Both the position numbers and the translations under genes were made by a program. This document shows, piece by piece, positions 1 to 64,000 of a stretch of 64,000 nt of DNA. Source of the stretch: Brasilonema sennae CENA114 (lineage in GTDB: Bacteria; Cyanobacteriota; Cyanobacteriia; Cyanobacteriales; Nostocaceae); contig NZ_CP030118.1 of the NCBI RefSeq assembly GCF_006968745.1, positions 1,810,654 through 1,874,653 of the forward strand. Direction: 5' to 3'. The notes below the pieces were generated by a model. The model made no database searches, was not told the origin of the DNA, and saw nothing but the letters and a program-made list of their open reading frames with translations. Every line of letters starts with the position of its first letter. Within the stretch, counting starts at the first letter, position 1.

Positions 1-189
1 AGGTGGCAAATATATCGACGCTTGCAGGAACTAGACATTCCTTGTTGGTGTCAAACGAACCAGCCGTTAACAGTTGAAATTAGCAATCCTACAGCAGCCA
101 TACAACTTTGGAGTGTTGTGCAGCAATTTACAATTTGCCGCGAAGACTCAATTAGGAATCTCAAGAAATGTTGGCAATATCGCAGTTAA
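1..189 (+). CDS. Hypothetical protein, 3' end only
   Basis: An open frame runs from the first base of the window to a TAA at 187-189, giving the last 62 residues of a protein whose start lies outside. The tail is rich in Trp, Cys and Gln (for example IPCWCQTNQP and LKKCWQYRS). I recognise no domain. It ends 43 bases before the next gene on the same strand, so the two could be co-transcribed. The length of the open frame and normal-looking codons support a real gene, but the function is unknown. Confidence 0.5.
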   Translation, partial: RWQIYRRLQELDIPCWCQTNQPLTVEISNPTAAIQLWSVVQQFTICREDSIRNLKKCWQYRS

Positions 190-232
190 TGCTTAGTGTT
201 GCCACAACACAAGTTAATAATTGGTCAAAAAA

Positions 233-907
233 ATGAGTAAATCCTACAAAACCGACGTTTCAGAATTCTGCCTTGAGGGAAAGTTTCTCGATTTCGTCAT
301 CAAAGATGGTTATAAGCTCAAAGGCTTACGACTGGAAACTACTGAGGGGGAATGCTACATCAAACTGGCTAAACATTTACGCGCTGCTTTTGACTTACGG
401 TTACCACCAGGTACACGGTTGCAAGTTACCGGCGAGAAAAAGTTTGACTCGAAAACCGGAGAAGTAAAATTAAAAGCACAGCAAGTGATGGCGGCTCGTA
501 CTCTTGATAAAGATGGGGAGATTGGGAGATTGGCAGATGCTGACAAAGGAGTCACCGCATCACCCAATCAGCCCATCACCCCAGCCATTAATAACGCCAA
601 GCCCAAAAAAGCTACTATATTGATCTGTCAAAAGTCTGATTGCATCAAACGCGGTGGCAAAGAGGTTTGTCAAGCTTTGGAAGCGGCTTTGAGTGCTCGT
701 GGTTTGGAATCAGAAGTCACAATAAAAGGAACTGGCTGCATGAAAGACTGCAAAGCAGGACCAAACTTAGTCATGCCAGATAAAACTCGCTACAGCCGGA
801 TAAAAGCTGCACAAGTCCCTGCACTTATGGATAAATATTTTGCTGCTAACAGCACCAATGGCAGGCGGGATAACGGAAGTGAAGTTACTACGTCTATAGA
901 AGACTGA
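233..907 (+). CDS. Thioredoxin-like [2Fe-2S] ferredoxin domain protein
   Basis: A 224-residue protein. I start it at the ATG at 233 (MSKSYKTDVSEF), not at the in-frame TTG at 221. The N-terminal ~95 residues have short alternating hydrophobic strands and no family I can name. After a Pro/Asn-rich linker, residues ~130-205 look like the thioredoxin-like ferredoxin fold of NuoE/HoxE-type proteins: ILICQKSDCIKRGG supplies the first Cys pair and GTGCMKDCKAGPN the second, the usual ligands of a [2Fe-2S] cluster. It is likely a soluble cytoplasmic electron carrier; its redox partner is not apparent from the neighbours. The C-terminal ~20 residues are polar and probably disordered. Confidence 0.75.
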   Translation: MSKSYKTDVSEFCLEGKFLDFVIKDGYKLKGLRLETTEGECYIKLAKHLRAAFDLRLPPGTRLQVTGEKKFDSKTGEVKLKAQQVMAARTLDKDGEIGRLADADKGVTASPNQPITPAINNAKPKKATILICQKSDCIKRGGKEVCQALEAALSARGLESEVTIKGTGCMKDCKAGPNLVMPDKTRYSRIKAAQVPALMDKYFAANSTNGRRDNGSEVTTSIED

Positions 908-1011
908 GGTGTAATAGCACTTGTGTCACTATTTTTTAATGGGAAGATCTACTAAGAATTTTATTACTGTTTTTGTTCAAATTTTGACTTGTTATTTTTT
1001 GCAGTCAACAC

Positions 1012-1043
1012 TTATCAGTTATCAAACAACTGATGACTGATAA
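1012..1043. terminator. Hairpin between convergent genes
   Basis: TTATCAGT (1012-1019) and ACTGATAA (1036-1043) form a perfect 8-bp inverted repeat around a 16-base loop, in the 160-bp gap between the convergent ferredoxin-domain and GMC genes. The position suits a bidirectional terminator, but the stem is A+T-rich and there is no strong T run. Confidence 0.35.
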
Positions 1044-1067
1044 ATAATCATTTCAGTTTTTTTGATC

Positions 1068-2618
1068 TCAAGTACTCCGGTTGAGAAAGCGATCCATGCA
1101 GCGTTCCGCTAAAGCAGCGATGGTGAACGAGGGGTTAGTGCAGGCTGTCGAGCCAGGGATGAGCGAGCCATCAACAACAAATAAGTTACGATACCCCTGA
1201 ACCTGCCCATAAGTGTTGCATACAGCACCTATTGTTGCACCGCCAAGGGGGTGAGCTGTAGAACTAAAGTCAAGCGGTTGAGCCAGAGTCGTACTATTAG
1301 CTTGGTTCAGCAGTTGGTAGGTATACTCAAGAGCTTGAGCATTTTTCTGATTATTAGCTGAGTTGCTAGGCCAGAACAAATCAGCTGACTGGGTAGAAGT
1401 ATTGTAAGTGAGATACCCCTCCGGTTTGGCAATTGCCAGACCAACAGAAGTAATGACACCTTCTGGGACAATGGGAAAGGTGAGTTGCTCAGTGACTACC
1501 GGGGCAATTGGATTGTCTAGGTGCTCAATAACTGTCGCTGCTGGACCTCCCTGTGTAGGATTAGTCGGACCATTCGTAATGACAGCGCCCACTCCATCGC
1601 CATTAGTCCCCCAGAACTTCCCTACCTGATTGTTCAAGCGACGCAATGTAGCATTTGCTTGAGCACGCAGCAGAAGTTCAGTGGTTCCAATCGAACCAGC
1701 TGCCAAAAACAAATAACGACAAACAAAAGACTTTTGGGCAATCACAGTCCCTTGTTCATTGATTTGATTGCAGACTATTCGGAAACGCTCTTTATCAGAT
1801 TCCTCTATCGCAGTGACCACATGTAGGGGTCGAATTTCCACTTTTCCAGTCGCCTCAGCCATGCTCAAGTAGTTGCGGTCTAAGCTGTTTTTCGCACCAC
1901 TGTTGATACCGTAGTACACTTGACCTGTGATGGCGGAAGGAACCTTTTGACCTGCGATTTCCTGGCGCACGATGTCCCAATCAACAGCCATGTCAAGCTT
2001 GCGAGCTTTTAGACCTGCTTTTGCTGCTTGCTCCAGAAAAATCCGGCTTGACAAATAGTAGTTAGTCTGTAGAACGTCGTCTGGTATTTGAGAAGGCTTG
2101 AGGATAGAACGTACTCGCGGATAATAAACCCGATCAAGTTCTTCGTAGTTGATGGTGCGTGGGAAGACTTGATAGAAAAGTTCTTGAGTCGGCTGATAAG
2201 TCACCCCATTGTAGACAAGCGAACCGCCTCCAACACCTGCTCCCCGATAGGCAATTATCCCATTACCTCTTTTGATATCAAGGACGCCAGTATACACATC
2301 AATGGGAACCTGGTCAAATATTACCGTAGTCGGACTCAGCCAAGTAGAACGACCATCTGGTTTCTGGTATGTGGAGAAAGTATCACCAGCGTCGGTGATT
2401 TGCCATCGTCGCCCCCGCTCCAGTACAATTGTTTCAATTCCTGCCTGACCAAGGCGCAGTGATGCGACAGCTCCACCAAAACCACTACCGATAACTATTG
2501 CTTCAATATAATCTTCTTTAGTACGAACAGCAGAAGCACGAACGGCAGACACACCCACACTCGCCGCAGCCGCAAGCGAACCCTGAAGGAATTGACGACG
2601 CTTCAGCACCCGAGACAT
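1068..2618 (-). CDS. GMC-family FAD oxidoreductase, exported
   Basis: A 516-residue flavoprotein of the glucose-methanol-choline/cholesterol oxidase type. The N-terminus RRQFLQGSLAAAASVGVSAV resembles a twin-arginine signal, so a folded FAD enzyme is probably exported. The FAD-binding Rossmann motif IVIGSGFGGAVASL lies at residues ~42-55, followed by VLERG. GAGVGGGSLVYNG (~128-140) matches the second FAD-contacting segment. Near the C-terminus HPLGG and later NPSF carry the His and Asn typical of the GMC active site. The substrate could be a sterol or other alcohol and cannot be told from sequence. The gene lies downstream of phnE in the same direction but 229 bp away behind a terminator-like hairpin, so it is probably a separate unit. 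Confidence 0.85.
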   Translation of the reverse strand: MSRVLKRRQFLQGSLAAAASVGVSAVRASAVRTKEDYIEAIVIGSGFGGAVASLRLGQAGIETIVLERGRRWQITDAGDTFSTYQKPDGRSTWLSPTTVIFDQVPIDVYTGVLDIKRGNGIIAYRGAGVGGGSLVYNGVTYQPTQELFYQVFPRTINYEELDRVYYPRVRSILKPSQIPDDVLQTNYYLSSRIFLEQAAKAGLKARKLDMAVDWDIVRQEIAGQKVPSAITGQVYYGINSGAKNSLDRNYLSMAEATGKVEIRPLHVVTAIEESDKERFRIVCNQINEQGTVIAQKSFVCRYLFLAAGSIGTTELLLRAQANATLRRLNNQVGKFWGTNGDGVGAVITNGPTNPTQGGPAATVIEHLDNPIAPVVTEQLTFPIVPEGVITSVGLAIAKPEGYLTYNTSTQSADLFWPSNSANNQKNAQALEYTYQLLNQANSTTLAQPLDFSSTAHPLGGATIGAVCNTYGQVQGYRNLFVVDGSLIPGSTACTNPSFTIAALAERCMDRFLNRST

Positions 2619-2772
2619 ACTTAATCTCCTACAATTTTCAAAAATAAATTTTTTTATGGTATGAAATTTAGATTACCTATTCAAATTAGGTATATTCAGT
2701 TTTTACACTCGTTACAATCAGTTGGTTGCCAAATTGCCAAGATTTTGACAAAAAAGGCGTAGGATGCTGAAA

Positions 2773-2809
2773 AGCCCGTATCACATCTCCTCAGGATGTC
2801 ATACAGGCT
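2773..2809 (-). terminator. Putative terminator downstream of phnE
   Basis: AGCCCGTAT (2773-2781) and ATACAGGCT (2801-2809) form a stem with one mismatch, extended inward by CACATC/GATGT. Read on the minus strand it is followed by TTTT, which fits an intrinsic terminator 39 bp after phnE. A close relative lies after phoD at 6030-6066. Confidence 0.6.
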
Positions 2810-2847
2810 ATTTTCAACAAAAAGCAACAATCCAATTTGGCAGATAA

Positions 2848-3642
2848 CTACATTGATTCCAAACGCTGACGTAATTTACTACTAAGGGCATCAATCACAG
2901 TCACGACTACCGACAGTATCAGAATCATAGTCGTTGCCTTAGTGTACTCAAAGCCATCTATATAACTTTTTAGTTCAAAACCAAAGCCACCAGCACCAAC
3001 AGCACCAAGAACTGAGGCAGCACGGATATTGTACTCAAACATCCACAAGGTGTAGCCCAATACTAAGGGCAATACTTGAGGCAAGATACCATATTGAGCA
3101 ATTTGTATGCGAGATGCACCTGCGACTTGCAAAGATTCAATTGAACGAGGGTCAACCGCTTCAATAGCTTGCTGATAGAATTTTCCTAGGTAGCCAATTG
3201 TGTAAATACTTAAAGCTAATGTACCTGCGAAAGGACCGAGTCCAGTTGCTGCGACAAATAATAATCCAAGAATAATCGAAGGGACAGAACGCACAGCATT
3301 TTGCAAAAAATTTGCTAACCATTGCAGCCAAATAGGGGCGACATTACGGGCGCTTGCGATCGCAATCGGTAGAGAAAGCATTGCCCCAAGAGTTGTTCCA
3401 ATCACAGACATCTGCACAGTTTCTACAAGTGCTTTGACTGTTTTGTTGAAAATATCCCAACTGGTATTTGGGGGAAACAAGCGTGACACAAAATCAATGA
3501 TGTTGAACAAACTCTGCTTTAGGAGTCCAAAATCAACTTTCAAACCTTGCAACGCCCAACCATAAACCAAAACAACAACGCACAGGATGAGTAGGCGACT
3601 CACCCAAGAAAAGCGTTTCCAAACATGAGAAAATTTTTTCAT
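2848..3642 (-). CDS. phnE: Phosphonate/phosphite-type ABC transporter permease
   Basis: A 264-residue inner-membrane protein of the PhnE family. A hydrophobic segment (LLILCVVVLVYGWALQG) follows a short basic N-terminus, and several more transmembrane stretches follow. The cytoplasmic coupling loop is represented by YLGKFYQQAIEAVDPRSIESLQVAGAS split around residue 155, the permease EAA-like region that contacts the ATPase. It is the last gene of phnD-phnC-phnE and starts 41 bp after phnC. The family imports phosphonates, phosphite or related P compounds. No C-P lyase, phosphonatase or phosphite dehydrogenase is visible here, so the substrate stays open. Confidence 0.9.
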   Translation of the reverse strand: MKKFSHVWKRFSWVSRLLILCVVVLVYGWALQGLKVDFGLLKQSLFNIIDFVSRLFPPNTSWDIFNKTVKALVETVQMSVIGTTLGAMLSLPIAIASARNVAPIWLQWLANFLQNAVRSVPSIILGLLFVAATGLGPFAGTLALSIYTIGYLGKFYQQAIEAVDPRSIESLQVAGASRIQIAQYGILPQVLPLVLGYTLWMFEYNIRAASVLGAVGAGGFGFELKSYIDGFEYTKATTMILILSVVVTVIDALSSKLRQRLESM

Positions 3643-3682
3643 TACTAAAACAGAGTTCGCCTACTATGTGCGATAAACTCGA

Positions 3683-4411
3683 CTATACCTGAGCAAATTG
3701 AGCTTGCAAGTTATCACAACACCCATCGTAAGTAACACGTCCAGCATTCAAGACAATTGCTCGCTGGGCGTACTCAGTTGCGATACTCAAATCGTGTAAA
3801 ACTGTGACAATTGTCATACCTTGCTGTGAGTGCAGCATTGACAAAGTATCCATTACCTGCTTAGATGCTTTGATATCCAATCCTGTAATGGGTTCATCTG
3901 CAAGCAGAATTTGGGGAGATTGGATTAAAGCGCGGGCGATCGCCACCCGTTGTTGCTGTCCACCGCTAAGTTGACCTGTTTTTTGATAAGCTTGCTCCCT
4001 TAAGCCCAACTGTTCCAACAGTTCCAATGCTTGACGACGGTCATTTTTAGGAAACCCAAACAGCGTTTGCCAAGTTGTCCTAGTACCCAGGCGTCCACAA
4101 AGCACATTTTCAATTGCTGATAACTGACGAATCAATCCGCCACCCTGAAATAACATAGCAACATCTCGTCGAAGACTAGGCAGCGTACGTGGAGTTAATG
4201 GTGTATCGTTGATGTGAATTGCTCCTCGCAAGATTGGTACTAACCCAACTAAAGAACGTAAAAGCGTAGACTTCCCCGCGCCATTGAGTCCCAGCAATAC
4301 AACAAACTCACCACGATAAATCTGGCAATTAATCTGGTTAAGAATAGGACGATTCAAAGCTGCGGAATAAGCAGTTTCTACGTCCTGACACGAAATCACT
4401 GGCTGAGTCAT
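3683..4411 (-). CDS. phnC: Phosphonate/phosphite-type ABC transporter ATPase
   Basis: A 242-residue nucleotide-binding subunit. The open frame continues upstream to 4498, but the ATG at 4411 (MTQPVISCQDVETAYS) gives the normal family length and puts the upstream repeat outside the gene. It shows Walker A GLNGAGKST, the ABC signature LSGGQQQRVAIARAL, Walker B ILLADEP and the switch His in VLHD. It would energise import through PhnE of ligand delivered by PhnD. A palindromic repeat separates it from phnD, so coupling of the operon across 260 bp is likely but not certain. Confidence 0.9.
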   Translation of the reverse strand: MTQPVISCQDVETAYSAALNRPILNQINCQIYRGEFVVLLGLNGAGKSTLLRSLVGLVPILRGAIHINDTPLTPRTLPSLRRDVAMLFQGGGLIRQLSAIENVLCGRLGTRTTWQTLFGFPKNDRRQALELLEQLGLREQAYQKTGQLSGGQQQRVAIARALIQSPQILLADEPITGLDIKASKQVMDTLSMLHSQQGMTIVTVLHDLSIATEYAQRAIVLNAGRVTYDGCCDNLQAQFAQV

Positions 4412-4509
4412 ATGTTGCTGAGTAATTGTATTACCTAGTTTGGGGAGATGAGGAAAATGAGGAAGAGTAATAATTGTAGATTTATACGCGCGTTGCATTC
4501 ATACGTGTC

Positions 4510-4603
4510 ACCTCACCCCGCCCTGACGGGCACCCCTCTCCTTATTAAGGAGAGGGGAACTCACCACTCTCCACTCTGTGGGGATTAGGGGCGCGGGTGA
4601 GGT
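4510..4603. repeat. Palindromic dispersed repeat between phnD and phnC
   Basis: ACCTCACCCCGCCC at the left end is mirrored by GCGCGGGTGAGGT at the right end. Inside are two smaller hairpins: GCCCTGACGGGC and CCCCTCTCC-TTATTAA-GGAGAGGGG. The same core occurs three times in tandem at 45641-46010, so this is a dispersed family. Its position inside the phn operon could shape the relative expression of phnD and phnC, for example as an mRNA processing or attenuation hairpin. Confidence 0.7.
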
Positions 4604-4673
4604 CATTGCTCGGTATAATAGTATATAAAAAGACATTTTTATACCGTATTTCCCTCATTCTATTACTCCCTGA

Positions 4674-5648
4674 TTACGGTTCCATTCCTGCATTCTTGAG
4701 GGCTTCACGAACTGGTCCTAAGTGTTTGTCATGGTCAACTTTCACCAATTCTGTGGAGTTATACAAGCCGCGCAGTATCTCGTTGTTTTGTGGCTCATTT
4801 AATTTCAGCAAGGCGTTGATAATTCGTTCGCGCATGGGAGCAGGAACGTCATCATCAATGGCTACACCGTGTGCTGGAACACCAGGAATTTTATACAGAA
4901 CTCGTAACCGACTTTTTTCCGCGTCGGAAATATACGGGCTACCAAAAGCATATTCTGACACAGCCGCCGCATCTGCTTGACCTTGCACAACTGCTTTTAG
5001 GGCTTTACTGTAATCGCCACCGTAAACAACTTGACTGAAGAAGCCGTCTAGGCGATCGCGATTTTCCACAAGTTTCTGTTTAACCAACTCACCCACAGGG
5101 AAGATAAATCCAGAACCAGAAGTTGGCGAAGTAAATGCCATTTTTTTACTCCGCAACTGTTCCAAGGTCGCTTTAGATGTGCCTAGAGTTTTGAGCGAGC
5201 TATCTTTGGGGACAACTATGATTGAATTATAAGTGTATTTTCCAGAGTAATTCGGACGAACCTCAGCTAAGTACAAGCGTGCGTTTGCGAGTTCCTCAGC
5301 TTTCAAAGCTGGACGACTACTTAAGAAAGCGACGTCAGCGCTATTTGCTCTCAAGGCTTCTACTGCAGCTGTATCATCACCGACTTTTGCCTGAACTGGC
5401 ATTTTTAGTTCTTTTGACAAGAACTCTGCAACTTTATCTGCTTTACTTTGCAAGTCTGGTGCATCTTTACGAGTAGGAAAGATAACTGTTAAAGTTTTTT
5501 GCTGTCCTTGAGCAACTAAAGTTGAATCTTTCTGATTTCGCGTTGAGTTAGGAACGGCTTGCATACCTCCACAGCTACCAGCAACCAAACCTGTAAGCAC
5601 CACAAATGCAGCGCCAGCACTCAAAAAGCCTTTTTTCCTCACATTCAT
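4674..5648 (-). CDS. phnD: Phosphonate/phosphite-type ABC transporter substrate-binding protein
   Basis: A 324-residue periplasmic binding protein. I start it at 5648 (MNVRKKGFLSAGAAF) because a GAGGGTGGG ribosome-binding site lies just upstream; the open frame extends to 5702 without one. The signal sequence ends in VAGSC, a lipobox-like site, so it is probably a lipoprotein. The mature part has features of the PhnD/PtxB family: LTVIFPTRKDAP, a lobe with SADVAFLSSRPAL, FTSPTSGSGFIFP (ligand-loop region) and QGQADAAAVSEYAF. It delivers P compounds to PhnC/PhnE encoded downstream. Confidence 0.87.
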   Translation of the reverse strand: MNVRKKGFLSAGAAFVVLTGLVAGSCGGMQAVPNSTRNQKDSTLVAQGQQKTLTVIFPTRKDAPDLQSKADKVAEFLSKELKMPVQAKVGDDTAAVEALRANSADVAFLSSRPALKAEELANARLYLAEVRPNYSGKYTYNSIIVVPKDSSLKTLGTSKATLEQLRSKKMAFTSPTSGSGFIFPVGELVKQKLVENRDRLDGFFSQVVYGGDYSKALKAVVQGQADAAAVSEYAFGSPYISDAEKSRLRVLYKIPGVPAHGVAIDDDVPAPMRERIINALLKLNEPQNNEILRGLYNSTELVKVDHDKHLGPVREALKNAGMEP

Positions 5649-6029
5649 TTCCCACCCTCGATAGAAATCTTTCTTAATAGTTTTGCTAAAGTCTTTTAAC
5701 AAGCTAATTCTTAAAAAAGAATATTATTAAGATTCCAGCTTTTCGGGGCAAAAGTCAATCAGTGGTGAGTGTTTTGATTGTAAAAAAACTTGAAATCACA
5801 ACTTTAACCCGAGTTCCAAAGATGATTCAATTAGGAATGACGCACAAGTTACGAAAAAACAAGAGTGTGAGATTGCTTCCTTACGTCGCAATGACACAAC
5901 TACGTTATTTTCGCGTAAGTCCTGTCAACTAAATAAATTTATCTGTTGAAGCAGTGCGTGCTGCTTATCTGATGATAATTTGGTTGCCAAACTGCAAAAA
6001 ATATGTATCATACTCCCAGAATGCACAAA

Positions 6030-6066
6030 AGCCAGTATCACATCCTCAGCAGATGTAATACTGGCT
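6030..6066 (-). terminator. Putative terminator downstream of phoD
   Basis: AGCCAGTAT (6030-6038) pairs perfectly with ATACTGGCT (6058-6066), with CACATC/GATGT extending the stem. On the minus strand it is followed by TTTT, 27 bp after the phoD stop. It closely matches the hairpin after phnE. Confidence 0.65.
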
Positions 6067-6092
6067 ATTTACAACGAGAAGCAACTATTTTT

Positions 6093-7679
6093 CTAAACTT
6101 TCTGTATTCCTGGACGACCGTTTTCAACTACAAATGAAGCACGCTTACTGATTGTGCCAGATTGGGTTGTCACGTTTGATAAAACTAAAAAATCAGTTTG
6201 CCAGGTTTCTGGAGTTATCACACAGCGAACATATCCCCGTTGACCGTTATAAAATTTAATGTGGGGGTTATCTGGCAAATACGCTTCAACTGTAGGACTT
6301 GAGTCTGCCCCATCTCCACCAGAAGTAATTGAGGTACAAACAAATTCACTGCCAACCGTAGCGGATTCTGGTTTATTAAAGTCAGCTTTGAGATCCATTG
6401 CCCAGTTGGAATGTACATCGCCTGTCAAGACAACAGGATTGGAAGGTTTGCGCTGTTCTAGGAAACTCATTAGGCGATCGCGCGAAGCCAAATATCCATC
6501 CCACTTATCCATACTGAAGGTTGCGCCTTCCCCAGGCGTGAAGTCTCTTTGAGCAACGATAACCTGCTGTGCTAGAACATTCCAACGAGCCGTAGAGCGA
6601 TCTAAACCTTTGTATAGCCATTCTTCTTGACGTTTACCAGTAATCGTTGCATTAGGATCAAAATTTTCTGGGCAACGTTCCTTGGTACCATCTCCACAGG
6701 GTTGGTCTGTGCGATATTGACGGGTATCTAGCACATGGAAAGTCGCCAAATTTCCGAAGGAAAGCCGACGGAAAATTTGCATATCTGGTCCTTCTGGTTT
6801 TGAGAAGGGTCGTAGTGGCATATGCTCGTAGTAAGCTTGATAAGCAGCCGCCCGACGTTGTAGGAAGACTTGGGGGTCTTGATCCGGTTCATTATCGACT
6901 TCTGAGGTAGCATTAGCGTAGTTGTTTTCCACCTCGTGGTCATCCCAAGTCACAATCCAGGGAAATGCTGCATGAGTTGCTTGCAAATTTGAATCAGTTT
7001 TGTAAAGGGCGTGACGGTTACGATAATCATCTAGAGTGAAAATTTCCGGACCATTGTGTTGTCTAGGACGATCTGGTGTGATTCCTCCCTCATAGATGTA
7101 GTCACCCGTATGCACTATTAGGCTTAGGTCTTCCTGCGCCAAATATTTGTATGCTGTGAAGTACCCTTGCTCATAGTGCTGACAGGAAACAAATGCAAAG
7201 GCAAATTTACTTAAATCGCTACCTGGTTGAGGTGCTGTACGAGTGCGACCAATTGGACTTTCTTCTGTACCTGAGGTAAAGCGATACCAGTACCATGTAT
7301 TGGGTTTGAGCTTATTTACAACCACTCTGACTGAGTGAGCTAATTCTGGGATGGCAATCTCAGTGCCTTTTGCTACTATATTTTTCATGTTGGGATCAGT
7401 TGCGACTTCCCAACGAATTGGCACATTCACAGATGGCATTCCACCGCCTTGTAAAGGATTGGGAGCCAGACGAGTCCAAAGCACCACGCTATTAGGATAG
7501 GGTTCACCTGACGCTACACCAAGCGTGAAGGGATAACTGGGAAATGGAACTTGGGCGATGGCTCGTTGATTGAATTGGCTGGCGATCGCCAAACCAGTCA
7601 ATGCCCCAGCCCCAATAATTAAGTTCCGTCGCTTGACTCGGCTGTACAAAAACCGCTCAAAATTCTGGTAATCTAACAT
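6093..7679 (-). CDS. phoD: Alkaline phosphatase D family protein
   Basis: A 528-residue exported metallophosphatase/phosphodiesterase. The N-terminus has a basic RVKRRN patch followed by a hydrophobic stretch (LIIGAGALTGLAIA), a Tat-like signal as usual for PhoD. The N-terminal domain begins FTLGVASGEPYPNSVVLWTRL, characteristic of the family. Metal-site motifs are SCQHYEQGYFTAY, HTGDYIYEGG, WDDHEVENNY and VLTGDVHSNW. PhoD releases phosphate from phosphomono- and diesters outside the cytoplasm using Ca and Fe. A PHO-box-like triplet repeat lies 250 bp upstream, and the phn transporter lies downstream on the same strand, so this looks like a phosphorus-scavenging locus. Confidence 0.92.
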   Translation of the reverse strand: MLDYQNFERFLYSRVKRRNLIIGAGALTGLAIASQFNQRAIAQVPFPSYPFTLGVASGEPYPNSVVLWTRLAPNPLQGGGMPSVNVPIRWEVATDPNMKNIVAKGTEIAIPELAHSVRVVVNKLKPNTWYWYRFTSGTEESPIGRTRTAPQPGSDLSKFAFAFVSCQHYEQGYFTAYKYLAQEDLSLIVHTGDYIYEGGITPDRPRQHNGPEIFTLDDYRNRHALYKTDSNLQATHAAFPWIVTWDDHEVENNYANATSEVDNEPDQDPQVFLQRRAAAYQAYYEHMPLRPFSKPEGPDMQIFRRLSFGNLATFHVLDTRQYRTDQPCGDGTKERCPENFDPNATITGKRQEEWLYKGLDRSTARWNVLAQQVIVAQRDFTPGEGATFSMDKWDGYLASRDRLMSFLEQRKPSNPVVLTGDVHSNWAMDLKADFNKPESATVGSEFVCTSITSGGDGADSSPTVEAYLPDNPHIKFYNGQRGYVRCVITPETWQTDFLVLSNVTTQSGTISKRASFVVENGRPGIQKV

Positions 7680-7929
7680 CTTTTTCCCCTGAGTAACTCA
7701 CAAATCAAGGCAGAGGAACAGATGATCCAAAGCATCCAGGGTAAGAATTAACAAACCACTAAACCAATATTTCAATCGTCGATATCACACTCTTTTACAG
7801 CGAGCGCCTTTTTTGTGCCTAAATCAACCCGTCGAACTCACGTTAATTCAAAGAACACCAGACGATCAAATTTTCCTGCTGCTTCAAGGTATCAACTGTT
7901 GCAAAGCCCGAGTTTAATTTACCAGTCAG

Positions 7930-7959
7930 ACGTTAATTCCTAGCAAAGGAACAGTTAAG
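7930..7959 (-). promoter_or_regulatory. Candidate PHO box upstream of phoD
   Basis: On the minus strand three 8-mers occur every 11 bases: CTTAACTG, CTTTGCTA, ATTAACGT, each separated by 3 bases. This is the spacing of cyanobacterial PhoB/SphR boxes (consensus YTTAAYYW). The first unit matches 7 of 8 positions; the other two are weaker. It lies ~250 bp before the phoD start. A very similar arrangement precedes phoX. Confidence 0.5.
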
Positions 7960-8001
7960 GCTGTTTGATTGAGCAAAATTCAGGGTGTAGGGGTGTCGGG
8001 T

Positions 8002-8634
8002 TCAACTAAAGATTTCTATCTTCGTAGCACCTTGTCGTAAAACTTGCCAATTGTTTCCAGTCCATTTCACAACAGTCGAAGGAACACCATCTCCGTGTAC
8101 CTCGTCTTTTAATTCTGTCGCCGCCAAAGTCAAAACATCAGGAAACTGTGCCGAAATTTCTGCCATTGTTTGTAAAGGAGGTTGACCTGATAAATTGGCG
8201 CTGGTGGTTACAAGAGGACCTGTTTGCGCCAAGATAGTCTGGGCAATTCTACAATTAGGCACTCGAATTCCAATTGTCCTGTCAGGAGTAAGCTTATCCT
8301 TGTGAGGATCGCAATCTCCATCAGAAATAGAAATTATTTCTTGTGGTACTCGCTTGGAGGCAGGTAACACCAAAGTCAGTGTTCCTGGCCAATATTTCTT
8401 GGCAAGTCCGTGCCAAATTTCATACTCTTGGTCACTACCCGTGGTGAAAGACCAGATTTCTTCAGCAGTCGCTGCCATTAAGATTAAGGGTTTATCTCGA
8501 CTGCGCTGCTTAGCTGCGTAAATTAACTCTCCTTGTTCGGGTATTGCTGCCAATGCCGGAACAGTATCTGTAGGAAAGCTCACCAATTTACCAGCACGTG
8601 CGCCTAAGATAAGGGTGTCTAAAGAAACTTGCAT
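8002..8634 (-). CDS. tsaC: L-threonylcarbamoyladenylate synthase (Sua5/YrdC/TsaC family)
   Basis: A 210-residue YrdC-fold enzyme that makes threonylcarbamoyl-AMP from Thr, bicarbonate and ATP, the first step of t6A37 tRNA modification. I use the ATG at 8634 (MQVSLDTLILGARAG) and not the in-frame TTG at 8640. Motifs include VSFPTDTVPALAA, YAAKQRSRDKPL (conserved KxR...KPL), WPGTLTLVLPAS and TTSANLSGQPP (ATP/Thr site). It is the short form without the Sua5 C-terminal domain. tsaD, the partner step, is 5 kb away on the same strand. Confidence 0.9.
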   Translation of the reverse strand: MQVSLDTLILGARAGKLVSFPTDTVPALAAIPEQGELIYAAKQRSRDKPLILMAATAEEIWSFTTGSDQEYEIWHGLAKKYWPGTLTLVLPASKRVPQEIISISDGDCDPHKDKLTPDRTIGIRVPNCRIAQTILAQTGPLVTTSANLSGQPPLQTMAEISAQFPDVLTLAATELKDEVHGDGVPSTVVKWTGNNWQVLRQGATKIEIFS

Positions 8635-8659
8635 GAACAAAACTCAGAATTGCGAACCC

Positions 8660-8737
8660 AGAACTCAGAATTTAGTGAGCACTCACGACAGTGGACAGTG
8701 ATCGATTCACTGTTTAGTGTCGTGAGTTCTGAGTTCT
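8660..8737. repeat. 78-bp palindrome between prmC and tsaC
   Basis: Three nested inverted repeats share one axis: AGAACTCAGAA/TTCTGAGTTCT at the ends, ACTCACGACA/TGTCGTGAGT inside, and ACAGTG/CACTGT at the centre around TCGA. It nearly fills the 115-bp gap between prmC and tsaC, so a transcript of both genes would carry a long hairpin. It may act as a terminator or processing site, or be a mobile palindromic repeat. Confidence 0.75.
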
Positions 8738-8749
8738 TTGTTTGTGATG

Positions 8750-9664
8750 TTAGCTCTTTCTATATGCCAGAGCAAAGCGCTCAATGCCAGCTAAATCTTT
8801 ATGAATCTGAATGTTACAGTAACTCCCTTGATTGTGCAACATTTCTCCCACAGCATCTGCCTGTCCTTTCATCATCTCAATCAACCAAACCCCACCAGAG
8901 CGTAAATAGGTGGAAGAAATTTCTACCAAATGGCGGATGCAATCTAAACCATCTATGCCACCGTCTAAAGCTAAATGTGGTTCATGCTTAACAACTTCAA
9001 GCTGTAGGGTAGGTATGATGTTAGTGGGAATATAGGGCGGGTTAGATATCATTCCGCTGAATTGACCTTTAAGCGATGCTAAAGGTTGCCACCAAGAACC
9101 TTGGTAAAATTGAATACGCTCCCCAAAACCTAAATTTTGAGCGTTTGCCTTTGCAACCACTAGCGCCTCATGACTGTAGTCAACAGCGTGAATGATTGCT
9201 GTGGTGAAAACGTCTGCTAATCCAATGGCGATCGCCCCACTACCAGTTCCCAAATCAGCCCAGTGTCCTTGCTCTAAAGACGGTGTCACCTTACTGTTTC
9301 TAGCAGCAGCGACAGCTAAATCTATCAAGTACTCTGTTTCTGGTCTGGGAATCAAAACCGCTTTTGACACAGCGATTTTATACTTTCGCCAAGGAGTTGC
9401 TCCTGCAACATATTGTACTGGCAAGTGTTCATTTAAGCGCTGCTGCCAGAGTTTGTCTAAATCCTCTAAAGATAATTTCAAAGGAATCTCAGCCTGGTTT
9501 TTGTATGATTCCAAGCGTAATGCCAAGCGGTCTAATCCAGCGACTTCTTGTAGTAACCAATCGACTTCAGTAGGTAAAATAGCAGTGGCGTTGGCAGCTT
9601 GAATCGCCACGTTACGCCACTGCCAAAGTTGTAAACCAGTTACTGATAACTGCTTATCTGCCAT
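8750..9664 (-). CDS. prmC: Peptide chain release factor N5-glutamine methyltransferase
   Basis: A 304-residue SAM-dependent methyltransferase that methylates the Gln of the GGQ motif in RF1 and RF2. An N-terminal helical domain with LIPRPETEYLIDLAV precedes the SAM-binding motif WADLGTGSGAIAIGLA, and the catalytic motif is ISNPPYIP around residue 208. Its length fits the family. It is upstream of tsaC on the same strand with a large palindrome between them. RF3 (prfC), another termination factor, lies at the far end of the window and is unrelated in position. Confidence 0.92.
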   Translation of the reverse strand: MADKQLSVTGLQLWQWRNVAIQAANATAILPTEVDWLLQEVAGLDRLALRLESYKNQAEIPLKLSLEDLDKLWQQRLNEHLPVQYVAGATPWRKYKIAVSKAVLIPRPETEYLIDLAVAAARNSKVTPSLEQGHWADLGTGSGAIAIGLADVFTTAIIHAVDYSHEALVVAKANAQNLGFGERIQFYQGSWWQPLASLKGQFSGMISNPPYIPTNIIPTLQLEVVKHEPHLALDGGIDGLDCIRHLVEISSTYLRSGGVWLIEMMKGQADAVGEMLHNQGSYCNIQIHKDLAGIERFALAYRKS

Positions 9665-9688
9665 GCCTTTATACTATCAGGCATAAGT

Positions 9689-10498
9689 TTATTTCTTTTT
9701 GGCAGGGGGGTTTTGACTTGCACCACCACCTCGCTTGCTAACGACATACTGCATGCTCTCGGTAGATGGTACTATGGCGACTTGGCTGAGCCAAGTGTCA
9801 TTTTTCTCTTTCAAAGTTTTTATGACTCCCTCTATGTCCACAACCTGAATATCAGCCTTGGGAACTTGTTGCTTGACCTGGCTTAATAAATTTTGGGCGT
9901 CTTTTTGACTCAAGAACAAAGGAATAACTTCCTTATTGTCAGTCTTCCGTTTGACGGATACATATCCTTTATCTGGAGATCTAACAATAAAAACAGGCAC
10001 ACTTGGGAACTGCTTAACTTCTTTACCGCTTTGGCGCAGCAATGTTACTGCTCCTTCTAGATCTTGTTTTCCAGGATTAAAAGCAAACACTAGGTTGTTT
10101 GGTTTCTTGGCATTTTCTTGAAGTTTCTGATAAATCATCCCCAAAGGTACTGGCGTCACTTGCAGGCTTTTTAACATATCTGCCATTTTTGGATCTTTAC
10201 CTTTGACATTCCGCAGTTCGTTAATAAAAGCCTGAGCTTCCTGCCCACTCATAAAAACGTCTGTCACCGTAGCTTGTTTATTTTGAGCGTTTTGCGCATT
10301 TGCGGCATTGTTAGGCACTGTACGAGTGAGAGGCACACCCTGGTTGTTAGTAATCAAAAAGACTGGTACTGGATCTAATTTTTCTTTAATTTGTTGTTCT
10401 GTCAATGCGATTACTGGAAGATTTCCGCTAAAAACAGTTGTTAGCAGAGTACTCCCAACTAAAGTCAATGTTGTGCCCCAGCGAACTAATAAATTCAT
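9689..10498 (-). CDS. Tic22-like protein
   Basis: A 269-residue secreted protein. I start it at 10498 (MNLLVRWGTTLTLVGSTLL), which gives a clean signal peptide ending near VIALT; the open frame extends to 10540. The mature part contains repeated segments of the Tic22 type: LDPVPVFLITNNQGVPLT near the start, VFMSGQEAQAFINEL, then IPLFLSQKDAQNLLSQV. Cyanobacterial Tic22 homologues act in the periplasm or lumen in outer-membrane biogenesis. The C-terminus ends in a Gly/Lys-rich tail. It lies 24 bp upstream of prmC on the same strand, so an operon is possible. Confidence 0.8.
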   Translation of the reverse strand: MNLLVRWGTTLTLVGSTLLTTVFSGNLPVIALTEQQIKEKLDPVPVFLITNNQGVPLTRTVPNNAANAQNAQNKQATVTDVFMSGQEAQAFINELRNVKGKDPKMADMLKSLQVTPVPLGMIYQKLQENAKKPNNLVFAFNPGKQDLEGAVTLLRQSGKEVKQFPSVPVFIVRSPDKGYVSVKRKTDNKEVIPLFLSQKDAQNLLSQVKQQVPKADIQVVDIEGVIKTLKEKNDTWLSQVAIVPSTESMQYVVSKRGGGASQNPPAKKK

Positions 10499-11116
10499 AA
10501 CTACTCCTCGCATCAATTTCTCTAAAATCAAGTCTGACAATATAGTTGGATTTGCACAGTATTAACCAGTTCTAGATATATTACCTTCTTTGCTCATTAA
10601 CTGTGCTGTTTTCGGTATTTCAATTTCGCCCTACTAAACAATTGCGCTCGAACGGTAGATGATTGCTGTAATTAACAAAGGCGAAAAATGTGCTTTTTAC
10701 TTCAAGGGTGTCTTCTGCCATTCTATTGGCTTTTTCAGCTATGGTTGACGACAAGAAATATAAGATCGTTCCTTCTAGATTTGCCGCAAAATGTCTCAAG
10801 CTTTACAGATTTCCTTTCTTGTGGGTTTATTCAATGCTTGGAATTTATTTTGGCTAATAGAAAATAAGAAATAGCAAAGCAACATGACTATTGCTTCCGG
10901 GAAAATATGCAATTTCAGTGTACATTGTCTGACAAATCAAACAAATAGTTGTAGCACAATCCAGTTTTGACTTTTTGATTTAATTTTTTGATGGTATATC
11001 CAAAAAATAATGTAAGTCATTTATGTATGCTTGAGTCATTTGCACGCTCAACCTAAGATAACAGAATTTGAACTGATATCGTGTTTGCTTGCGCTAATTG
11101 GTTGCACTATATAAAT
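10499..11116. other. Intergenic stretch without recognised gene
   Basis: About 620 bp upstream of the Tic22-like gene. It is A+T-rich with no convincing open frame, tRNA or strong hairpin. It should contain the promoter of the Tic22-like gene, which I cannot place. Confidence 0.4.
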
Positions 11117-11148
11117 AAACCCTAGACCTGTATTCTGATCTAGGGTTT
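11117..11148 (-). terminator. Hairpin downstream of tRNA-Pro
   Basis: AAACCCTAGA (11117-11126) and TCTAGGGTTT (11139-11148) form a perfect 10-bp stem with a 12-base loop. On the minus strand it follows the tRNA by 17 bases and is followed by an A+T-rich stretch (ATTTATATAG). It is a likely terminator for the tRNA. Confidence 0.65.
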
Positions 11149-11165
11149 ACTATTCATCTATAAGA

Positions 11166-11239
11166 TCGGGATGACAGGATTTGAACCTGCGGCATCCTGC
11201 TCCCAAAGCAGGCGCGCTACCAAGCTGCGCTACATCCCG
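11166..11239 (-). tRNA. tRNA-Pro (anticodon TGG)
   Basis: Reading the minus strand, a 74-nt cloverleaf is complete. The acceptor CGGGATG pairs with CATCCCG. The D arm is GCGC/GCGC, and the anticodon stem CCTGC/GCAGG encloses TTTGGGA with anticodon TGG. A 5-base variable loop precedes the T arm GCAGG-TTCAAAT-CCTGT. The discriminator is A, and CCA is not encoded. No intron is present. Confidence 0.96.
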
Positions 11240-11415
11240 ATTAATTTGTTATTCTAACTTAGTTGTTGCTTTTTGGCGACAATCAATAGCTTTTTTTAGA
11301 TTTTACTTGATTATGTTGCCAAATGTTCACCCACATCATACCATGCTTTTTTGCTTTTTGTAAACTGTTGCGTTCCCTATACATAGACTTATAACAGTAA
11401 TGTCTCTGTTAAAAA

Positions 11416-11967
11416 TTAATGAGGGTACCAAAACATACCTTTGATGCCTTCTGGATCGGACATAAACCCCAAACCCCGATAAAAATCTAAGACATGGGGG
11501 TCAGCAAATAGAGTCACATTACTAATTTCTTCGCTCCTGAGTTTTTTGAGTACATATTTCATAAGTGCCTTTCCCAGTCCTTTTGCTTGAAAGTCTGGGT
11601 GAACTACCACATCCCAAATTGTGGCATTAAAGGCATGATCTGACGTCGCACGGGCAAAACCAATAAGTCGCCTTTTGTTTCCTCGCACTTGCCACATAGA
11701 AGCGACAAGAAAACTATGCTCTATAGCTTTTTTTACCTTTCGTAAAGGACGACGCGACCAACCGACGGAATCGCATAGTTCCTCTAGTTCATACAGGTCG
11801 AGATCTCGCTCCGTACTAAAAACTATGCGAGTTTCCTGCTGATGAACTTCGCCAACACCATTCAAGTCTGAGTTACCTACAGTTTCAACTGCATACTCTT
11901 CTGAGGGTGTTGTCCTAGTTGTTGAGTTAGCTTCTGATGTACTAAACCAAGTTTTCCAAAAACCCAT
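11416..11967 (-). CDS. GNAT-family N-acetyltransferase
   Basis: A 183-residue acetyl-CoA-dependent acetyltransferase. I choose the ATG at 11967 ([14 protein letters not shown]); a longer frame begins at a GTG at 12027. The first ~60 residues are polar and variable. The GNAT core follows: [21 protein letters not shown] split around residue 120, then the acetyl-CoA loop [14 protein letters not shown], and FYRGLGF at the end. The layout resembles the cyanobacterial and plastid NSI/SNAT group, so a protein-lysine or arylalkylamine substrate is possible. A second GNAT at 54771-55244 shares the same core motif. Confidence 0.8.
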
Positions 11968-12282
11968 GCCAACGTGGTTCAGGTAGTATATACGAGGTGG
12001 TTTTGACAGATAAGAGTGCTGATTCACTTGTGATTCAACTATCTACGTTGTATTCCGCAACACATACAGTTGTTTTGTCTGTTGGCGGAATTTTCCGATG
12101 ACAGTAGTCATCAAGGGTGCATCTTACACTAGTCTTTTTCAACTTTAGCATTTTGTTGTGGAGCTAAGAAGAAATTAGCTAAAACGGAAACATTATTGTG
12201 TATGACACCAGAATTCATGTGCCTCCATTTTCCAATCTCCTTATCTTGCCAACTCCCGAACTGAACGGGGTACGATAGAAAT

Positions 12283-13212
12283 ATGGCAACCATCGAAATC
12301 TTGGGCGTTCCACACGCATACGAACTCACAGCTCCTACGAACTACCCCGACACTTTAGTTTTTATCCACGGATGGCTCAATAGCCGTGGATACTGGCAAC
12401 CTGTAATTTCTCGGTTGTCAGATGATTTTCAGTGTCTGTCTTATGATTTAAGAGGTTTTGGGGAGTCGCAACAGAAATTAAAAACTGATTTTAGTCAAGA
12501 ACAAAATTATTTCAGCCAAAGTACTAAATCTAGTCGTGCAGTTGTTGATTCCTTTGATTCTGTGTATACTCCAGCTGCCTACACTCAAGATTTAGCAGAT
12601 ATTCTCAAACAGTTAAATGTCAAGAGTGCTTGGTTGATTGGTCATTCTTTGGGAGGCACGATCGCCCTTTGGGGTGCTGCCCATATGCCGGAATGTGTCA
12701 AAGGAGTTATTTGTATTAACTCTGGTGGTGGGATTTACCTCAAGGAAGCTTTTGAGCAGTTTCGTTCAGCCGGTCAGCGGTTTTTACAAGTTCGCCCTAA
12801 ATGGCTTGGGCAATTGCCCCTGATTGATTTACTGTTTACTAGAGCGAGTGTAGCACGTCCTTTGGAGCGTAATTGGGCACGGCAGCGAGTGATTGATTTT
12901 GTTGTTGCCGACCCAGAAGCTGCTTTGGGAGCGTTGCTAGATTCTACAACAGAGGAAGAAATTAACTGTTTGCCACAGTTGGTTGCTCAACTTAAGCAAC
13001 CAATTTATTTTTTAGCTGGTGCGGAAGACAAGGTTATGGAACCTAAGTATGTCCGTCATTTAGCTAGCTTTCACCCTCTTTTTTCTTACTGTGGTGACAA
13101 TGTGATCGAAATTCCTGACTGCGGACACTTAGCAATGTTGGAACAGCCGGATGCAGTTGCTACTCATATTCGCTCTGTTGTCAAGAATCAATCGTCAGTC
13201 GTCAATTGTTAA
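12283..13212 (+). CDS. Alpha/beta hydrolase
   Basis: A 309-residue cytoplasmic hydrolase with no signal peptide. The oxyanion motif VFIHGWLNSRGYW is near residue 28. DLRGFGES follows, and the nucleophile elbow GHSLGG places the catalytic Ser at residue 122. The acid is probably in the AGAEDKVM segment, and the His is in CGHLAML near residue 290. A polar insert (~residues 65-95) separates strand 4 from the elbow. The substrate is unknown. It stands alone, with its start 316 bp from the divergent GNAT gene and repeats downstream. Confidence 0.85.
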   Translation: MATIEILGVPHAYELTAPTNYPDTLVFIHGWLNSRGYWQPVISRLSDDFQCLSYDLRGFGESQQKLKTDFSQEQNYFSQSTKSSRAVVDSFDSVYTPAAYTQDLADILKQLNVKSAWLIGHSLGGTIALWGAAHMPECVKGVICINSGGGIYLKEAFEQFRSAGQRFLQVRPKWLGQLPLIDLLFTRASVARPLERNWARQRVIDFVVADPEAALGALLDSTTEEEINCLPQLVAQLKQPIYFLAGAEDKVMEPKYVRHLASFHPLFSYCGDNVIEIPDCGHLAMLEQPDAVATHIRSVVKNQSSVVNC

Positions 13213-13543
13213 TAGAGTCACTGAATTTTGGATTTTGGATTTGAAATTTTAGATTGACAAGGCAGCTTTCGGGTTGTTGCTTCTTACCCGTTCGCGTAGC
13301 GTCTTTGGAGGAGATAAGCTGCCGCTGACTTTGCGTCGGCTTGAAACCCTTTTTTAGAATCTAGATTTTAATCCAAAATCCGTCAATTAAAGAAAAGCCG
13401 ATTTAAAGAATTGAAAACCAAGATCTGGAAGAATTTAAGCCTCTAGTCCCACGGCTCAACTCAATCTTCTAATCTAAAATTTAAAATCTAAAATCCAAAA
13501 TTCGGGAATCCAAAATCTAAAATCTAAAATTGTCTCGGTCAAG
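13213..13543. repeat. A+T-rich short-repeat spacer between hydrolase and tsaD
   Basis: Runs of the imperfect decamer AATCTAAAAT and its complement (TTTGGATTTTGGATTT) flank a G+C-rich core that contains CGTTCGCGTAGCGTCT. The same core reappears in the repeat arrays near 16.5, 18.2 and 62.5 kb. There is no open frame of interest. The opposed A+T-rich runs can pair across the whole spacer. Confidence 0.6.
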
Positions 13544-14602
13544 TTAAAGATTATCTGTACCAATTTGATACAACTCCATAACTTGGCTCAGCGCTAACCT
13601 AGAGTGAACGCCTAAGGTCAGAGGCGAAGTATGACCTCTGTTGAGGTGGTCAGCAGCAGTACAACCAATCATAGCGGCATTATCAGTACAAAATTTTAGG
13701 GGAGGGAATAGCACGCGTAGGTTATGAGTTTGTGCTGCTTGTTGTAAATGTTGTCTTAACCCACTGTTGGCTGCTACGCCTCCACCAACAGCAATGGTGG
13801 AAAGACCATAATCTGTAGCACAAGTTATTGCCCTTTTGGTGAGGGAGCGTGCTACAGTTTCCTGAAAACTAGCCGCCACATCTTTTGTTGGTAAAGACTG
13901 TCCATCTTTCTCAAATTGCTGTACCAACCGCAACACTGCTGTTTTTAACCCACTAAAACTCGCATCATACCGATGATATCCACCTTCTGGTAGAGAAATT
14001 TTCCCCTCTGGTAATGTAAAAGCTTGCGGATTTCCCTGCTTTGCTAGCTTGTCAATTACGGGTCCGCCAGGATATCCCAAATGTAACAAACGTGCTACTT
14101 TATCAAACGCTTCACCCGCAGCATCATCACGAGTTTCTCCTAGGGTTTCATACACACCACAATCTTTGACGTGAATCAAGCTTGTATGACCACCAGAAAC
14201 TAGTAAGCTAAGAAAAGGAGGCTCTAAGGTTGGCTCACTTAAATAAGTTGCATAAATGTGACCTTCGAGATGATGAACACCCAAAAATGGCTTGTTATGT
14301 ACCATTGCTAAGGTTTTGGCGGCAGTTAACCCGACCAATAACGCCCCAACCAACCCAGGAGCACAAGTTGCGGCGATACCATCAATTTTGCCCCAATCTA
14401 CTTCTGCTTGTTCCAGGGCAAGGGCTATCGCCCCATTTATCGTTTCTAGATGCTGCCGGGACGCCACTTCCGGTACAACTCCACCATACTGCTGATGAAC
14501 TGGAATTTGCGAAGCAATAATACTACTACAAACTTGACGATTATTTACAATTGCCACGGCAGTTTCATCACAGCTCGTTTCTATTGCTAAAACAGTTGCC
14601 AT
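13544..14602 (-). CDS. tsaD: tRNA N6-adenosine threonylcarbamoyltransferase
   Basis: A 352-residue ASKHA-fold enzyme that transfers the threonylcarbamoyl group to A37 of ANN-decoding tRNAs. The start [19 protein letters not shown] is the family signature. Metal ligands lie in VHHLEGH (His111, His115). Later motifs include [37 protein letters not shown] and [12 protein letters not shown], with a final [10 protein letters not shown] carrying the third metal ligand. The partners TsaB and TsaE are not in the window, while tsaC is at 8002-8634. Confidence 0.95.
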
Positions 14603-14907
14603 TGCTACAATAACATGGTAAGTACAAAGGAGCTATTCAGCTACAGGTGTTTCTCTTGCACAAAAGGCAGCAGGTTACTGAGTGCCCGGTTGTGAGTAAA
14701 ATTATAGAAAAATTTTACTTATAACTGACTTGTGAACTCAGAACTTCATAAGAACTGGTTTGAGAAGCTTTAACTTTTATTTACTTCAACTTTACTCGGT
14801 TCACGCGCAAGAGTATCATGACATCCTAGTTCTACAAATCAAGATTGTACAAGCCGCTTCGTTTTGTACAAAAAACTTTTTGTTTCGTAATAAAAGGAAA
14901 CAATTCC
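14603..14907. other. psaF upstream region
   Basis: A 305-bp gap between the divergent tsaD and psaF genes. It must hold the psaFJL promoter and leader. I see an A+T-rich tract but cannot assign -10/-35 elements or an RpaB-type site with confidence. Confidence 0.35.
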
Positions 14908-15405
14908 ATGCGTCGCTTGTTTGCTTTAGTTCTAGCTATTTGTGTTTGGTTCAACTTTTCCCCACCAGCTTTAGCGCTTGGGGAGAATCTTGTACCATGT
15001 GCTGAATCTCCAAGCTTTCAGGAGAGAGCAGCATCTGCCCGGAATACAACAGCTGACCCCGAATCTGGGAAAAAGCGGTTTGAGCGCTATTCTCAAGCGC
15101 TGTGCGGACCAGAAGGTTTACCTCATCTCATAGTAGATGGTCGCTTAGATCGCGCTGGTGACTTTCTGATTCCTAGCATTCTTTTTCTTTACATCGCTGG
15201 TTGGATTGGCTGGGTAGGTCGTACCTACCTACAGGTCATTAAAAAACAAGGGGGCGATGTTGAACAAAAAGAAATTCAGATTGATGTTGCTCTAGCGCTT
15301 CCAATTATGGCATCAGGCTTTGCTTGGCCAGCAGCAGCAGTACAACAACTACTGTCTGGTCAACTCACAGCCAAAGATGAAGAAGTTCCTATTTCGCCGC
15401 GTTAA
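14908..15405 (+). CDS. psaF: Photosystem I reaction centre subunit III
   Basis: A 165-residue PSI subunit. Start 14908 ([15 protein letters not shown]) is preceded by AAGGAAA at a good distance; the open frame extends further upstream without support. A signal peptide ends at PPALA, placing the N-terminal domain in the thylakoid lumen, where it docks electron donors (plastocyanin/cytochrome c6) in some organisms. [10 protein letters not shown] and the second Cys in [16 protein letters not shown] are conserved PsaF features. One transmembrane helix ([19 protein letters not shown]) follows. It is first in psaF-psaJ-psaL. Confidence 0.97.
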
Positions 15406-15444
15406 TTCAACATCACTCATTCACACATTTTGGAGTATAGATTC

Positions 15445-15579
15445 ATGAACCAAAATCATTTTGTGAAGTTTCTTTCCACAGCACCAGTGATCACTACCAT
15501 ATGGTTGTTCATCACTGCTGGCATTTTGATTGAATTTAATCGGTTTTTCCCTGATTTACTTTTCCATCCCATGCCGTAA
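15445..15579 (+). CDS. psaJ: Photosystem I reaction centre subunit IX
   Basis: A 44-residue single-helix membrane protein. The translation starts [17 protein letters not shown], continues [17 protein letters not shown], and ends [10 protein letters not shown] before TAA at 15577-15579. This is the standard PsaJ sequence: a stromal N-terminus, one transmembrane helix and a short lumenal tail. It binds PsaF and a few chlorophylls. It begins 39 bp after psaF with TGGAG 9 bases before the start, and psaL follows 47 bp later. Confidence 0.96.
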
Positions 15580-15626
15580 ATTACGGAGAAAACTGCCAAT
15601 ACTTTATTGAGAGGCACACAGAACAT

Positions 15627-16142
15627 ATGCAAGCAGTAGATGCGTCAAAAAATCTTGCCAGCGATCCTAGAAATCGCGAAGTTGTTTTCCCTGAATGGCG
15701 CGATCCACAACGGGGCAACTTGGAAACACCGGTTAATTCTTCTCCCTTAATCAAGTGGTTCATCAGTAATTTGCCCGCCTATCGTCCAGGGCTAACTCCT
15801 TTCAGGAGAGGACTAGAAGTTGGGATGGCTCATGGTTACTGGGTTTTTGGTCCATTCGCCAAACTCGGTCCCCTGCGCGATACGCCTAATGCCAACTTAG
15901 CGGGATTACTGTCAACCTTGGGCTTCGTAGTCCTTATGACTGGAGTCATATCTCTATATGCAGCTAGCAATCCCCCTGAACCAAGCGTGACTGTGACTGC
16001 ACCCAATCCTCCAAATGCTTTTAAATCTGGTGAAGGTTGGAATGGCTTTGCCAGTGCTTTCTTAATCGGTGGTATTGGTGGTGCAGTAGTCGCTTACTTT
16101 TTAACTAGTAATCTCAGTCTGATTCAAGGTTTGTTTGGCTAA
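15627..16142 (+). CDS. psaL: Photosystem I reaction centre subunit XI
   Basis: A 171-residue membrane subunit that makes the contacts between PSI monomers. The N-terminal stromal segment contains NLETPVNSSPLIKWFI, followed by RPGLTPFRRGLEVGMAHGY and PFAKLGPLRDTPNANLAGLL (chlorophyll-binding region). Two hydrophobic helices at the middle (LGFVVLMTGVISLYAA) and end (FLIGGIGGAVVAYFLT) complete the usual layout. Its position directly after psaF-psaJ, not with psaI, is the order reported for cyanobacteria that form PSI tetramers. Confidence 0.97.
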   Translation: MQAVDASKNLASDPRNREVVFPEWRDPQRGNLETPVNSSPLIKWFISNLPAYRPGLTPFRRGLEVGMAHGYWVFGPFAKLGPLRDTPNANLAGLLSTLGFVVLMTGVISLYAASNPPEPSVTVTAPNPPNAFKSGEGWNGFASAFLIGGIGGAVVAYFLTSNLSLIQGLFG

Positions 16143-16208
16143 TAAGTGTTCTGAGGCATGAGGTCATAATACCTCTATCAAAAAGCCGCCAGACAGATTA
16201 CAAAAGAT

Positions 16209-16254
16209 AAAGGACGCAAGGAAAAGGTTTACGTAACTTTTTCTTGCGTCCTTT
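16209..16254 (+). terminator. Terminator of psaFJL
   Basis: AAAGGACGCAAGGAAAAG (16209-16226) is complementary to CTTTTTCTTGCGTCCTTT (16237-16254), giving an ~18-bp stem with one mismatch and a 10-base loop. It is 66 bp after the psaL stop. The 3' arm ends CCTTT and there is no long T run after it, but the stem is strong. Confidence 0.75.
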
Positions 16255-16269
16255 AGTTGTGACTTTACC

Positions 16270-16860
16270 TCCAACAGCGTCAACCCCCTAAGCCCTTCGG
16301 GCACGCTACGCGAACGGGGGAATTCAAAATTCAAAATTCAAAGTTCAAAATTAAGAACTCTACGGACGCCAGGTGCTACCCTATGGCTGACGCCACGCCT
16401 TACGGCTATCGGGAAGCCGCCCTCCGGGCGTCTACAAGTCGGGGAACCCGAACGCCAGATACCTCTAGGCGACTGCGTAAGCGCAAGCGCACGCCAAGGG
16501 CGTAAGCGCAAGCGCACGCTAAGAGCGAACGCGTAAGCGTGTCCCTTTGGGACTTACGCGTAGCGTCTGGGCAGGAGATACCCGAAGGGCACTGGCTCCC
16601 CAATGCACTGGCTCCCCAATGCACTGGCTCATAAATCCGGGGCATTGAGTCATGTTGCTGCGCATTTTTTATACCTCTATTCATAAAATTAAGGGGCTTG
16701 AAACCCTTGCTCAAATTCAAATGTCATTCCAAAATTCAAAGAATTTAAAAATTTTCAATTCAAAATTTCTTGATTATTTTTGAATTTTGAATTTTGAATT
16801 TGAGCGTTCGCCCTTGGCGTGCGCCTCTGGCGCTCAGCGAGGGTCATAGGAGGGTTTTAC
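16270..16860. repeat. Mixed repeat array downstream of psaL
   Basis: A 590-bp mosaic with no credible gene. AATTCAAA-type heptamers (16320-16350, 16710-16800) border G+C-rich palindromes: GCCCTTCGGGC, CGCCCTCCGGGCG, repeated AAGCGCAAGCGCACGC units, CGCGTAAGCGTGTCCC with its complement, and two tandem copies of CACTGGCTCCCCAATG. The open frame on the minus strand here is an artefact of the repeats. Related arrays lie at 18.1-18.5, 58.5-58.85 and 62.38-62.58 kb. Confidence 0.75.
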
Positions 16861-16869
16861 CAACGAGTG

Positions 16870-17469
16870 TTAACTCAGTATGGCTGCTTCTATGGAATTG
16901 AGAGCGCTTTCAAAATCGTCATTAACAATTTGAATATCAAACTCATCAGCAGCATTTATTTCTTCTTGAGCACAGCGCAGACGACGGGCGATCGCCTCAT
17001 CTGAATCCTGTGCCCGACCACGTATTCGTTTTTCTAATTCACTCATAGAAGGCGGCAAAATGAAAATACTCAGGGCGCTAGGATAACAAGTGTGAATTTG
17101 TCGTGCTCCTTTTAGCTCAATTTCTAGCACAACCCTTTTGCCAGAGCGAATTTGGTTCATTACGGCTTCTCGCGGAGTGCCGTAATAATTACCAGCAAAT
17201 TCTGCCCACTCCAATAATTCGCCAGCAGCAACCAATTCTTCAAACTCTCTACGGCTGACAAAATAATAATCTTTGCCGTTCGTTTCCCCTGGACGAGGAG
17301 AACGAGTCGTCACCGATACAGAATAATGCAGTTGGGGATGACGCTGTAAGAGCGATCGCATTAAAGTGCCTTTGCCAACTCCACTTGGACCAGTCAAGAT
17401 AATTAGCTTGCCTGTTGGCGGGCATTCTTTAGTAGTAGCACCACTTTTAGTGCTGATAACTTGCATCAT
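16870..17469 (-). CDS. gmk: Guanylate kinase
   Basis: A 199-residue nucleoside monophosphate kinase converting GMP to GDP with ATP. The P-loop GPSGVGKGTL lies at residues 27-36. TTRSPRPGETNGKDYYFV split near residue 60 forms the GMP-binding region, and EWAEFAGNYYGTP follows. RIRGRAQDSDEAIARRL is the lid/adenine region. Length and order are typical. It is 164 bp downstream of the remA-like gene on the same strand, a common pairing. Confidence 0.95.
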   Translation of the reverse strand: MMQVISTKSGATTKECPPTGKLIILTGPSGVGKGTLMRSLLQRHPQLHYSVSVTTRSPRPGETNGKDYYFVSRREFEELVAAGELLEWAEFAGNYYGTPREAVMNQIRSGKRVVLEIELKGARQIHTCYPSALSIFILPPSMSELEKRIRGRAQDSDEAIARRLRCAQEEINAADEFDIQIVNDDFESALNSIEAAILS

Positions 17470-17633
17470 CCGTTTAACCTGTGAATTAATTAGTAGATAC
17501 TATTCATTGGCCATGAGTCTGACGACTCCTGACTAACGAAATTTTGTAGCCTAGGTGACATAAAACCACTGTTATTCACATGGTACTGCTGGTATGGCGC
17601 AAATAGGCGTGGGACTATAGATTTAACCTTTGC

Positions 17634-17903
17634 TCAATTATCTACAGCTTGATGGTGATCACGTGTGATCACAAAGCGATTCGCTACCGTTTCCGGTTGA
17701 ATCGCCGAAAGAATAACGTGACTGGAATCAGTGATGATAACAGCCCTAGTACGACGACCGTAAGTTGCGTCGATCAGTTGACCGCGATCACGCGCATCAG
17801 TGATGATCCGCTTAATCGGGGCAGACTCTGGACTGACAATGGCAACTACTCGGTTGGCAGACACGATGTTGCCAAAGCCGATGTTGATTAACTGAATGTC
17901 CAT
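17634..17903 (-). CDS. RemA-like DUF370 regulatory protein
   Basis: An 89-residue protein starting [14 protein letters not shown], with [19 protein letters not shown] and [16 protein letters not shown]. This matches the DUF370/RemA family, whose Bacillus member is a DNA-binding activator of matrix genes. In cyanobacteria the family is widespread and usually sits beside gmk, as here, but its target is not established. The C-terminal ~12 residues beyond the core are variable. Confidence 0.85.
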
Positions 17904-18109
17904 AAAAAAACTGACGCTAAACGCGGTGAGAGAAGCTTTTAAAGAACTATTCTTTATGTTATCTACAAAAAATAGGAGTTACAACGCTTATACTTACGTC
18001 AGTCTTCGTTTTTAAGTTCATTAATCCCTTTTTTAGCTATTTCTGAGCCAAGAATACTAAAAATCTACCTAAAGGAATAGGCTCATATAGGAATCCGGTT
18101 TGATTTGGT

Positions 18110-18500
18110 CAGACCAGTGCTTGATGAGGGTTTCCCGACAGAGGCATCTGGTGAGACAGCGCTATGCAGTCCTTGTCTCCCGACAGAGGCGATTGCGTAA
18201 GAGTAAGCGCAAGCGCACGAATCGAGCGAACACGTAAGCGTGTCCCTTTGGCACTTACAAAGTAGCGTCTGGGCAGGAGATACCCGATAGCCCTCCGGGA
18301 ACGCCCGTCGCCTGCACAGGAGCCAGTACTTGATGAGGGTCTCCCTCATTCTGGCGTTGGAGACCCTACCAAGAGCGCGCTTACTCACCCTAAGGCGTGG
18401 CGGAGCGCCATAGGACGTTCGCCGTAAGGCGTGCGCTCTGCGCACACCCGAAGGATCACAGAGTAGAGATCCGTAACACGGAACTGTACCTAGTTTTACA
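18110..18500. repeat. G+C-rich palindromic repeat array
   Basis: Repeats of the same family as at 16.4 kb: TTTCCCGACAGAGGC, GCGTAAGCGTGTCCC, AAGCGCAAGCGCACG-type units, TAGCGTCTGGGCAGGAGATACCC split by short spacers, and GCCCTCCGGGAACGCCCG. The minus-strand open frame over this stretch has an Arg/Ala/Cys-rich translation of the repeats and is not a gene. Confidence 0.7.
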
Positions 18501-18560
18501 AAAATCAAATAGGAATTTTATATGAATTCAAAAAATAATTGCAATTTTTGTATTTTAGCT

Positions 18561-18620
18561 ACAATGCATTAACCCAACGCTACAACGCTTGTAAAAGTTG
18601 GGTTGGGTTTTGCATTGTTC
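18561..18620. repeat. Long hairpin repeat
   Basis: ACAATGCATTAACCCAAC on the left is complementary, with a small bulge, to GTTGGGTTGGGTTTTGCATTGT on the right. It lies 129 bp downstream of the PsbP-like gene and may terminate it. GTTGGGTT hairpins of this kind are common dispersed repeats in Nostocales. Confidence 0.55.
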
Positions 18621-18748
18621 TAGCCAATCTACGCATCTATGTATTTGGAAATCATTTCTGAACTCATAGAAAATCACCTGCTAGCTATTGTTTGTGCAGT
18701 GCAACTCGAAATCACAAAGCCGTAGACAATTTTAGAATGTTAAGTTTA

Positions 18749-19405
18749 TCAACTCAAAACTTTGAAGGAGGAGTGTATCTTTTCAAAAATAGGTATGTAG
18801 TTTGAATTGTTCCTTGTGTAAAAAGTAGTAATACAAGCGGTATTGTTGTCTTTATAAGGTAATAAAGTAATCATTGTTTCTGTTTCTCTACCAGAATACC
18901 ACATCCTCATACCATTTTTACCATCCACATTAATTTTTTCCTTTTTAACTAGCCTTTCTCCATTTTCTTCAGAATAGCTGAGGTTTTCAGTGAAAGTTGT
19001 TTGAATTTTTTCGGAAATAATTTGAACATCAGTTTTAATAAAATTTTGGGTAATTATTCCTCCACCTCTTATTGCCATTTTTAGATTTGTAATATAAGCT
19101 AATTCACTACAGCTTCTTGTCAAAAACCACCCGAGTGGATAAGAAATAGAATATACTTTGTTTTCTACATAGGTTTGAAAATTTGTGAAAACTGAATTAA
19201 TTTGAGACGCTATAACAGTAGAAGGCTTAAGTTTTCTGATTATCTGTTGATCAGTAGAGAGTGATTGCCCTATCGTCATTTGAGAATATGGCGTATCAAG
19301 ATGCTGCTTGAGCTTTGTAGTAGCTAAAGTTTGATTAGCGAAAGTCTGAACACTGACAAGTGTAACTGTGAGCAGAAAAGTGTCTACCCATTTAACTAGT
19401 CTCAT
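18749..19405 (-). CDS. PsbP-like secreted protein
   Basis: A 218-residue protein with an N-terminal hydrophobic signal (TFLLTVTLVSVQTFA) and a mature region that looks like the PsbP/MOG1 alpha-beta-alpha fold. YSISYPLGWFLTR (~residues 97-109) corresponds to the typical first strand, FTENLSYSE follows, and the C-terminal CITTFYTRNNSNYIPIFEKI with SSFKVLS resembles the final strand-helix of that fold. No ligand residues can be named. It is isolated, with A+T-rich flanks and repeats on either side. The PsbP call is by pattern only; it could be another periplasmic DUF1795-like protein. Confidence 0.5.
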   Translation of the reverse strand: MRLVKWVDTFLLTVTLVSVQTFANQTLATTKLKQHLDTPYSQMTIGQSLSTDQQIIRKLKPSTVIASQINSVFTNFQTYVENKVYSISYPLGWFLTRSCSELAYITNLKMAIRGGGIITQNFIKTDVQIISEKIQTTFTENLSYSEENGERLVKKEKINVDGKNGMRMWYSGRETETMITLLPYKDNNTACITTFYTRNNSNYIPIFEKIHSSFKVLS

Positions 19406-19952
19406 AATTTTTTATCCTCAATCTTTAATTTGAAAAAAAGTAAGAATTGGTGCTCAGATTGAATATTTGATTTTAATCATCAAAGCTATTGCGTTTGCAA
19501 AATTCTAATTTGATTGATTTTCTTCTTGAAGAGGTTGGCGAAAAGCAAGCAAATAGTTATTTCTACAAAGTTGAAATAACACAATGATGACAAGTAAACG
19601 GGTATCACTTGTAAATGACACTCTCATCTCAATGCATCTATAGCAATCCATGCGGGAGTTGTGAAATTACTCGTTGAAGTAAAGAACGCTTAACGCTTAA
19701 GAAGAATGTACAAATGTACTTTTTTTTTAAGCGCAGAGCGCAGGCACTTTCACAAAAATGAGAACTGCTATATATGATTTTTACTTTGTTATCAATGAAT
19801 AAAAAAGTAGAAAATATAACAAAAATTAGGATAAATTAAAGAGCGTACTAATCACAGGATTTTTGTCCATCAAGTTATAAAACAATACCATTGTTGTTAA
19901 ACATGGTTTTTGGAGATTTCAGAGGTGTAAAACTCAAGAGACGCAACGTAAT
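19406..19952. other. Intergenic stretch without recognised gene
   Basis: About 550 bp, A+T-rich. I found no reliable open frame or RNA gene. Near 19690 there is AACGCTTAACGCTTAAG, a short direct repeat. The promoter of the PsbP-like gene should lie in the first part. Confidence 0.35.
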
Positions 19953-20083
19953 ATGGGAGCATGCCAATTTTGTAAAAAAAGAAGGGTATGGTGTGCATCT
20001 TGCTCCCTACTTTATTACCAAAAGGGGGCAAGATGGCTCCACTACAAAATCAAATTACTTTATACATTTAGGATGCTCACCAT
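19953..20083. mobile_element. MITE-like nested palindromic element
   Basis: The ends ATGGGAGCATGCC (19953-19965) and GGATGCTCACCAT (20071-20083) are imperfect inverted repeats. Inside, CATCTTGCTCCC (19996-20007) and GGGGGCAAGATG (20024-20035) form a second inverted repeat with one mismatch. The 131-bp unit has no transposase; a 64-codon open frame across it looks incidental. The structure suggests a small non-autonomous element or solo repeat. Target duplications are not evident. Confidence 0.45.
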
Positions 20084-20227
20084 AAGATTGCATTAGTTAT
20101 TATTCTTGTAAATTATCGGATCAGCAACCGTTCTGAACTCTCTGTTTGGGTTATAAAAAATCCCCCGCAAGCTAAAGCCAAACGGAGGAAAAACGACACA
20201 TTCTTTGTAAAAATGGAAATAATGCGA

Positions 20228-22141
20228 CTAACCAATAAGTTCCTTGACTTTATTGATGATGCCTTCAGGGTCAATTCCTTGATAGGGGTACTGTTCCCAT
20301 AAACCACCACATCCCTCTTTGTGAGTTCCTAAGTGAGCAAATTTTGGTGTCAGTCCCCGTTCAAGTAACCAACTACCAAAGCGGCTACCCAATCCTGTGC
20401 GGCGGTTGAAAGATTCAACAACCAATACAAATGGGGCTTTACCAACTTTTGCCAGCATTTGTTCATCAATAACGTTGAGTGTTGGCTTATTAATTAAGCC
20501 GACATCAATTCCTTGCTGTTTGAGACGTTCCACGGCGTCAACTGCGCGGTATAGTGCTTCACCAAAGCTGATGATATAACCAGCAGTTCCTTCACGCACA
20601 ACTTCATCTTTACCGGGAGTAAAGGTGTAGCCTTCGCCGTGTAAGTCTTTGCCATTGGCATCGAGAATGTTCGGCGTTTTAGACCGGGTGGAGAAAATAA
20701 ATCTGAGTCCCTGCTCAAAAAATACTGCTTCAACACAAGCTTTCATTTGAGCTGCGTCAGCGGGGAAATACAGTCGCGTTTCGTAGCCGTCATCTAAGCC
20801 ATTATCGGCAAAGAAATTGTTTAAACCGAAGTGACAGGTATTATCCGCCATGTCATCTATGCCAGAGTGAGAGAAGTGACATAGGACGTTGGAATAGTTC
20901 AGCCGCGCCATTGTAATTTCGGAAACGCACATCTCTAGAAATGCGCTGAAGGTGCCGAAAATACCCTGCTTACCTTTTTCCATACCGAAACCAGCAGCGG
21001 CGGAGAAATTTCCTCGCTCCATAATGCCAGAACTCACGAAGATTTCTGGGTGAGCGTCGTGAATCTTGTTCAGTCCACAGGAGCCTTCGAGGTCACTATC
21101 GATACACATGACCTTTTCTTTACGCTCGGTTTCACTCAAGCGATCAAGGACGGACACCACAGCTTCGCCAAACACGGTGCGGTTGGAACCCAACTTATCG
21201 CCAGAACCGATGAAGGTATAACTGTTCTTGGGTTTTTGAATACTTTTGAGGTATCTAACGGCTTCAGTTAGTCCGCGCTTTTCCAAGTAGGCGATCGCCT
21301 TATCCGCTGGAATCACATCATGACCATGAGTCGAACCTTCGATACCTTCAATTCCCACAGCCATCTTGCGCTTGTTGACCAAAGCTACTGGTCCATCACT
21401 CGTCACTGCTTGACAGATACGACGATACAAATCATCCAAATCTTCGCCGTCTCCTTCATTGACGCTGAGTCCGTGACCAGCAAGTGTCTTAGCGACACTA
21501 AATCCTGGTAAGTATTCCGAAGGATGTCCGGCGATTGTGACATCATTATCATCGATAATGAGCTTGACATTAAGATTCTTGGCAACTGCTAAACGTGCTG
21601 CTTCCGCATCGTTACCTTCCTGTTGGGAACCGTCAGAGCCGAGACAGAAAACCACCTTATTCGGATTTGCCAGTGCGACACCATTGATGTAAGGCCAAAT
21701 GTGTCCCAGGCGTCCGGAACTAAACTTTACTCCAGGAGTCAAGCCGAGTTCGGGGTGTCCAGGTAGTTTTGCACCAGCTTGGCGGTAATGAACAAGTTGT
21801 TCAGCACTTAACTCACCATGCAACACAGCCATAAGGTACTGGGTAGCAACGCGGTGTCCAGCTTCATCAAAGAAAATTGGTACGAATTTATCTGGTGCCC
21901 CCCGGAATAAGGCATCGAGGATAACGACTTCTGGTACTGTATCGTAAGGACCGCCAGTGTGACCGCCTACACCGCTAGCAGCTCCTGTGGCTGTAAAGAA
22001 AACAATTGCATCACGACAGAGTTGAATATTGGCTTTGAGTGTCTCCCGTTCCTCATCGCTCAGAGTTGGATTGGCAGGGTTCAGTGCTATTTGCTTATAA
22101 GCACTAAGGTTTATAGGAAAGCTAGCTGTAGCAACAGTCAT
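20228..22141 (-). CDS. Atypical transketolase-like thiamine-diphosphate enzyme
   Basis: A 637-residue protein; I start it at 22141 (MTVATASFPINLSAYK), with GGAATAT before the ATG. The ThDP-binding signature is CLGSDGSQQEGNDAEAARL, followed by IDDNDVTIAG. The pyrimidine-binding half has GIMERGNFSAAAGFGM, placing the catalytic Glu, and the C-terminal domain is transketolase-like (VESFNRRTGLGSRFG). The N-terminal region reads TGAASGVGGHTGGPYDTVP where canonical transketolases have an SGHPG motif, so this is a divergent branch. Standard cyanobacterial Calvin-cycle transketolase is different, so this is probably a second enzyme with unknown donor sugar. Confidence 0.7.
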   Translation of the reverse strand: MTVATASFPINLSAYKQIALNPANPTLSDEERETLKANIQLCRDAIVFFTATGAASGVGGHTGGPYDTVPEVVILDALFRGAPDKFVPIFFDEAGHRVATQYLMAVLHGELSAEQLVHYRQAGAKLPGHPELGLTPGVKFSSGRLGHIWPYINGVALANPNKVVFCLGSDGSQQEGNDAEAARLAVAKNLNVKLIIDDNDVTIAGHPSEYLPGFSVAKTLAGHGLSVNEGDGEDLDDLYRRICQAVTSDGPVALVNKRKMAVGIEGIEGSTHGHDVIPADKAIAYLEKRGLTEAVRYLKSIQKPKNSYTFIGSGDKLGSNRTVFGEAVVSVLDRLSETERKEKVMCIDSDLEGSCGLNKIHDAHPEIFVSSGIMERGNFSAAAGFGMEKGKQGIFGTFSAFLEMCVSEITMARLNYSNVLCHFSHSGIDDMADNTCHFGLNNFFADNGLDDGYETRLYFPADAAQMKACVEAVFFEQGLRFIFSTRSKTPNILDANGKDLHGEGYTFTPGKDEVVREGTAGYIISFGEALYRAVDAVERLKQQGIDVGLINKPTLNVIDEQMLAKVGKAPFVLVVESFNRRTGLGSRFGSWLLERGLTPKFAHLGTHKEGCGGLWEQYPYQGIDPEGIINKVKELIG

Positions 22142-22819
22142 GGTTGATATTCCTGTATGTAGATGAATGACACCAACAGAACCGTCTTCTTCGACGGTAC
22201 ACTGCAACGGTAAACTATATTGTTATGGTTGATTGCAACAAACACTTTGTGAACACTTTTGAATGGTAGGAAACGCTGCGGTTCTCCAAATAAATTAACA
22301 AGTTCTTTTTAAGTATAAATGCTTATCATAGTTTCATAACAAGAAAAATAAAGAAAATAAAAAATTTTTACGCTATACAGCCAAGTAGGACATGACAAAT
22401 GTTGAGAGCGAAATATGCACGCTTTTGAACTTCAGTCAATTAGACTGGAGAAGTGAATTAAAAATTTATGATAAAGATTTTTGCTCATAAAGATAAAAGC
22501 TTCATGAAGTTAGAAATAAGTTGACATTTTCGGTAGAAAAAGGTGCAAATAATATTTAAGGTGCATACTTTCAAAAAACAACTTCAGCTTTTAAAGCTTC
22601 ATCAGAGTAAGAGCAAAGAGTGTTAAAAGTTCTTTGACAGTATCAAGCGAGAAAATTAAAAAACTTGCTTGCCCAGAGTAAATCGACTGAATAACGGGTG
22701 TCTACCAAAAGCTAAGCAACTCATGCTTCTTGATCGCTGAAATACTAATGCAACGTACAGGTGCTTAGTGTTGTGTAAGTCAAGTATCTGCAGCAAACCC
22801 GTAATCACAAGAATTTACT
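22142..22819. other. A+T-rich upstream region of the transketolase-like gene
   Basis: About 680 bp with no supported gene. It includes long poly-A-rich tracts around 22340-22370 and must hold the promoter of the transketolase-like gene. Confidence 0.35.
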
Positions 22820-23074
22820 ATGTACAGCCAAATGCTTCAGGCTTTCACTAAAAATACCCCAATGTTGAGTGAGTCTCAACTAGTAAAGGTTCCTTTGCTG
22901 ATTAAAAGCATGACACCAAAAGCCGAGATGATTGTCTTGAACACTACACACAATAAAAACGCACAAGTTGCTAAAGTGTTCATTCCACATTTCAATCTTT
23001 GTGGTGTCTCTATTTCCCATCAACAACTAAAAACTCAGCAATCAGGGACAGTGAAATTCAACAAACAAATCTGA
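22820..23074 (+). CDS. Small hypothetical ORF, doubtful
   Basis: An 84-residue frame (MYSQMLQAFTKNTPML) in an otherwise empty 1.5-kb gap. There is no clear ribosome-binding site and no domain that I recognise. The translation has an ordinary amino-acid mix and one internal IPHFNLCGVSI stretch, so it may be a real small gene, but chance is equally likely. Confidence 0.25.
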   Translation: MYSQMLQAFTKNTPMLSESQLVKVPLLIKSMTPKAEMIVLNTTHNKNAQVAKVFIPHFNLCGVSISHQQLKTQQSGTVKFNKQI

Positions 23075-23101
23075 AATAAAAACTACTCTGCCTGTTAAAC
23101 C

Positions 23102-23131
23102 AGTGAACAGTGAACAGTGAACAGTGAACAG
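23102..23131. repeat. AGTGAAC heptamer tandem repeat
   Basis: Four perfect copies of AGTGAAC and the start of a fifth. Two copies of GGTAACTGATAACTG follow ~70 bp later. Such heptamer STRRs are typical of heterocystous cyanobacteria and vary between strains. Confidence 0.85.
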
Positions 23132-23429
23132 CTACCTACGCAGTTAACAAGGGGTGGACTCGTCCGTTTCCTGCCTGGTAACTGATAACTGATACTGCGG
23201 GTACTTGGTAACTGATAACTGTTAACAAGAGTAGGCAAGAGTTTCAACATCAGATGCAAGTACCAGACTCTATGGTAGCTCTGTTCGTGCTAAGGGTGAC
23301 TAGATTTGCCCTTGAGCAAAGCTTGGTATGAGTTAACTAGAGTCAACAGCGCAACTATCGGTGATGACATAATCAGCGCGTCTATATGAGATCTAACTCA
23401 TATGATCATGCCTATCAGGTCACAAGAAT

Positions 23430-23615
23430 TCAGAATTCAAAATTATAAATTCAAAATTAATACCCCTTAGCTAAAGCCAGGGGTTTGAAATAAGGATGCG
23501 GCGTTTTTTGTTTTCCATGTCTAAAGACAGGGGCTTGCATCCTGAATGAATCAATTCAAAATTGTTTCTTGATTTTTGAACTTTGAATTTTGAATTTTGA
23601 ATTCAAACTATGGTT
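23430..23615. repeat. Hairpin pair flanked by AATTCAAA repeats
   Basis: ATTCAAAAT-type heptamers at 23430-23460 and 23560-23605 flank two short hairpins, CCCCTTAGC-TAAAGCCAGGGG and TGTCTAAAGACAGGGGCTTG. Hairpins with this CAGGGGTTTG/CAGGGGCTTG wording often mark the ends of IS200/IS605-type elements in cyanobacteria, so this may be a remnant; no transposase or TnpB is present. The stretch precedes the beta-helix gene. Confidence 0.4.
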
Positions 23616-23677
23616 ACGTTGTTCGTGCGTAAGTCCTGATTTGGTCAAGACAAACAACAAACGAGGATTGATGAAAC

Positions 23678-25690
23678 ATGAGTACTATTAACGTGACGTC
23701 TAATGCTGACAATGGTGCTGGTTCTCTTAGAGAGGCGATCGCCCAAGCAAAATCAGATGATACCATTCAATTTGGCTCTAACCTCGCCAATCAAACAATT
23801 AACCTTACCTCAGGTGAACTCACAGTAGACAAAAACCTGACAGTTGATGGTGCAAGTACTACTGGTCTAACCATTAGTGGTAATAATGCCAGCCGAATTT
23901 TCGATGTCACAACACCAGGCTCAAGTTTTACGTTGCGAAATTTGACCCTTGTCAATGGAAAATCCAGTGGTGAAGGTGAAAATGGTGCCGGAGGTGCAAT
24001 TCGGACAATCAGTAGTGATAAACTGACCACTCTTAACGTAGAGAATAGCAAATTTATAAATAACGCCTCTTCAGGAAATGGAGGAGGTGCAATTTGGGCA
24101 GGGTTTAATACAGCCAACACCATCACTAACAGTCTGTTTGAGGGTAACGATGGTACTGCTGGTAAAAGCGAACGCGGTGGTGGAGCGATCGCAGTTAATA
24201 CTAACAGTACTCTCACGGTCAAAAATAGTGAGTTCGATAATAACAAGGGAACTAATGGCGGTGCAATCAATAGTGTATTGAGCACACTCACTGTAGAAGA
24301 CTCTACTTTCCGCAATAATGACTCAACCGCTGGAGGTCCGATTGGTCCCAATACCATAGGTTACGGTGGAGCCATCTATACTGATGGAGCGAATGCCTCT
24401 GGACCAAATTTCGATCATGGTTCTGTAGGGGGCACAATTACTATTCGCAACAGCAAATTTGAGGGTAACAAAGCTGTTGGACAAGGGGGAGGACTCTTTC
24501 TGTATGCTTATCCTCCAGACAAGATCATCGTTGACAATTCCACAATCACTAAAAATGAGGTCGTTGCGGATAGTCAAGGTGATTCACTCGGCGGTGGTTT
24601 GCGAATTGGTAATGGTGAGTTTACTATCAACAACACTACTTTCACAGATAATCGGGCACTGAACCAAGGTGGTGGTTTGTGGGTAGGAGAACAATCACCA
24701 GGTACCATCACCAAGAGTACGTTCTCTGGTAATCGAGCCGAGAGTACTGACGGCAAAAATGGTCTTGGTGGAGCGATCGCTTTAGCTAATAACTCTAATC
24801 CCGTCACTATCGATGGTACGACTGTTGCTAACAACTACGCTGGGTGGCAAGGTGGAGGCATTTTTGGAGGAGGTTCGTCCACTACTCTTACAAATTCAAC
24901 CTTTGCAAATAACGTTGCTTACAATGGCGGCAACAATTGGAACATCAAGAATCAAGCGACTGATCAACTCAGCGATGGTGGGGGAAATACTCAATGGCCA
25001 GCGAAGAACTCGAATGACCCCACTGACATCAATGTCACAGCATCTATTAATATTGCACAGCCTGACTTGAGTAATTTGCAGAACACTGGCCAAAATGTAA
25101 CTAATTCTCTGACTGAGAATAATTCTAATCTGGGTACAGCTATTACCCCAGCAGCAGTGAGTGACTATAGCTCAAGTAAAGGCACTTCTGTAGACGCCAT
25201 AAGCAATAGTCCCAACAATAATCCTAATGATAACCTTACCCCTGTGGCTGTTAATGGAAATAGCTCTAGCAATGCTTCGGATGGTAGTCTTACTCAAGTA
25301 CCCGGTAACGATAGCTCCAGCAGCAATAGCCCTATATTCACTGAGGCTGGTAACAGTTTACTGTGTGGTAATCTTACTAAGGGTGATCATTTCTACAGTG
25401 GTCTTAGCCAGGACACTCTCATACAAGGCAAGGCTATTGACAACTCTGTGCTCACTCCTAGCCAAAGCTCTGAATTAAATTCTCAGTTGAACTCTGGACA
25501 AGACTATGTCAGCTTATTGGACACTCTGACTCCGAGTCATTTTTCAAGCAGCCAGCCTGGTCAAGATAGCTCGAATGTGGACAACATTCAGCCTCGGTCA
25601 CTGGCGAATTTGGACAAAGTCAATACTCCAACGCTTAGTAGTAATCCCCAATTTTTCTCTGGACAAAGTTACTCTACTTCAACTCTGTAA
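23678..25690 (+). CDS. Right-handed beta-helix repeat protein
   Basis: A 670-residue protein. It opens with INVTSNADNGAGSLREAIA, the entry motif of many secreted beta-helix proteins. Residues ~40-430 form about a dozen turns with recurring NGGGAIW, RGGGAIAV, KGTNGGAI and QGGGLW motifs and stacks of Asn, the pattern of a parallel beta-helix (pectate-lyase/polymorphic-membrane-protein-like). Residues ~440-670 are Ser/Asn-rich and probably disordered. No cleavable signal peptide is evident at the N-terminus, so export would need a type I or other route. It is probably a surface protein, adhesin or sheath component. A secreted-protein gene follows 40 bp later. Confidence 0.75.
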   Translation: MSTINVTSNADNGAGSLREAIAQAKSDDTIQFGSNLANQTINLTSGELTVDKNLTVDGASTTGLTISGNNASRIFDVTTPGSSFTLRNLTLVNGKSSGEGENGAGGAIRTISSDKLTTLNVENSKFINNASSGNGGGAIWAGFNTANTITNSLFEGNDGTAGKSERGGGAIAVNTNSTLTVKNSEFDNNKGTNGGAINSVLSTLTVEDSTFRNNDSTAGGPIGPNTIGYGGAIYTDGANASGPNFDHGSVGGTITIRNSKFEGNKAVGQGGGLFLYAYPPDKIIVDNSTITKNEVVADSQGDSLGGGLRIGNGEFTINNTTFTDNRALNQGGGLWVGEQSPGTITKSTFSGNRAESTDGKNGLGGAIALANNSNPVTIDGTTVANNYAGWQGGGIFGGGSSTTLTNSTFANNVAYNGGNNWNIKNQATDQLSDGGGNTQWPAKNSNDPTDINVTASINIAQPDLSNLQNTGQNVTNSLTENNSNLGTAITPAAVSDYSSSKGTSVDAISNSPNNNPNDNLTPVAVNGNSSSNASDGSLTQVPGNDSSSSNSPIFTEAGNSLLCGNLTKGDHFYSGLSQDTLIQGKAIDNSVLTPSQSSELNSQLNSGQDYVSLLDTLTPSHFSSSQPGQDSSNVDNIQPRSLANLDKVNTPTLSSNPQFFSGQSYSTSTL

Positions 25691-25730
25691 GGTTATCGCA
25701 TGACAAAACATGGTGGGTTAATCACTGACT

Positions 25731-26858
25731 ATGAAGCCTAAAACACCGATAATGGATTCCAAGATCCAGCAACGCATATCAGTGCAACGCCCACACCGCG
25801 TCACACGTTATAGGCTTGCACGGCTTGTCCTGCTGGGAGTGATGACTTTTGTCCTGTCCGGCGTGCCGCCAATCATGGCGGCACAGAGCAAGCCGACTTC
25901 AAAAGCCGATTTATCGCCCGTTATGTTGGCTAGCAACACGACAAGCGAAACACGCGACCCCGCCTATTGGCCATTTGATGCACGCAGCCCGTGGAATATG
26001 CCAATCGGCTCTGAGGCGCAGTTCGAGCCGGTGAGTTCCTCCGAGTGGACGACGCAAGCGTTAAAGTACGGTCTCCAGATCAATACAACAGACTGGTCTA
26101 TCCCGATCTTTATGGCTGATGCATCTGATCCGATGCGCAGCATTTATAGCACCGACTACGACAAACTTGCTTTCGAGATGCATGTGCCAGACCCCGCTGT
26201 ACCGGATTCTAACGAGGACGGTCATTTGCACATCATCGACGAAACCCACAATTTTGTCATAGAGATGCTCTGGGCAAAGAGGCGGGCTGACGGCAACCTT
26301 GAAGCACCGTACCCCAACAAAATAGACTTGAAGGGTCCTGGAGTCTTTGACACCTACCACGGCTCATGTGCCTACGGTGGATCGTGTACAGCTGGGCTGA
26401 TCCGCAAGGGGGAACTCCACAACGGGATTCGACACGCACTGCGAATCTCGATCACACCTGCTGTCTTAAATAAGAACACCCCTAGTGGAAAGCCTTATGT
26501 ATGGCCTGCAAACTGGGCTGACGACGACGGCAATGGCAGCAGCTATACTGGGACGGGAAATGTGTACATGGGTTCGTTGTTGGCAATCCCGCCAAACGTA
26601 GACATCCAGGCTATTGTCGGACCACCGGGCACACCGATCTACGAGCTGGCTCGCGCCCTCCAAGACTACGGTGCCTATGTAGTGGATCGGGGTCACCTTA
26701 ACCTGTACGGTGAACCCTCAGCAGACGAAGAGGTGAAACAGCTTTCATGGGAAGGTCTGCAAGCACTGCCAAAGTTCCTTCAGGTGGTAGCGAACAATGC
26801 TTCAGAGCGTGTTGGTGGTGGCGGGACACCTCGTCGTCCACTCGCTCCTTCGTTTTAA
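25731..26858 (+). CDS. Secreted protein of unknown function, likely horizontally acquired
   Basis: A 375-residue protein with a long basic N-region, then a hydrophobic signal (LVLLGVMTFVLSGVPPIMAA). Mature-region landmarks are WPFDARSPWNMPIGSEAQF, GHLHIIDETHNFVIEMLW, CAYGGSCTAGLIRKGEL, GIRHALRIS and ARALQDYGAYVVDR. I recall this combination in secreted proteins of soil bacteria such as actinomycetes, but no function. The coding sequence is visibly richer in G+C than its neighbours (35 of 60 bases at 26401-26460), which suggests transfer. The start is uncertain: an ATG at 25752 is an alternative. It may be co-transcribed with the beta-helix gene. Confidence 0.65.
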   Translation: MKPKTPIMDSKIQQRISVQRPHRVTRYRLARLVLLGVMTFVLSGVPPIMAAQSKPTSKADLSPVMLASNTTSETRDPAYWPFDARSPWNMPIGSEAQFEPVSSSEWTTQALKYGLQINTTDWSIPIFMADASDPMRSIYSTDYDKLAFEMHVPDPAVPDSNEDGHLHIIDETHNFVIEMLWAKRRADGNLEAPYPNKIDLKGPGVFDTYHGSCAYGGSCTAGLIRKGELHNGIRHALRISITPAVLNKNTPSGKPYVWPANWADDDGNGSSYTGTGNVYMGSLLAIPPNVDIQAIVGPPGTPIYELARALQDYGAYVVDRGHLNLYGEPSADEEVKQLSWEGLQALPKFLQVVANNASERVGGGGTPRRPLAPSF

Positions 26859-26964
26859 GTCGTTGATGGTACACAGTCCTAGGCAAACCAGAGTTATATT
26901 GCCTGTTTGATTGGCTCTTTGTATGTGCTTGATACATAGCACTTGATGTTCATTGATGCTTTCG

Positions 26965-26994
26965 GAAACCAAGTCTTTTAAAAAACTTGGTTTC
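26965..26994. terminator. Hairpin downstream of the secreted-protein gene
   Basis: GAAACCAAGT and ACTTGGTTTC form a perfect 10-bp stem around CTTTTAAAAA, in the gap between two convergent genes. It is a plausible terminator for the plus-strand gene. Confidence 0.5.
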
Positions 26995-27032
26995 TGAAAA
27001 TCTCCTTACTTACGAGCTAATACAAAAAATAT

Positions 27033-27165
27033 GGCGTTGCTGAATTTGGGAATGAATTATGGTTGTAGCACGATGTTCAATTTCCTGTAACCCTGTAGAA
27101 CTTTCGGATGCAACGTCTCTACATCAATGGGAATTTTAAAATTCATATCTTGATTCAGCAACGCC
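27033..27165. mobile_element. MITE with 13-bp perfect terminal inverted repeats
   Basis: GGCGTTGCTGAAT (27033-27045) is the exact reverse complement of ATTCAGCAACGCC (27153-27165). With mismatches the similarity extends to about 26 bases at each end (both reach ATGAATT). The element is 133 bp and has no gene. This terminal sequence is familiar from IS5-like elements of cyanobacteria. It ends 6 bp before the rtcB stop codon. No clear target duplication is seen. Confidence 0.7.
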
Positions 27166-27171
27166 CGGAAT

Positions 27172-29319
27172 TCAACCCTTCACACAAAGGACTTGCTTGA
27201 GTGTTGCTACAACCTCAACCAAATCCGCTTGATTATTCATCACCTCATCTATCGGCTTATAAGCGCTGGGAATTTCATCCAAAACGCCTGTATCTTTACG
27301 ACACTCTACACCTTTTGTTTGCTCAATCAAATCATCAAGCGTGTAGGTATTTTTTGCTTTATTTCTTGATAGCAAACGTCCGGCACCGTGGGAACAACTG
27401 CAAAAACTGTTGGCAGAACCCTTACCCTTAACGATGTAAGATTTAGTCCCCATCGAACCGGGGATAATGCCATAGTCTTCTTCTGTTGCACGAACTGCAC
27501 CTTTGCGAGTCACATAGACATCCTCGCCAAAATGCACTTCTTTTTCAGCGTAGTTGTGATGACAGTTCACTTCTAATAAAGGCTTCGTCGCTTTACCACC
27601 CGCTAGATGCTTTTCGACGATGCGCTTGAAACGCCCCATCATCACCTCACGGTTGAAACGCGCATAATTCTGTGCCCACTGCAAATCATGCCAGTATGCT
27701 TGGAATTCTGGCGTACCAGCGACAAAATGAGCTAAATCGGGATCAGGTAATTTATTACCCGCCATTTTTGCTAATTCTTTAGCTGTATTAATGTGGCACT
27801 GGGCTAGATTATTTCCGATGTTGCGGGAACCGGAATGTAACATCAGCCAAACTTGGTTCTCTGTATCGAGGCAAACTTCTATGAAGTGATTACCCCCTCC
27901 CAAAGAACCCATTTGTTTCATCGCTTTACCTTGCAAATTTTGAACACCTTGATGCAAGTCTTGGAAATCACGCCAGCGTTGCCAATTGGTGACACTTTTT
28001 TCAACGTCTTTATTTTCGTTGAAACCTGTAGGAATTTCTGCTTCAAGATCCAAGCGAATTTTCTTTAGCTTGCCTTCCAGTTGATCACCGTTAAATGGTG
28101 TTTTAATAGCACACATTCCGCAGTTATGAACGAAGACACCAGCTTCCAAGGCAAAATTATGATACTCCGGTACTGTTAGGCAATAAACATCCTCTGTATA
28201 GTCTAAAGGCAGTACAGCTACAACTTTGTGATTGCACTGGTGTTCTTTTTTTCGGTGGTTATGAAGTCCAATTGGTGTTTTGACTTCTGCATCACAGATG
28301 TCACAGGTGTAGAATCTATTTGCAATTTCCTTGGATTTTGCTCTGCCTTTTTCACTTTGATTGTAAGCGACCAAGTGTTGTTTTCCACGTTCACCATTGC
28401 CAGCAACCGCTTGTCTAAAGTGTTCTGGTTGTTGCTGCATATATTGAAGAATATTTTGAGTTCCTCGGGCTGCGTAGTACTCATACCCTTCTGGAGTTTG
28501 AGCTTTTCTGGCAAGTGCAGTTACTCGCTTTTGTTCAAATTCTGGAGATTGCCAATGTTGGTTACGTTCAACTAAGTTACGGTGATAAGCAGAATGGTCA
28601 TTATTACCCATAAACTCCAAGTTTTCTGGTCGATTGTCAGATTCATTGAAGTTGCGATGATGAATAACAGTTCTTTGCTCTTCAAATTTGGGAACCTTGC
28701 CTAATAAGCCTGATCTGGCAACAATCCAGTGTGCTTTTTGCCACCTACCTGAATAAGGTTGAGCGATTAAGGTATAGCCATCTTTGTCAACTTTAGAGTA
28801 GAACGGCATGAGGGATATCCCAGATTGAAGATTTTGAGCTTCCTTATACGTTCCATCCCGCAGCATGAATTGGTGATCAGGGGTGCAAATAATCTCTTCA
28901 CCGTTATCCAGAATCACTTTTATCACAGAAGCATTACGTCTAGTCAACTTAGCAGTTGCCTTAGCTGCTACGACTTTTCCGGTAGAGGTGCAAGCATAAA
29001 CAATAAACTCTTCGTTGCAATCAGCTAAGTTTTTAATTGGATATGATTTACCATCAAGCAAAGGAATCAGAGTATCGCCCACAAAGCAACCGATATCCAC
29101 GCCGACTGCAGCAGGAATAATTGCTTCTTTTGTCGCAATGACAGAACCAACTAAGGCACCTTTACCCAAATGGACATCTGGCATTAAAGCTACATGTTTA
29201 AAAACAAATGGTAGTGATGCTACATTCTTTGCCATCTTGGTTTCTTCTGAAGCCAAAGGGTGATTTGCCCAAGAGAGAATGGGTGATGGTGTTGAAAGTT
29301 TTAACTCTTCGTAAGCCAT
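27172..29319 (-). CDS. rtcB: RNA-splicing ligase RtcB interrupted by an intein
   Basis: A 715-residue precursor. After removal of a 322-residue intein the mature enzyme would be 393 residues, normal for RtcB, which joins 2',3'-cyclic phosphate or 3'-phosphate RNA ends to 5'-OH ends using GTP and Mn. Extein motifs include LMPDVHLGKGALVGSV, the broken active-site segment GVDIGC/CGMCAIKT, GGGNHFIEV, LHSGSRNIGN, VNCHHNYAEKE and the guanylylated His region SCSHGAGRLLSR. The intein sits exactly in the metal-binding Cys motif. The gene stands alone; no rtcA or RtcR-type regulator is next to it. A MITE abuts its 3' end. Confidence 0.95.
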   Translation of the reverse strand: MAYEELKLSTPSPILSWANHPLASEETKMAKNVASLPFVFKHVALMPDVHLGKGALVGSVIATKEAIIPAAVGVDIGCFVGDTLIPLLDGKSYPIKNLADCNEEFIVYACTSTGKVVAAKATAKLTRRNASVIKVILDNGEEIICTPDHQFMLRDGTYKEAQNLQSGISLMPFYSKVDKDGYTLIAQPYSGRWQKAHWIVARSGLLGKVPKFEEQRTVIHHRNFNESDNRPENLEFMGNNDHSAYHRNLVERNQHWQSPEFEQKRVTALARKAQTPEGYEYYAARGTQNILQYMQQQPEHFRQAVAGNGERGKQHLVAYNQSEKGRAKSKEIANRFYTCDICDAEVKTPIGLHNHRKKEHQCNHKVVAVLPLDYTEDVYCLTVPEYHNFALEAGVFVHNCGMCAIKTPFNGDQLEGKLKKIRLDLEAEIPTGFNENKDVEKSVTNWQRWRDFQDLHQGVQNLQGKAMKQMGSLGGGNHFIEVCLDTENQVWLMLHSGSRNIGNNLAQCHINTAKELAKMAGNKLPDPDLAHFVAGTPEFQAYWHDLQWAQNYARFNREVMMGRFKRIVEKHLAGGKATKPLLEVNCHHNYAEKEVHFGEDVYVTRKGAVRATEEDYGIIPGSMGTKSYIVKGKGSANSFCSCSHGAGRLLSRNKAKNTYTLDDLIEQTKGVECRKDTGVLDEIPSAYKPIDEVMNNQADLVEVVATLKQVLCVKG
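28123..29088 (-). other. Intein with HNH homing endonuclease inside RtcB
   Basis: Residues 78-399 of the RtcB precursor. The first residue is Cys (CFVGDTLIPLLDGK, block A), block B is CTPDHQFMLRDGTYKEAQNL, and the end is EDVYCLTVPEYHNFALEAG then VFVHN, with Cys as the +1 extein residue. All splicing residues (Cys1, block-B His, terminal His-Asn, Cys+1) are present, so it should splice. The middle holds an HNH-type endonuclease: VIHHRNFNESDNRPENLEF with a following HSAYH. A Zn-finger-like CDICDAEVKTPIGLHNHRKK lies near residue 340, probably for DNA binding. Confidence 0.9.
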
Positions 29320-29441
29320 AATTATTTAGAATTTTCAATTTAAAATTTCGGATTCTAGGGGCAGTTTCACTGCAATTTTAATTTTGCACAGTATTTCATT
29401 TTATTTCCTACTTACAAATAGACATGTGTTAGTTAAATGGA

Positions 29442-29476
29442 TAATGCCCACCACAACCAGATAACGATGGGCATTA
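29442..29476. other. Hairpin in the rtcB/methyltransferase divergent gap
   Basis: TAATGCCCA and TGGGCATTA form a perfect 9-bp inverted repeat with a 17-base loop, midway between the starts of two divergent genes (312-bp gap). It could be an operator or a structured leader. The rest of the gap is A+T-rich. Confidence 0.4.
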
Positions 29477-29631
29477 CCTAAGTGCCACTCCCAGCAAGTA
29501 GCTGGCTTTGTATTATTTATATAATACATTATGTATTAACTAGATAACGAGTACTTCTTGTAAAAAATATATTAAAATTTGTAAATAAAATGACAATAAA
29601 TTAAAAAAACCGACAGCTTAAACACAATCTT

Positions 29632-30549
29632 ATGACAGTTCGTCAAGATACAATTTGGGAACGTTTTCTATCCCCTGTAGTACGTTTGCTCATTGATGAG
29701 GAAGGGTTACGGCGTTACTTTGAAAGCGTTGATTGGGAAAAAGAAAGCAGCCGCTTTCGACGCGCTGATGTCACAGTTCCGCCATACTACAGCAGCCAAA
29801 ATTTTCATGGAATTAAGGATGGATATCTCAAGCCAGGTGCGGCGGTGAGCTACGATCCTATTACCCAATATGTTCTCCCGCCTACTGAAACTATAGTGCG
29901 TCAGGCAATAATCGATTCGATCAAAGTACAGCCGCGACGTATTCTTGACTTGGGCTGTGGAACAGGTTCCACAACTTTGATGTTAAAGCAGGCTTTCCCT
30001 CAGGCAGAAGTCATCGGCTTGGATTTATCGCCTTATATGTTGGTGCGTGCTTCTCACAAAGCTGAAAAAACTGGTTTAGACATAAATTGGCGACATGGGG
30101 ACGCACAGAAGACGGGTTTTCCTGATGCTTCTTTCGACTTGGTTACAGCTTCTTTGTTATTCCACGAAACGCCAACAACAGTAGCTGTGGCAATTTTACA
30201 AGAGTGTTTCCGCTTGCTGGTAACTGGTGGACAAGTGCTGATTTTGGATGGAAATCAAAACACTTTGCGTCAATTAGATTGGTTGAATAATGTGTTTGAA
30301 GAGCCGTATATTCGTGAATATGCTGCTGGGAGTGTGGATGCGTGGATGGGGGAAGCAGGATTTCAAGCAGTGCAAACCCAGGATGTATGGTGGATAAATC
30401 AAGTTACAAGTGGAGTGAAACCAATTTTATCTGAAGATGGTACTGTACGAACAGATGTAGGACGTTACACTTCTGTACAAAGAGACGACACAGTGGATAA
30501 TGAAGATTTACAGGGTTTTCCATCTCCAGCTTTTGATACAATGCCATGA
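29632..30549 (+). CDS. Class I SAM-dependent methyltransferase
   Basis: A 305-residue protein. The SAM-binding motif ILDLGCGTGSTTL is near residue 104, followed by VIGLDLSPYMLVRA (motif II), HGDAQKTGFPDASFDLVTAS (motifs around the cofactor) and GGQVLILDGNQN. The N-terminal ~95 residues and C-terminal tail carry no other domain that I recognise. The pattern resembles UbiE/Coq5-like small-molecule methyltransferases. Its stop overlaps the next gene's start (ATGA), so the two are translationally coupled. Confidence 0.85.
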   Translation: MTVRQDTIWERFLSPVVRLLIDEEGLRRYFESVDWEKESSRFRRADVTVPPYYSSQNFHGIKDGYLKPGAAVSYDPITQYVLPPTETIVRQAIIDSIKVQPRRILDLGCGTGSTTLMLKQAFPQAEVIGLDLSPYMLVRASHKAEKTGLDINWRHGDAQKTGFPDASFDLVTASLLFHETPTTVAVAILQECFRLLVTGGQVLILDGNQNTLRQLDWLNNVFEEPYIREYAAGSVDAWMGEAGFQAVQTQDVWWINQVTSGVKPILSEDGTVRTDVGRYTSVQRDDTVDNEDLQGFPSPAFDTMP

Positions 30550-31271
30550 GTTTAAAGGCAGTTTTATTTGATTTTAATGGTGTCATCATTAATGATGAGT
30601 CAATCCACGAGCAACTGACAGAGCAAATTCTACTTGAGGAGAACCTCATTCTTAAGCCACGTGAGTATCGGAAAGTTTGCTTAGGACGTAACGATCGCAG
30701 TTGTTTAAAAGATTTGCTTGCTAATCGTGGTCGTGTGCTAAGTGATACTGAATTAACTAAGTTGTTCAATTCTAAAGCAAAAGGGTATGCTTTGGAACTG
30801 GAAAAAATAGAAGAGCTGCCTTTGTATCCTGGTTTAAATGACTTCATATCTCAAGTGTCTTCTCGCAATCTCAAACTCGGGATAGTCAGTGGTGCTATCC
30901 GCAAAGAAATAGAACTGGTACTTGAGCGTGCTAAACTAGCTCAATATTTCAAAGTTATTGTCGTAGGTGATGACGTTACCACCACTAAACCAGAACCTGA
31001 TGGTTATTTGTTGGCTGTGGAACGCCTGAACCAGGAATATCCTGCTTTGAATCTTCAACCACAAGAGTGTTTAGCGATAGAAGATACTCCTGCTGGTATC
31101 CAAGCTGCAAAACGAGCAGGTATGCAAGTGGTTGGTGTGGCGAATACTTACCCTTTCCATATGCTTCAGCGTTGCTGCAACTGGACGGTAGATGATCTGA
31201 CTGACTTGGAATTGGAACGGGTGCAGGAAGTTTATTCTCAAAAAGAATTGCAAAGTACTACAGGCGCATGA
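30546..31271 (+). CDS. HAD-superfamily hydrolase (beta-phosphoglucomutase-like)
   Basis: A 241-residue protein starting MSLKAVLFDFNGVI. Motif I reads DFNG, with Asn in place of the second Asp of DxD, a variation also seen in related cyanobacterial proteins. An alpha-helical cap follows (~residues 16-90). LGIVSGAIRKE carries motif II, TTKPEPDGYLLA has the motif III Lys, and CLAIEDTPAGIQAAKRAGM is motif IV. It is probably a sugar-phosphate phosphatase or phosphomutase. The 4-nt overlap with the methyltransferase gene suggests a common pathway. Confidence 0.85.
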   Translation: MSLKAVLFDFNGVIINDESIHEQLTEQILLEENLILKPREYRKVCLGRNDRSCLKDLLANRGRVLSDTELTKLFNSKAKGYALELEKIEELPLYPGLNDFISQVSSRNLKLGIVSGAIRKEIELVLERAKLAQYFKVIVVGDDVTTTKPEPDGYLLAVERLNQEYPALNLQPQECLAIEDTPAGIQAAKRAGMQVVGVANTYPFHMLQRCCNWTVDDLTDLELERVQEVYSQKELQSTTGA

Positions 31272-31311
31272 TAGGACAGAAAGTTTCTTGTTTGAGACGG
31301 GGAAAATTAGC

Positions 31312-32469
31312 TCAGCATTCTCCATTTGTCTTACTAATTTGCTTTGCCAACCAAAGCCGGAAGTGGGAATGGTAGAAGCTGTAACGGGTTTCTTTACCGA
31401 TGCGGTGCTGCTGTAGAAACTCAAGCCAATTTTCAAGAATTTCTTCTACATCATATTCATCTTCGGCTATTGCCTGACTAATCCCTTTTGCTGAAATTTC
31501 TCCAGTTTCCGCACAAGTGAGGACACTCAGCACTTTCAAAACCAAATCAGATAAACCCTCACTTTTCATTTTCTGCCAATGCTGCTGGTAATATGCCTCT
31601 AAACCTGGGGGAATGCAATCAAATTGGTAGGGTTGGGAGTCAAAATCCTCAGCGATCGCATTCAAAGTATGGTGCAGGTACATAAAATTATTTTCGCTTG
31701 CCGTGGTGAGGCGAGAAACGAATTTTGATCTGTTTTCCAACTCCTCCTCTGTGAGGGGAGATGAGGTCTCTTTATTAGGGAAGAGGTAATGGTTTGCTTG
31801 AATATACGCTTGCACATCTTCGCGGTTTTCTTCTGGATACTCCGATAAATCAAGTATTTGTGAAGGTGCTTCTATTAACAAACCAGATTTTTCTCTTTTG
31901 AAGGGACGGCGAGTGAGAAGAAAATAGACTCTATCCGGCAGATATCTGGGAAGATAAAACAGATTTGTACCTGGGGGTTGGCTGTTAGGGTCAATCGCGT
32001 CTAAGGCATCAATAGCGATTATCAGCCGTTGTGGTGGTTCTAGGCGATCGCTGATTTTTTGCAGCAGGAGTGAGAGAAACCAACTTCCCTGTGTGGCGTT
32101 GTCGGGTAAAACATCCACGTCTGTAGAGGATGAAGAATATTGTGCGCCTACGTCCGGGTAATGATGAATTAATTGAGTGCAGATGTTTCTGAGAAATTCC
32201 TCAGCCCTACTTTTACCGACGATTTGGGCATTGTAATAAATAACGTGGTAATTTTCCGTCACGTACTTGGCAACTATACCACTTTTACCGCTACCAGGAA
32301 CACCAACAATGGTGAAGTAACCGCGCTTGTGACGGTGGAGAAATTCGGTGATGGCGGTGAAGATAAATTCACGACCGATAAAATTTTGGCTTTTTTCGAG
32401 AATGATTTGTTGAAACTCGGTTGGGTAGGAGGTGGAATTGATGAGGGTTTGGGAAGGTGGGGTTTTCAT
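31312..32469 (-). CDS. STAND-like P-loop NTPase without HTH
   Basis: A 385-residue NTPase. NFIGREFIFTAITEFL opens the domain, Walker A GVPGSGKSG is at residues 56-64, and Walker B LIIAIDALDAID at ~149-160. YFLLTRRPFKRE fits the sensor position, where STAND/NACHT proteins have an Arg. ASENNFMYLHHTLNAI and a C-terminal YSFYHSHFRLWL match the NTPase encoded at 34870-36246 almost motif for motif, so the two are paralogues; this copy lacks the N-terminal HTH. It overlaps the WD40 gene by 4 nt (ATGA) and is the last gene of the operon. It probably works with the upstream proteins in a signalling or conflict complex. Confidence 0.8.
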   Translation of the reverse strand: MKTPPSQTLINSTSYPTEFQQIILEKSQNFIGREFIFTAITEFLHRHKRGYFTIVGVPGSGKSGIVAKYVTENYHVIYYNAQIVGKSRAEEFLRNICTQLIHHYPDVGAQYSSSSTDVDVLPDNATQGSWFLSLLLQKISDRLEPPQRLIIAIDALDAIDPNSQPPGTNLFYLPRYLPDRVYFLLTRRPFKREKSGLLIEAPSQILDLSEYPEENREDVQAYIQANHYLFPNKETSSPLTEEELENRSKFVSRLTTASENNFMYLHHTLNAIAEDFDSQPYQFDCIPPGLEAYYQQHWQKMKSEGLSDLVLKVLSVLTCAETGEISAKGISQAIAEDEYDVEEILENWLEFLQQHRIGKETRYSFYHSHFRLWLAKQISKTNGEC

Positions 32470-34877
32470 GGTTTCGCCTCAATGCCTTTTAGGCGGAGGA
32501 AATGCAAGCGTCCGGATTCTTCACCTGCTACGATTGTTACGCCATCAGATGCAACAGCGCAGCATTTGATTTCACTTTCTCCTGTGAAAGAGGCAATTAT
32601 TTCTCCAGATTCCAGATTCCAAACTTGGAGAGTTTTGTCAAGTGATGTAGAAACGACCTGTTTGCCACATGGTGTAACTGTTACAGTACTTATCGATTTA
32701 TTATGACCTCTAAAATTGAAAATTTCTTTTCTATTTTCCAAATCCCAAACTTTGATAGTTTTATCATCAGAACCAGAAATTATCCATTTATCATCAGGTG
32801 TGACAGCCAGAGTATTTACCGAAGCGCTATGACCAGTAAGAGTGAAACATTCCTTCTCAGTTTCTAGATTCCAAACTTTGAGAGTTTTGTCCTCCGAGGC
32901 AGAAACCAAGTACTTACCATTTAAGGTGATGGCTACAGCAGTTACCGACTCACTATGACCTCTAAGAGTAAAGATTTGTTTTTTATTTTTAATATTCCAA
33001 ATTTTTATACTTTTGTCTTTACAACCAGTAACTATTCTTTTTCCGTCTGTAGTTACTGTTAAAGATATTACTTCACTACTCTCTATGAAAAGTAGAATTA
33101 TTTTTCCTATTAAATATAAAAATAAACCTACCAAACTTAACGTAAAGTAATGATGGAATAGCATGTATAAAAAAATACTTAAAAAAGTTTCATCTATAAA
33201 TTTTAAGAAGACAAATAATTTTACTAAAATCAAGGAAAACACAACATCAAATCTTCTAAATAAGGTTTTCCTAAAAAGAGGTTTTTGTGATTGTGTTAGA
33301 TCGATAACGTTAAGGTTTTTGTCCTCAGAATAGGTAATTAAGCTATTTCCATCCGTGGTTAAGGTAATAGCTTTAATTGCACTATTTTTGGATAAAAGGT
33401 ATGACTGTTTTCCGTCTAAATTCCATAATTTGAGTGTACCGTCAAGTGAACCAGAAATTACGTTTTTACCATCTCTAGTCACAGTAACTGCATTCACCGA
33501 GTTATCATGATTCTTGAATGTAAACTTTTCTTCCCCAAACTGCAAATACCAGACCTTGAGTGTACCGTCAAATGAACCAGAAATCACGTATTTGCTATCA
33601 GTACTTACAGTGACTGCATTCACCGAGTAACTATGACCATTAAGGGTAAACTTTTCTTTCCCAGACTGCAAATCCCAGACTTTGAGTGTTTTATCACTGG
33701 AAGCAGAAATTACGTATTTGTTATCACTAGTGACGGTGACTGCATTCACTGAGTAACTATGACTATTAAGGGTAAACTTTTCTTCCCCAGACTGCAAATC
33801 CCAGACTTTGAGTGTTTTGTCACTGGAAGCAGAAATCACGTATTTGTTATCACTAGTGATGGTGACTGCATTGACCGAGTCAAAATAACCACTGGTAGTG
33901 AACTTTTCTTCCCCAGACTCTAAATTCCAGACTTTGAGTATACCGAATCTGGAACCGTAACTGGAACCGAAAATCAAGTATTTGCCATCACTTGTGACGG
34001 CGACTGCTTTAACCGATAAATTCTGACTGCTGAGGGTAAATTTTTCTTTACCAGACTGCAAATCCCAGATCTTGAGTGTTTTGTCAGTGGAACCAGAAAT
34101 CACGTATTTGCCACGCAGTGTAACTGCAATGGCATTTACAGAGTCACTATGACCGCTAAGGGTAAATTTTTCTTTACCAGACTGCAAATCCCAGACTTTG
34201 AGTGTTTTGTCACTGGAAGCAGAAATCACGTATTGACAATCTGGTGTGACGGCGACTGCATCCACCGACCCTACATGACCACTCAAGGTAAACTTTTTTT
34301 TCCCAGACTGCAAATCCCAGACTTTGAGTGTTTTGTCACTGGAAGCAGAAATCACGTATTTGCAATCTGGTGTGACGGCGACTGCATTAACCGAGTGACT
34401 ATGACCGGTGAGGGTGCGAACTAACGCGCCACCAGGAGGAGTTAAGCTAGCTGTCAGGGGACGTAACCAAGTGATTTTGGTTTGCGATATTTGTTGCAGC
34501 AATCCTTGAATTTCTGGTGCATCAAAGTGCAGCAAACGCCCTGACAATTGCCCTCCTAGTTGCTTTGTATCTTCATTTAAAATATGTGCTGAGAGTCGCA
34601 ACGCCCCTTGAATTAATCTCAGCGCTTTAACAGTTTGGGCATCGTATTCTGAGTAAGTTAAGAATTCTGTATCATCAATCAAATCATAATCTTCAATCAG
34701 CGCCTGCACACCAAATTTAGGATGATTAATTTTTGCTTCTATAAAGTCAAAATCAGTCAGCAGACGGCAGAGTTTCTTAACTTGACCACCTTCTAACCAC
34801 AAACGTGGAACTTCACTCAAGAAAAGTTCTCTTTCTTCCGATGACTTCTCAGCTAACCAGGCGCGAAGATTACTCAT
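32466..34877 (-). CDS. WD40 protein with helical N-terminus and internal membrane segments
   Basis: An 803-residue protein. I use the ATG at 34877 (MSNLRAWLAEKS), preceded by AAGGA and overlapping the previous stop as ATGAGTAA. Residues 1-150 are helical and resemble the region that follows the NTPase in APAF1-like STAND proteins. Fourteen WD40 repeats follow, enough for two seven-bladed propellers, many ending KVWDLQSGKEKF. Between repeats 9 and 10 (~residues 540-600) sits a strongly hydrophobic stretch with FSLILVKLFVFLKFI and YFTLSLVGLFLYLIGKIILL, two or three membrane helices. Repeats 1-8 are very alike, suggesting recent duplication. The likely role is ligand sensing at the membrane for the partner NTPases. 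Confidence 0.85.
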   Translation of the reverse strand: MSNLRAWLAEKSSEERELFLSEVPRLWLEGGQVKKLCRLLTDFDFIEAKINHPKFGVQALIEDYDLIDDTEFLTYSEYDAQTVKALRLIQGALRLSAHILNEDTKQLGGQLSGRLLHFDAPEIQGLLQQISQTKITWLRPLTASLTPPGGALVRTLTGHSHSVNAVAVTPDCKYVISASSDKTLKVWDLQSGKKKFTLSGHVGSVDAVAVTPDCQYVISASSDKTLKVWDLQSGKEKFTLSGHSDSVNAIAVTLRGKYVISGSTDKTLKIWDLQSGKEKFTLSSQNLSVKAVAVTSDGKYLIFGSSYGSRFGILKVWNLESGEEKFTTSGYFDSVNAVTITSDNKYVISASSDKTLKVWDLQSGEEKFTLNSHSYSVNAVTVTSDNKYVISASSDKTLKVWDLQSGKEKFTLNGHSYSVNAVTVSTDSKYVISGSFDGTLKVWYLQFGEEKFTFKNHDNSVNAVTVTRDGKNVISGSLDGTLKLWNLDGKQSYLLSKNSAIKAITLTTDGNSLITYSEDKNLNVIDLTQSQKPLFRKTLFRRFDVVFSLILVKLFVFLKFIDETFLSIFLYMLFHHYFTLSLVGLFLYLIGKIILLFIESSEVISLTVTTDGKRIVTGCKDKSIKIWNIKNKKQIFTLRGHSESVTAVAITLNGKYLVSASEDKTLKVWNLETEKECFTLTGHSASVNTLAVTPDDKWIISGSDDKTIKVWDLENRKEIFNFRGHNKSISTVTVTPCGKQVVSTSLDKTLQVWNLESGEIIASFTGESEIKCCAVASDGVTIVAGEESGRLHFLRLKGIEAKP

Positions 34878-36246
34878 AGCCAAAAAGTCCTTCTGTCATA
34901 TTATCGGCAACTTCAGCGCTGATATCTGGTAAATTCACCCCCGCCGCTTGCACAATATCCTGACGATGCAAAAAATCTCGGAAACTTTCGTGATAAAACC
35001 TGTAGCGCGGTGGTTGATAATTTTCCTGTTTCTGCAAAAACTGCGCCCAGCGATCAAGAACTTCCTGCACAGTCAACTCATTCTGCTTAGAATATTTGGC
35101 AACCACTGCACGGGAAGCCGCGCTACGTAAAGCACACATCACATAAATAATCTTGATTTTATTTTTCGGTAAAGGCTTGGTTGTCATGCCCATGATTTCC
35201 CAGTGGCTGTAATAATATCCTTCTAAACCTACAGGTAATTCATCCAGAGGTTTATTTTCGTAAAAACCATTAGCCATTGCTGGTAATACACAGCGCAAAT
35301 ACATAAAATTATTTTCGCTTTTTGTGGCGACTTCTTCCACAAAGTCAGGATTAGAGAGATTTTGCTTTTGAATCCACTGACTCAAGCCCTGTTGATATTC
35401 TTTATCATTGAGCAATAGCCAAATATATTCTTTCACATCTTGGCTACTTCTATCGGCGTAGTCTCTTAAGTCCAATTCCTTAGTAGAAACGCTGGGTGAA
35501 ACATTCAACCTTTTCTCATTTTGGTTATACGGTCTTCTTGTCAGCAGAAAGTAAACCCTTTCTGGAAGAATAGTAGGTAAATATAAAAGATTTCCGGTCG
35601 ATTCTTGGTCAACTTCGTCGAGTGCATCAACAACAATTATCAGGCGTTCACCAACACCAATTCTTTCACTAGCTTTGATCAGCAAAGTTGATAAATCAGC
35701 ATCTGCTGCATCCTGCAATTGGTAACGACTCATCAATTGTTCGCGAATTTTTTTCAGGAACAATTCCGGGCGATTCATGCCCTCAGCGCGAATATTGAAA
35801 AAGCAAATCGCTGCTGGGTTGTCTAATACGTACTTGGCGGCGATCGCACTTTTCCCCATTCCTGCATCACCCACGACAGTAAAGTAGCCGTTGGGGTTTT
35901 TGCTGAAAAACTCTTCAATAGCATCAAAGACAAATTTTCTACCACTAAATGACTCTGTTTTATCTTTTATTAATCGTTCAAATTCTGGCGGTATTTGCTG
36001 CGGATTCCAATCTTTAGGATCAACGATATCAGTTGGTTTAATATCTAAAACTTTGGCTATACTTTCAACTTGCCTTCTTTCAACTCCATTCAGGTAGTCT
36101 TTTGTACCTAATAAACGTTTAATTGTGTCCTGAGAAACTTTTGCTTTTTCTGCAAGCTTCTCTATAGTCAAACCCGCTTCTTTGTAAGCATTTCTGAGTC
36201 TAATTTTGCCTTCTTCGCTAGATTGAACCTTATCCGATTGCAGCAT
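34870..36246 (-). CDS. HTH-containing STAND-like NTPase
   Basis: A 458-residue protein. Residues ~15-75 form an XRE/MerR-like HTH (AGLTIEKLAEKAKVSQDTIK, then VLDIKPTDIV). The NTPase domain begins FSGRKFVFDAIEEFF, with Walker A GDAGMGKSA at 126-134 and Walker B LIIVVDALDEVD at ~202-213. Sensor-like LLTRRPYNQNE follows, then SENNFMYLRCVLPAM and YRFYHESFRDFL. In many cyanobacteria HTH, NTPase and WD40 are one chain; here the WD40 part is the next gene, overlapping by 8 nt. The HTH may bind DNA, or serve as an adaptor as in other cyanobacterial STAND proteins. Confidence 0.85.
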   Translation of the reverse strand: MLQSDKVQSSEEGKIRLRNAYKEAGLTIEKLAEKAKVSQDTIKRLLGTKDYLNGVERRQVESIAKVLDIKPTDIVDPKDWNPQQIPPEFERLIKDKTESFSGRKFVFDAIEEFFSKNPNGYFTVVGDAGMGKSAIAAKYVLDNPAAICFFNIRAEGMNRPELFLKKIREQLMSRYQLQDAADADLSTLLIKASERIGVGERLIIVVDALDEVDQESTGNLLYLPTILPERVYFLLTRRPYNQNEKRLNVSPSVSTKELDLRDYADRSSQDVKEYIWLLLNDKEYQQGLSQWIQKQNLSNPDFVEEVATKSENNFMYLRCVLPAMANGFYENKPLDELPVGLEGYYYSHWEIMGMTTKPLPKNKIKIIYVMCALRSAASRAVVAKYSKQNELTVQEVLDRWAQFLQKQENYQPPRYRFYHESFRDFLHRQDIVQAAGVNLPDISAEVADNMTEGLFGYE

Positions 36247-36316
36247 AGATAAAAGAGATTGATGAATCCAGATATTTAATAATGTGATAGCTCAGATATT
36301 GCACCTGCTTTCTCGT

Positions 36317-36432
36317 CCGCCTATAAATGAATTTCTAGGCTCAAAGGTCAAGTAAGCTAAAGCTCACTGAATATATATTTCAGTCCGTTTTAACGGACTT
36401 TGGCTATGAGCCTTGAAATTTATTTCAAGGCG
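36317..36432. repeat. Multi-hairpin dispersed repeat, copy A
   Basis: A 116-bp element bounded by CCGCC and AAGGCG. It contains CTGAAATATA-type and AGTCCG-TTTTAA-CGGACT hairpins, a closing CTCA/TGAG pair, and CTTGAAATTTATTTCAAG near the right end. Copy B (39740-39856) has the same order and almost the same length. Both are preceded by the sequence TTCTCGT or TCTCGTCCGCCT. Confidence 0.6.
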
Positions 36433-36674
36433 TACTCACCAGTGAGATACAAGATCTAAGATAACTAATCTTTAATTTACCTGTGTAGGGCAGTTAGGTT
36501 TTATTCACTTGCCCCATCTGCCCCAAAACATAGGGCAAATCATAACTTTACACTCAACCTATCTGCTCTCGAATTTGAATTGTTGCCTCTACATAATACG
36601 AATATGCAAGTTTAAAAAACCTTGCGCTTACCACTCAATCAACACACAACACATACCACAAAAGGCAACAACTC

Positions 36675-36974
36675 ATGAACTTCAATATTTCTTCTAAACC
36701 ACAACCCAACAATAATGAAGCTGCACAAGAGATGAAAAAAAATATAATTGAAGAATTATTACGCCAAGCACGTCTCACCTTCAACCTTGCTTTAAGCGTA
36801 ACCGCAGCATCTGCGATGATGACATTATCTGGTGTAGGACTTCTCTATTTAAATAAAGTACCAGAAGCCAGCCTCACCACAGGGGCAGGAATTCTTGCCA
36901 GTATTAGCAGCGTTCAGTTTGCCAAAGATGCAAAACAAGAACTGTGCGAGATGGTAGACAAGTTAGAGGAATAA
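36675..36974 (+). CDS. Small 2-TM protein resembling the TRADD-N-associated membrane domain
   Basis: A 99-residue protein. A polar N-terminus leads to ELLRQARLTFNLALSVTAAS, then two hydrophobic helices (MMTLSGVGLLYL and LTTGAGILASISSVQFA), ending with an acidic amphipathic tail KQELCEMVDKLEE. This wording (RQARLTFNLAL, two TM helices, V-FAKDA) matches what I remember of the cyanobacterial TRADD-N-associated 2-TM domain described from multi-component NTPase conflict systems. It is usually fused to or encoded beside a TRADD-N or effector domain; here it is alone, divergent from the HTH-NTPase operon. It could form the membrane-disrupting or anchoring component. Confidence 0.6.
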   Translation: MNFNISSKPQPNNNEAAQEMKKNIIEELLRQARLTFNLALSVTAASAMMTLSGVGLLYLNKVPEASLTTGAGILASISSVQFAKDAKQELCEMVDKLEE

Positions 36975-37070
36975 TCTTAGAAGTTGAATGAGTTCTTTGA
37001 GGCGGTGATACCGCCCCGAAGCCACCAATACCGGACGAAAAACGTGGGGAAGAGTGGCTTCCCCATTCCT

Positions 37071-37943
37071 TTACCGCCTCTGTCTATCTTCTTGAGGGCT
37101 AGAAATGACATCTGGTAAAGGACGTTTGGCAATGTAAAGCCAAGCTAACCCAGCTAAACCGAAGATTATTCCCAATAAACTCACAACTTGTGCTATTCGT
37201 AAAGGCCCAAGCATCAAACTATCCGTCCGCAGACCTTCTATCCACAGGCGTCCTAAGCTGTAAGCTGCCAAGTAAACTAGAGACAGCGTACCTGTTTTCA
37301 AAGCTGGTTTACCTGACAAACTTCTAAAAAATAAAGTGATCAGCAAGGCGAAGACCATAAGATCCCACAAAGATTCATAAAGAAAAGTGGGATGGAAAAA
37401 CTCAAAATTAGCCAGTTCTGGGGGACGGTGTTCTGGTGGAATATGTAGCTTCCAAGGTACATTTGTCGGACTGCCAAATGCCTCAGAGTTGAAGAAATTG
37501 CCCCAACGTCCTATTGCTTGACCTAAAATCAGCGAAGGAGACACCAAGTCAGCCAATTGCCAGAAAGAAATCTGTTTTAATCTGGCGAATATTAATGCTG
37601 CGGTAACACCACCGATAATTGCTCCATGAATTGCTATGCCTCCCTGCCAAATAGCAATAATCCGTTCTGGGTGCTGGGCATATTCTGACCATTGAAACAA
37701 AACGTAATATATCCGTGCTGCTGGAATTGCCCCAATCACCAGCCAAATTGATAAATCGCTAATTAAATCTGGATTAACGTTACGGTGCTTAGCCAGTTTT
37801 TGGGAAAGCCAAACGCCAATCAATACTGCTGTCGCAATCAATAAGCCATACCAACGGATTGTTAATGGTCCTATTTTCACCAGAATTGGTCCTGGAGAAG
37901 AAAATTCAAATGCCAAGGGCAAGGTGGAAATATCCAGTGCCAT
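37071..37943 (-). CDS. lgt: Phosphatidylglycerol-prolipoprotein diacylglyceryl transferase
   Basis: A 290-residue polytopic membrane enzyme that transfers diacylglycerol to the lipobox Cys of prolipoproteins. Motifs include [44 protein letters not shown] (the catalytic His region) and the Lgt signature [13 protein letters not shown]. The C-terminal membrane segment has [14 protein letters not shown], another conserved Lgt motif. Length is typical. PhnD, encoded in this window, is a likely client. Confidence 0.95.
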
Positions 37944-37996
37944 GTAAAAGTACCTAGAAGACTAAAAAAAGGTAATGTAGATTTAAGTTGTGCTTG

Positions 37997-38227
37997 TTAA
38001 CAGCGCCCTACGGACAGCGATTGCAACCGGTTACGGATGAAAGAAACACTCTTAACAGGGAACACGGGAACGACAGTCAAAAATTGTTGCAAAAGCCAAA
38101 CTATTGATTTTAGATCGCTGTGAGTAGAAAAGGCAGTAGAGGTAGTGTATTTATCCAGAATTTTATTTTGAAAGTAGATAAATAAAACTATGGCAGTAAG
38201 TGTGCTAAAGCTTAAAAAGATTAACAT
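37997..38227 (-). CDS. Possible small membrane protein
   Basis: A 76-residue frame between lgt and coaD. Its N-terminus is one hydrophobic helix (MLIFLSFSTLTAIVLFIYF) and the remainder is basic. I see no ribosome-binding site and no family. It is plausible but weakly supported. Confidence 0.25.
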   Translation of the reverse strand: MLIFLSFSTLTAIVLFIYFQNKILDKYTTSTAFSTHSDLKSIVWLLQQFLTVVPVFPVKSVSFIRNRLQSLSVGRC

Positions 38228-38316
38228 ATTGAATTTCTAACTGAGAACTTGTACTTTGTTACAAATCACGATTGGTTAGATATAATCACCTAAACAACTG
38301 TGAGGCATCTGTGATC

Positions 38317-38811
38317 ATGATTGCCATTTATCCAGGAAGTTTCGATCCTGTTACCTTAGGACATCTTGACATTATCCAACGCGGCAGTCGTTTGTTTGCT
38401 CAAGTGATTGTCGCGGTATTGCGGAATCCAAACAAAACTCCGCTGTTTACAGTGGAAAGACGGCTAGAACAGATTCGTCTGTGTACAAAACATCTCACGA
38501 ATGTGGAGGTAGACGCTTTTGCTGGTTTGACTGTAAAGTATGCCCAAATGCATGGTGCACAAGTGCTATTGCGCGGTTTACGAGCAATTTCTGACTTTGA
38601 GGTAGAACTTCAGATGGCTCACACAAATAAAACCCTTTCTCATGATATAGAAACCGTTTTCTTAGCAACGTCAAATGAATATAGTTTTTTAAGTAGTAGT
38701 GTGGTGAAAGAGATTGCTAAGTTTGGTGGCTCTGTTGATCATCTTGTCCCCCCGCACGTTGCTTTAGATATTTACCAATGCTACGCCCAAAACCATCCCG
38801 TATCGAACTAA
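38317..38811 (+). CDS. coaD: Pantetheine-phosphate adenylyltransferase
   Basis: A 164-residue nucleotidyltransferase joining 4'-phosphopantetheine and ATP to give dephospho-CoA. The start [20 protein letters not shown] includes the HxGH-like TLGH motif. ALRNPN-type [26 protein letters not shown] and the second signature [14 protein letters not shown] follow. A GTG at 38311, five bases after GAGG, is an alternative start adding two residues. The next gene starts inside its 3' end (34-nt overlap). Confidence 0.95.
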
Positions 38812-39473
38812 ATCAAAACGGAAGCACTCCTCCTCCGCAAGAGTATCCTGCTGGAATATCGGATAATCCAGATGCTACACGAACAACAAGTGTAGATATA
38901 CAGATGGAACTCAACCGCTTGGAGGAGATGATTCTTGCTGGTTTCAACATTCCACTGACGCGACGCACGATAGTAGATGAAGACAAGCTGCTTGATCAGC
39001 TTGATGAAATACGGCTTTCTTTACCTGAAGTTTTTCAGGAAGCAGCAACAATTATCCAACAAAAGGAAGATATTCTCCTGGAAGCAGAAGAATATGGACA
39101 ACAAATTGTTGATGCAGCGCAAGCCAAGCGATCGCAAATCTTGGATGAAAGCGACATTATCATACAAGCAGAACGGGAAGCCGCTGAACTGCGGCGACAA
39201 GTTCAACAAGAATGTGAGCAGATGATGCAAGACACTCTTGAAGAAATTGACCGCAAACGACGCGCCTGTCAGCAAGAAATAGAGGAAATGCGGCATCAAG
39301 CTGTTGCAGAAGCAGAAGCAGTTGAACAAGGTGCTGATGACTACGCTGACGGTGTACTAGAAAATATTGAGCAGAATCTTCAGGATATGTTGCGAATCAT
39401 CCGTAACGGACGTCAACAACTACTACCAGAAGCTTCTAATGATGATAATTCTCAATTTCCTAAAAAAAAATAA
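38778..39473 (+). CDS. Coiled-coil protein (DivIVA/AtpF-like)
   Basis: A 231-residue cytoplasmic protein. Residues 1-35 are Pro/Asn-rich. From ~45 onward the chain is a long acidic coiled coil ([56 protein letters not shown]). Such proteins are annotated DivIVA-like or ATP-synthase-B-like by coiled-coil similarity, and their role in cyanobacteria is uncertain. Its ATG lies inside coaD, so translation is coupled. Later starts (38904) would remove only the disordered part. Confidence 0.75.
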
Positions 39474-39739
39474 TTCTAAATTATAGTTTCTTGATCTCTC
39501 AGCTTTCCACGGTTCAAAAGCCAACTATGCCATATTATCAGGATGAGCAGACTATGACTACCGACGACTAATATAAAGTTTATTTTTTACCATAAACAGA
39601 CACTTCTGTCAAAGCAAATTATGGAAGCTAGTAGGTTGGGGAGCCACCGCCGGGGAGGGGTTCCCCGGCTTGAGGCGAGTGGCGTTTGACGCTGCGGTTA
39701 CCTGAGATCTTGCACAATTCTCACACCTTGCATTCTCGT

Positions 39740-39856
39740 CCGCCTGGGATTGAAATCCCAGTCTCATAGCAAAAGTCGTCTAAAGACGACTGCATAAGCT
39801 TTGAAGTCTACTAAAGTAGACTTGGGCTGTGAGCCTCGGAATTAATTCCGAGGCGG
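39740..39856. repeat. Multi-hairpin dispersed repeat, copy B
   Basis: A 117-bp element bounded by CCGCC/GGCGG. In order it holds hairpins GGGATT-GA-AATCCC, AGTCGTC-TAAA-GACGACT, AGTCTAC-TAAA-GTAGACT and CCTCGGAATTAATTCCGAGG. CTCATAGC and GCTGTGAG can pair to close the inner two. The transcript could fold as a cloverleaf-like multibranch. The arms are complete, while in copy A they have drifted. The rest of the 490-bp gap has a smaller CCGGGGAGGGGTTCCCCGG hairpin. Confidence 0.75.
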
Positions 39857-39963
39857 TCAAAATGGGCTAACTCTTAACTTGCACATTTTAGAACGGTTAT
39901 ACAGTAAGGCTTTGAGAAACATCAAAAATCGTATACTTAAGTACCTAAGTCAATTGAGAGGAA

Positions 39964-41796
39964 CTAAAACCGCGTTATTTGATTAGCAACGACTTCAACC
40001 TGTGTACCCGCTGGCAAATACCAAACGTTACTTTTTTGAATCATCTCGTTGATTGCTTGTTGGTTGCGCTGGTTCAGTTGGGGTACCAGGGCATTCATAC
40101 CGCCTTCTAAAACTGCAGCAGGGATGTTTCTTTCTTGTTTAGTTTCGCTACAGCTTTGTGGGAAGGATACTGGGTCACCATTTCGATTAGTGTAGATAGT
40201 AGAACCACAGTTTGGATTAATTCTTGTCTCAGGACGGTTAAGTACCTCTCCTATTTTCCCAGCACCTCCCAAACCGAAGATAAATGTATCCATACCTGAG
40301 ATCTTTCCAGATTTATCAGGATATTTCTTGGCAAGTAAAGGTCTTCCGCCAGGTGCACGAACTTTCATTGCACTTTGACTTAGGCGAGTTTCTGTGAGAT
40401 TACTTTTATTTTGAGAAATAACTGAAACGACTGTTAGGTTAAACATTCCGGTTTCAGAAACTTGATCAAGTTGAGCTAATAATTCAGTATTTGCAGGTAG
40501 TGCGATCGCCCCATCTATAGACTTCAATGGTTGCTGCAGACGCACGACAAATTGACTATCATTTTTATTATTATTGTTATTACTATTACTACTATAATTA
40601 CTATTACTTCCTATTCTATTTGCTTCCCCAAATATAGCCGTTGCTAACACAGCTTTGGCACTAGTACCCACTGCAATAGATTTACCAGTATACTGAGTAG
40701 TCTGGTTTGTTGTTTCTGGTGTCTGTTGAGGATTTGCTGTTGTATTTGTCCGATTTGGAACAGGTAAAGTTTGTAGATTATCTCTAGCCCTGGAATTTAA
40801 TTCAGAACCCAAAGTAGATGGAGGGGAATTTGCTACTCTTGGTAGGTTTGGTGTTGGAGTGGAAGTGGGTGTTGGAGTGGGAGTGGCTGTTGGGGTGGGA
40901 GTGGGTATTGATAAAGAGAAGGGAATTTGTGCTAAATCCGATGGCTTTAATCCTGGAGTTGATAACTCAAAGGATGGAGATATTGAAGGTTTGGCTGTTG
41001 GTTGAGGAGGCTGAGGACGCACAGTAGGCTGAGTAGGTTGAGGAGGTTGAGTATAAGTTGGTTTTGGCTGCTGCGCTACAACACGTTGAGGAACTCTGAC
41101 AATTCGTTCGACAACACGAGGTACGTAAACAGTCTGCGCTGGTGTCGGTACTCTTTGGATCACCACGCGCGTGACAGTTTGTGGTCTAATTCTTGGTTGT
41201 GCTGGAGTTGGTTTTGGCTGAGTTTGAGTAGGTCTTACAGTTTTTAACTGAAGCTGTGCTAATTTTACAGCTTTTGCTTGTTCAGCTAATGCTAGTTTTG
41301 TTTTTAAGATCTCAATTTCTTGTTGCGGTTTTAATTGCTCTATTTTGTTCGATTCATTCTCTTTACGAGTTATTTGTGGAAAATTCTTCGGCGTTTGTTT
41401 GTTTGTTCCACTCATAAGTTGAGTGAGAAACGCACCTGCTACCAAAGCCACACTTAGGGTAGCAGCACCCACCACACCTACCTTGGCAAAAGGGTTAGAT
41501 GACAATGCTTGTTTTGTTTTCTGTGACGATGGATGAGAAGGTGGTGGTTCGTCAGGATTAGTACTTGGAGTCTCTGAAGGACTGCTTTCTGGATGAGATG
41601 GAGGAAACTGTTCTTCTAAACCAACTAAATTAGCCATCCGTTGATGCCAATCTGATGGTTGTACTTCATGCGAAGGATGATTGTTAGATTCAGGCTGTGA
41701 ATTATTATGGTTGTTATGATTATTATGACCGTTATGATTTTTATGATTGTTATTGTTAGAATTATTAGAATTATGAGAGTTCGGTAAGTTGTTCAT
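39964..41796 (-). CDS. VirB10/TrbI-like type IV secretion protein
   Basis: A 610-residue protein; the ATG at 41796 (MNNLPNSHN) follows AAAGGAAAG, 17 bp after the previous stop. Residues 1-35 are an Asn/His run. After an acidic region, one membrane helix (VGVVGAATLSVALVAGAFL) at ~110 is followed by a coiled coil and a long Pro/Gln/Thr-rich periplasmic spacer with PTPTPTATPTPTPTS. The C-terminal ~250 residues have the VirB10 beta-barrel pattern: SAKAVLATAIFGE, GAIALPANTELLAQL, MKVRAPGGRPLLAKKY and a hydrophobic segment for the outer-membrane channel. It would span the envelope in the secretion complex and is the last gene of the cluster. Confidence 0.75.
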   Translation of the reverse strand: MNNLPNSHNSNNSNNNNHKNHNGHNNHNNHNNSQPESNNHPSHEVQPSDWHQRMANLVGLEEQFPPSHPESSPSETPSTNPDEPPPSHPSSQKTKQALSSNPFAKVGVVGAATLSVALVAGAFLTQLMSGTNKQTPKNFPQITRKENESNKIEQLKPQQEIEILKTKLALAEQAKAVKLAQLQLKTVRPTQTQPKPTPAQPRIRPQTVTRVVIQRVPTPAQTVYVPRVVERIVRVPQRVVAQQPKPTYTQPPQPTQPTVRPQPPQPTAKPSISPSFELSTPGLKPSDLAQIPFSLSIPTPTPTATPTPTPTSTPTPNLPRVANSPPSTLGSELNSRARDNLQTLPVPNRTNTTANPQQTPETTNQTTQYTGKSIAVGTSAKAVLATAIFGEANRIGSNSNYSSNSNNNNNKNDSQFVVRLQQPLKSIDGAIALPANTELLAQLDQVSETGMFNLTVVSVISQNKSNLTETRLSQSAMKVRAPGGRPLLAKKYPDKSGKISGMDTFIFGLGGAGKIGEVLNRPETRINPNCGSTIYTNRNGDPVSFPQSCSETKQERNIPAAVLEGGMNALVPQLNQRNQQAINEMIQKSNVWYLPAGTQVEVVANQITRF

Positions 41797-41813
41797 TGGT
41801 GTCTTTCCTTTCG

Positions 41814-42491
41814 CTAGGGGCATTTTTTTTGTTGAATGTCACAAATATTCGCAATTTCTAACCTCGCTTCATTAAGACGGTATATTGCTGAGTATAAAGG
41901 ATTTTCTACATTCGGGATAGAAATGGCTTGTGTATCTAACGCCCGAATCAATATTTTCTTATTAAAAGGAATTGCCTCCCCGTCTTTGCTATTATAACCC
42001 GCGAAAATCAAGCGATTCGCAACGATTTCTAATTGCCATTGACCATCTGCTATTTTTTCGGGTTGAGAAATTCTGCGAATCAATAATAAGCTTTCTGCAT
42101 TTCCACCAGGATTGGCTAAAACACCTTTAGGAATTCCTTGTGTCGTTTCCACTTCAAATTTTCGCCTCATATCACCAGATAAAAGTTCGGAAGTTGCTTG
42201 CCAAACTATTTGCGGTGGTTGTTTGTCTGACCAAGTAAACATCATGGTCATTGTTTCACCAACAAAACGCCGAATCGTTTCTGGATTGCGTTCTAAATTT
42301 TCTTGGGAACCTATTGTTATGGCACGACCATCAACAAGTTGCACTAAACTTTGTGGTAATTGACCACTCAGCCTTTTGAGCATAGACTGGTGAAACATCA
42401 GCAACAATATAGTTAACACATTCAACCCAAATGTTGCGACAACGAACACAGGCAGAAAATTATTTTTCTTATTGTTTTGATTAAATAGCAT
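41814..42491 (-). CDS. VirB8-like membrane protein, copy 2
   Basis: A 225-residue protein with one N-terminal membrane helix (LPVFVVATFGLNVLTILLL) and a periplasmic domain. LVQLVDGRAITIG and ERNPETIRRFVGETMTMMF near residues 50-85 closely match the neighbouring gene (42505-43329). The size and layout, one helix plus an NTF2-like domain, fit VirB8, the assembly scaffold of type IV secretion. It is 13 bp after its paralogue and 17 bp before the VirB10-like start. The VirB8 assignment rests on layout and context, not a recognised signature. Confidence 0.55.
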   Translation of the reverse strand: MLFNQNNKKNNFLPVFVVATFGLNVLTILLLMFHQSMLKRLSGQLPQSLVQLVDGRAITIGSQENLERNPETIRRFVGETMTMMFTWSDKQPPQIVWQATSELLSGDMRRKFEVETTQGIPKGVLANPGGNAESLLLIRRISQPEKIADGQWQLEIVANRLIFAGYNSKDGEAIPFNKKILIRALDTQAISIPNVENPLYSAIYRLNEARLEIANICDIQQKKCP

Positions 42492-42504
42492 TATCTTGTT
42501 CTAC

Positions 42505-43329
42505 CTATCGTGTAAAGCTACCAGAATTAAGAATATCTCCACAGCGTTGAGACTGACTTTTTGACGAAGAATCATAACCATTTGTTAGACAGAAATCACT
42601 GACTTCGTAAATTTCTAACTTTTGGGCGCGGACACTATAGACAGCTTTCTGCAATGGAGTCAGACCGTTTGATAGAGGATGTCCATAAGAATCTACAGTT
42701 CTTACTAAAAAATCCTTATTAAAAGGAGTTAATAACTTTTTATTGTCAGTACGTCTCACCTGCACAATATTAGCAACCATACCAACTCGCCATTGACCTG
42801 GTGCGATTTTTTCAGGAGGATAAACCCGTTGGATAACTAACTGTCCTGTTAAAGCTTGCTTATTGTTTTGAGAAAAAATTTCTAGCGGTGTCATATCCGC
42901 AATTTGTGCCAAAAAACCTCCACGAAAATCTTCGGAAAGTGCAAAACTCGCTACCCAACTACTGGTCGAAACTTTTTTTGTCAAACCTTGTAAAGTCTTA
43001 ACAGGTATTCCAGCATCAGTTTTAGGGTTAGTTGCTTCTTCAACAGTTGCTGCTGGAAGTGTTCCAGACCAGTTGAACGTAGCCGCCATTGTTTTAGCAA
43101 CAAATTGGCGAATGACTTCCGGTTCTCGTTCGAGAGTGTCAGTTTGAGAAACTACTTTACCATCAACAAGTTGGACAAACGTCAGAGGTTTTTTATGAAT
43201 GAGACCGTAGATACGTAAACCTTCAAATAATAAGAAAATTGCTGCCAATAAATGTAAACTGAAGGTAAAAATAGCAAATAGCGTTAAAAGATTGACAGAG
43301 GACTTCTTTTCTTGTAATAACTTGGTCAT
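42505..43329 (-). CDS. VirB8-like membrane protein, copy 1
   Basis: A 274-residue protein with one N-terminal helix ([21 protein letters not shown]) and a periplasmic domain. FVQLVDGKVVSQT and EREPEVIRQFVAKTMAATF align with the following paralogue. It has an extra ~40-residue insert (DAGIPVKTLQGLTKKVSTSS) and a C-terminal Cys-containing tail. Together the two copies could form a heteromeric inner-membrane scaffold. The gene lies 221 bp downstream of the VirB6-like gene with a palindromic repeat in between. Confidence 0.55.
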   Translation of the reverse strand: MTKLLQEKKSSVNLLTLFAIFTFSLHLLAAIFLLFEGLRIYGLIHKKPLTFVQLVDGKVVSQTDTLEREPEVIRQFVAKTMAATFNWSGTLPAATVEEATNPKTDAGIPVKTLQGLTKKVSTSSWVASFALSEDFRGGFLAQIADMTPLEIFSQNNKQALTGQLVIQRVYPPEKIAPGQWRVGMVANIVQVRRTDNKKLLTPFNKDFLVRTVDSYGHPLSNGLTPLQKAVYSVRAQKLEIYEVSDFCLTNGYDSSSKSQSQRCGDILNSGSFTR

Positions 43330-43447
43330 AATGCTAGTTACCTAGTGGTTATTTCATTCTTCTAGCCCCATAGCCCACCCGGAAATGAATTTCCCGGCTC
43401 ATAATTCAAGTCCCAATACGGTTCGATTAGCTTGTTTATCTGAAGGG

Positions 43448-43532
43448 AGATCCCCCCAACCCCCCTTACAAAGGGGGGCTCTTTTACCTATTTATCCCCT
43501 TTTTAAGGGGGTCGCCGCAAGCGGGGGGATCT
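43448..43532. repeat. CCCCCC/GGGGGG palindromic repeat in the secretion cluster
   Basis: AGATCCCCCC at the left is mirrored by GGGGGGATCT at the right. Inside lie CCCCCCTTACAAAGGGGGG and CCCCTTTTTAAGGGG hairpins. It is a common dispersed repeat type in Nostocales, inserted between the VirB6-like and VirB8-like genes. Confidence 0.75.
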
Positions 43533-43550
43533 TATCCGAACCGAACTTTT

Positions 43551-44600
43551 CTAAACTTTTTCCTGTACCCATACAGCAGTATTGCTGATGCCGTTGAAAA
43601 CGGCAAATCCTCCAGCAGCAGCCAAAGCTAAAGACATAATCGGTGCGAGAACTCCTAACAGAATCAAAAACCACATTAAGTCTGGATCAGCATTGAGATT
43701 TTGCGCAGGACCATTCACAATCACTGCGGCTGATATTACAGCAACAATATTGAAAGAAATCTTGGCAATACCCATAGACAGTAATCCCGTAAGCCATGCA
43801 AAAATTGGTTTACCAGCCACTGGTAACAAAGACCCTCCTACTGCTACAGGTCCTAAAGCTGCTATCAGTAACATTGCCACTTCTATTAAGTTTTGAAAAG
43901 CAGACTGTAAGGAAACTAAAAGATTTTTGATAATTGTTTGAGTTGTGGAACCCAACAGAGAGTTAAAACTGAATTCTGCTACATTACCAGGGGTGACCAC
44001 TATCTGACTAACTTTCAGATCAAGTCTGTCTATCCAAGGTTGGAGACCGTATGTATTTCTGTACTGTTGCAAGAGGACATCTATTTTTTCCTTTGCTTTA
44101 ATCAAACAATTAATTTGTTGTTGACCTGTCAGAGACTGACAAGGACGCAATAAACCACCAACAACTTCTTCAGCAACAGTCATATTCAGTGCTTGCTGAT
44201 AAGTTTGATTGACATCAGCTGCTTCTACAACTTGCTGATTGATTGTGTTGAGAAAATCTCTTAATCCCAGTGTCAAATTAGACAGTGCAGTGCCATTGCC
44301 CGGATTAGCGAGTAAGATGACTACTATAAAAGGCCAAATCAAAGCCGATAGAGGACGAGAATATTCATTATTCAGGACATCTCTAATCCATTGCGCCATG
44401 AAGAAAAGCAAAGTTCCTACGGCAAAGAAAATACCTAAATTGGTGAGTGCACCGTATAAGTTATTATTCGTGTTATTTTGTAATAAATCAATCCATTGTT
44501 TATCCCAACCCTCAGCAATAGTTTGTGCAGTCACGACACCATTTGTTAAAACATTACTGGTGTCTAGTTGAGAAAAAAGATAGAGATGAGAAAGCCACAT
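43551..44600 (-). CDS. VirB6/TrbL-like polytopic membrane protein
   Basis: A 349-residue protein with about six membrane helices: LGIFFAVGTLLFFMAQWI and ALIWPFIVVILLANPG in the first third, and VAMLLIAALGPVAVGGSLL, IAKISFNIVAVISAAVIV and MWFLILLGVLAPIMSLALAA in the last. A periplasmic-sized loop of ~120 residues with two Cys (PCQSLTGQQQINCL) lies between. This is the usual VirB6/TrbL arrangement for the inner-membrane channel. It ends in a short polar tail, NGISNTAVWVQEKV. Confidence 0.65.
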   Translation of the reverse strand: MWLSHLYLFSQLDTSNVLTNGVVTAQTIAEGWDKQWIDLLQNNTNNNLYGALTNLGIFFAVGTLLFFMAQWIRDVLNNEYSRPLSALIWPFIVVILLANPGNGTALSNLTLGLRDFLNTINQQVVEAADVNQTYQQALNMTVAEEVVGGLLRPCQSLTGQQQINCLIKAKEKIDVLLQQYRNTYGLQPWIDRLDLKVSQIVVTPGNVAEFSFNSLLGSTTQTIIKNLLVSLQSAFQNLIEVAMLLIAALGPVAVGGSLLPVAGKPIFAWLTGLLSMGIAKISFNIVAVISAAVIVNGPAQNLNADPDLMWFLILLGVLAPIMSLALAAAGGFAVFNGISNTAVWVQEKV

Positions 44601-44630
44601 TTTTTCACCATCACTTGAGCTTGATTTATT

Positions 44631-45572
44631 CTATGGTGTTGTCAAGGGGGAAGGGATATTCTCTGAGGAAGGAGGATTAGTTTCTGTAGGAGAAGGATTA
44701 GTTTCTGAAGCAGGAGGATTACTTTCTGAACCAAGATTAGTTTGTAAAGGAAGAGGATTAGCGCTTTTTCTAAACAAATCTGTTTGAGAAGTGACTCGCA
44801 AAAGTCGTGCGACTTCTGCTGATGTACCCACTCTTCTGGCACGATTGGCCTCATTCATTTGCTGGGAGATATCTGCTAAATTCAAGTTGGAATATTGGAT
44901 GTCATTACGCAGTTGGATTGTGTTTCCTAGGGTTTCACCTGTTATCTTGGTTTGTTCTCTTTGAATATTGATATTTTGAAATTCTGATTCTGCTATACTC
45001 CTCATGATCGGAACTAGCTGTGGTACCGCTGCTGTTAGAGCAGCCATACCCTCCAGACCGGAAGAAGGCATATCCGGTGGTAGTTGTTGGTACTGATTCC
45101 GAGCTGTATTAGCAGCTCTATTGCTCTGCTGAATAGCTTTCTCAGTATCCTGTAACTTACCTTTTAACCGAGTTTGTCCATCTCTCCCAAAAACACCTTC
45201 AACTGCACCACGGGTAATATATCGATTAATTTCACTACTCACTTCTTTACCATATACTGCTGGATTATTCTCAAATTTATCCGAAATAGAGTACTGAGTA
45301 ATCTGGTCGCGAGTATACTGACTAGCATAATTAGGATTAGGAAGATTGAGATCACCTGATGAACTTGTGATTGCTGATTGTGTCTGAAGTTCTACAGGGT
45401 TTAAAGTCTCGGAAATATTGTTTGTAATATAATTTGTAAAATCAGTTGTGTACAATTGAAAATCAGTCCAAACGGTTCCCAATTCTGCTATGGCTGGTAA
45501 GGTTCCTAAAAATGCCACGGCAAAAAAAGAAGTCATGATGATTTGAGGTTTGGCAATTTTTTTGAGCATCAT
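44631..45572 (-). CDS. Secreted helical protein in VirB5 position
   Basis: A 313-residue protein with a signal peptide (IIMTSFFAVAFLGTLPAIA) and a mostly helical mature part with AIQQSNRAANTARNQYQQL and NLADISQQMNEANRARR. Its position between VirB6-like and VirB4 genes, size and helical character fit VirB5/TrbJ, a minor pilus-tip protein. The C-terminus is a repetitive Ser/Asn/Pro/Thr tail (SETNPSPTETNPPSS) encoded by tandem 18-21 bp units. The assignment is contextual. Confidence 0.5.
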   Translation of the reverse strand: MMLKKIAKPQIIMTSFFAVAFLGTLPAIAELGTVWTDFQLYTTDFTNYITNNISETLNPVELQTQSAITSSSGDLNLPNPNYASQYTRDQITQYSISDKFENNPAVYGKEVSSEINRYITRGAVEGVFGRDGQTRLKGKLQDTEKAIQQSNRAANTARNQYQQLPPDMPSSGLEGMAALTAAVPQLVPIMRSIAESEFQNINIQREQTKITGETLGNTIQLRNDIQYSNLNLADISQQMNEANRARRVGTSAEVARLLRVTSQTDLFRKSANPLPLQTNLGSESNPPASETNPSPTETNPPSSENIPSPLTTP

Positions 45573-45640
45573 ATTAGCTTCGGTTTAATGACTTGCTATT
45601 CTCTTGGTGGATGTTTGAGAAGTGTTTTTCTGTCATTATG

Positions 45641-46010
45641 AGTGAAACACATTGGTGTGAATTTAAGTTCAAAGGTTTATACCGCGTTGGTTTTACCTCA
45701 CCCTGCCCTGTCGGGCATCCCTCTCCTTATCAAGGAGAGGGAAAGATTTTAGCGCAGTCGGCAGAGTGTGAAACACAGTGGTGTGAATTTAAGGTTAAAA
45801 GGTTTATGCCGCGTTGGTTTTACCTCACCCTGCCCTGTCGGGCATCCCTCTCCGCGATTTCGGAGAGGGAAAGATTTTAGCGCAGTCGGCAGAGTGTGGA
45901 ACACAGTGGTGTGAATTTAAGGTTAAAAGGTTTATGCCGCGTTGGTTTTACCTCACCCTGCCCTGTCGGGCATCCCTCTGCGCGATTTCGGAGAGGGAAA
46001 GATTTTAGCG
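45641..46010. repeat. Three tandem ~126-bp repeats upstream of the VirB5-position gene
   Basis: The unit contains GTGTGAATTTAAGG, GCGTTGGTTTTACC, TCACCCTGCCCTGTCGGGCA and a hairpin of the CCCTCTCC...GGAGAGGG type. Units start near 45641, 45766 and 45893 (period 126 then 128). The second and third are nearly identical and share a different hairpin loop (GCGATTTC) from the first (TTATCAA). The array ends just 6 bp after the VirB4 stop, so it is transcribed with the cluster. The core also occurs at 4510-4603. Confidence 0.9.
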
Positions 46011-46015
46011 TCACA

Positions 46016-48763
46016 TCAATAACCACGAATTGAGCCGATCAATTGACGCGCAAAATGAGAAACAGCCTCAAATTTATCTCCATATCGTTGCATTGCTTGA
46101 TTACGTGCAGCTTGTTCATCAGGATTATTCGCCACGACTGCTAACTGTTCGTAGCCTGGGTAATAACGACAGTAAGTATAAACGCCATTATCATCAAGCA
46201 ACCATTGACTATAAATGTCTTCTTTACGAGGGAAAAAACCTTCTGACGCATTGCGCGCAATAATTTCGCGAGGATATTTCAAGATTTCTACGAAACTATC
46301 AACAGCAACGGGTTGAATCCGACCAATTAATCTTGTTGATAAGTTTTGCAGAATCTTAGAAGAAGCTTTAGATTTGGCGATTGTATCAGGATCTTGTCCT
46401 GATAAAATAACTCTTACCCCTGCTTTTGCTCCGTTCGCGCAAAGTCTACCTACCAAATCAGAAATTTGATCGAATTCAAACAGAATTGGTGCTTCATCGA
46501 TAAAGAATATGGAGGCGGGACTACTCAAAGCACGTCGCAGTGCTGCGGAATAAGCACTTAAAGACAGCAATGCTGCATCTTCGTTATCTGATAAGTTTCT
46601 CAATGCAAAAACTAACAATTGAGCATCAGTTGGAAAACTCGAAGGTGCAGAAACAGCTTGTCCGACTCGACTTTCCACCCAGAAGCGCAAACGGAGATTG
46701 ATAACCTCGAGTGCATCATCAATTCTGCCACCTATACTATGCAGGTTAAGATGTTCCCGCGAACAGAAGATGAGAAAATCTTTTAAAGTTGGAGTTTTTT
46801 GCCAAGCTTCAGTCCCAAATCCTTCTAATATCGCTGCATGATAGCGCTTTTGAATTCCTTCGTCGGCGAAGAAGGTGTTTAAGGCTAAATTCAGAAGCGA
46901 TCGCACTGTTTGCGCCAGCAGTTGATTACCAGTGGATGAACCCAGTACCATTGTCATCAACGCCGACTCAAGAAATGCGGCGTAGTCTTGAAAGCGTTCT
47001 CGCTGTTCTTCTTCATTCAAGAATCGCAAGTCTGGCTGTTCAAACAAATTATTGGATTGTTTGGAAATATCAAAATAAGCTCCTTTCTCTCCAACAAATT
47101 CTGTATAGTCGGTGAAGGTAGATGTACCATCTGGTTTCGGAAAGTCCAAGGCTACCACAGGCATATTGTGTGCCAAAGCCTGGGTTAAAATCCCTGACAC
47201 CAAGACTGATTTACCAGCACGAGTTGTGGCAAATAACGCTAAATTTTTGTGCTGCTTAAATAAATCTAGATGAAGTGGTGTACCTCCTTCGTCAGCAATT
47301 AATTCAAAACCTGTGCGATCGCCCGCCCTCGTTGTCACCAAAGGTATCAATCCCCAAACTTCGTTTGTGAGATACAATTGACGACGGTTGAAGGGTTTGG
47401 CTAACAGTATGTCCCAAACAATTGGCAGTGTTTGCAACCAAATTCTCCAAGCATATTCCGTTTCTCGAATAACTTGTGCTGGACGTTGAAAACAGTTTTC
47501 TATATACCTGCACGCTTCATCCAATTTGTCTCGGCTTTGGCGATGAACGAGAATAGCAATCCCTGTATAAATTGGCAACGCTCCTTCATAAATTTGTTCT
47601 TGCGCCGCCACAGATTTTTTCAATTTTAATTGTGCGCCAACATCAATTGTATTACCTTTTTCTTGTGCTACTTTTGACGTTACATTCGACTGCTTCAGCA
47701 CCCGTTGTAATGTCGTTTTGACTATTGCCGGGTTCGCTGCAGTTAACTCACAAAAAATCTCCGTATCTACAATTGCATCCCTAGCAACCAGTTCCCATAA
47801 ATAACGCAGTTGCGATGCTTTATTCAGCCATCCTCCCGGTTTTTCTAGAAACGTCATCACACCAACATAGCGATTTTTAATATTTACCCATTCACGGTCA
47901 GCAACAGGTACATTTGACTCCATCAATAATGTGGTGCTATGGATATTTTCTAATAGTAATTTGCTGCTAGATAAATCAGAATAAATTTCTTCCTGAAGTC
48001 CCTTTTCATTTAAAACTAATAGTTGGGGAATATCTATCGGTTCAGTACTATTAAATCGTCGCCAAGCTTCCTGCCATAAATCTTTCGCAGTCAAGGCTTT
48101 AATATCCAAACCCCATTTATTAGATAAAATCTGTTCCCAACGCCGAAATCCTTCAGTATAAGCATTAGAAATCAAAGTTTCTAATCGTTGGTTTTCTCTT
48201 TCTGCTGCTTCACCTTTAAATGATAACCACCAAGACTCAGCCCTTGCCAAAAACTTCTCAATCCAATCATCAGCAGCAGAAGCATCTGGTTCTACAGTAT
48301 ATGTTACATACACCCGCAGAAATTTTGGTTTTCGGATACCAGCGCGAGTCAGTTGTTGTGTTCTGGCTCTTTCAGAGGTCAGCAAGTACTGTATACTAGG
48401 CGATTGAGTTTTCTGTACAAGAGATGCAAGCTCTTGTTGGCGTTTGTTATCTGTAGAAAAAGACCCCAAATGAAAAGTCACTCTTTCTTCTGGTGGAAGG
48501 TCTTTTAAACCAGCTTCTATATTGTTACAAATTGTATCTATTTGCTCTGTTCTTAAAGTGGTATGAATGCCTCTGCATTCAAATCCAAAAACAAAGCAAA
48601 ATCTATCTCTTTGGCTACCTTTGGTCAAAATGTAAGCACCAACATCTCTGCCATCAACTGCAATACGCAGCATGGTGGCAAGATTTAAAGCATCTTCAAA
48701 AGGTGTTAGTCTATTTTCTTGACCTGCGATGCCTACGCTTTGTTTTCCTATTTTTTCTTTCAT
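46016..48763 (-). CDS. virB4: VirB4-like type IV secretion ATPase
   Basis: A 915-residue ATPase that powers assembly and export. The N-terminal ~480 residues are the VirB4 interaction domain. Walker A is FATTRAGKSVLVSGIL near residue 510, VVALDFPKPDG follows, and Walker B is SIFFIDEAPILFE near residue 750. Further RecA-fold motifs include GVRVILSGQDPDTI. The start lies 53 nt inside the preceding gene, which is characteristic of tight coupling. VirB4 is the most diagnostic gene of the cluster and anchors the interpretation of its neighbours. Confidence 0.85.
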   Translation of the reverse strand: MKEKIGKQSVGIAGQENRLTPFEDALNLATMLRIAVDGRDVGAYILTKGSQRDRFCFVFGFECRGIHTTLRTEQIDTICNNIEAGLKDLPPEERVTFHLGSFSTDNKRQQELASLVQKTQSPSIQYLLTSERARTQQLTRAGIRKPKFLRVYVTYTVEPDASAADDWIEKFLARAESWWLSFKGEAAERENQRLETLISNAYTEGFRRWEQILSNKWGLDIKALTAKDLWQEAWRRFNSTEPIDIPQLLVLNEKGLQEEIYSDLSSSKLLLENIHSTTLLMESNVPVADREWVNIKNRYVGVMTFLEKPGGWLNKASQLRYLWELVARDAIVDTEIFCELTAANPAIVKTTLQRVLKQSNVTSKVAQEKGNTIDVGAQLKLKKSVAAQEQIYEGALPIYTGIAILVHRQSRDKLDEACRYIENCFQRPAQVIRETEYAWRIWLQTLPIVWDILLAKPFNRRQLYLTNEVWGLIPLVTTRAGDRTGFELIADEGGTPLHLDLFKQHKNLALFATTRAGKSVLVSGILTQALAHNMPVVALDFPKPDGTSTFTDYTEFVGEKGAYFDISKQSNNLFEQPDLRFLNEEEQRERFQDYAAFLESALMTMVLGSSTGNQLLAQTVRSLLNLALNTFFADEGIQKRYHAAILEGFGTEAWQKTPTLKDFLIFCSREHLNLHSIGGRIDDALEVINLRLRFWVESRVGQAVSAPSSFPTDAQLLVFALRNLSDNEDAALLSLSAYSAALRRALSSPASIFFIDEAPILFEFDQISDLVGRLCANGAKAGVRVILSGQDPDTIAKSKASSKILQNLSTRLIGRIQPVAVDSFVEILKYPREIIARNASEGFFPRKEDIYSQWLLDDNGVYTYCRYYPGYEQLAVVANNPDEQAARNQAMQRYGDKFEAVSHFARQLIGSIRGY

Positions 48764-49088
48764 AGTGGAATTCTAGAAAACTTTTATAACGAGCAGTACC
48801 TCTTGTCCAGGTCGGAACACCGATAAATTTGCTCAAAAATCGCCAACTTCTACCACCTGTTAGTATCCACCAAGTTGCTATTCCCCACCCTGCAATTAAA
48901 ACTGTCCACAACCATTTTTGCCATTCATCTGAGAAGACACCTCCAAAGATGCCATTCACAATCATGTAGGAAACTAGAGCTATAATTGTCCAAGGAAAAA
49001 TTTGGTCAGCAGGAATTGGTCCTAAGGAAGGTTGGGTTCCCAAAATTTGGTTGACAGGTCGAAATTCTCTATCTCGCTCATCAGCCAT
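48711..49088 (-). CDS. Small membrane protein in VirB3 position
   Basis: A 125-residue protein with two hydrophobic helices (FPWTIIALVSYMIVNGIFGG and WLWTVLIAGWGIATWWIL) and a very basic C-terminus (RKNRKTKRRHRRSRK). VirB3 proteins are ~100 residues with two helices and are usually encoded directly before, or fused to, VirB4. Here the gene overlaps virB4 by 53 nt. The call rests on size, topology and position. Confidence 0.5.
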   Translation of the reverse strand: MADERDREFRPVNQILGTQPSLGPIPADQIFPWTIIALVSYMIVNGIFGGVFSDEWQKWLWTVLIAGWGIATWWILTGGRSWRFLSKFIGVPTWTRGTARYKSFLEFHYERKNRKTKRRHRRSRK

Positions 49089-49102
49089 AACAAATTCCTG
49101 AC

Positions 49103-49666
49103 TTAATTATTATTACCAACGATAAAGCTCGTCAACACATCAGCAACAGTCACAGCAATAACTACCAACAACGGTGTTCTGGCGACGACTTGCCAATCTT
49201 CGTCTTTGCGAACGGCGTTAATCACACCAATCAGAGCAACAGCAATGTAGAGTAAGTAAAGTGCTCTTAAAACATTAAACACCAAACTCACTGCGGCTGC
49301 AGCACCGGTTTGTTGAGAACCTTGGGTTAAATTGTTTTTGAAAAATGTTTCTGCTTTTCCGAAAAATTGAGCTGCTGCTGGATCACTAAAGTAGTCTATC
49401 CAAAAGAAACTGAGTATTGCTGAAAATACCAGAGTTTGAAGTAATATGAGCCAAGGTTTCGGTAGAGCGATCGCTTGTCCTATTTGCTGAATAAATGCTA
49501 CTGCGATAGTGCCCACGAGCAAGCAAAGTAGCAGACTCGGGCTTTGAGAGCAAATCACACTTAAAAAGACAGCAAAAGCAAGCAACAAGGGCACAGATGC
49601 CAACACATGAGTGAATCGGTGTTTGAGTTGATACGGTACTTTTAGCTGAGTAGATCTTAGAGGCAT
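49103..49666 (-). CDS. Multi-helix membrane protein heading the secretion cluster
   Basis: A 187-residue protein with four to six hydrophobic helices: VLASVPLLLAFAVFLSVI, SLLLCLLVGTIAVAFI, PWLILLQTLVFSAILSFFW, ALYLLYIAVALIGVINA and TPLLVVIAVTVADVLTSFI. The last two helices with a short basic loop (RKDEDWQ) look like a VirB2/TrbC pilin hairpin, but the chain is longer than a normal pilin. It starts the cluster, 15 bp before the VirB3-position gene. VirB2-like is my best guess. Confidence 0.45.
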   Translation of the reverse strand: MPLRSTQLKVPYQLKHRFTHVLASVPLLLAFAVFLSVICSQSPSLLLCLLVGTIAVAFIQQIGQAIALPKPWLILLQTLVFSAILSFFWIDYFSDPAAAQFFGKAETFFKNNLTQGSQQTGAAAAVSLVFNVLRALYLLYIAVALIGVINAVRKDEDWQVVARTPLLVVIAVTVADVLTSFIVGNNN

Positions 49667-50318
49667 GGACTAACTTTCCTAACTTCTTTAACACAAACCA
49701 CTTGTAGATAGTAGTTCATCTATAACTCTTTGTTGATAATTTATCATTACAATTTCAGAAATACCTTAGTTTCGCCATTAATTATTGGACACCTGTTAAT
49801 TGCAAGTGCTGTATTATACACTACACAAAAGCAACTGATCAATGGCTAATATAACACACTTAATAAAAATCTTGTGTTTATGGATACGAATTCGGCTTTT
49901 CAAACTAATATCAAACTCACAAATATAGTTTCAATACATAATAAAAAACTACCAAAAACTTTTCTCAATTCACAAGTTAATTCCTAAAATAATCTTTTTT
50001 ATAATTCCCAATAATTCAAACCACTCCTATTAGGTTGATGATAATCAATCAGAAAATAAACTATTATTAACTAATGCATTACCTGGTCTTAACTTAGAAA
50101 TTATACATTCTCGTATATGCTCATGTTGTGTGGATTTCGTTACTAAGCTTTTTTAAAGCAGATTTCGTATCCACTGGATATTTGTTTTTTTATCTAGGCG
50201 AAACCAATGAAACCTTCGCCTAGAATTTTGCTGGAAATGATTAGGTTTTTTTGTCATCAATTTGTCTTATAAGACAACTCCTATAAAGAGTGGAGATTAC
50301 ACTGAAAAGGAAAATTTT
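49667..50318. other. Divergent intergenic region, secretion cluster/phoX
   Basis: A 650-bp A+T-rich gap with no open frame of note. It must hold the promoters of the type IV-like cluster and of phoX. The only recognisable site is the PHO-like box. Confidence 0.5.
50066..50095 (+). promoter_or_regulatory. PHO box upstream of phoX
   Basis: Three 8-mers at exact 11-base intervals: ATTAACTA, CATTACCT and CTTAACTT. The last is a full match to the cyanobacterial PHO consensus YTTAAYYW, the first misses one position, and the middle two. It ends 224 bp before the phoX start. Binding by the SphR/PhoB response regulator under low phosphate is expected. Confidence 0.65.
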
Positions 50319-52679
50319 ATGTCTAAGTTAAATCGCAGACAAGTACTTATATTCTTTGCTGGTGCTGCTGGTGCTGTACTGGCAGATCAAGTTTTAGGTG
50401 GTACTGTTGATGCAAAAGAAGTAAAATTCGCACCTCTAGGTTTTACACCTGTACGGTTACCACATCCTCTGCCAATTTACAAGCAACAGAAGAACTACTT
50501 ACCCACAGGAATCGGACAGGGAAAAACTCTTGATGCATCTGGTGATCTGAAGTTAGCTAGCTACAACGTCGTTGATGACGTTGTGGTGGCTCCAGAGTAT
50601 GAACGGTACGTGATTGTTAGTTGGGGCGATCGCGTCTTCCCAAACCCCGAAGAATATTTCGGCTACAACAACGACTACACCGGCTTTGTTCCTGTTGGCA
50701 GAGGTAAAGCAGGCGATGGCTATTTGTGGGTGAATCATGAATACGTCAGCTACCCAATTTCTGGTTTAGCACCAGAAACACCTACAAATCTCAGGGAAAA
50801 TCCTGGTGTCTTTGCTCAGGTGATTGGGCGCGCTTTACCTACCACCAGAAATGCTGAAGTTGATGGAGAATTTTTATACAACATCGGCGGTTCTATTGTC
50901 CGCATTTCTCGCCGTGGCAATGCTAATGGTCGTTTCTATGTTGTTAAAGATCCCAAGAACCGTCGTGTTCATGGTCTTTCTGGCTTAGGAATCAACAAAG
51001 AACGTAAAGATGGCTATGAGAAAGTCACCTCTTGGGGAGGTTTGAGTTACCAACAAGGTGATGACAAGTATCTCATTGGAACTGGACCAGCTGCGAAGGA
51101 AGTTTTTGCTCTCAGTTCTGATGGACTGGGTGAAAAAATCATTGGTACAGGGTATAACTGTTCTGGTGGTACAACACCTTGGGGTACAATCCTGTCCGGA
51201 GAAGAAAACTTTCAAGGAAGTGAAGATTTTTTTGTTGGTGTTACAGAGTCAGTTAAACCTGATGGCACCCAAACAGGCTACACCAAAGGTACTGTTGGTG
51301 AAACCTTTGGTCTAGTTGGAGAAAAATACGGATGGATTGTAGAAGTTGCTCCTGACGATCCTAATTTCCGTCCACGTAAGCATACCTGGTTAGGTCGCTT
51401 CCGTCACGAAAACGTTGGTGTCCGTGCTGAAGCGGGAAACAAGTTAGTCGCCTACATGGGAGATGACAGACGCGGCGGACACACCTGGAAATTTGTCAGC
51501 AATGGTACAATCTCCTCACTGGAAGATAGAAGCAATAGCCAGTTGTGGGAAAATGGTACTCTGTACGTTGCTCGTTTCAATCCTAATGGTAGTGGCGAGT
51601 GGATTGCTTTAAACCTACAGACTCCCACCAATCCGATTGCGCCATCAGTGATATCTTCTGTAGAATACGACGCTTTAGGCTCAGCACAAAGAGATGGACT
51701 GCTGAAACTGCCTAGACGTAAAGACATTGCTGGGCAAACAACTGATGGTGGTGCTTTTAACTGCGATCGCAAAAACGAAACAACCACCCTAGCAGATTAT
51801 CAAAACAAAAAGCTTTCCGACTTCTACACCAGCCAAGGTGCTATTCTTGTTGACGTCTTCTTAGCTGCTAACTTAGCTGGAGGAACCCCCACAGCACGTC
51901 CCGAAGATTTAGAAGTACATCCACGCACCAAAGAAGTCTTTATTGCTTACACCGACGGCGCACCTGGAAGCGACGGTTACCCTGATTCGCGCATCTTCCA
52001 AGTTGCTAAGTTAAGCGCTGCACCTAATGCGACTCAACAATCTGGGGGACTCTACAAGATTATTGAGAATACTCAAGACGGTACAGGTACAACCTTCCGG
52101 TGGGAGAGATTCGCCCAAGGTGGAGAAGCTGGTTCTGAGTTAGGCGCTGGTTTTGCCAATGTGGATAACCTCGTGATTGACGAACGGGGAAATGTCTGGG
52201 GTGTGACTGACATGTCCACCGATACCCACAACGGTTTTAGTCTTGGTGCAAATCCAACTGAAAACAAGATTGACCACTCTACAACTGGTAACGTTTCCAC
52301 TTTTACCGGCGTCTTCGGTAATAACTGGTTTTTCTGCATACCGACCAGTGGTCCCAATGCTGGTCAAGTCATACCCTTTGCTCAAGGTCCAGTACGCTGT
52401 GAGATGACCGGACCAACCTTAGTCGGTGATACACTGTTTCTTTCCGTACAGCATCCCGGCGAAAACTCTCCAGTTAACGATGGTACACAACTCAGTCGCA
52501 GTATCGAACTATTGGATTTGACCGGTACGACCTTCGACCAGACACGCACGGTACCCCGTGGTAGTAGCTGGCCAAGCAATATTCCTGCTAGTGATGGTGG
52601 TAGCAATCAAGCAACAGGTTTACCACGTCCAGCAGTCATTGGCATTCACCGTAAAAATTCTAAGGGCAGATTTTTATAA
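50319..52679 (+). CDS. phoX: PhoX-type alkaline phosphatase (DUF839)
   Basis: A 786-residue exported phosphatase. Start 50319 (MSKLNRRQVLIFFAGAAGA) follows AAAAGGAAAA; a TTG at 50262 opens the same frame. NRRQ plus a hydrophobic stretch is a Tat signal. The mature chain has the DUF839 pattern: VSWGDRVFPNPEEYFGYNND, GYLWVNHEYVS, NCSGGTTPWGTILSGEENF, WLGRFRHENVGVR, YMGDDRRGG and ARPEDLEVHP. PhoX uses Ca and Fe to hydrolyse phosphomonoesters. PHO-like boxes precede both this gene and phoD, so the two extracytoplasmic phosphatases are probably co-regulated. Confidence 0.93.
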   Translation: MSKLNRRQVLIFFAGAAGAVLADQVLGGTVDAKEVKFAPLGFTPVRLPHPLPIYKQQKNYLPTGIGQGKTLDASGDLKLASYNVVDDVVVAPEYERYVIVSWGDRVFPNPEEYFGYNNDYTGFVPVGRGKAGDGYLWVNHEYVSYPISGLAPETPTNLRENPGVFAQVIGRALPTTRNAEVDGEFLYNIGGSIVRISRRGNANGRFYVVKDPKNRRVHGLSGLGINKERKDGYEKVTSWGGLSYQQGDDKYLIGTGPAAKEVFALSSDGLGEKIIGTGYNCSGGTTPWGTILSGEENFQGSEDFFVGVTESVKPDGTQTGYTKGTVGETFGLVGEKYGWIVEVAPDDPNFRPRKHTWLGRFRHENVGVRAEAGNKLVAYMGDDRRGGHTWKFVSNGTISSLEDRSNSQLWENGTLYVARFNPNGSGEWIALNLQTPTNPIAPSVISSVEYDALGSAQRDGLLKLPRRKDIAGQTTDGGAFNCDRKNETTTLADYQNKKLSDFYTSQGAILVDVFLAANLAGGTPTARPEDLEVHPRTKEVFIAYTDGAPGSDGYPDSRIFQVAKLSAAPNATQQSGGLYKIIENTQDGTGTTFRWERFAQGGEAGSELGAGFANVDNLVIDERGNVWGVTDMSTDTHNGFSLGANPTENKIDHSTTGNVSTFTGVFGNNWFFCIPTSGPNAGQVIPFAQGPVRCEMTGPTLVGDTLFLSVQHPGENSPVNDGTQLSRSIELLDLTGTTFDQTRTVPRGSSWPSNIPASDGGSNQATGLPRPAVIGIHRKNSKGRFL

Positions 52680-52773
52680 CTGTTAACATAAGCACTAACA
52701 TAAGCATGGGAGATAACTCCCATGCTCATTAAAATATAACCAAACAGATTAAGAGTGTACTATCCCTGGTTTA

Positions 52774-53343
52774 TCACCTTTCGACAATCTCGCCTCTGAA
52801 ACTATTGGCAAACGCCAGCACTTCGTCCTTCTCTGGTTGATTGACCCCATTTTTATCAAGGGCTTGTGCTATCCCATTAACAAAAGCATCATATTCAGCG
52901 TTCGTCAGACCAATTCCACTATGGGAAAGCTTCATACTCCGCCCAGTATAAACAGCAGGACCACCAGCCGCTTGGGTGAATTGATCCACCAGCAACTGAC
53001 GTAGTCGCTGTTTTGAGTTGGTGCTCAAGCCAATAAAGTATTTACCAATCAGTGGGTCATTGAATACGATTTGCGCGGTATCGTCAATGACTGCAGCGAT
53101 CGCATTGTAGCCTCCTAGCCTCTTATAGAGAGACTTTTCTGGTGAACGTGAATCATAGGGAGGAGCTTTTGCTAAACGTGAATCATACTGAGCTACAGCC
53201 GCTTGCGCTGTTGATAGTTGTGCTGGCGGCGTTGTCGTGGAATAAGCTAAACTAGGGGTTAATTTGAAAACAGTCACAACCACGAGTGTGATACAAGCCA
53301 ATGCCAACCAGAAAGCCTTTGTGAATAGGCTTTGTATTTTCAT
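52774..53343 (-). CDS. Exported group 1 truncated haemoglobin-like protein
   Basis: A 189-residue protein. A hydrophobic N-terminus (FWLALACITLVVVTVFKL, then PSLAYS) predicts export or anchoring, unlike cytoplasmic GlbN. After a ~45-residue linker the globin domain starts at SLYKRLGGYNAIAAVIDD. Other features are VFNDPLIGKYFIGL, QLLVDQFTQAAGGPAVYTGR and MKLSHSGIGLTNAEYDAFV, where the His is in the proximal haem-ligand position. The C-terminal helix ends EVLAFANSFRGEIVE. A role in O2, NO or redox handling in the periplasm is an inference. Confidence 0.8.
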   Translation of the reverse strand: MKIQSLFTKAFWLALACITLVVVTVFKLTPSLAYSTTTPPAQLSTAQAAVAQYDSRLAKAPPYDSRSPEKSLYKRLGGYNAIAAVIDDTAQIVFNDPLIGKYFIGLSTNSKQRLRQLLVDQFTQAAGGPAVYTGRSMKLSHSGIGLTNAEYDAFVNGIAQALDKNGVNQPEKDEVLAFANSFRGEIVER

Positions 53344-53890
53344 TATGAAAACTCCTCTCTTAAGTATGGAAAAGCATGATGCTTGGTAATTTTTTTCTTA
53401 CACCAGAGAAAATCCTTAGTGTAATTGCTGAAATATTACTTGCTATAAATTAAACTATATGTGCCGTGCAGTTACTATGCGCAATTTGTAAAGATTGAAT
53501 GATTTATTGTAAAGATTTCGTCATCCTTTCTTTGTATGCTAGAATATTTAACTTTTTATAAAAGTAACCTCCCTAAAGCGCACGCTGGAGGTATACGCAG
53601 CTTTTTTTAAGACTTACAAAGCAGCGTGCCTTGTAAGCTTGGTTTGTCGGATGCTCCCCAATCAACTCAGTATAAAGAATAAAGATCATCGCAGTGTTCG
53701 GGACAAAGTGCAGTGTGTAAACAATTTCAGGTTTTCTGTTTAACCTCAAACTGGGTGACAAACAGATGAACTTTCATCTGTACCTAGAAATTCAGTCTTT
53801 GAGGACTTTGTTGAAAACTGGTGAAATGGAAACTCTGGAACTAAGTCTAGTGTCTGTATGGTCAATGAAAAAGGTCATTATTGCTAAATT
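53344..53890. other. Intergenic stretch without recognised gene
   Basis: About 550 bp between the divergent globin and kinase genes. TAAAGATT is repeated at 53489 and 53510. A minus-strand frame of 62 codons here lacks support. Promoters for both genes are expected. Confidence 0.35.
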
Positions 53891-54811
53891 ATGAATGAAA
53901 ACTGGGTCTATCTAGGAGCAGGACTAGCAATAGGGATTGCTGTTCGTGGGTTATTTGCACAAACAAAGGTATCTTCTAGCTCATCGACAGTCTTGTCGCA
54001 AGATGAACAACACGCTACGCCAATACTCCAGCAGCAGATGAAGCAAACGCAGCTAGCGTATTATATGGCACGAGAAATAAGCCAGTTTAAGGCGGGGTTT
54101 TTGGCGCGAACTACTCATGTGTTGCGATCGCCCCTAAATGGTCTGATTGGCTTGCATCAGTTAATCTTATCTAATCTATGTGACAATCCAGAGGAAGAAC
54201 GAGAATTTATCGCTCAAGCTCATGAGCGAGCGCTAAAGTTACTCAAGCTGATTGATGAAATTCTTAGCGTTGCCAGGGTCGAACATGGTACAAACAAATT
54301 ACAAATTCAGCCTTTAAACTTATCCGAATTGTTGCAAGAAGTTCACGATTTGACTTATATGCTGGCTGAAAATCGCAATTTTCCCTTTCAAGTTCTACCG
54401 CCAAATCCAGAGACATATATACTGGCAGATCCCTACTGGCTGCGACAAGTATTAGTCACTTTAGTGGAAAGTTGCATTGCTCAAATGGAGGAAGGCAGCA
54501 TCTGTATTTCTGCTCATGTTGGGCACACAAGTGATCACGTTCATCTTTGGTTGGATGTACCAACCCATGCAACTTCTCTAAATGAGCCGATAGATTTTAT
54601 GACGTCGAAAAATAACTCACCTGAAGCTGACAAGAAAAATGATATTCTCTTGCCAGGAATGAAGCTTCTACTCAATCAAACTCTTTTGGAAGTCATGGGG
54701 GGAAAGTTAGAAGTAGTTCCCTCTCCCGCCCTTGAGGAACAAGCCTCGGATGTGACGAGGCTACAAGTCTCTATCCCCCTAGTGATTCCTGAAGTTGAAC
54801 ATCTACACTAA
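53891..54811 (+). CDS. Membrane histidine-kinase-like protein with degenerate ATPase domain
   Basis: A 306-residue protein. An N-terminal hydrophobic stretch (WVYLGAGLAIGIAVRGLF) could anchor it. A dimerisation/phosphoacceptor helix follows: FLARTTHVLRSPLNGLIGLH, with the His and Pro of a HisKA H-box. The C-terminal half resembles HATPase_c in outline (ADPYWLRQVLVTLVESCIAQ), but the N-box Asn is absent and I see no DxGxG or GTGLGL-type G boxes. It may be a phosphotransfer or sensor partner without kinase activity. Its last 41 bases overlap the convergent GNAT gene. Confidence 0.65.
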   Translation: MNENWVYLGAGLAIGIAVRGLFAQTKVSSSSSTVLSQDEQHATPILQQQMKQTQLAYYMAREISQFKAGFLARTTHVLRSPLNGLIGLHQLILSNLCDNPEEEREFIAQAHERALKLLKLIDEILSVARVEHGTNKLQIQPLNLSELLQEVHDLTYMLAENRNFPFQVLPPNPETYILADPYWLRQVLVTLVESCIAQMEEGSICISAHVGHTSDHVHLWLDVPTHATSLNEPIDFMTSKNNSPEADKKNDILLPGMKLLLNQTLLEVMGGKLEVVPSPALEEQASDVTRLQVSIPLVIPEVEHLH

Positions 54812-55244
54812 GAGAATTAAATTTAGGTTGGTTATATAAAACCATTGTGGTGGTAGAATTCTGTTGGAAACCAATCCTTTCGTAGAACCGCTGCTTGTGA
54901 GTTGTCATCAAATAGACACGCTCAACACGATTCATGCGCGGGTGGCTCAAAACAGTTTCCACCAACTTACTTCCCAGTCCAGTATCACGGTACTCTGGAT
55001 GAATGGCAACATCCCAAATGGTAGCGCGATAAACACAATCAGAAGTTGCTCTAGCAAAGCCAATTAATCGTTCTCCATCCCAAACGGTAATCACAGGGTC
55101 GCTGTTTGCAATCGCTATGCCTAAATCTTCAATGCTGCGATTATTTGCCCAGAAAGCAGAAATGTTTAAGAGCTGTTGGATCTGATAAAGGTCGATTTTA
55201 GACTTGCGATCGCTAAATCGAATCTGATTGTGACTAGAGTTCAT
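54771..55244 (-). CDS. GNAT-family N-acetyltransferase
   Basis: A 157-residue acetyltransferase. [20 protein letters not shown], then DVAIHPEYRDTGLGSKLVETVL (acetyl-CoA loop) and FYERIGF form the GNAT core. The motif GFARATSD followed by ATIWDV is shared with the GNAT at 11416-11967, so the two are paralogues. The final ~14 residues (SVDVQLQESLGG region) are encoded in sequence shared with the convergent kinase gene. Confidence 0.85.
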   Translation of the reverse strand: MNSSHNQIRFSDRKSKIDLYQIQQLLNISAFWANNRSIEDLGIAIANSDPVITVWDGERLIGFARATSDCVYRATIWDVAIHPEYRDTGLGSKLVETVLSHPRMNRVERVYLMTTHKQRFYERIGFQQNSTTTMVLYNQPKFNSLSVDVQLQESLGG

Positions 55245-55351
55245 GGATGTTACCGAATCGTTGGAGTATATTCGCTACCTTTTTATCCGATTTTGTAAGA
55301 TAGTGCTATACCTGTATCAATTGTAAGCTTAAAAAAAGTTAATATTTTCAT

Positions 55352-55765
55352 TTAACTACAAACCCATTTCCAGAAAGGATGACTTGGTCCTTGCTGACGT
55401 ATCCGGAAAACCTGTTGTTCTAAGCGTTCCTTTTCCTGCGGTGGTAGTCCGAATAAAATATTGCGACTTTGCCAAATTAGAACAGCAACGGTCATACCGA
55501 GACAAAAAAATAGACCAAGACTAGCCAATAAATGGTAGTACAGACCGTATCGCACAGCTACCCAGGTAAAGTATTGTCGCCACAGAACAATTTCGCCTCG
55601 TAAGCCCCATACACAAAAGGGCGCGATTGTCAACCATAAAAAGCCAACAAATAACCATCGGCTATAAACTTCTAATTGGTGTAGGTTTTGTACTTGTTTT
55701 GTCAAACACAAATCACTGTTGTCTTTGTACCAGTTAGTTTTTCGTTGTTCTTCTGGTTGATCCAT
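55352..55765 (-). CDS. Conserved-looking membrane protein
   Basis: A 137-residue protein; ATG at 55765 (MDQPEEQRKTNWYK) is preferred to a GTG at 55804. It has two hydrophobic helices (WLFVGFLWLTIAPFCVWGL and LASLGLFFCLGMTVAVLIW) and a basic C-terminus with LPPQEKERLEQQVFRIRQQG. I know no function. It lies 77 bp... upstream side of secF transcription is elsewhere, as both read on the minus strand with this gene downstream of secF, so it may be at the end of the secDF transcript. Confidence 0.6.
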   Translation of the reverse strand: MDQPEEQRKTNWYKDNSDLCLTKQVQNLHQLEVYSRWLFVGFLWLTIAPFCVWGLRGEIVLWRQYFTWVAVRYGLYYHLLASLGLFFCLGMTVAVLIWQSRNILFGLPPQEKERLEQQVFRIRQQGPSHPFWKWVCS

Positions 55766-55881
55766 AGGTGAATGTGAAATGAGAAGATAGTGCGGCAGAG
55801 TCACTCAATTCGGGAACAGGCAACAGCAAACATTTAACTCTTAACAGAAACTCGTCAAATCTCACTTTTGCAAGAGGTCAG

Positions 55882-56868
55882 TTATTTTTCTGATGCTGCT
55901 GCGTCAATCGATTCAGTTGTGCTTTGGCTGGGTGTTGATTTACCTGTACGTTCTCGCCACCAAATCAGAAGAGTACTGGCGATGAAGATACTAGAATAAG
56001 CCCCTGCAGCAAAGCCAGTAATCAGTGCCAAGGCAAAATTTTTCAGTGTTTCTCCCCCGAAAAAGAAGATAGCAAATAATGTCAATAACACAGTGAGAGT
56101 TGTGTTTATTGACCGTGCTAAAGTTTGATTAACTGCATCATCTACAATCTCGCCAATTGGGCGATTAGGACTTGTTTTGAGAGTTTCGCGAATGCGATCA
56201 TAAATGACAACAGTGTCGTTAACGGAAAAACCTGTAATCGTCAGCAACGCCACAATAAAAAGGCTATCGACTTCCGTACGCAGTGTTAAACCTAGAATCG
56301 AAAAAATCCCTACTGTGATTAATATATCGTGAAATAGGGCGACGATCGCAAACACAGCGTAGTCCAACTGAAAGCGGACAGCCATGTAGATAGTGATGCC
56401 AACGAAGGAAACAAGCAGAGCAAGTAAACCAGTCCTTAACAGTTCTTGCCCAAGGGTAGGACCAACCGTGTTAATTTGGTTTTTTTGCGGATCGAAAGCG
56501 CCTATTTTTTCGCTGAGGGTATCTTGCAGTTGAGTACGTTGTTCAGGAGTTAAACTTTTTGTCCGAAGTGATACGCCGTTTTCTTTGCGTGTTTCCTTGT
56601 CGGTAACAACTTGGATACTGCTATCACCCAAACCTTGTGCTTGCGCCACTTCCCGCACAACATTGATATCTATTGGCTTGTCGCAGTTGTTGGGCTTGGT
56701 ACAATCCCGTTCAAACTGCAACCGCGTACCACCAACAAAATCTAAGCCAGGACGTAGGGGAGAACCAATTTGTTGCCAAGAAATCACCATTGAGATGATA
56801 CCAGCAAGAATAACGATGGCAGACGCAGTCCACCATAGCGATCGCGATTTGCTAATACTCAGTTTCAT
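55882..56868 (-). CDS. secF: Protein translocase subunit SecF
   Basis: A 328-residue membrane protein with six helices that uses proton motive force to complete protein export with Sec[14 protein letters not shown] is the family signature near residue 38. A periplasmic domain (~60-130) precedes the RND-like helices. [33 protein letters not shown] and [18 protein letters not shown] are typical SecF membrane motifs. The start overlaps the secD stop by 4 nt. The C-terminal tail is Ser/Thr-rich. Confidence 0.95.
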
Positions 56869-58280
56869 CTTGCCACCTCTGCCTTATTTGTCACTGGTGG
56901 TACGTTCGGACAGAAAAGTTCGTTTTTACGCAGCGCCGGGAAAGTTATTGCCAAAAACATGAATGTGCGACTACAAGTGACTGCTGTAAACATACTGACA
57001 CCAACACCCAATGCCAAAGTCAGAGCAAAGCCTTTAACCAAACCAGACCCTAACCAGAACAATGCAGCACAGGCAATCCATGTTGTGACGTTACTATCTA
57101 AAATACTAGAAAACGCTCGGTAAAAACCAGATTCTACAGAACGATATAAAGATTTGCCTGCTCGCAACTCTTCTCGTGTACGTTCAAAGATGAGTACGTT
57201 AGCATCAACCGCCATACCAATGCTAAGAATAAAACCAGCAATTCCTGGCAATGTCAGGGTGACGCCTAACAAAGCAAAGCTTGCCCAAGTCAGGAGAGAA
57301 TAAATCACAAGAGCTATATCCGCAATCAGTCCTGGTAGTCGATAGTAAACCACCATAAAGATTAATACTAAACTCAAACCACCAATTCCGGCATAAATGC
57401 TGCTTTGAATACTGTCTTTACCTAAGGTAGCTCCTACTGTACGATTTTCTACAATTTCCACAGGTACAGGTAGTGCACCACCGCGTAGCTGCACGCCTAA
57501 GTCATTGGCTTCTTGTGAAGTAAATCGACCTGTGATGACAGCAGATCCTCCACTAATACCAGATGCGGCAAATTCTGGACCGACGGTAGGAAAGCTAATC
57601 AGTTCGTTATCAAGAAAAATACCTATACTGCGTCCGGTACCAGCAAGTTGTTTTGTCAGTTCGGCAAATAGTTGACCACCTTGATCATCGAAGCGAATGG
57701 CTACATTCCAGTTATTGCTTTGGGTTGGTTCGCCATAAGCGTCTTTAAGGTACTTACCAATGAGTGGTGGATTTGTGCTTTCAAATAATTCAGCGATCGC
57801 TGAATTACTCTTTTTGAGATCTTGCTGATTTTTTTCAATTGCAGCTTTGTCGTTAGTCTTTCGTTGTTCTTCCTGCTTTGCTTTCAATTGTGTTTTTGAT
57901 GCGTAAAATGTATTCAGTTGAATTTCTGTATTTGGCTTTTGCTTTTTGAACTCTAGCTGCGCCGTACCTCCCAGTACGCGTTCTGCTTGCTGTGGGTCGT
58001 TTACCCCTGGTAACTGTACTAAAACCTTGTCTTGACCTACAGTTTGGATCACTGGTTCCGAAACGCCTAAACCGTTAATCCGACCTTCTACGACTTTTTT
58101 AACAGCGTCTAATTCTCGCTCAGTTATCTGTGTAATTTCCGGTGTCGTTTTTACCTGAATTGTGAGCTGTGAGCCTCCCCGCAAGTCTAATCCCAGAGAT
58201 AAAGGAATCGTAGCAATCGCCGCAATTGCGGCAATTACCAAAACTAAAATCAAAGCTAATAGCGATTGCTGTCTTTGCAT
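56865..58280 (-). CDS. secD: Protein translocase subunit SecD
   Basis: A 471-residue partner of Sec[16 protein letters not shown] is near residue 29. The P1 periplasmic region includes [27 protein letters not shown] split at the ends, then [30 protein letters not shown]. The six-helix half carries [20 protein letters not shown], the conserved D-A-N-V motif of SecD. It is the first gene of secD-secF. Confidence 0.95.
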
Positions 58281-59083
58281 ACCCTTACTTGCTGCGACAA
58301 AGGCTATAATAGCGTTCTTTGGAAGAGTTGTGACCTATGAGTTGACAGTTTTGAGCGACAACTTTTACAAAGAATTAGGGTGAGGAACTGTTACTTGATT
58401 TATGTGCATATCTATGCATAATTGTGATCATACATAGATATGCGCGGCATATTCTGCCAACCCTTGCGGGTAATGTTTGCCTGGACAATGATTTGAGAGC
58501 TTGTTACGAAAACGACACTACAGCTAGAAACCTGTTTGCTGATGAGCCACTGCGTTGCGGTGAATCCAGCGCTGGCAAGAGTTGTGCCTTGCGGTGAATC
58601 CAGCGCTGCAGGCGGGTTTCCCGCCGTAGGCGACTGGTGAACCCGGAGGGAGCCAGTACTTGATGAGGGTTTCCCGACAAAGGTATCTGGTGAGACCAGC
58701 GCTGCAGGAGGGTCTCCCTCCGTAGGCGACTGGCGAACCCGAAGGGCGTCGGGTTAAGCGCGTTGTGGCAACTTCGGAGAGGTTTTCCCGACAGAGGCGA
58801 CTGGTTCTCCCGTTGGGGGGTTCCCCCCGTTGAAGCATGTGGCGTTACTTAATCGTTCTCGACAGAGCTACAAGCTGGGGTTCACTTGTAGGTGTGTTGA
58901 CTCAAAAATCGTAGACTTCTAGAGTCTTAGTCTGCACGCTCCGACTTTGTACAGATTTACCTAGGCGTATGCCAAGTTCTGCATAGGTTTTTCGGAGCGG
59001 GCGGATTGTTGATTGTTAGCCTTTCGCTGTTGATATTTTACATTATCAACCACTCACTTCTAACCACTCCCCAATTCCACCTC
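58281..59083. repeat. Repeat-containing gap secD/pdhB
   Basis: 800 bp with no gene. Around 58400-58450 CATATCTATGCATAATTGTG is partly mirrored by ATACATAGATATG. From 58541 to 58850 is a G+C-rich array: two copies of TTGCGGTGAATCCAGCGCTG, GGTTTCCCGCCGTAGGCGACTGG, TTTCCCGACA-type units, and GTTGGGGGGTTCCCCCCGTTG. It belongs to the same repeat family as those at 16.4, 18.2 and 62.4 kb. Confidence 0.7.
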
Positions 59084-60067
59084 CTAAACGCGCAAAGCCA
59101 CCATCTTTTCCACAGCTTCAACAATTTGTTCTGGTTGAACGATGGTTAATCTTTCTAAAGTTCCGTTGTAAGGCGTGGGAATATCTTGGGAAGAAAGTCG
59201 CAATACAGGTGCATCCAATTCATCAAATAAGCGTTCATTAATAGAGGCAGTTAATTCCGCTCCAATGCCTCCTGTTCTCATGCACTCTTCCACTATAATC
59301 ACTCGATGTGTTTTTCTTACTGATGCACCAATCGTGTCAAAATCTAGCGGTTTAAGTGATATCAGGTCAATCACTTCTGGATCATAACCTTCTTTTTCCA
59401 ATGTTTTGACCGCTTGCGTCACATGATGTCGCATGCGTGAGTAAGTCAGAATTGTGACATCTTTGCCAGAGCGTACAACTTCTGCTTTATCCAGAGGCAG
59501 CAGATATTCTTTTTCTGGTAAATCTTCTTTTAAGTTGTAAAGCAGAACGTGTTCAAAGAACAACACCGGGTTATCATCACGAATAGCTGATTTCAGCAAT
59601 CCTTTGGCGTTGTAAGCTGTAGAACAAGCAACAATCTTTAACCCTGGTACAGCTTGGAAGTATGCTTCTAAGCGCTGGGAATGTTCTGCACCAAGCTGCT
59701 TGCCCACGCCTCCAGGACCACGAATCACCATTGGAATTTTAAAGTTACCACCAGAAGTATAACGCAGCATTCCGGCGTTATTGGATATTTGGTTGAAGGC
59801 AAGAAGCAAAAAACCCATGTTCATACCTTCAACAATTGGTCGCAACCCAGTCATTGCAGCCCCAACGGCTAAACCCATAAAGCTGTTTTCAGCGATTGGG
59901 GTATCTAGAAGCCGGAGATCGCCATATTTTTTATATAAGTCTTTGGTCACTTTGTAGGAACCGCCATAGTGTCCTACGTCTTCACCAAGAACAAATACAG
60001 TTGCATCGTGGGCCATTTCTTCATCAATGGCTTCCCGCAAAGCGTTGAAGAACAGTGTTTCTGCCAT
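59084..60067 (-). CDS. pdhB: Pyruvate dehydrogenase E1 component, beta subunit
   Basis: A 327-residue subunit of the E1 heterotetramer that decarboxylates pyruvate with thiamine diphosphate. [18 protein letters not shown] opens the chain, [17 protein letters not shown] holds the ThDP-binding Glu, and [20 protein letters not shown] and [20 protein letters not shown] follow. The C-terminal domain has [19 protein letters not shown] and [16 protein letters not shown]. The alpha subunit is not adjacent, which is usual in cyanobacteria. Confidence 0.93.
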
Positions 60068-60271
60068 TAGACTTTTATATTGCGACTATTGTTCTAGAAT
60101 CTTAACGCGCATCTGCTCCCTTAGATGGTGAGCGATGCTGCAAACCGCGACGCACGCACGCGAACGCACGAGTTGCTTGTCTTGCGTTTAAAATTATAGG
60201 CTATGTGGCAGCAAGTCCTTGAACAGTTAGCAGTGAACAGTAAACAGTGAAAACTGGTAAGTGATCACTGA

Positions 60272-60616
60272 TTAATATCCAACTTCGTTGAAATGGAAAC
60301 TCGGGGAATCAGTGACTTGATTAACCTGGGTTACCTGATTCACCGGAGGAGACGAATTAACCGAATTTTCTGGAAATCTTCTCGGTCTTCCTGGTTTACG
60401 CTTATGTCGTTGATTGATAGATTTTTCGCTAGCAGCAGCCAGTTCTTCTGGTGTGCATTTAAACAGCCGCAATGCATCTAAATATTTTTTGGGTGTCATG
60501 GTTGGTTCTGTGCGCCCTGCTTCCCAGTTACGCACACTCGTTTCACTAATTGCAAGCCTGAAGGCAACCTCTGCGCGGCTGAGTCCCGCACGCTCTCTCA
60601 GGACTTGCATATCCAT
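60272..60616 (-). CDS. XRE-family transcriptional regulator
   Basis: A 114-residue protein; ATG at 60616 (MDMQVLRERAGLSRAEVAF) follows GGGAG by 8 bases. The HTH covers residues ~3-60: LRERAGLSRAEVAFRLAISE, then TSVRNWEAGRTEPTM. After it, LDALRLFKCTPEELAAASE and a basic KPGRPRRF motif like an AT-hook. The last ~30 residues have NQVTQVNQVT, a duplicated unit. Such small regulators are common in cyanobacteria; the target is unknown. Confidence 0.85.
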   Translation of the reverse strand: MDMQVLRERAGLSRAEVAFRLAISETSVRNWEAGRTEPTMTPKKYLDALRLFKCTPEELAAASEKSINQRHKRKPGRPRRFPENSVNSSPPVNQVTQVNQVTDSPSFHFNEVGY

Positions 60617-60858
60617 AGCCAATGCTCCCTTTGAAAAACTATAGTACTTATTTATAAAATCAATTGACGTAATAAAGCCAACTGAGCATTATTTGTTAAC
60701 TATATTATTTTATAATCTATTAGTTACGTATTTGGCAAACGGGCGATCGCCCTCACCCCCGCCAAAAGTTGCTCGTTGACAACGTTTGCCCTACTAATAG
60801 TGTAAATTTTTCTGTCGTCGAAAAAGTCTTGGCATTCAAATTTCTCTCCCAGCTAAAG

Positions 60859-60929
60859 GATAATCTCACACCCAGCCACAAAGACACCTAGATTAGCTCT
60901 TTGCCTTAGCAGTTTGGTGTGAGATTATC
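60859..60929. terminator. 14-bp perfect inverted repeat downstream of hemB
   Basis: GATAATCTCACACC (60859-60872) is the exact reverse complement of GGTGTGAGATTATC (60916-60929). Inside, CAAAGA/TCTTTG type complementarity allows a nested stem. It begins 53 bp after the hemB stop, so it may end the hemB transcript, though no T run follows. The rest of the 365-bp gap upstream of the XRE gene shows nothing else. Confidence 0.55.
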
Positions 60930-60981
60930 AAGCAAAGTTATCAAAACTTCACGTTGTAGCACTTGAGGCAAAACTCACCGC

Positions 60982-61962
60982 CTATCGCAACCACCGCGCT
61001 GCATCTTTGGCATGGTAAGTTAAAATCAAGTCTGCTCCAGCGCGTTTAAAGCCGATGAGAGTTTCCATCACCACACGCTGTTCATCAATCCAGCCATTTA
61101 AAGCTGCAGCTTTCACCATAGAATACTCACCAGAGACGTTATAAGCGGCAACAGGCAGGTTGCAAGCTTCCTTAACGCGCCAGATAACATCCATGTATGC
61201 CAAAGCTGGCTTCACCATGAGCATATCGGCACCTTCGGCAATATCCAGCTCAATTTCCTTTAGGGCTTCGCGAGAGTTACCGGGGTCCATTTGGTATGTG
61301 CGGCGATCGCCAAACTGTGGGGCAGAATCTGCAGCATCCCGAAATGGACCATAATAAGCCGAAGCATATTTAGCCGCATACGACAAAATCGGGGTATCAT
61401 GAAATCCCGCTTCATCCAAAGCACTACGAATTGCTTGTACAAAACCATCCATCATTCCAGAAGGAGCAATGATGTCTGCCCCAGCTTGCGCTTGAGATAC
61501 TGCTGTTTTCCCGAGTAAATCCAATGTTGGATCATTCAAAACTCGTCCGGTTAAATCACCCACTTGTAAATAACCGCAGTGTCCGTGATTTGTGTACTCA
61601 CACAAACAAGTATCAGCAATCACAATCAAATCTGGTACTGCTTTTTTAACAGCAGTCGCTGCTTTTTGAACAATACCGCAATCATGCCATGCACCAGTGG
61701 CATCACCATCTTTATCTGCAGGAATACCAAACAAGATAATCGCAGGAATTCCTAAGTCATAAACTTCCTTTGCTTCTTCCACTATTTTGTCTATCGAAAG
61801 TTGATAGACTCCAGGCATCGATCTGACTTCATTGGCGATTCCTTCACCTGGTACAGCAAACACAGGGTAAATTAAATCATTGGTAGTTAAAACAGTTTCG
61901 CGTACCATGCGGCGTAGTTGTGGATGGGTACGCAGACGACGAGGGCGATGGGTAGGAAACAT
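60982..61962 (-). CDS. hemB: Porphobilinogen synthase (delta-aminolevulinate dehydratase)
   Basis: A 326-residue enzyme condensing two ALA molecules, needed for chlorophyll, haem and bilins. ATG 61962 ([18 protein letters not shown]) is the usual start; the frame extends to 62028. [17 protein letters not shown] contains the Cys-rich metal site. The active-site Lys residues lie in [19 protein letters not shown] and [34 protein letters not shown] is another family block. Confidence 0.95.
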
Positions 61963-62626
61963 AAATTTTTGTGAACTTACTAATACAAAATGTACACAAA
62001 ACAAAGCGTCACAAATAGTAGGATACAAACGCTTTGTAGTCAGAGATTCGGCAATTAGCGCTTAACTGTCACGCCATTTACCGAACTCGGGGCAAACCCC
62101 CGGTGGCTCCTCTACCCTACTGTTTGTAACGCTGTGGGGTAATTTTGTATTTTACAGCGATATCGTCAAACAAAAATCTTAAAAATTACCTCTATTTCTG
62201 TTTTTGGACGTAATTAAAATTTAATGGTGATGTGCGCGTAATTAGTCCAAAATTAAAGGCTGACTAGTGCCGCACTCGTCCCAAGGGGTGCGCAAGGAAC
62301 GCGAAATTCGCAAGCAGAAGAAATGGACTAGATCCCGCTGCGCTAACAAAATTCAAAAAGCTTATGCTCTAGGCTTTTCATTGATTTTGTAGGTCCGGAG
62401 CGGTGAGACAGCGCGAATGACGGCTTTCCCGACAGAGGCGACTGCGTAAGCGCAAGCGCACGCCAAGGGCGTTCGCGCAGCGTCTCCGTAGGAGATACGC
62501 GTAGCGTCTGGTGCAGGAGATACCCGGAGGGCTTGGGTGCAGGGTATGGGTGCGCTCAATGCGCCGTCATGTACTAGTAGGGCGAGTAATCTTATCAATG
62601 ACTAACGAGTGGCGGATGACAAAAAA
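61963..62626. repeat. Upstream region of hemB with palindromic repeats
   Basis: About 660 bp without a credible gene. Near 62080-62115 ACTCGGGGCAAACCCCCGGTGGC forms a stable hairpin in the hemB leader, a decayed member of the G+C-rich family. At 62380-62580 an array repeats TTTCCCGACAGAGGCGACTG, GCGTAAGCGCAAGCGCACGCC, CGCGTAGCGTCTGGTGCAGG and GAGATACCC. The hemB promoter must be in the first part. Confidence 0.6.
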
Positions 62627-62968
62627 CTAAAAAACCCGGACAATGTAGGGATAGCGGAAGGGTTGATCTGGATCGGTAAGAACATGAAAAACCGCCCAAA
62701 TTGTTAGTCCCCAATGGATGAGAAACCATAGACCTGCGAGTGGTAACAGCAAACCGAAGCTGACCCATATCAATGCTGTCACAATCGCTCCAAAAAGCCA
62801 TACATTTAAATGAAAGTTAATGGATTCTTTAGCATTTTCCCTGACAACTGGGTCTTCAGACAAAAAGAGTATAGCTATGGGTAGACCGACAGACACAAAA
62901 GTAGCGCTCAAGAAAATTGCACCATGACTCAGTGCTGACAAAATCTTTCGCTTATCTGGATCGTACAC
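62627..62968 (-). CDS. DUF4870-family membrane protein
   Basis: A 113-residue protein with three to four helices: LSALSHGAIFLSATFVSVGLP, HLNVWLFGAIVTALIWVSFG and LLLPLAGLWFLIHWGLTIW. RENAKESINFHLNVW is the characteristic DUF4870 segment (ENAK..INF). The function of the family is unknown. It is upstream-facing from prfC, with 209 bp between the two divergent starts. Confidence 0.8.
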   Translation of the reverse strand: MYDPDKRKILSALSHGAIFLSATFVSVGLPIAILFLSEDPVVRENAKESINFHLNVWLFGAIVTALIWVSFGLLLPLAGLWFLIHWGLTIWAVFHVLTDPDQPFRYPYIVRVF

Positions 62969-63138
62969 TGTTTTTTTCTCCTTCAGTTTGACTTGGTTAT
63001 TATATAACGACCACTAGACCTATCCAAAAATGGCTATGAAACCAATACCCCGCGCTCGCACTAAAAATCGATTTTTGGATCGGTCTACTACATAGGCGTT
63101 GTTGTCTTAAGATTAAAAGACTTACTAAAGTTGGAAAA

Positions 63139-63158
63139 AGTTAAGTTAAGTTAAGTTA
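63139..63158. repeat. AGTTA pentamer repeat in the prfC leader
   Basis: Four perfect copies of AGTTA end 20 bp before the prfC ATG. A slipped-strand change here would alter the promoter or leader spacing. Confidence 0.7.
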
Positions 63159-63177
63159 CAAGTAATCAAATAGCATT

Positions 63178-64000
63178 ATGTCTACTGAACTTGAGTCAGA
63201 ACTACACAAAGCAGTTGATAGCCGTCGCAACTTTGCAATTATTTCTCACCCAGATGCTGGGAAAACGACGCTGACAGAAAAGCTACTACTCTACGGAGGA
63301 GCAATTCATGAAGCTGGCGCAGTTAAGGCAAGACGGGCACAGCGTAAAGCAACCTCTGACTGGATGGCAATGGAACAGCAAAGAGGTATTTCGATTACCT
63401 CTACAGTATTGCAGTTTGACTATCAGGACTGTCAGATAAATTTGTTAGATACGCCGGGACACCAGGATTTTAGTGAAGATACCTATCGTACCTTGGCAGC
63501 GGCAGATAATGCTGTGATGCTTATTGACGTGGCGAAAGGTTTAGAACCCCAGACACGGAAGTTGTTTGAAGTGTGTAAGCTGCGCGGTATACCCATCTTC
63601 ACGTTTGTGAATAAGTTGGATCGTCCAGGAAGGGAACCTTTGGAATTGTTGGACGAAATTGAGCAGGAATTGGGCCTGGTAACTTATGCTGTGAATTGGC
63701 CCATTGGCATGGGCGATCGGTTCAAAGGTGTGTACGATCGCAAAGAACAACAAATACACCTGTTTGAAAGAAGCGCCCACGGAAGTCGCGAAGCTGTCGA
63801 TACAGTGGTTGACTTAGGCGATGCCAGAATAGAAGAACTTTTAGAACAAGATCTCTACTACCAACTCAAAAACGATATAGAACTTCTAGAAGGAGTGGGA
63901 CCCGAATTAGATTTGGAATTGGTTCATCAAGGCAAAATGACGCCCGTTTTCTTTGGTAGTGCCATGACCAACTTCGGGGTTGAGTTATTCTTGAAAGACT
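63178..64000 (+). CDS. prfC: Peptide chain release factor 3, 5' part
   Basis: An open frame starts at ATG 63178 ([19 protein letters not shown]) and runs to the window edge, giving 274 residues of a ~540-residue GTPase. G1 is [16 protein letters not shown], switch-region [14 protein letters not shown]3 [16 protein letters not shown] and G4 [10 protein letters not shown]. The sequence SGAIHEAG-like [12 protein letters not shown] and [13 protein letters not shown] are specific to RF3 and not EF-G. It recycles RF1/RF2 after termination. Confidence 0.95.

What the first reader, a model, noticed from the sequence alone, without database searches (positions are those of the whole stretch)
31312..36974. 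Four-gene STAND/WD40/2-TM locus: candidate undescribed signalling or conflict system
The sequence shows an HTH-NTPase, a membrane-inserted WD40 protein and a second NTPase in one overlapping operon. A divergent small 2-TM protein beside them resembles the cyanobacterial TRADD-N-associated membrane domain. From general knowledge, STAND NTPases and this 2-TM domain occur in immune-like multi-component systems of multicellular cyanobacteria. I infer that WD40 senses a ligand, the NTPases oligomerise, and the 2-TM protein or the HTH executes the response.
Basis: partly seen in the sequence, partly recalled or inferred. Interest (0 to 1): 0.75.

Follow-up and report, generated by a model that had tools for sequence, protein, structure and literature searches.

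The report
Promoter-firing NLR-like switch in cyanobacteria
A four-gene locus in a filamentous cyanobacterium looks like a bacterial cousin of immune receptors that, instead of carrying its own toxin, probably switches on a neighbouring gene for a small membrane protein through a dedicated DNA landing pad.

Summary
In detail: HTH-STAND NTPase (N1), WD40 protein, second NTPase (N2) and a divergent gene for a PF20712 '2TM' protein. The set is conserved well beyond the genus. The membrane insert in the WD40 protein is sporadic, and no TRADD-N domain is present.

New: (1) N1 relatives swap N-terminal modules (two HTH types, NNH5, CHAT, HEPN); the divergent 2TM gene accompanies 49 of 58 HTH heads and 0 of 99 others (49 of 60 and 0 of 97 after a later correction). 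(2) The N1-2TM gap holds a multi-site array that matches the HTH type; array and HTH swap together in 5 of 5 independent pairs. (3) Some loci keep the array but have another gene in the 2TM slot. (4) 58 of 83 sampled PF20712 genes elsewhere are divergent from HTH-headed proteins. (5) WD40 repeats vary most where fungal non-self receptors do.

Best reading: a split NLR-like sensor working like MalT: ligand on WD40, N1/N2 activation, HTHs on the array, 2TM gene switched on. DNA binding is well supported; activation, membrane action and defence are inferred.

The parts
34870..36246 (-). N1: HTH_26 head (about 36016-36201) plus STAND NTPase with winged-helix end; DNA-binding NTPase half of a split receptor
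   Evidence: model mean pLDDT 83, best PDB match MalT 8bob_C 2.9e-7, then Apaf-1 3sfz 1.0e-6; Walker A/B-type motifs seen in the translation
32466..34883 (-). WD40 protein: N-terminal helical part (34434-34883), WD40 repeats; sensor half of the split receptor
   Evidence: its first 150 residues match part of an 883-aa NB-ARC plus WD40 single chain in the same genome (52%, 3.5e-18; NB-ARC 6e-32)
33078..33263 (-). hydrophobic insert between WD40 repeats (about residues 541-602); sporadic
31312..32469 (-). N2: second STAND-type NTPase, no head domain
   Evidence: present after N1 in 100 of 125 loci with at least 6 kb downstream
36675..36974 (+). PF20712 '2TM' protein, divergent; presumed output
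36487..36498 (+). array site 1, AGGGCAGATAGG with 1 mismatch
36513..36524 (-). array site 2, 2 mismatches
36532..36543 (+). array site 3, degenerate (4 mismatches; counted only because its position is conserved)
36558..36569 (-). array site 4, 1 mismatch
36590..36597 (+). TACATAAT, -10-like element of the 2TM gene, in the place of TAGGATA in relatives; start site not mapped

Best explanation
The locus is a split, NLR-like STAND switch with a transcriptional output. N1 (NTPase) and the WD40 protein are two halves of what is elsewhere one NTPase-WD40 chain (shown by homology); N2 is a partner NTPase. At rest the NTPases are presumably closed and ADP-bound (inferred from STAND proteins in general). 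When the fast-evolving WD40 part binds its ligand, N1, with N2, opens and oligomerises (inferred). The HTH heads then bind together to the four-site array at 36487-36569 (array shown; binding inferred from the joint swapping of HTH type and array type) and switch on the divergent 2TM gene (activation inferred from the position of the array; repression not excluded). The 2TM protein is the effector, probably at the membrane (inferred). Sister systems with the same core carry a fused head such as NNH5, CHAT or HEPN and lack array and 2TM gene, so HTH plus array plus target gene is one exchangeable output cassette. The likely role is defence or another non-self response (inferred).
For: Conservation: WD40 follows N1 in 125 of 125 and N2 in 100 of 125 loci with at least 6 kb downstream. 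HTH and 2TM gene go together: 49 of 58 HTH heads, 0 of 99 other heads; on a tree of 157 NTPase domains, in 9 independent pairs on starred branches the 2TM gene goes with the HTH in 6.3 on average, against it in 0, no difference in 2.7 (median sign-test p 0.031). Array: two or more AGGGCAGATAGG sites in 32 of 36 HTH26 loci and 0 of the 136 scored loci of other classes; TATACnT chains of three or more in 12 of 15 wHTH loci and 1 of 157 others. HTH type and array type change together in 5 of 5 independent pairs (p 0.0625, the minimum for five; 42 of 49 rows scored). Array kept beside other target genes in L237, L239, L241, L244, L267, L283. Geometry: last site ends 22-23 bp before a TAGGATA-like element in 16 of 36 HTH26 loci and 20 bp before a variant in 3, the window included. 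N1 fold nearest MalT, a STAND activator that acts on promoters with four sites (PMC10427625, passages). Sensor: repeats 63% identical to the nearest relative where N1 is 93%; variation peaks at positions selected in fungal HNWD receptors.
Against: No binding, expression or toxicity data. Nine of 58 HTH loci lack the 2TM gene, and two more HTH_3-headed proteins filed under 'other' (L254, L276) lack both array and 2TM gene. L088 and L193 have an HTH head with neither. The second head type (wHTH) is called HTH on weak grounds: 5 of 10 scanned members match any Pfam HTH model at E up to 0.1 (0.05 for one of them) and none passes a curated cut-off. 17 of 36 HTH26 loci lack the -10-like element at 18-23 bp or were not resolved with my pattern (L082 is at 18). 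L091 shows TATAC repeats by eye but scored a chain of only 2 and so was left out of the pair test. The window is not in a recognisable defence island: its neighbours are lgt, coaD, rtcB and other ordinary genes (by sequence), and no PADLOC model names the system.
Confidence: 0.68

Rival explanations
1. Repressor version: resting N1 sits on the array and silences the 2TM gene (and perhaps its own operon), as in a toxin-antitoxin pair; activation releases N1 and the 2TM protein is made.
For: Divergent HTH/small-membrane-protein pairs are a common layout of autoregulated toxin-antitoxin loci (general knowledge). The same array-HTH coupling fits equally.
Against: The array lies wholly upstream of the -10-like element, its last site centred near -40 if that element is the -10, as for class II activators (inference); the nearest fold is an activator.
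Confidence: 0.2
2. Direct-contact version: the 2TM protein is the membrane partner of the N1/N2/WD40 complex and the HTH only tunes expression; the response is an assembly at the membrane.
For: Tight co-occurrence of N1 and 2TM would also follow from protein contact; 2TM and N1 evolve at a similar pace (93.9 and 92.6% to L075).
Against: PF20712 genes sit divergent to HTH heads on quite different bodies: TRADD-N plus pentapeptides, NACHT plus NCH2, NB-ARC plus TPR, AAA_35, so the shared element is the HTH and not one NTPase surface; other genes take the 2TM slot with the array kept.
Confidence: 0.1
3. Ordinary regulation: a signal-responsive regulator of a harmless membrane or stress protein, with no role in conflict.
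For: MalT itself, the nearest fold, is a metabolic regulator; some target slots hold an HATPase_c_2 protein (9e-20), which suggests signalling; no infection data.
Against: Sister systems carry CHAT and HEPN_Swt1 heads; WD40 repeats vary at recognition positions; patchy presence and a decayed copy in Brasilonema G011; a plasmid copy beside an integrase gene.
Confidence: 0.3

Closest known systems
MalT (E. coli STAND transcription activator)
   Same: STAND NTPase that controls transcription; best fold match of N1 (8bob_C, 2.9e-7, TM-score 0.41); acts cooperatively on promoters, one of them with four sites (PMC10427625, passages).
   Different: MalT is one chain with a C-terminal HTH and TPR-type sensor (recalled); here the HTH is N-terminal, the sensor is a separate WD40 protein, there is a second NTPase, and the target is a divergent PF20712 gene.
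Bacterial TRADD-N systems (Kaur et al. 2021, PMC8195603; passages and section 9 seen)
   Same: Occur in multicellular bacteria; some combine HTH heads, STAND NTPases and repeats; an HTH head is read there as pointing to a transcriptional response. PF20712 is named after them.
   Different: No TRADD-N domain in this locus. The section describes an ECF-like HTH; PF20712, its divergent layout and the operator arrays are not mentioned in the passages and section that I saw, and '2TM' does not occur in the text.
Avs / bNACHT antiviral STAND proteins
   Same: Effector-STAND-sensor plan (PMC10907252, passages); weak PADLOC Avs1b match of N1 (2.1e-7, 26.7 bits).
   Different: Single large chains with fused effectors; NCBIfam Avs1b cut-off far from met (16.2 against 1500 bits).
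Podospora HNWD non-self receptors
   Same: NTPase-WD40 receptors with homogenised repeats that vary at positions 7, 9, 25 and 27 (PMC2873952, passages; here ranks 3, 6, 1, 4 of 33).
   Different: Fungal, single chain, cell-death head; no operator or divergent target gene.

Membership tests
STAND NTPase | P-loop NTPase core with Walker A/B motifs and STAND-type fold | tested here: met
   N1 and N2 match AAA_16/NPHP3_N; motifs seen in the translations; N1 fold matches MalT and Apaf-1
STAND NTPase | nucleotide-dependent oligomerisation | not testable with these tools
   needs purified proteins
MalT-like STAND transcription activator | DNA-binding domain joined to a STAND core | tested here: met
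   HTH_26 1.5e-6 on N1, head well modelled as helices
MalT-like STAND transcription activator | multi-site operator at the target promoter | tested here: met
   (sequence only, no binding data)
MalT-like STAND transcription activator | MalT domain order, C-terminal HTH and TPR sensor in one chain | tested here: not met
   N-terminal HTH, separate WD40 protein; so it works like MalT but is not a MalT
PF20712 CyanoTRADDas_TM | score over the curated cut-off | tested here: met
   62.3 bits against 24.3
PF20712 CyanoTRADDas_TM | two membrane helices | tested here: inconclusive
   hydrophobic means 1.58 and 1.15; two-helix model at pLDDT 58
TRADD-N system | TRADD-N domain in the locus | tested here: not met
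   no PF20694 match in the four proteins at E up to 0.1
Known anti-phage system (PADLOC, Avs) | system models or curated cut-offs met | tested here: not met
   only partial matches such as STAND_TPR 8.7e-9 and Avs1b 2.1e-7 on N1, a repeat-driven match of the WD40 protein (HEAT-ARM_XIII 3.5e-50), none on 2TM
Known anti-phage system (PADLOC, Avs) | protects against phage | not testable with these tools
   needs infection assays

The most novel reading that the evidence does not exclude
Cyanobacteria have a general class of NLR-like and TRADD-N-type sensors whose effector is not fused to the sensor but written next to it in the DNA: an HTH head, a matching multi-site array and a divergently transcribed effector gene (usually PF20712) form one cassette that is exchanged as a unit with fused effector heads, HTH type and array type changing together. 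PF20712 would be the standard effector of promoter-firing immune receptors.
Probability: 0.5. Interest if true: 0.85.

Novelty: new variant of a known kind. Interest (0 to 1): 0.74.

Why it matters
Bacterial NLR-like receptors are mostly read as sensor plus fused toxin. Here one receptor core repeatedly trades a fused head for a DNA-binding head, a matching operator array and a separate target gene: an immune-like receptor that would fire a promoter. It gives PF20712, known from its name only as TRADD-N-associated, a testable role, and it supplies natural experiments (closely related loci that differ in HTH and array) for the joint evolution of receptor and operator.

Tried and rejected
Rejected or weakened: (1) One broken gene instead of N1 plus WD40: a separate WD40 gene follows N1 in 125 of 125 loci with room, so the split is real. 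(2) The WD40 insert as membrane anchor of the system: not conserved. (3) TRADD-N as the tie to PF20712 in this locus: no such domain. (4) RNA element: no Rfam match at gathering score in 29300-39500. (5) Phage copy of the 2TM gene: no match at E up to 0.01 in the phage collection. (6) Wide regulon: a strict paired-site pattern occurs once in the genome, here; a looser pattern found one other place on both strands but missed this locus, so this says little. (7) A generic repeat test on 57 intergenic regions of the other PF20712 loci: 8 of 57 beat all 10 shuffles; I claim no array there. (8) Structure search with the 2TM model was not run because the model is poor. (9) Ten literature searches listed no paper that I recognised as describing this module; PF20712, CyanoTRADDas and 'TRADD-N associated' gave 0 papers. 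The library holds open-licence papers only.

Limits of the counts: N1 loci come from searches with the window's own N1 (192 genomes of one family, listed rows to about 1e-64 of a capped list) and the best 80 of 262 confirmed loci in the genome collection, itself capped; 174 distinct ORFs resulted. Ten with cut N-termini were dropped from the HTH/2TM count (one fragment, in L240, does have a 2TM gene) and 7 NNH5 rows lay too near a contig end. L246 has two N1 genes and one 2TM gene, counted for both. After the count, L254 and L276 of the class 'other' proved to match HTH_3; moving them gives 49 of 60 and 0 of 97. Fisher's p of 7e-32 ignores relatedness and is not used. The tree is a quick one without bootstraps. 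The array motifs were read off loci and some later ones; in rows not looked at before scoring, 9 of 9 HTH26 loci and 2 of 3 wHTH loci carry their array.
Full report
1. What is there. The window lies in a Brasilonema-like genome: the nearest named loci are Brasilonema (93, 90 and 89% identity to N1). Pfam gives N1 an HTH_26 head and a P-loop NTPase, N2 a P-loop NTPase, the middle protein 11 WD40 stretches, and the small protein PF20712 well above its cut-off. The three minus-strand genes overlap. The gap between N1 and the 2TM gene is 428 bp; about 36288-36466 of it is a dispersed repeat found at 37 other places in the genome (my count of the rows, whose search scored only part of its candidates).

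2. The receptor is split. The first 150 residues of the WD40 protein occur at four places in the genome: here, in two paralogous N1-WD40 operons, and in an 883-aa open frame at C1:5346228, where the match to residues 31-150 (52%, 3.5e-18) lies between an NB-ARC domain (6e-32) and WD40 repeats in one chain. So the WD40 protein is the sensor half and N1 the NTPase half of an NLR-like receptor. N2 is a second NTPase without a head.

3. The module is conserved. N1-like matches are in 123 of 192 sampled genomes of the family at E up to 0.001 and PF20712 in 110 of 192. In fetched loci with at least 6 kb downstream, WD40 follows N1 in 125 of 125 and N2 in 100 of 125; by class N2 is in 21/25 HTH26, 5/6 HTH26b, 10/11 wHTH, 61/68 NNH5, 3/14 other, 0/1 CHAT. 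Among named genomes the HTH plus 2TM form occurs also in Symploca, Moorena, Okeania and Microcoleus.

4. The output end is modular. The 174 distinct N1 ORFs have these heads: Cro-like HTH (HTH26) 36, a diverged Cro-like group (HTH26b) 7, a second type that I call wHTH 15, NNH5 87, CHAT 1, other 18, cut 10. 'Other' holds HEPN_Swt1 (1.5e-22) and a weak transglutaminase-like match (0.0027) among the members scanned. The wHTH head is called HTH on its pattern: 5 of 10 scanned members match a Pfam HTH model (best 0.00029), none over its cut-off. A divergent 2TM gene within 2.5 kb accompanies 30 of 36 HTH26, 7 of 7 HTH26b, 12 of 15 wHTH, and 0 of 99 non-HTH rows with room. On a quick maximum-likelihood tree of 157 NTPase domains the head needs at least 25 changes, HTH against non-HTH 15: repeated swapping, not one old event. 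In 9 independent pairs on starred branches the 2TM gene goes with the HTH in 6.3 on average and never against it.

5. An array that matches the HTH. In HTH26 loci the gap holds sites of the type AGGGCAGATAGG in the order +, -, +, - at start-to-start distances of 26 (or 25), 19 and 26 (or 25), the third often degenerate. The last site ends 22-23 bp before a TAGGATA-like element in 16 of 36 loci and 20 bp before a variant in three, the window included; in the rest the pattern was absent or elsewhere. In wHTH loci the gap holds TATACnT repeats at steps of about 11 bp. Two or more A-type sites: 32/36 HTH26, 0/15 wHTH, 0/7 HTH26b, 0/86 NNH5, 0/18 other, 0/1 CHAT, 0/9 cut; shuffled sequences average about 0.04 sites. 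TATAC chains of three or more: 12/15 wHTH, 1/86 NNH5, 0 elsewhere. HTH26b loci have a related but different array by eye, not scored. L090 lies in the window's own clade of nine N1 proteins (support 100) and L091 beside L082 (support 95), yet both have the wHTH head; L090 has the TATAC array by score (chain 4), L091 by eye only (chain 2). In the five independent wHTH/HTH26 pairs with a scored array, the array goes with the head in five (p 0.0625, the lowest possible with five; 7 of 49 rows without a scored array were left out). This is the strongest evidence that the head binds the array.

6. The target slot is exchangeable too. Of the nine HTH loci without 2TM, L237, L239 and L244 have the array beside a different small one-helix protein family (mutual phmmer E 3e-12 to 6e-7), L241 beside a 169-aa protein, and L267 and L283 the TATAC array beside a 208-aa protein that begins with the MNFxLFGNS leader of some 2TM proteins and goes on (in L267, the one scanned) to an HATPase_c_2 domain (9e-20). 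L263 has one scored site and another gene; L088 and L193 show neither array nor 2TM gene. A Chroococcidiopsis plasmid carries HTH-N1, WD40 and N2 beside an integrase gene, with a different divergent gene and two weak sites.

7. PF20712 beyond this locus. I looked at 99 loci chosen in the E-value order (not at random) or fetched earlier. My profile found the ORF in 93; in six the domain seems to sit in a longer frame and they were left out. Of 83 distinct ORFs, 58 have a divergent gene within 700 bp whose protein starts with a Cro-like HTH (median gap 146 bp). Two more partners have other HTH types (L357, a short wHTH frame that is probably a broken N1; L370, GerE-like). 11 have no divergent ORF of 100 aa, and the rest have other genes. 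Bodies behind the HTH heads include TRADD-like_N plus pentapeptides, NACHT plus NCH2, NB-ARC plus TPR, and AAA_35. As a rough baseline, 435 other ORFs in loci L075-L134 gave 10 such heads, all of them partners of PF20712 genes. So the HTH, not TRADD-N, is the commoner partner of PF20712.

8. The WD40 part behaves like a recognition surface. Against L075 the identities are N1 92.6, N2 88.4, 2TM 93.9, WD40 head 84.0, WD40 remainder 63.3%. In 434 repeats of 53 WD40 proteins (of 156 rows; those with at least five repeats that fit my pattern), variation within proteins is highest at positions 25, 6, 7, 27, 2 and 9. The four positions under positive selection in Podospora HNWD receptors (7, 9, 25, 27; PMC2873952) rank 3, 6, 1 and 4, and a fraction of 0.0002 of all four-position sets vary as much. 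Cautions: surface positions may vary in many WD40 proteins, no housekeeping control was run, and the window's own nine repeats are invariant at position 7 and less alike among themselves (60%) than those of its relatives.

9. Structure. The N1 model (mean pLDDT 83) matches MalT first (8bob_C, 2.9e-7, TM-score 0.41), then Apaf-1 (0.34); by sequence the nearest solved chains are an HTH match (8vd6), Apaf-1 and SinR. The 2TM model is two helices at low confidence.

10. Turnover. In Brasilonema G011 the flanking genes are there, and the 1.0 kb between them holds only an N2 piece (82%) and a 107-bp WD40 piece (94%): the locus has decayed. G111 and G143 showed no row for the N1-2TM part, but their flanks are on separate contigs or incomplete, so absence is not certain.

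11. Verdict. Shown: the gene set, its conservation, the head swaps, the arrays and their match to head type. Well supported: N1 binds the array. Inferred: activation rather than repression, 2TM as membrane effector, defence as the role. It works like MalT with an NLR-WD40 sensor; it is not a MalT, not a TRADD-N system and not a catalogued defence system. Papers: PMC8195603 (passages and section 9), PMC7159879, PMC10907252, PMC2873952 and PMC10427625 (passages); every other paper only in search listings.

Noticed in passing
36288-36466: About 170-bp imperfect-palindrome repeat inside the N1-2TM gap, with 37 other places in the genome by my count (matches on both strands); possibly a MITE-like element. 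L076 and L077 share it by eye, L075 and L078 have other inserts there.
   Followed up: partly
27172-29319 (-): RtcB gene whose 715-aa translation looks interrupted by an intein; relatives L076 and L096 have an uninterrupted 393-aa RtcB-like frame.
   Followed up: no
36580-36587 and 36664-36671: TTGTTGCC and its inverse GGCAACAA flank the presumed 2TM promoter; seen also in L075, L076 and, with small changes, L078. Not tested.
   Followed up: no
L267:6005-6631 and L283:5798-6424: Target gene that keeps the 2TM leader MNFKLFGNS but continues as an HATPase_c_2 protein (Pfam scanned for L267), followed by a response-regulator-like gene: a chimera at the operator.
   Followed up: partly
L113:3778-6058 (own genome C1:2352854): Second PF20712 gene of the genome, divergent from an HTH-headed TRADD-like_N plus pentapeptide protein: the likely origin of the family's name.
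   Followed up: partly
L111 and L112 (own genome C1:2974024 and C1:4590648): Two paralogous N1-WD40 operons with NNH5 heads and no 2TM gene (N2 found only in L112), in the same genome as the HTH version.
   Followed up: partly
L246:5004-8356: Two N1 genes in tandem, one wHTH-headed and one HTH26-headed, with one divergent 2TM gene; only the TATAC array is scored there.
   Followed up: no

Follow-up and report, generated by a model that had tools for sequence, protein, structure and literature searches.

The eight-gene cluster at positions 49666–39964 (minus strand) of the analyzed window, a 64,000-nucleotide stretch of the Brasilonema sennae CENA114 chromosome, is with high confidence a domesticated chromosomal type IV secretion system (T4SS) of the MPF_C-type conjugation family of cyanobacteria; its coupling protein and relaxase have been lost, VirB11 is absent, and VirB8 is doubled. 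The best overall explanation is a domesticated non-conjugative T4SS working as a contact or adhesion device with a variable tip, to which we assign a probability of about 0.45.

All eight co-directional ORFs were present with the ends given here, and their products are VirB2, VirB3, VirB4, VirB5-like, VirB6-like, VirB8a, VirB8b, and VirB10. The VirB2-like pilin precursor (187 aa; 49103–49666), recognized by pattern and position, is separated by 14 bp from the gene of the VirB3-like protein (125 aa; 48711–49088), which overlaps the start of virB4 by 53 bp. The gap between the gene of the VirB4 ATPase (915 aa; 46016–48763) and that of the VirB5-like protein contains a 128-bp tandem repeat (45642–46010; 2.9 copies, 95%; Tandem Repeats Finder). 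The VirB5-like secreted protein (313 aa; 44631–45572) has a signal peptide-like N terminus and is followed by a VirB6-like polytopic membrane protein (349 aa; 43551–44600). VirB8a (274 aa; 42505–43329) and VirB8b (225 aa; 41814–42491) are spaced by 13 bp, and the gene of VirB8b overlaps that of the VirB10-like protein (619 aa; 39964–41823) by 10 bp. Wider gaps of 443 and 221 bp interrupt the cluster at two places.

The VirB4 and VirB10 assignments of an earlier, sequence-only reading hold. VirB4 matched TIGR00929 under the curated cut-off (47 bits, E 1e-12), was 52–54% identical to VirB4 of cyanobacterial conjugative plasmids, and had Walker A and B motifs invariant across 28 relatives. The search with PF03135 gave zero matches; it missed the plasmid VirB4 genes too, which makes this model too narrow for the present purpose. 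A PADLOC mad8 match of VirB4 was put down to the shared ATPase fold. The VirB10 protein of the window matched TrbI (PF03743) weakly, under the curated cut-off (23 bits, E 7e-5), and the same domain was found in 18 of 20 aligned relatives with the best E of 1e-14. Its layout is VirB10-like: a single TM segment at 111–137, a proline-rich linker, and a C-terminal TrbI domain.

The other six proteins, earlier assigned to VirB2/3/5/6/8, fared unequally. The VirB2-like protein consists of a variable hydrophobic leader of ~97 aa, a conserved cleavage-like motif AxA|QFF, and a conserved mature part of ~89 aa with two predicted TM segments. In the alignment, PAxAQFF and the C-terminal ~90 residues were conserved in VirB2 homologues of conjugative plasmids as well. 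The VirB3-like protein was 41–45% identical to the product of the gene directly preceding virB4 in conjugative plasmids. The VirB6-like protein has about six predicted TM segments and 33–35% identity to the product of the gene occupying the VirB6 place in these plasmids. Neither the VirB2-like nor the VirB6-like protein had a Pfam or PDB match, and PDB profile searches with the VirB2, B3, B4, B5, B6, B8, and B10 alignments yielded no T4SS match. The VirB5 and VirB6 assignments stay putative, being drawn from topology, position, and homology to plasmid genes. FabG and keratin matches of the VirB5-like profile in the PDB search were weak and judged to be chance; the weak Pfam matches to NapE, DUF4633, and RPA14 were set aside. 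The VirB8 call was not rejected by the structural check and is supported by the predicted fold: the AlphaFold2 model of VirB8a (pLDDT 79) had VirB8, IcmL, CagV, TrwG, DotI, and TraE as the top Foldseek matches, with a probability of about 1.0. VirB8a and VirB8b each matched the single VirB8 of conjugative plasmids, and the tree likewise places VirB8b as an ancient paralogue of VirB8a. This ancient duplication marks the cassette lineage and is new here.

Judged by their genes, the nearest relatives of the cassette appear to be the cyanobacterial conjugation systems of MPF_C type (reference pCC7120alpha alr7206/alr7213; examples pBOCT1 and Trichormus variabilis plasmid A). Homologous VirB2, B3, B4, B5, B6, B8, and B10 and their order are shared. 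The plasmids, however, encode a single VirB8 and additionally VirB9, VirD4, and another secreted protein, X, and that of T. variabilis also a relaxase, whereas the cassette has two VirB8 and no VirD4, X, or relaxase. Matches to the cassette VirB4 were found in 114 plasmids, and among the matches listed and the named genera all were cyanobacterial. Loci outside the family whose VirB4 is about 62% identical were considered as further copies of the cassette; the ones read far enough proved to be complete systems of conjugative type, with one VirB8, VirB9, X, and VirD4. Inspection of protein X of pMIC7113.01 ruled it out as VirD4. Plasmid Cy782201 of Gloeothece verrucosa and three other genomes of family f5 carry rearranged relatives with cassette-type VirB4 (71–76%). 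The Gloeothece and G547 loci have paired VirB8 genes, as in the cassette; the Gloeothece and f5 relatives differ from it by permuted or divergently oriented gene blocks. The Rickettsia rvh system is likewise chromosomal and vertically inherited, with a duplicated VirB8 (PMC2653234), but it keeps VirD4 and VirB11, has no VirB5, and its genes are dispersed across the genome.

In the synteny check, all 29 Nostocaceae loci examined shared this set of eight genes and its order, so the cluster is not a chance assembly. Cassette-type VirB4 was present in 112 of 145 Nostocaceae genomes, and 28 genomes, from 15 genera, had it 10–36 kb from gyrA, whose vicinity is the ancestral chromosomal place of the cassette. 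The cassette and GyrA trees had 9 of 25 splits in common (chance expectation 0.2); they also showed 25 conflicting supported pairs, which indicate some transfer or hidden paralogy. The window ORFs that were scanned or inspected included no integrase, and the ORFs neighboring the cluster no relaxase; the sequence-only reading had likewise noted that the window has no relaxase. That the cassette is what remains of an integrated conjugative element in decay is disfavored and highly unlikely: the coupling protein and relaxase, and VirB9 in the clade of the window, have been lost, and virB4 of one relative (G043) has four stops, but every cassette gene is under purifying selection (dN/dS of VirB4 0.05–0.07), the Walker motifs are invariant, and the gene order is intact across the family.

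Genome-wide, B. sennae CENA114 has two genes of PF02534 coupling proteins, located only on plasmids C2 and C3, the two plasmids that bear complete conjugation systems. PF00437 matched a single tandem pair with sizes fitting pilB/pilT, 3.6 Mb from the cluster, and by these searches the genome has no VirB11. For relaxases, PF01076 had zero matches in the genome and PF03432 had two. The absence of coupling protein and VirB11 from the cluster was thus borne out, and the genome-wide search for a mobilization module tied to it returned coupling proteins that belong to separate plasmid systems. Among the cassette genomes, 34 of 112 were without any PF02534 match, single-contig genomes among them, and 26 of these 34 were also without PF03432 and PF01076 relaxases; the cassette therefore needs no coupling protein of the PF02534 family. 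Together with the ancestral chromosomal place and the lack of integrase and relaxase neighbors, these 34 genomes uphold the view that the cluster is not a conjugation system. They also argue against the chromosomal machine as a helper in trans for plasmids supplying their own coupling protein and relaxase. The two plasmid-borne coupling proteins of the genome itself would fit such a helper, and coupling proteins were somewhat enriched with the cassette (78/112 genomes vs. 17/33 others, Fisher p 0.06). The coupling-protein plasmids, however, carry their own complete machine, and we consider this explanation quite unlikely.

A ninth gene, encoding VirB9, sits after virB10 in most relatives. The protein, supported by fold, was found in 91 of 112 cassette genomes, and no match was detected within the window or on the B. 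sennae CENA114 chromosome. VirB9 was lost once, in the clade of the window, which is a new observation; an ordinary outer-membrane complex, as in known systems, cannot form in this clade. The main rival to a contact pilus is the export of periplasmic substrates in two steps. Here, Sec-exported substrates would be taken from the periplasm across the outer membrane with no coupling protein, as with Bordetella Ptl and some Brucella VirB effectors. Ptl of Bordetella pertussis has no VirD4, like the cassette, and the genes of its substrate are linked to it. It keeps VirB7/9/10, has a dedicated substrate, and is without VirB5, whereas the cassette keeps a variable VirB5-like protein; moreover, no conserved candidate substrate gene adjoins the cassette in 28 relatives, and VirB11 is absent. 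The VirD4-less architecture does fit such export (PMC12857230), most relatives conserve VirB9 and VirB10, and protein secretion by MOBless T4SSs, cyanobacterial ones included, was put forward as a possibility by Guglielmini et al. (PMC3158045). On balance, we regard two-step export as unlikely.

In the VirB5-like protein, the middle (aa ~140–210) is hypervariable: it is 21–22% identical, between flanks of 96–100% identity. The allele classes cross species boundaries; these classes and the hypervariable middle are new here. Comparable variability was seen in several other genera. The likely tip protein varies as recognition surfaces do, and the segment points to a recognition role, although escape from phages, or a coiled coil under little structural constraint, could also account for it. 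In the proposed contact device, VirB4 as the sole ATPase would form the inner-membrane platform with VirB3, VirB6, and two VirB8s. VirB2 would be cut behind its long leader and then polymerize; VirB10, plus VirB9 in most relatives, would extend to the outer membrane; and the VirB5-like protein would cap the pilus and engage a partner that varies, be it on another cell, a phage, or a surface. Pilus assembly, the tip location of VirB5, and the contact function are tentative. More doubtful is a dedicated, coupling-protein-free T4SS pilus, inherited by heterocyst-forming cyanobacteria, with VirB5-like recognition alleles at its tip that are exchanged between species; filaments would thereby put a former conjugation machine to specific cell or surface recognition. 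Against the contact reading, we weighed the putative status of the VirB5 and VirB6 assignments, the loss of VirB9 in the clade of the window, the conflicts with the GyrA tree, and the usual requirement for VirB11 in systems of MPF_T type; the cassette appears to be of MPF_C type. In its favor, we weighed that the VirB5-like protein is kept, unlike in ComB and Ptl, and that mature VirB2 is conserved while its leader varies.

The Bartonella Trw system, like the cassette, is VirD4-less and chromosomal. Trw is of MPF_T type, keeps VirB11, VirB7, and VirB9, and varies by gene copies, whereas the cassette varies by alleles of a single gene: its VirB5-like protein is variable and its mature VirB2 conserved. 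For Trw, adhesive pili that vary through VirB2/VirB5 were proposed (PMC12857230), which we counted in favor of the contact reading. DNA uptake into the periplasm, after Helicobacter pylori ComB, looks the least likely of the three options (secretion, DNA uptake, or pilus) left by the sequence-only reading. The parts lists are similar (VirB2–4, 6, 8, (9), 10, no VirD4), and the genome is without VirB11. ComB, however, is without VirB5 and proved to employ an unlinked VirB11 (PMC13395361); the cassette includes a VirB5-like protein, and PF00437 occurs in its genome only as the pilB/pilT-like pair. Furthermore, DNA uptake in cyanobacteria relies on type IV pili, and this genome has that tandem pair. 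DNA uptake is therefore very unlikely.

Earlier assignments of non-conjugative T4SSs were confined to the MPF_I and MPF_T types (PMC4793230), and MOBless cyanobacterial systems were noted in 2011 with no function given (PMC3158045). One T4SS kept by most of a large cyanobacterial family and independent of PF02534 represents a clear instance of a conjugation machine that became domesticated. For how little of a T4SS is enough, the VirB9-less clade, whose remaining genes are under selection, offers a natural experiment. The cassette is a trimmed-down, still-maintained version of a plasmid DNA-transfer machine, fixed on the chromosome in most Nostocaceae. Since its DNA-handling parts are lost and its likely tip protein is variable in a recognition-like way, its probable role is in cell contact or secretion rather than in gene transfer.

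Eight co-directional ORFs (VirB2, VirB3, VirB4, VirB5-like, VirB6-like, VirB8a, VirB8b, and VirB10) were found from 49666 to 39964 on the minus strand, all with the ends first proposed for this type IV secretion system (T4SS)-like cluster. In domain searches, VirB4 matched TIGR00929 (47 bits, E 1e-12) and VirB10 weakly matched TrbI (23 bits), both below the curated cut-offs, and no useful match was obtained for the other six proteins. Since TrbI was found in 18 of 20 aligned VirB10 homologues (best E 1e-14), the VirB10 call was rescued, and both assignments that the sequence-only reading had considered convincing were upheld. The best PDB matches of the predicted structure of the 274-aa VirB8a (pLDDT 79) were Bartonella VirB8, Legionella IcmL and DotI, H. 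pylori CagV, TrwG, and TraE; the VirB8 call, which had been left open to rejection by HHpred, thus survived a structure test. By sequence comparison, the 225-aa VirB8b is its paralogue. VirB2 was assigned because a variable leader is followed by a conserved PAxAQFF cleavage-like motif and then by a conserved stretch of ~89 residues containing two membrane segments. The VirB3, VirB5-like, and VirB6-like calls are putative, based on position, topology, and homology to plasmid genes; PDB profile searches were of no help. A 128-bp tandem repeat (45642–46010, 2.9 copies, 95% matches) lies within the virB4–virB5 gap of the operon. A separate minus-strand trio at 31312–36246 (AAA/NACHT-like ATPase, 805-aa WD40-repeat protein, and HTH plus AAA/NACHT-like protein), with weak Avs1b/STAND_TPR matches, may be a split module of the STAND/NACHT-WD40 type that serves in defence or signalling.

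The cluster had been suspected not to be a conjugation system, and a genome-wide search for VirD4, VirB11, and relaxases was consistent with this. PF02534 coupling proteins were detected on two plasmids only. The sole PF00437 genes, a tandem pair at 5.52 Mb, had sizes fitting pilB/pilT, so the genome has no VirB11. The relaxase family PF01076 had no match anywhere in the genome, and PF03432 had two matches in the genome as a whole. VirB4 of the cassette type (≥74% identity across most of the protein) was present in 112 of 145 Nostocaceae genomes. No PF02534 protein was found anywhere in 34 of the 112, and 26 of these 34 had neither relaxase family. Several of the 34 are single-contig assemblies (G020, G026, G033, G060, G081, G103, and G117). 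The cassette is thus kept without a PF02534-type coupling protein.

A plasmid protein search returned 114 records, cyanobacterial throughout among the listed matches and named genera. Two smaller contigs of the B. sennae genome carried VirB4 at coordinates identical to those of plasmids CP030122 and CP030123; each plasmid encodes VirB2, B3, B4, B5, B6, B8, B10, B9, a secreted protein X, and VirD4. Trichormus variabilis plasmid A has the same arrangement, followed by a relaxase, and this is the cyanobacterial conjugation type named MPF_C (PMC8600333, PMC3158045). Protein X, which is unannotated, is encoded between the VirB9 and VirD4 genes of these cyanobacterial systems (L065:26475-28028, L066:22937-24136, L067:22689-24539), and its pMIC7113.01 version has a C-terminal extension that looks lysozyme/transglycosylase-like, perhaps a VirB1 substitute. 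That the chromosomal cassette serves such plasmids as a helper in trans is improbable. Conjugative systems have a single VirB8, whereas the cassette has two. In the VirB8 tree, the single VirB8 formed its own clade (support 0.99), and the two cassette copies formed separate clades; because each of these includes UBA11371 and Gloeothece-family sequences, the duplication predates the Nostocaceae. Duplicated VirB8 is also known from Rickettsia (PMC2653234).

Synteny in other Nostocales had been proposed as a check, and the order of the eight genes was identical at all 29 Nostocaceae loci examined; at one, a short VirB3 ORF dropped by the ORF filter was found by tblastn. Judging from the named loci, this GTDB family probably corresponds to the heterocyst formers. 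The cassette is a fixed chromosomal locus, but its neighbours vary. The gyrA–VirB4 distance was 10–36 kb in 28 genomes of 15 genera; the two genes were farther apart on the same contig in 24 genomes and on different contigs in 52. The concatenated cassette tree and GyrA (28 genomes) had 9 of 25 splits in common (0.23 expected by chance), and Mantel r for the eight proteins was 0.35–0.58, values not reached in any of 2000 permutations. Beside this agreement, 25 pairs of supported splits were in conflict, so inheritance was largely but not exclusively vertical. Beyond the Nostocaceae, an order-wide sample gave few matches of at least 69%: these came from four genomes belonging to a single family, the Gloeothece plasmid among them, and from UBA11371. 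Permuted or divergently oriented gene blocks occur in cassette relatives L035 (Gloeothece verrucosa plasmid Cy782201), L213, and L214.

In most relatives, a ninth gene directly follows VirB10. The six best PDB matches of its AlphaFold model (pLDDT 75) were R388 VirB9 and a Dot/Icm core protein (E 5e-6 to 2e-4). VirB9 was present in 91 of the 112 cassette genomes and was not found on the B. sennae chromosome; since the nine sampled VirB9-less genomes formed one split (support 1.0) on the cassette tree, it was lost once in this clade. Calothrix NIES-4105 and PCC 7103 have a second, more divergent cassette (L092, L093; VirB4 ~75%), likewise without VirB9, adjoining a 713-aa protein whose start is chain-length-determinant/tyrosine-kinase-type exopolysaccharide-like.

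The cassette is under selection and is not a relic. In comparisons with relatives, VirB4 had dN/dS of 0.05–0.07, the remaining genes mostly 0.1–0.45, near lgt and coaD, and the Walker A and Walker B stretch of VirB4 was invariant across 28 relatives. An apparent VirB8b outlier against the relative UFV-L1 was due to matching of the paralogue where a contig ends. In one genome, virB4 (G043:C852:434-3172) has one TAG and three TAA stops and is likely a pseudogene; the smaller genome of its congener G082 had no match to cassette virB4. The exception to low dN/dS was the VirB5-like gene, whose product is hypervariable in its central part. Between B. sennae and its two closest relatives, identity was 96–99% in the first part of the protein, 21–22% in the middle, and 100% in the last part. 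Because both dN and dS jump in the middle (dS 0.5–0.8 vs. ~0.1 in the surroundings), replacement by recombination with divergent alleles is suggested, although indels make the alignment there uncertain. Allele classes cut across species: one type occurs in CT11, B. angustatum, and UFV-L1, despite flanks placing UFV-L1 as a more distant relative, and another in B. sennae and B. bromeliae. A similar dip was seen in several further genera (genome pairs G103/G131, G006/G038, and G083/G104) but not in the pair G018/G066.

No paper on the chromosomal cassette was found in an open-access library, and non-conjugative T4SSs have previously been assigned to MPF_I and MPF_T only (PMC4793230). VirD4-less T4SSs so far comprise Ptl, Brucella VirB, ComB, and Bartonella Trw (PMC12857230). 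VirB5 is absent from ComB and Ptl, whereas the cassette has a VirB5-like protein. DNA uptake is the least probable function: ComB uses an unlinked VirB11 (PMC13395361), and cyanobacterial competence relies on type IV pili. Export of periplasmic substrates is a less remote, still doubtful alternative. Bartonella Trw keeps VirB5 and is proposed to build variable adhesive pili, and this pattern is the best fit for the cassette, in which the pilin is conserved, the VirB5-like protein varies, and a coupling protein is missing. We therefore tentatively infer pilus formation, a tip location for the VirB5-like protein, and a function from this comparison: the cassette may work as a contact pilus (probability about 0.4).
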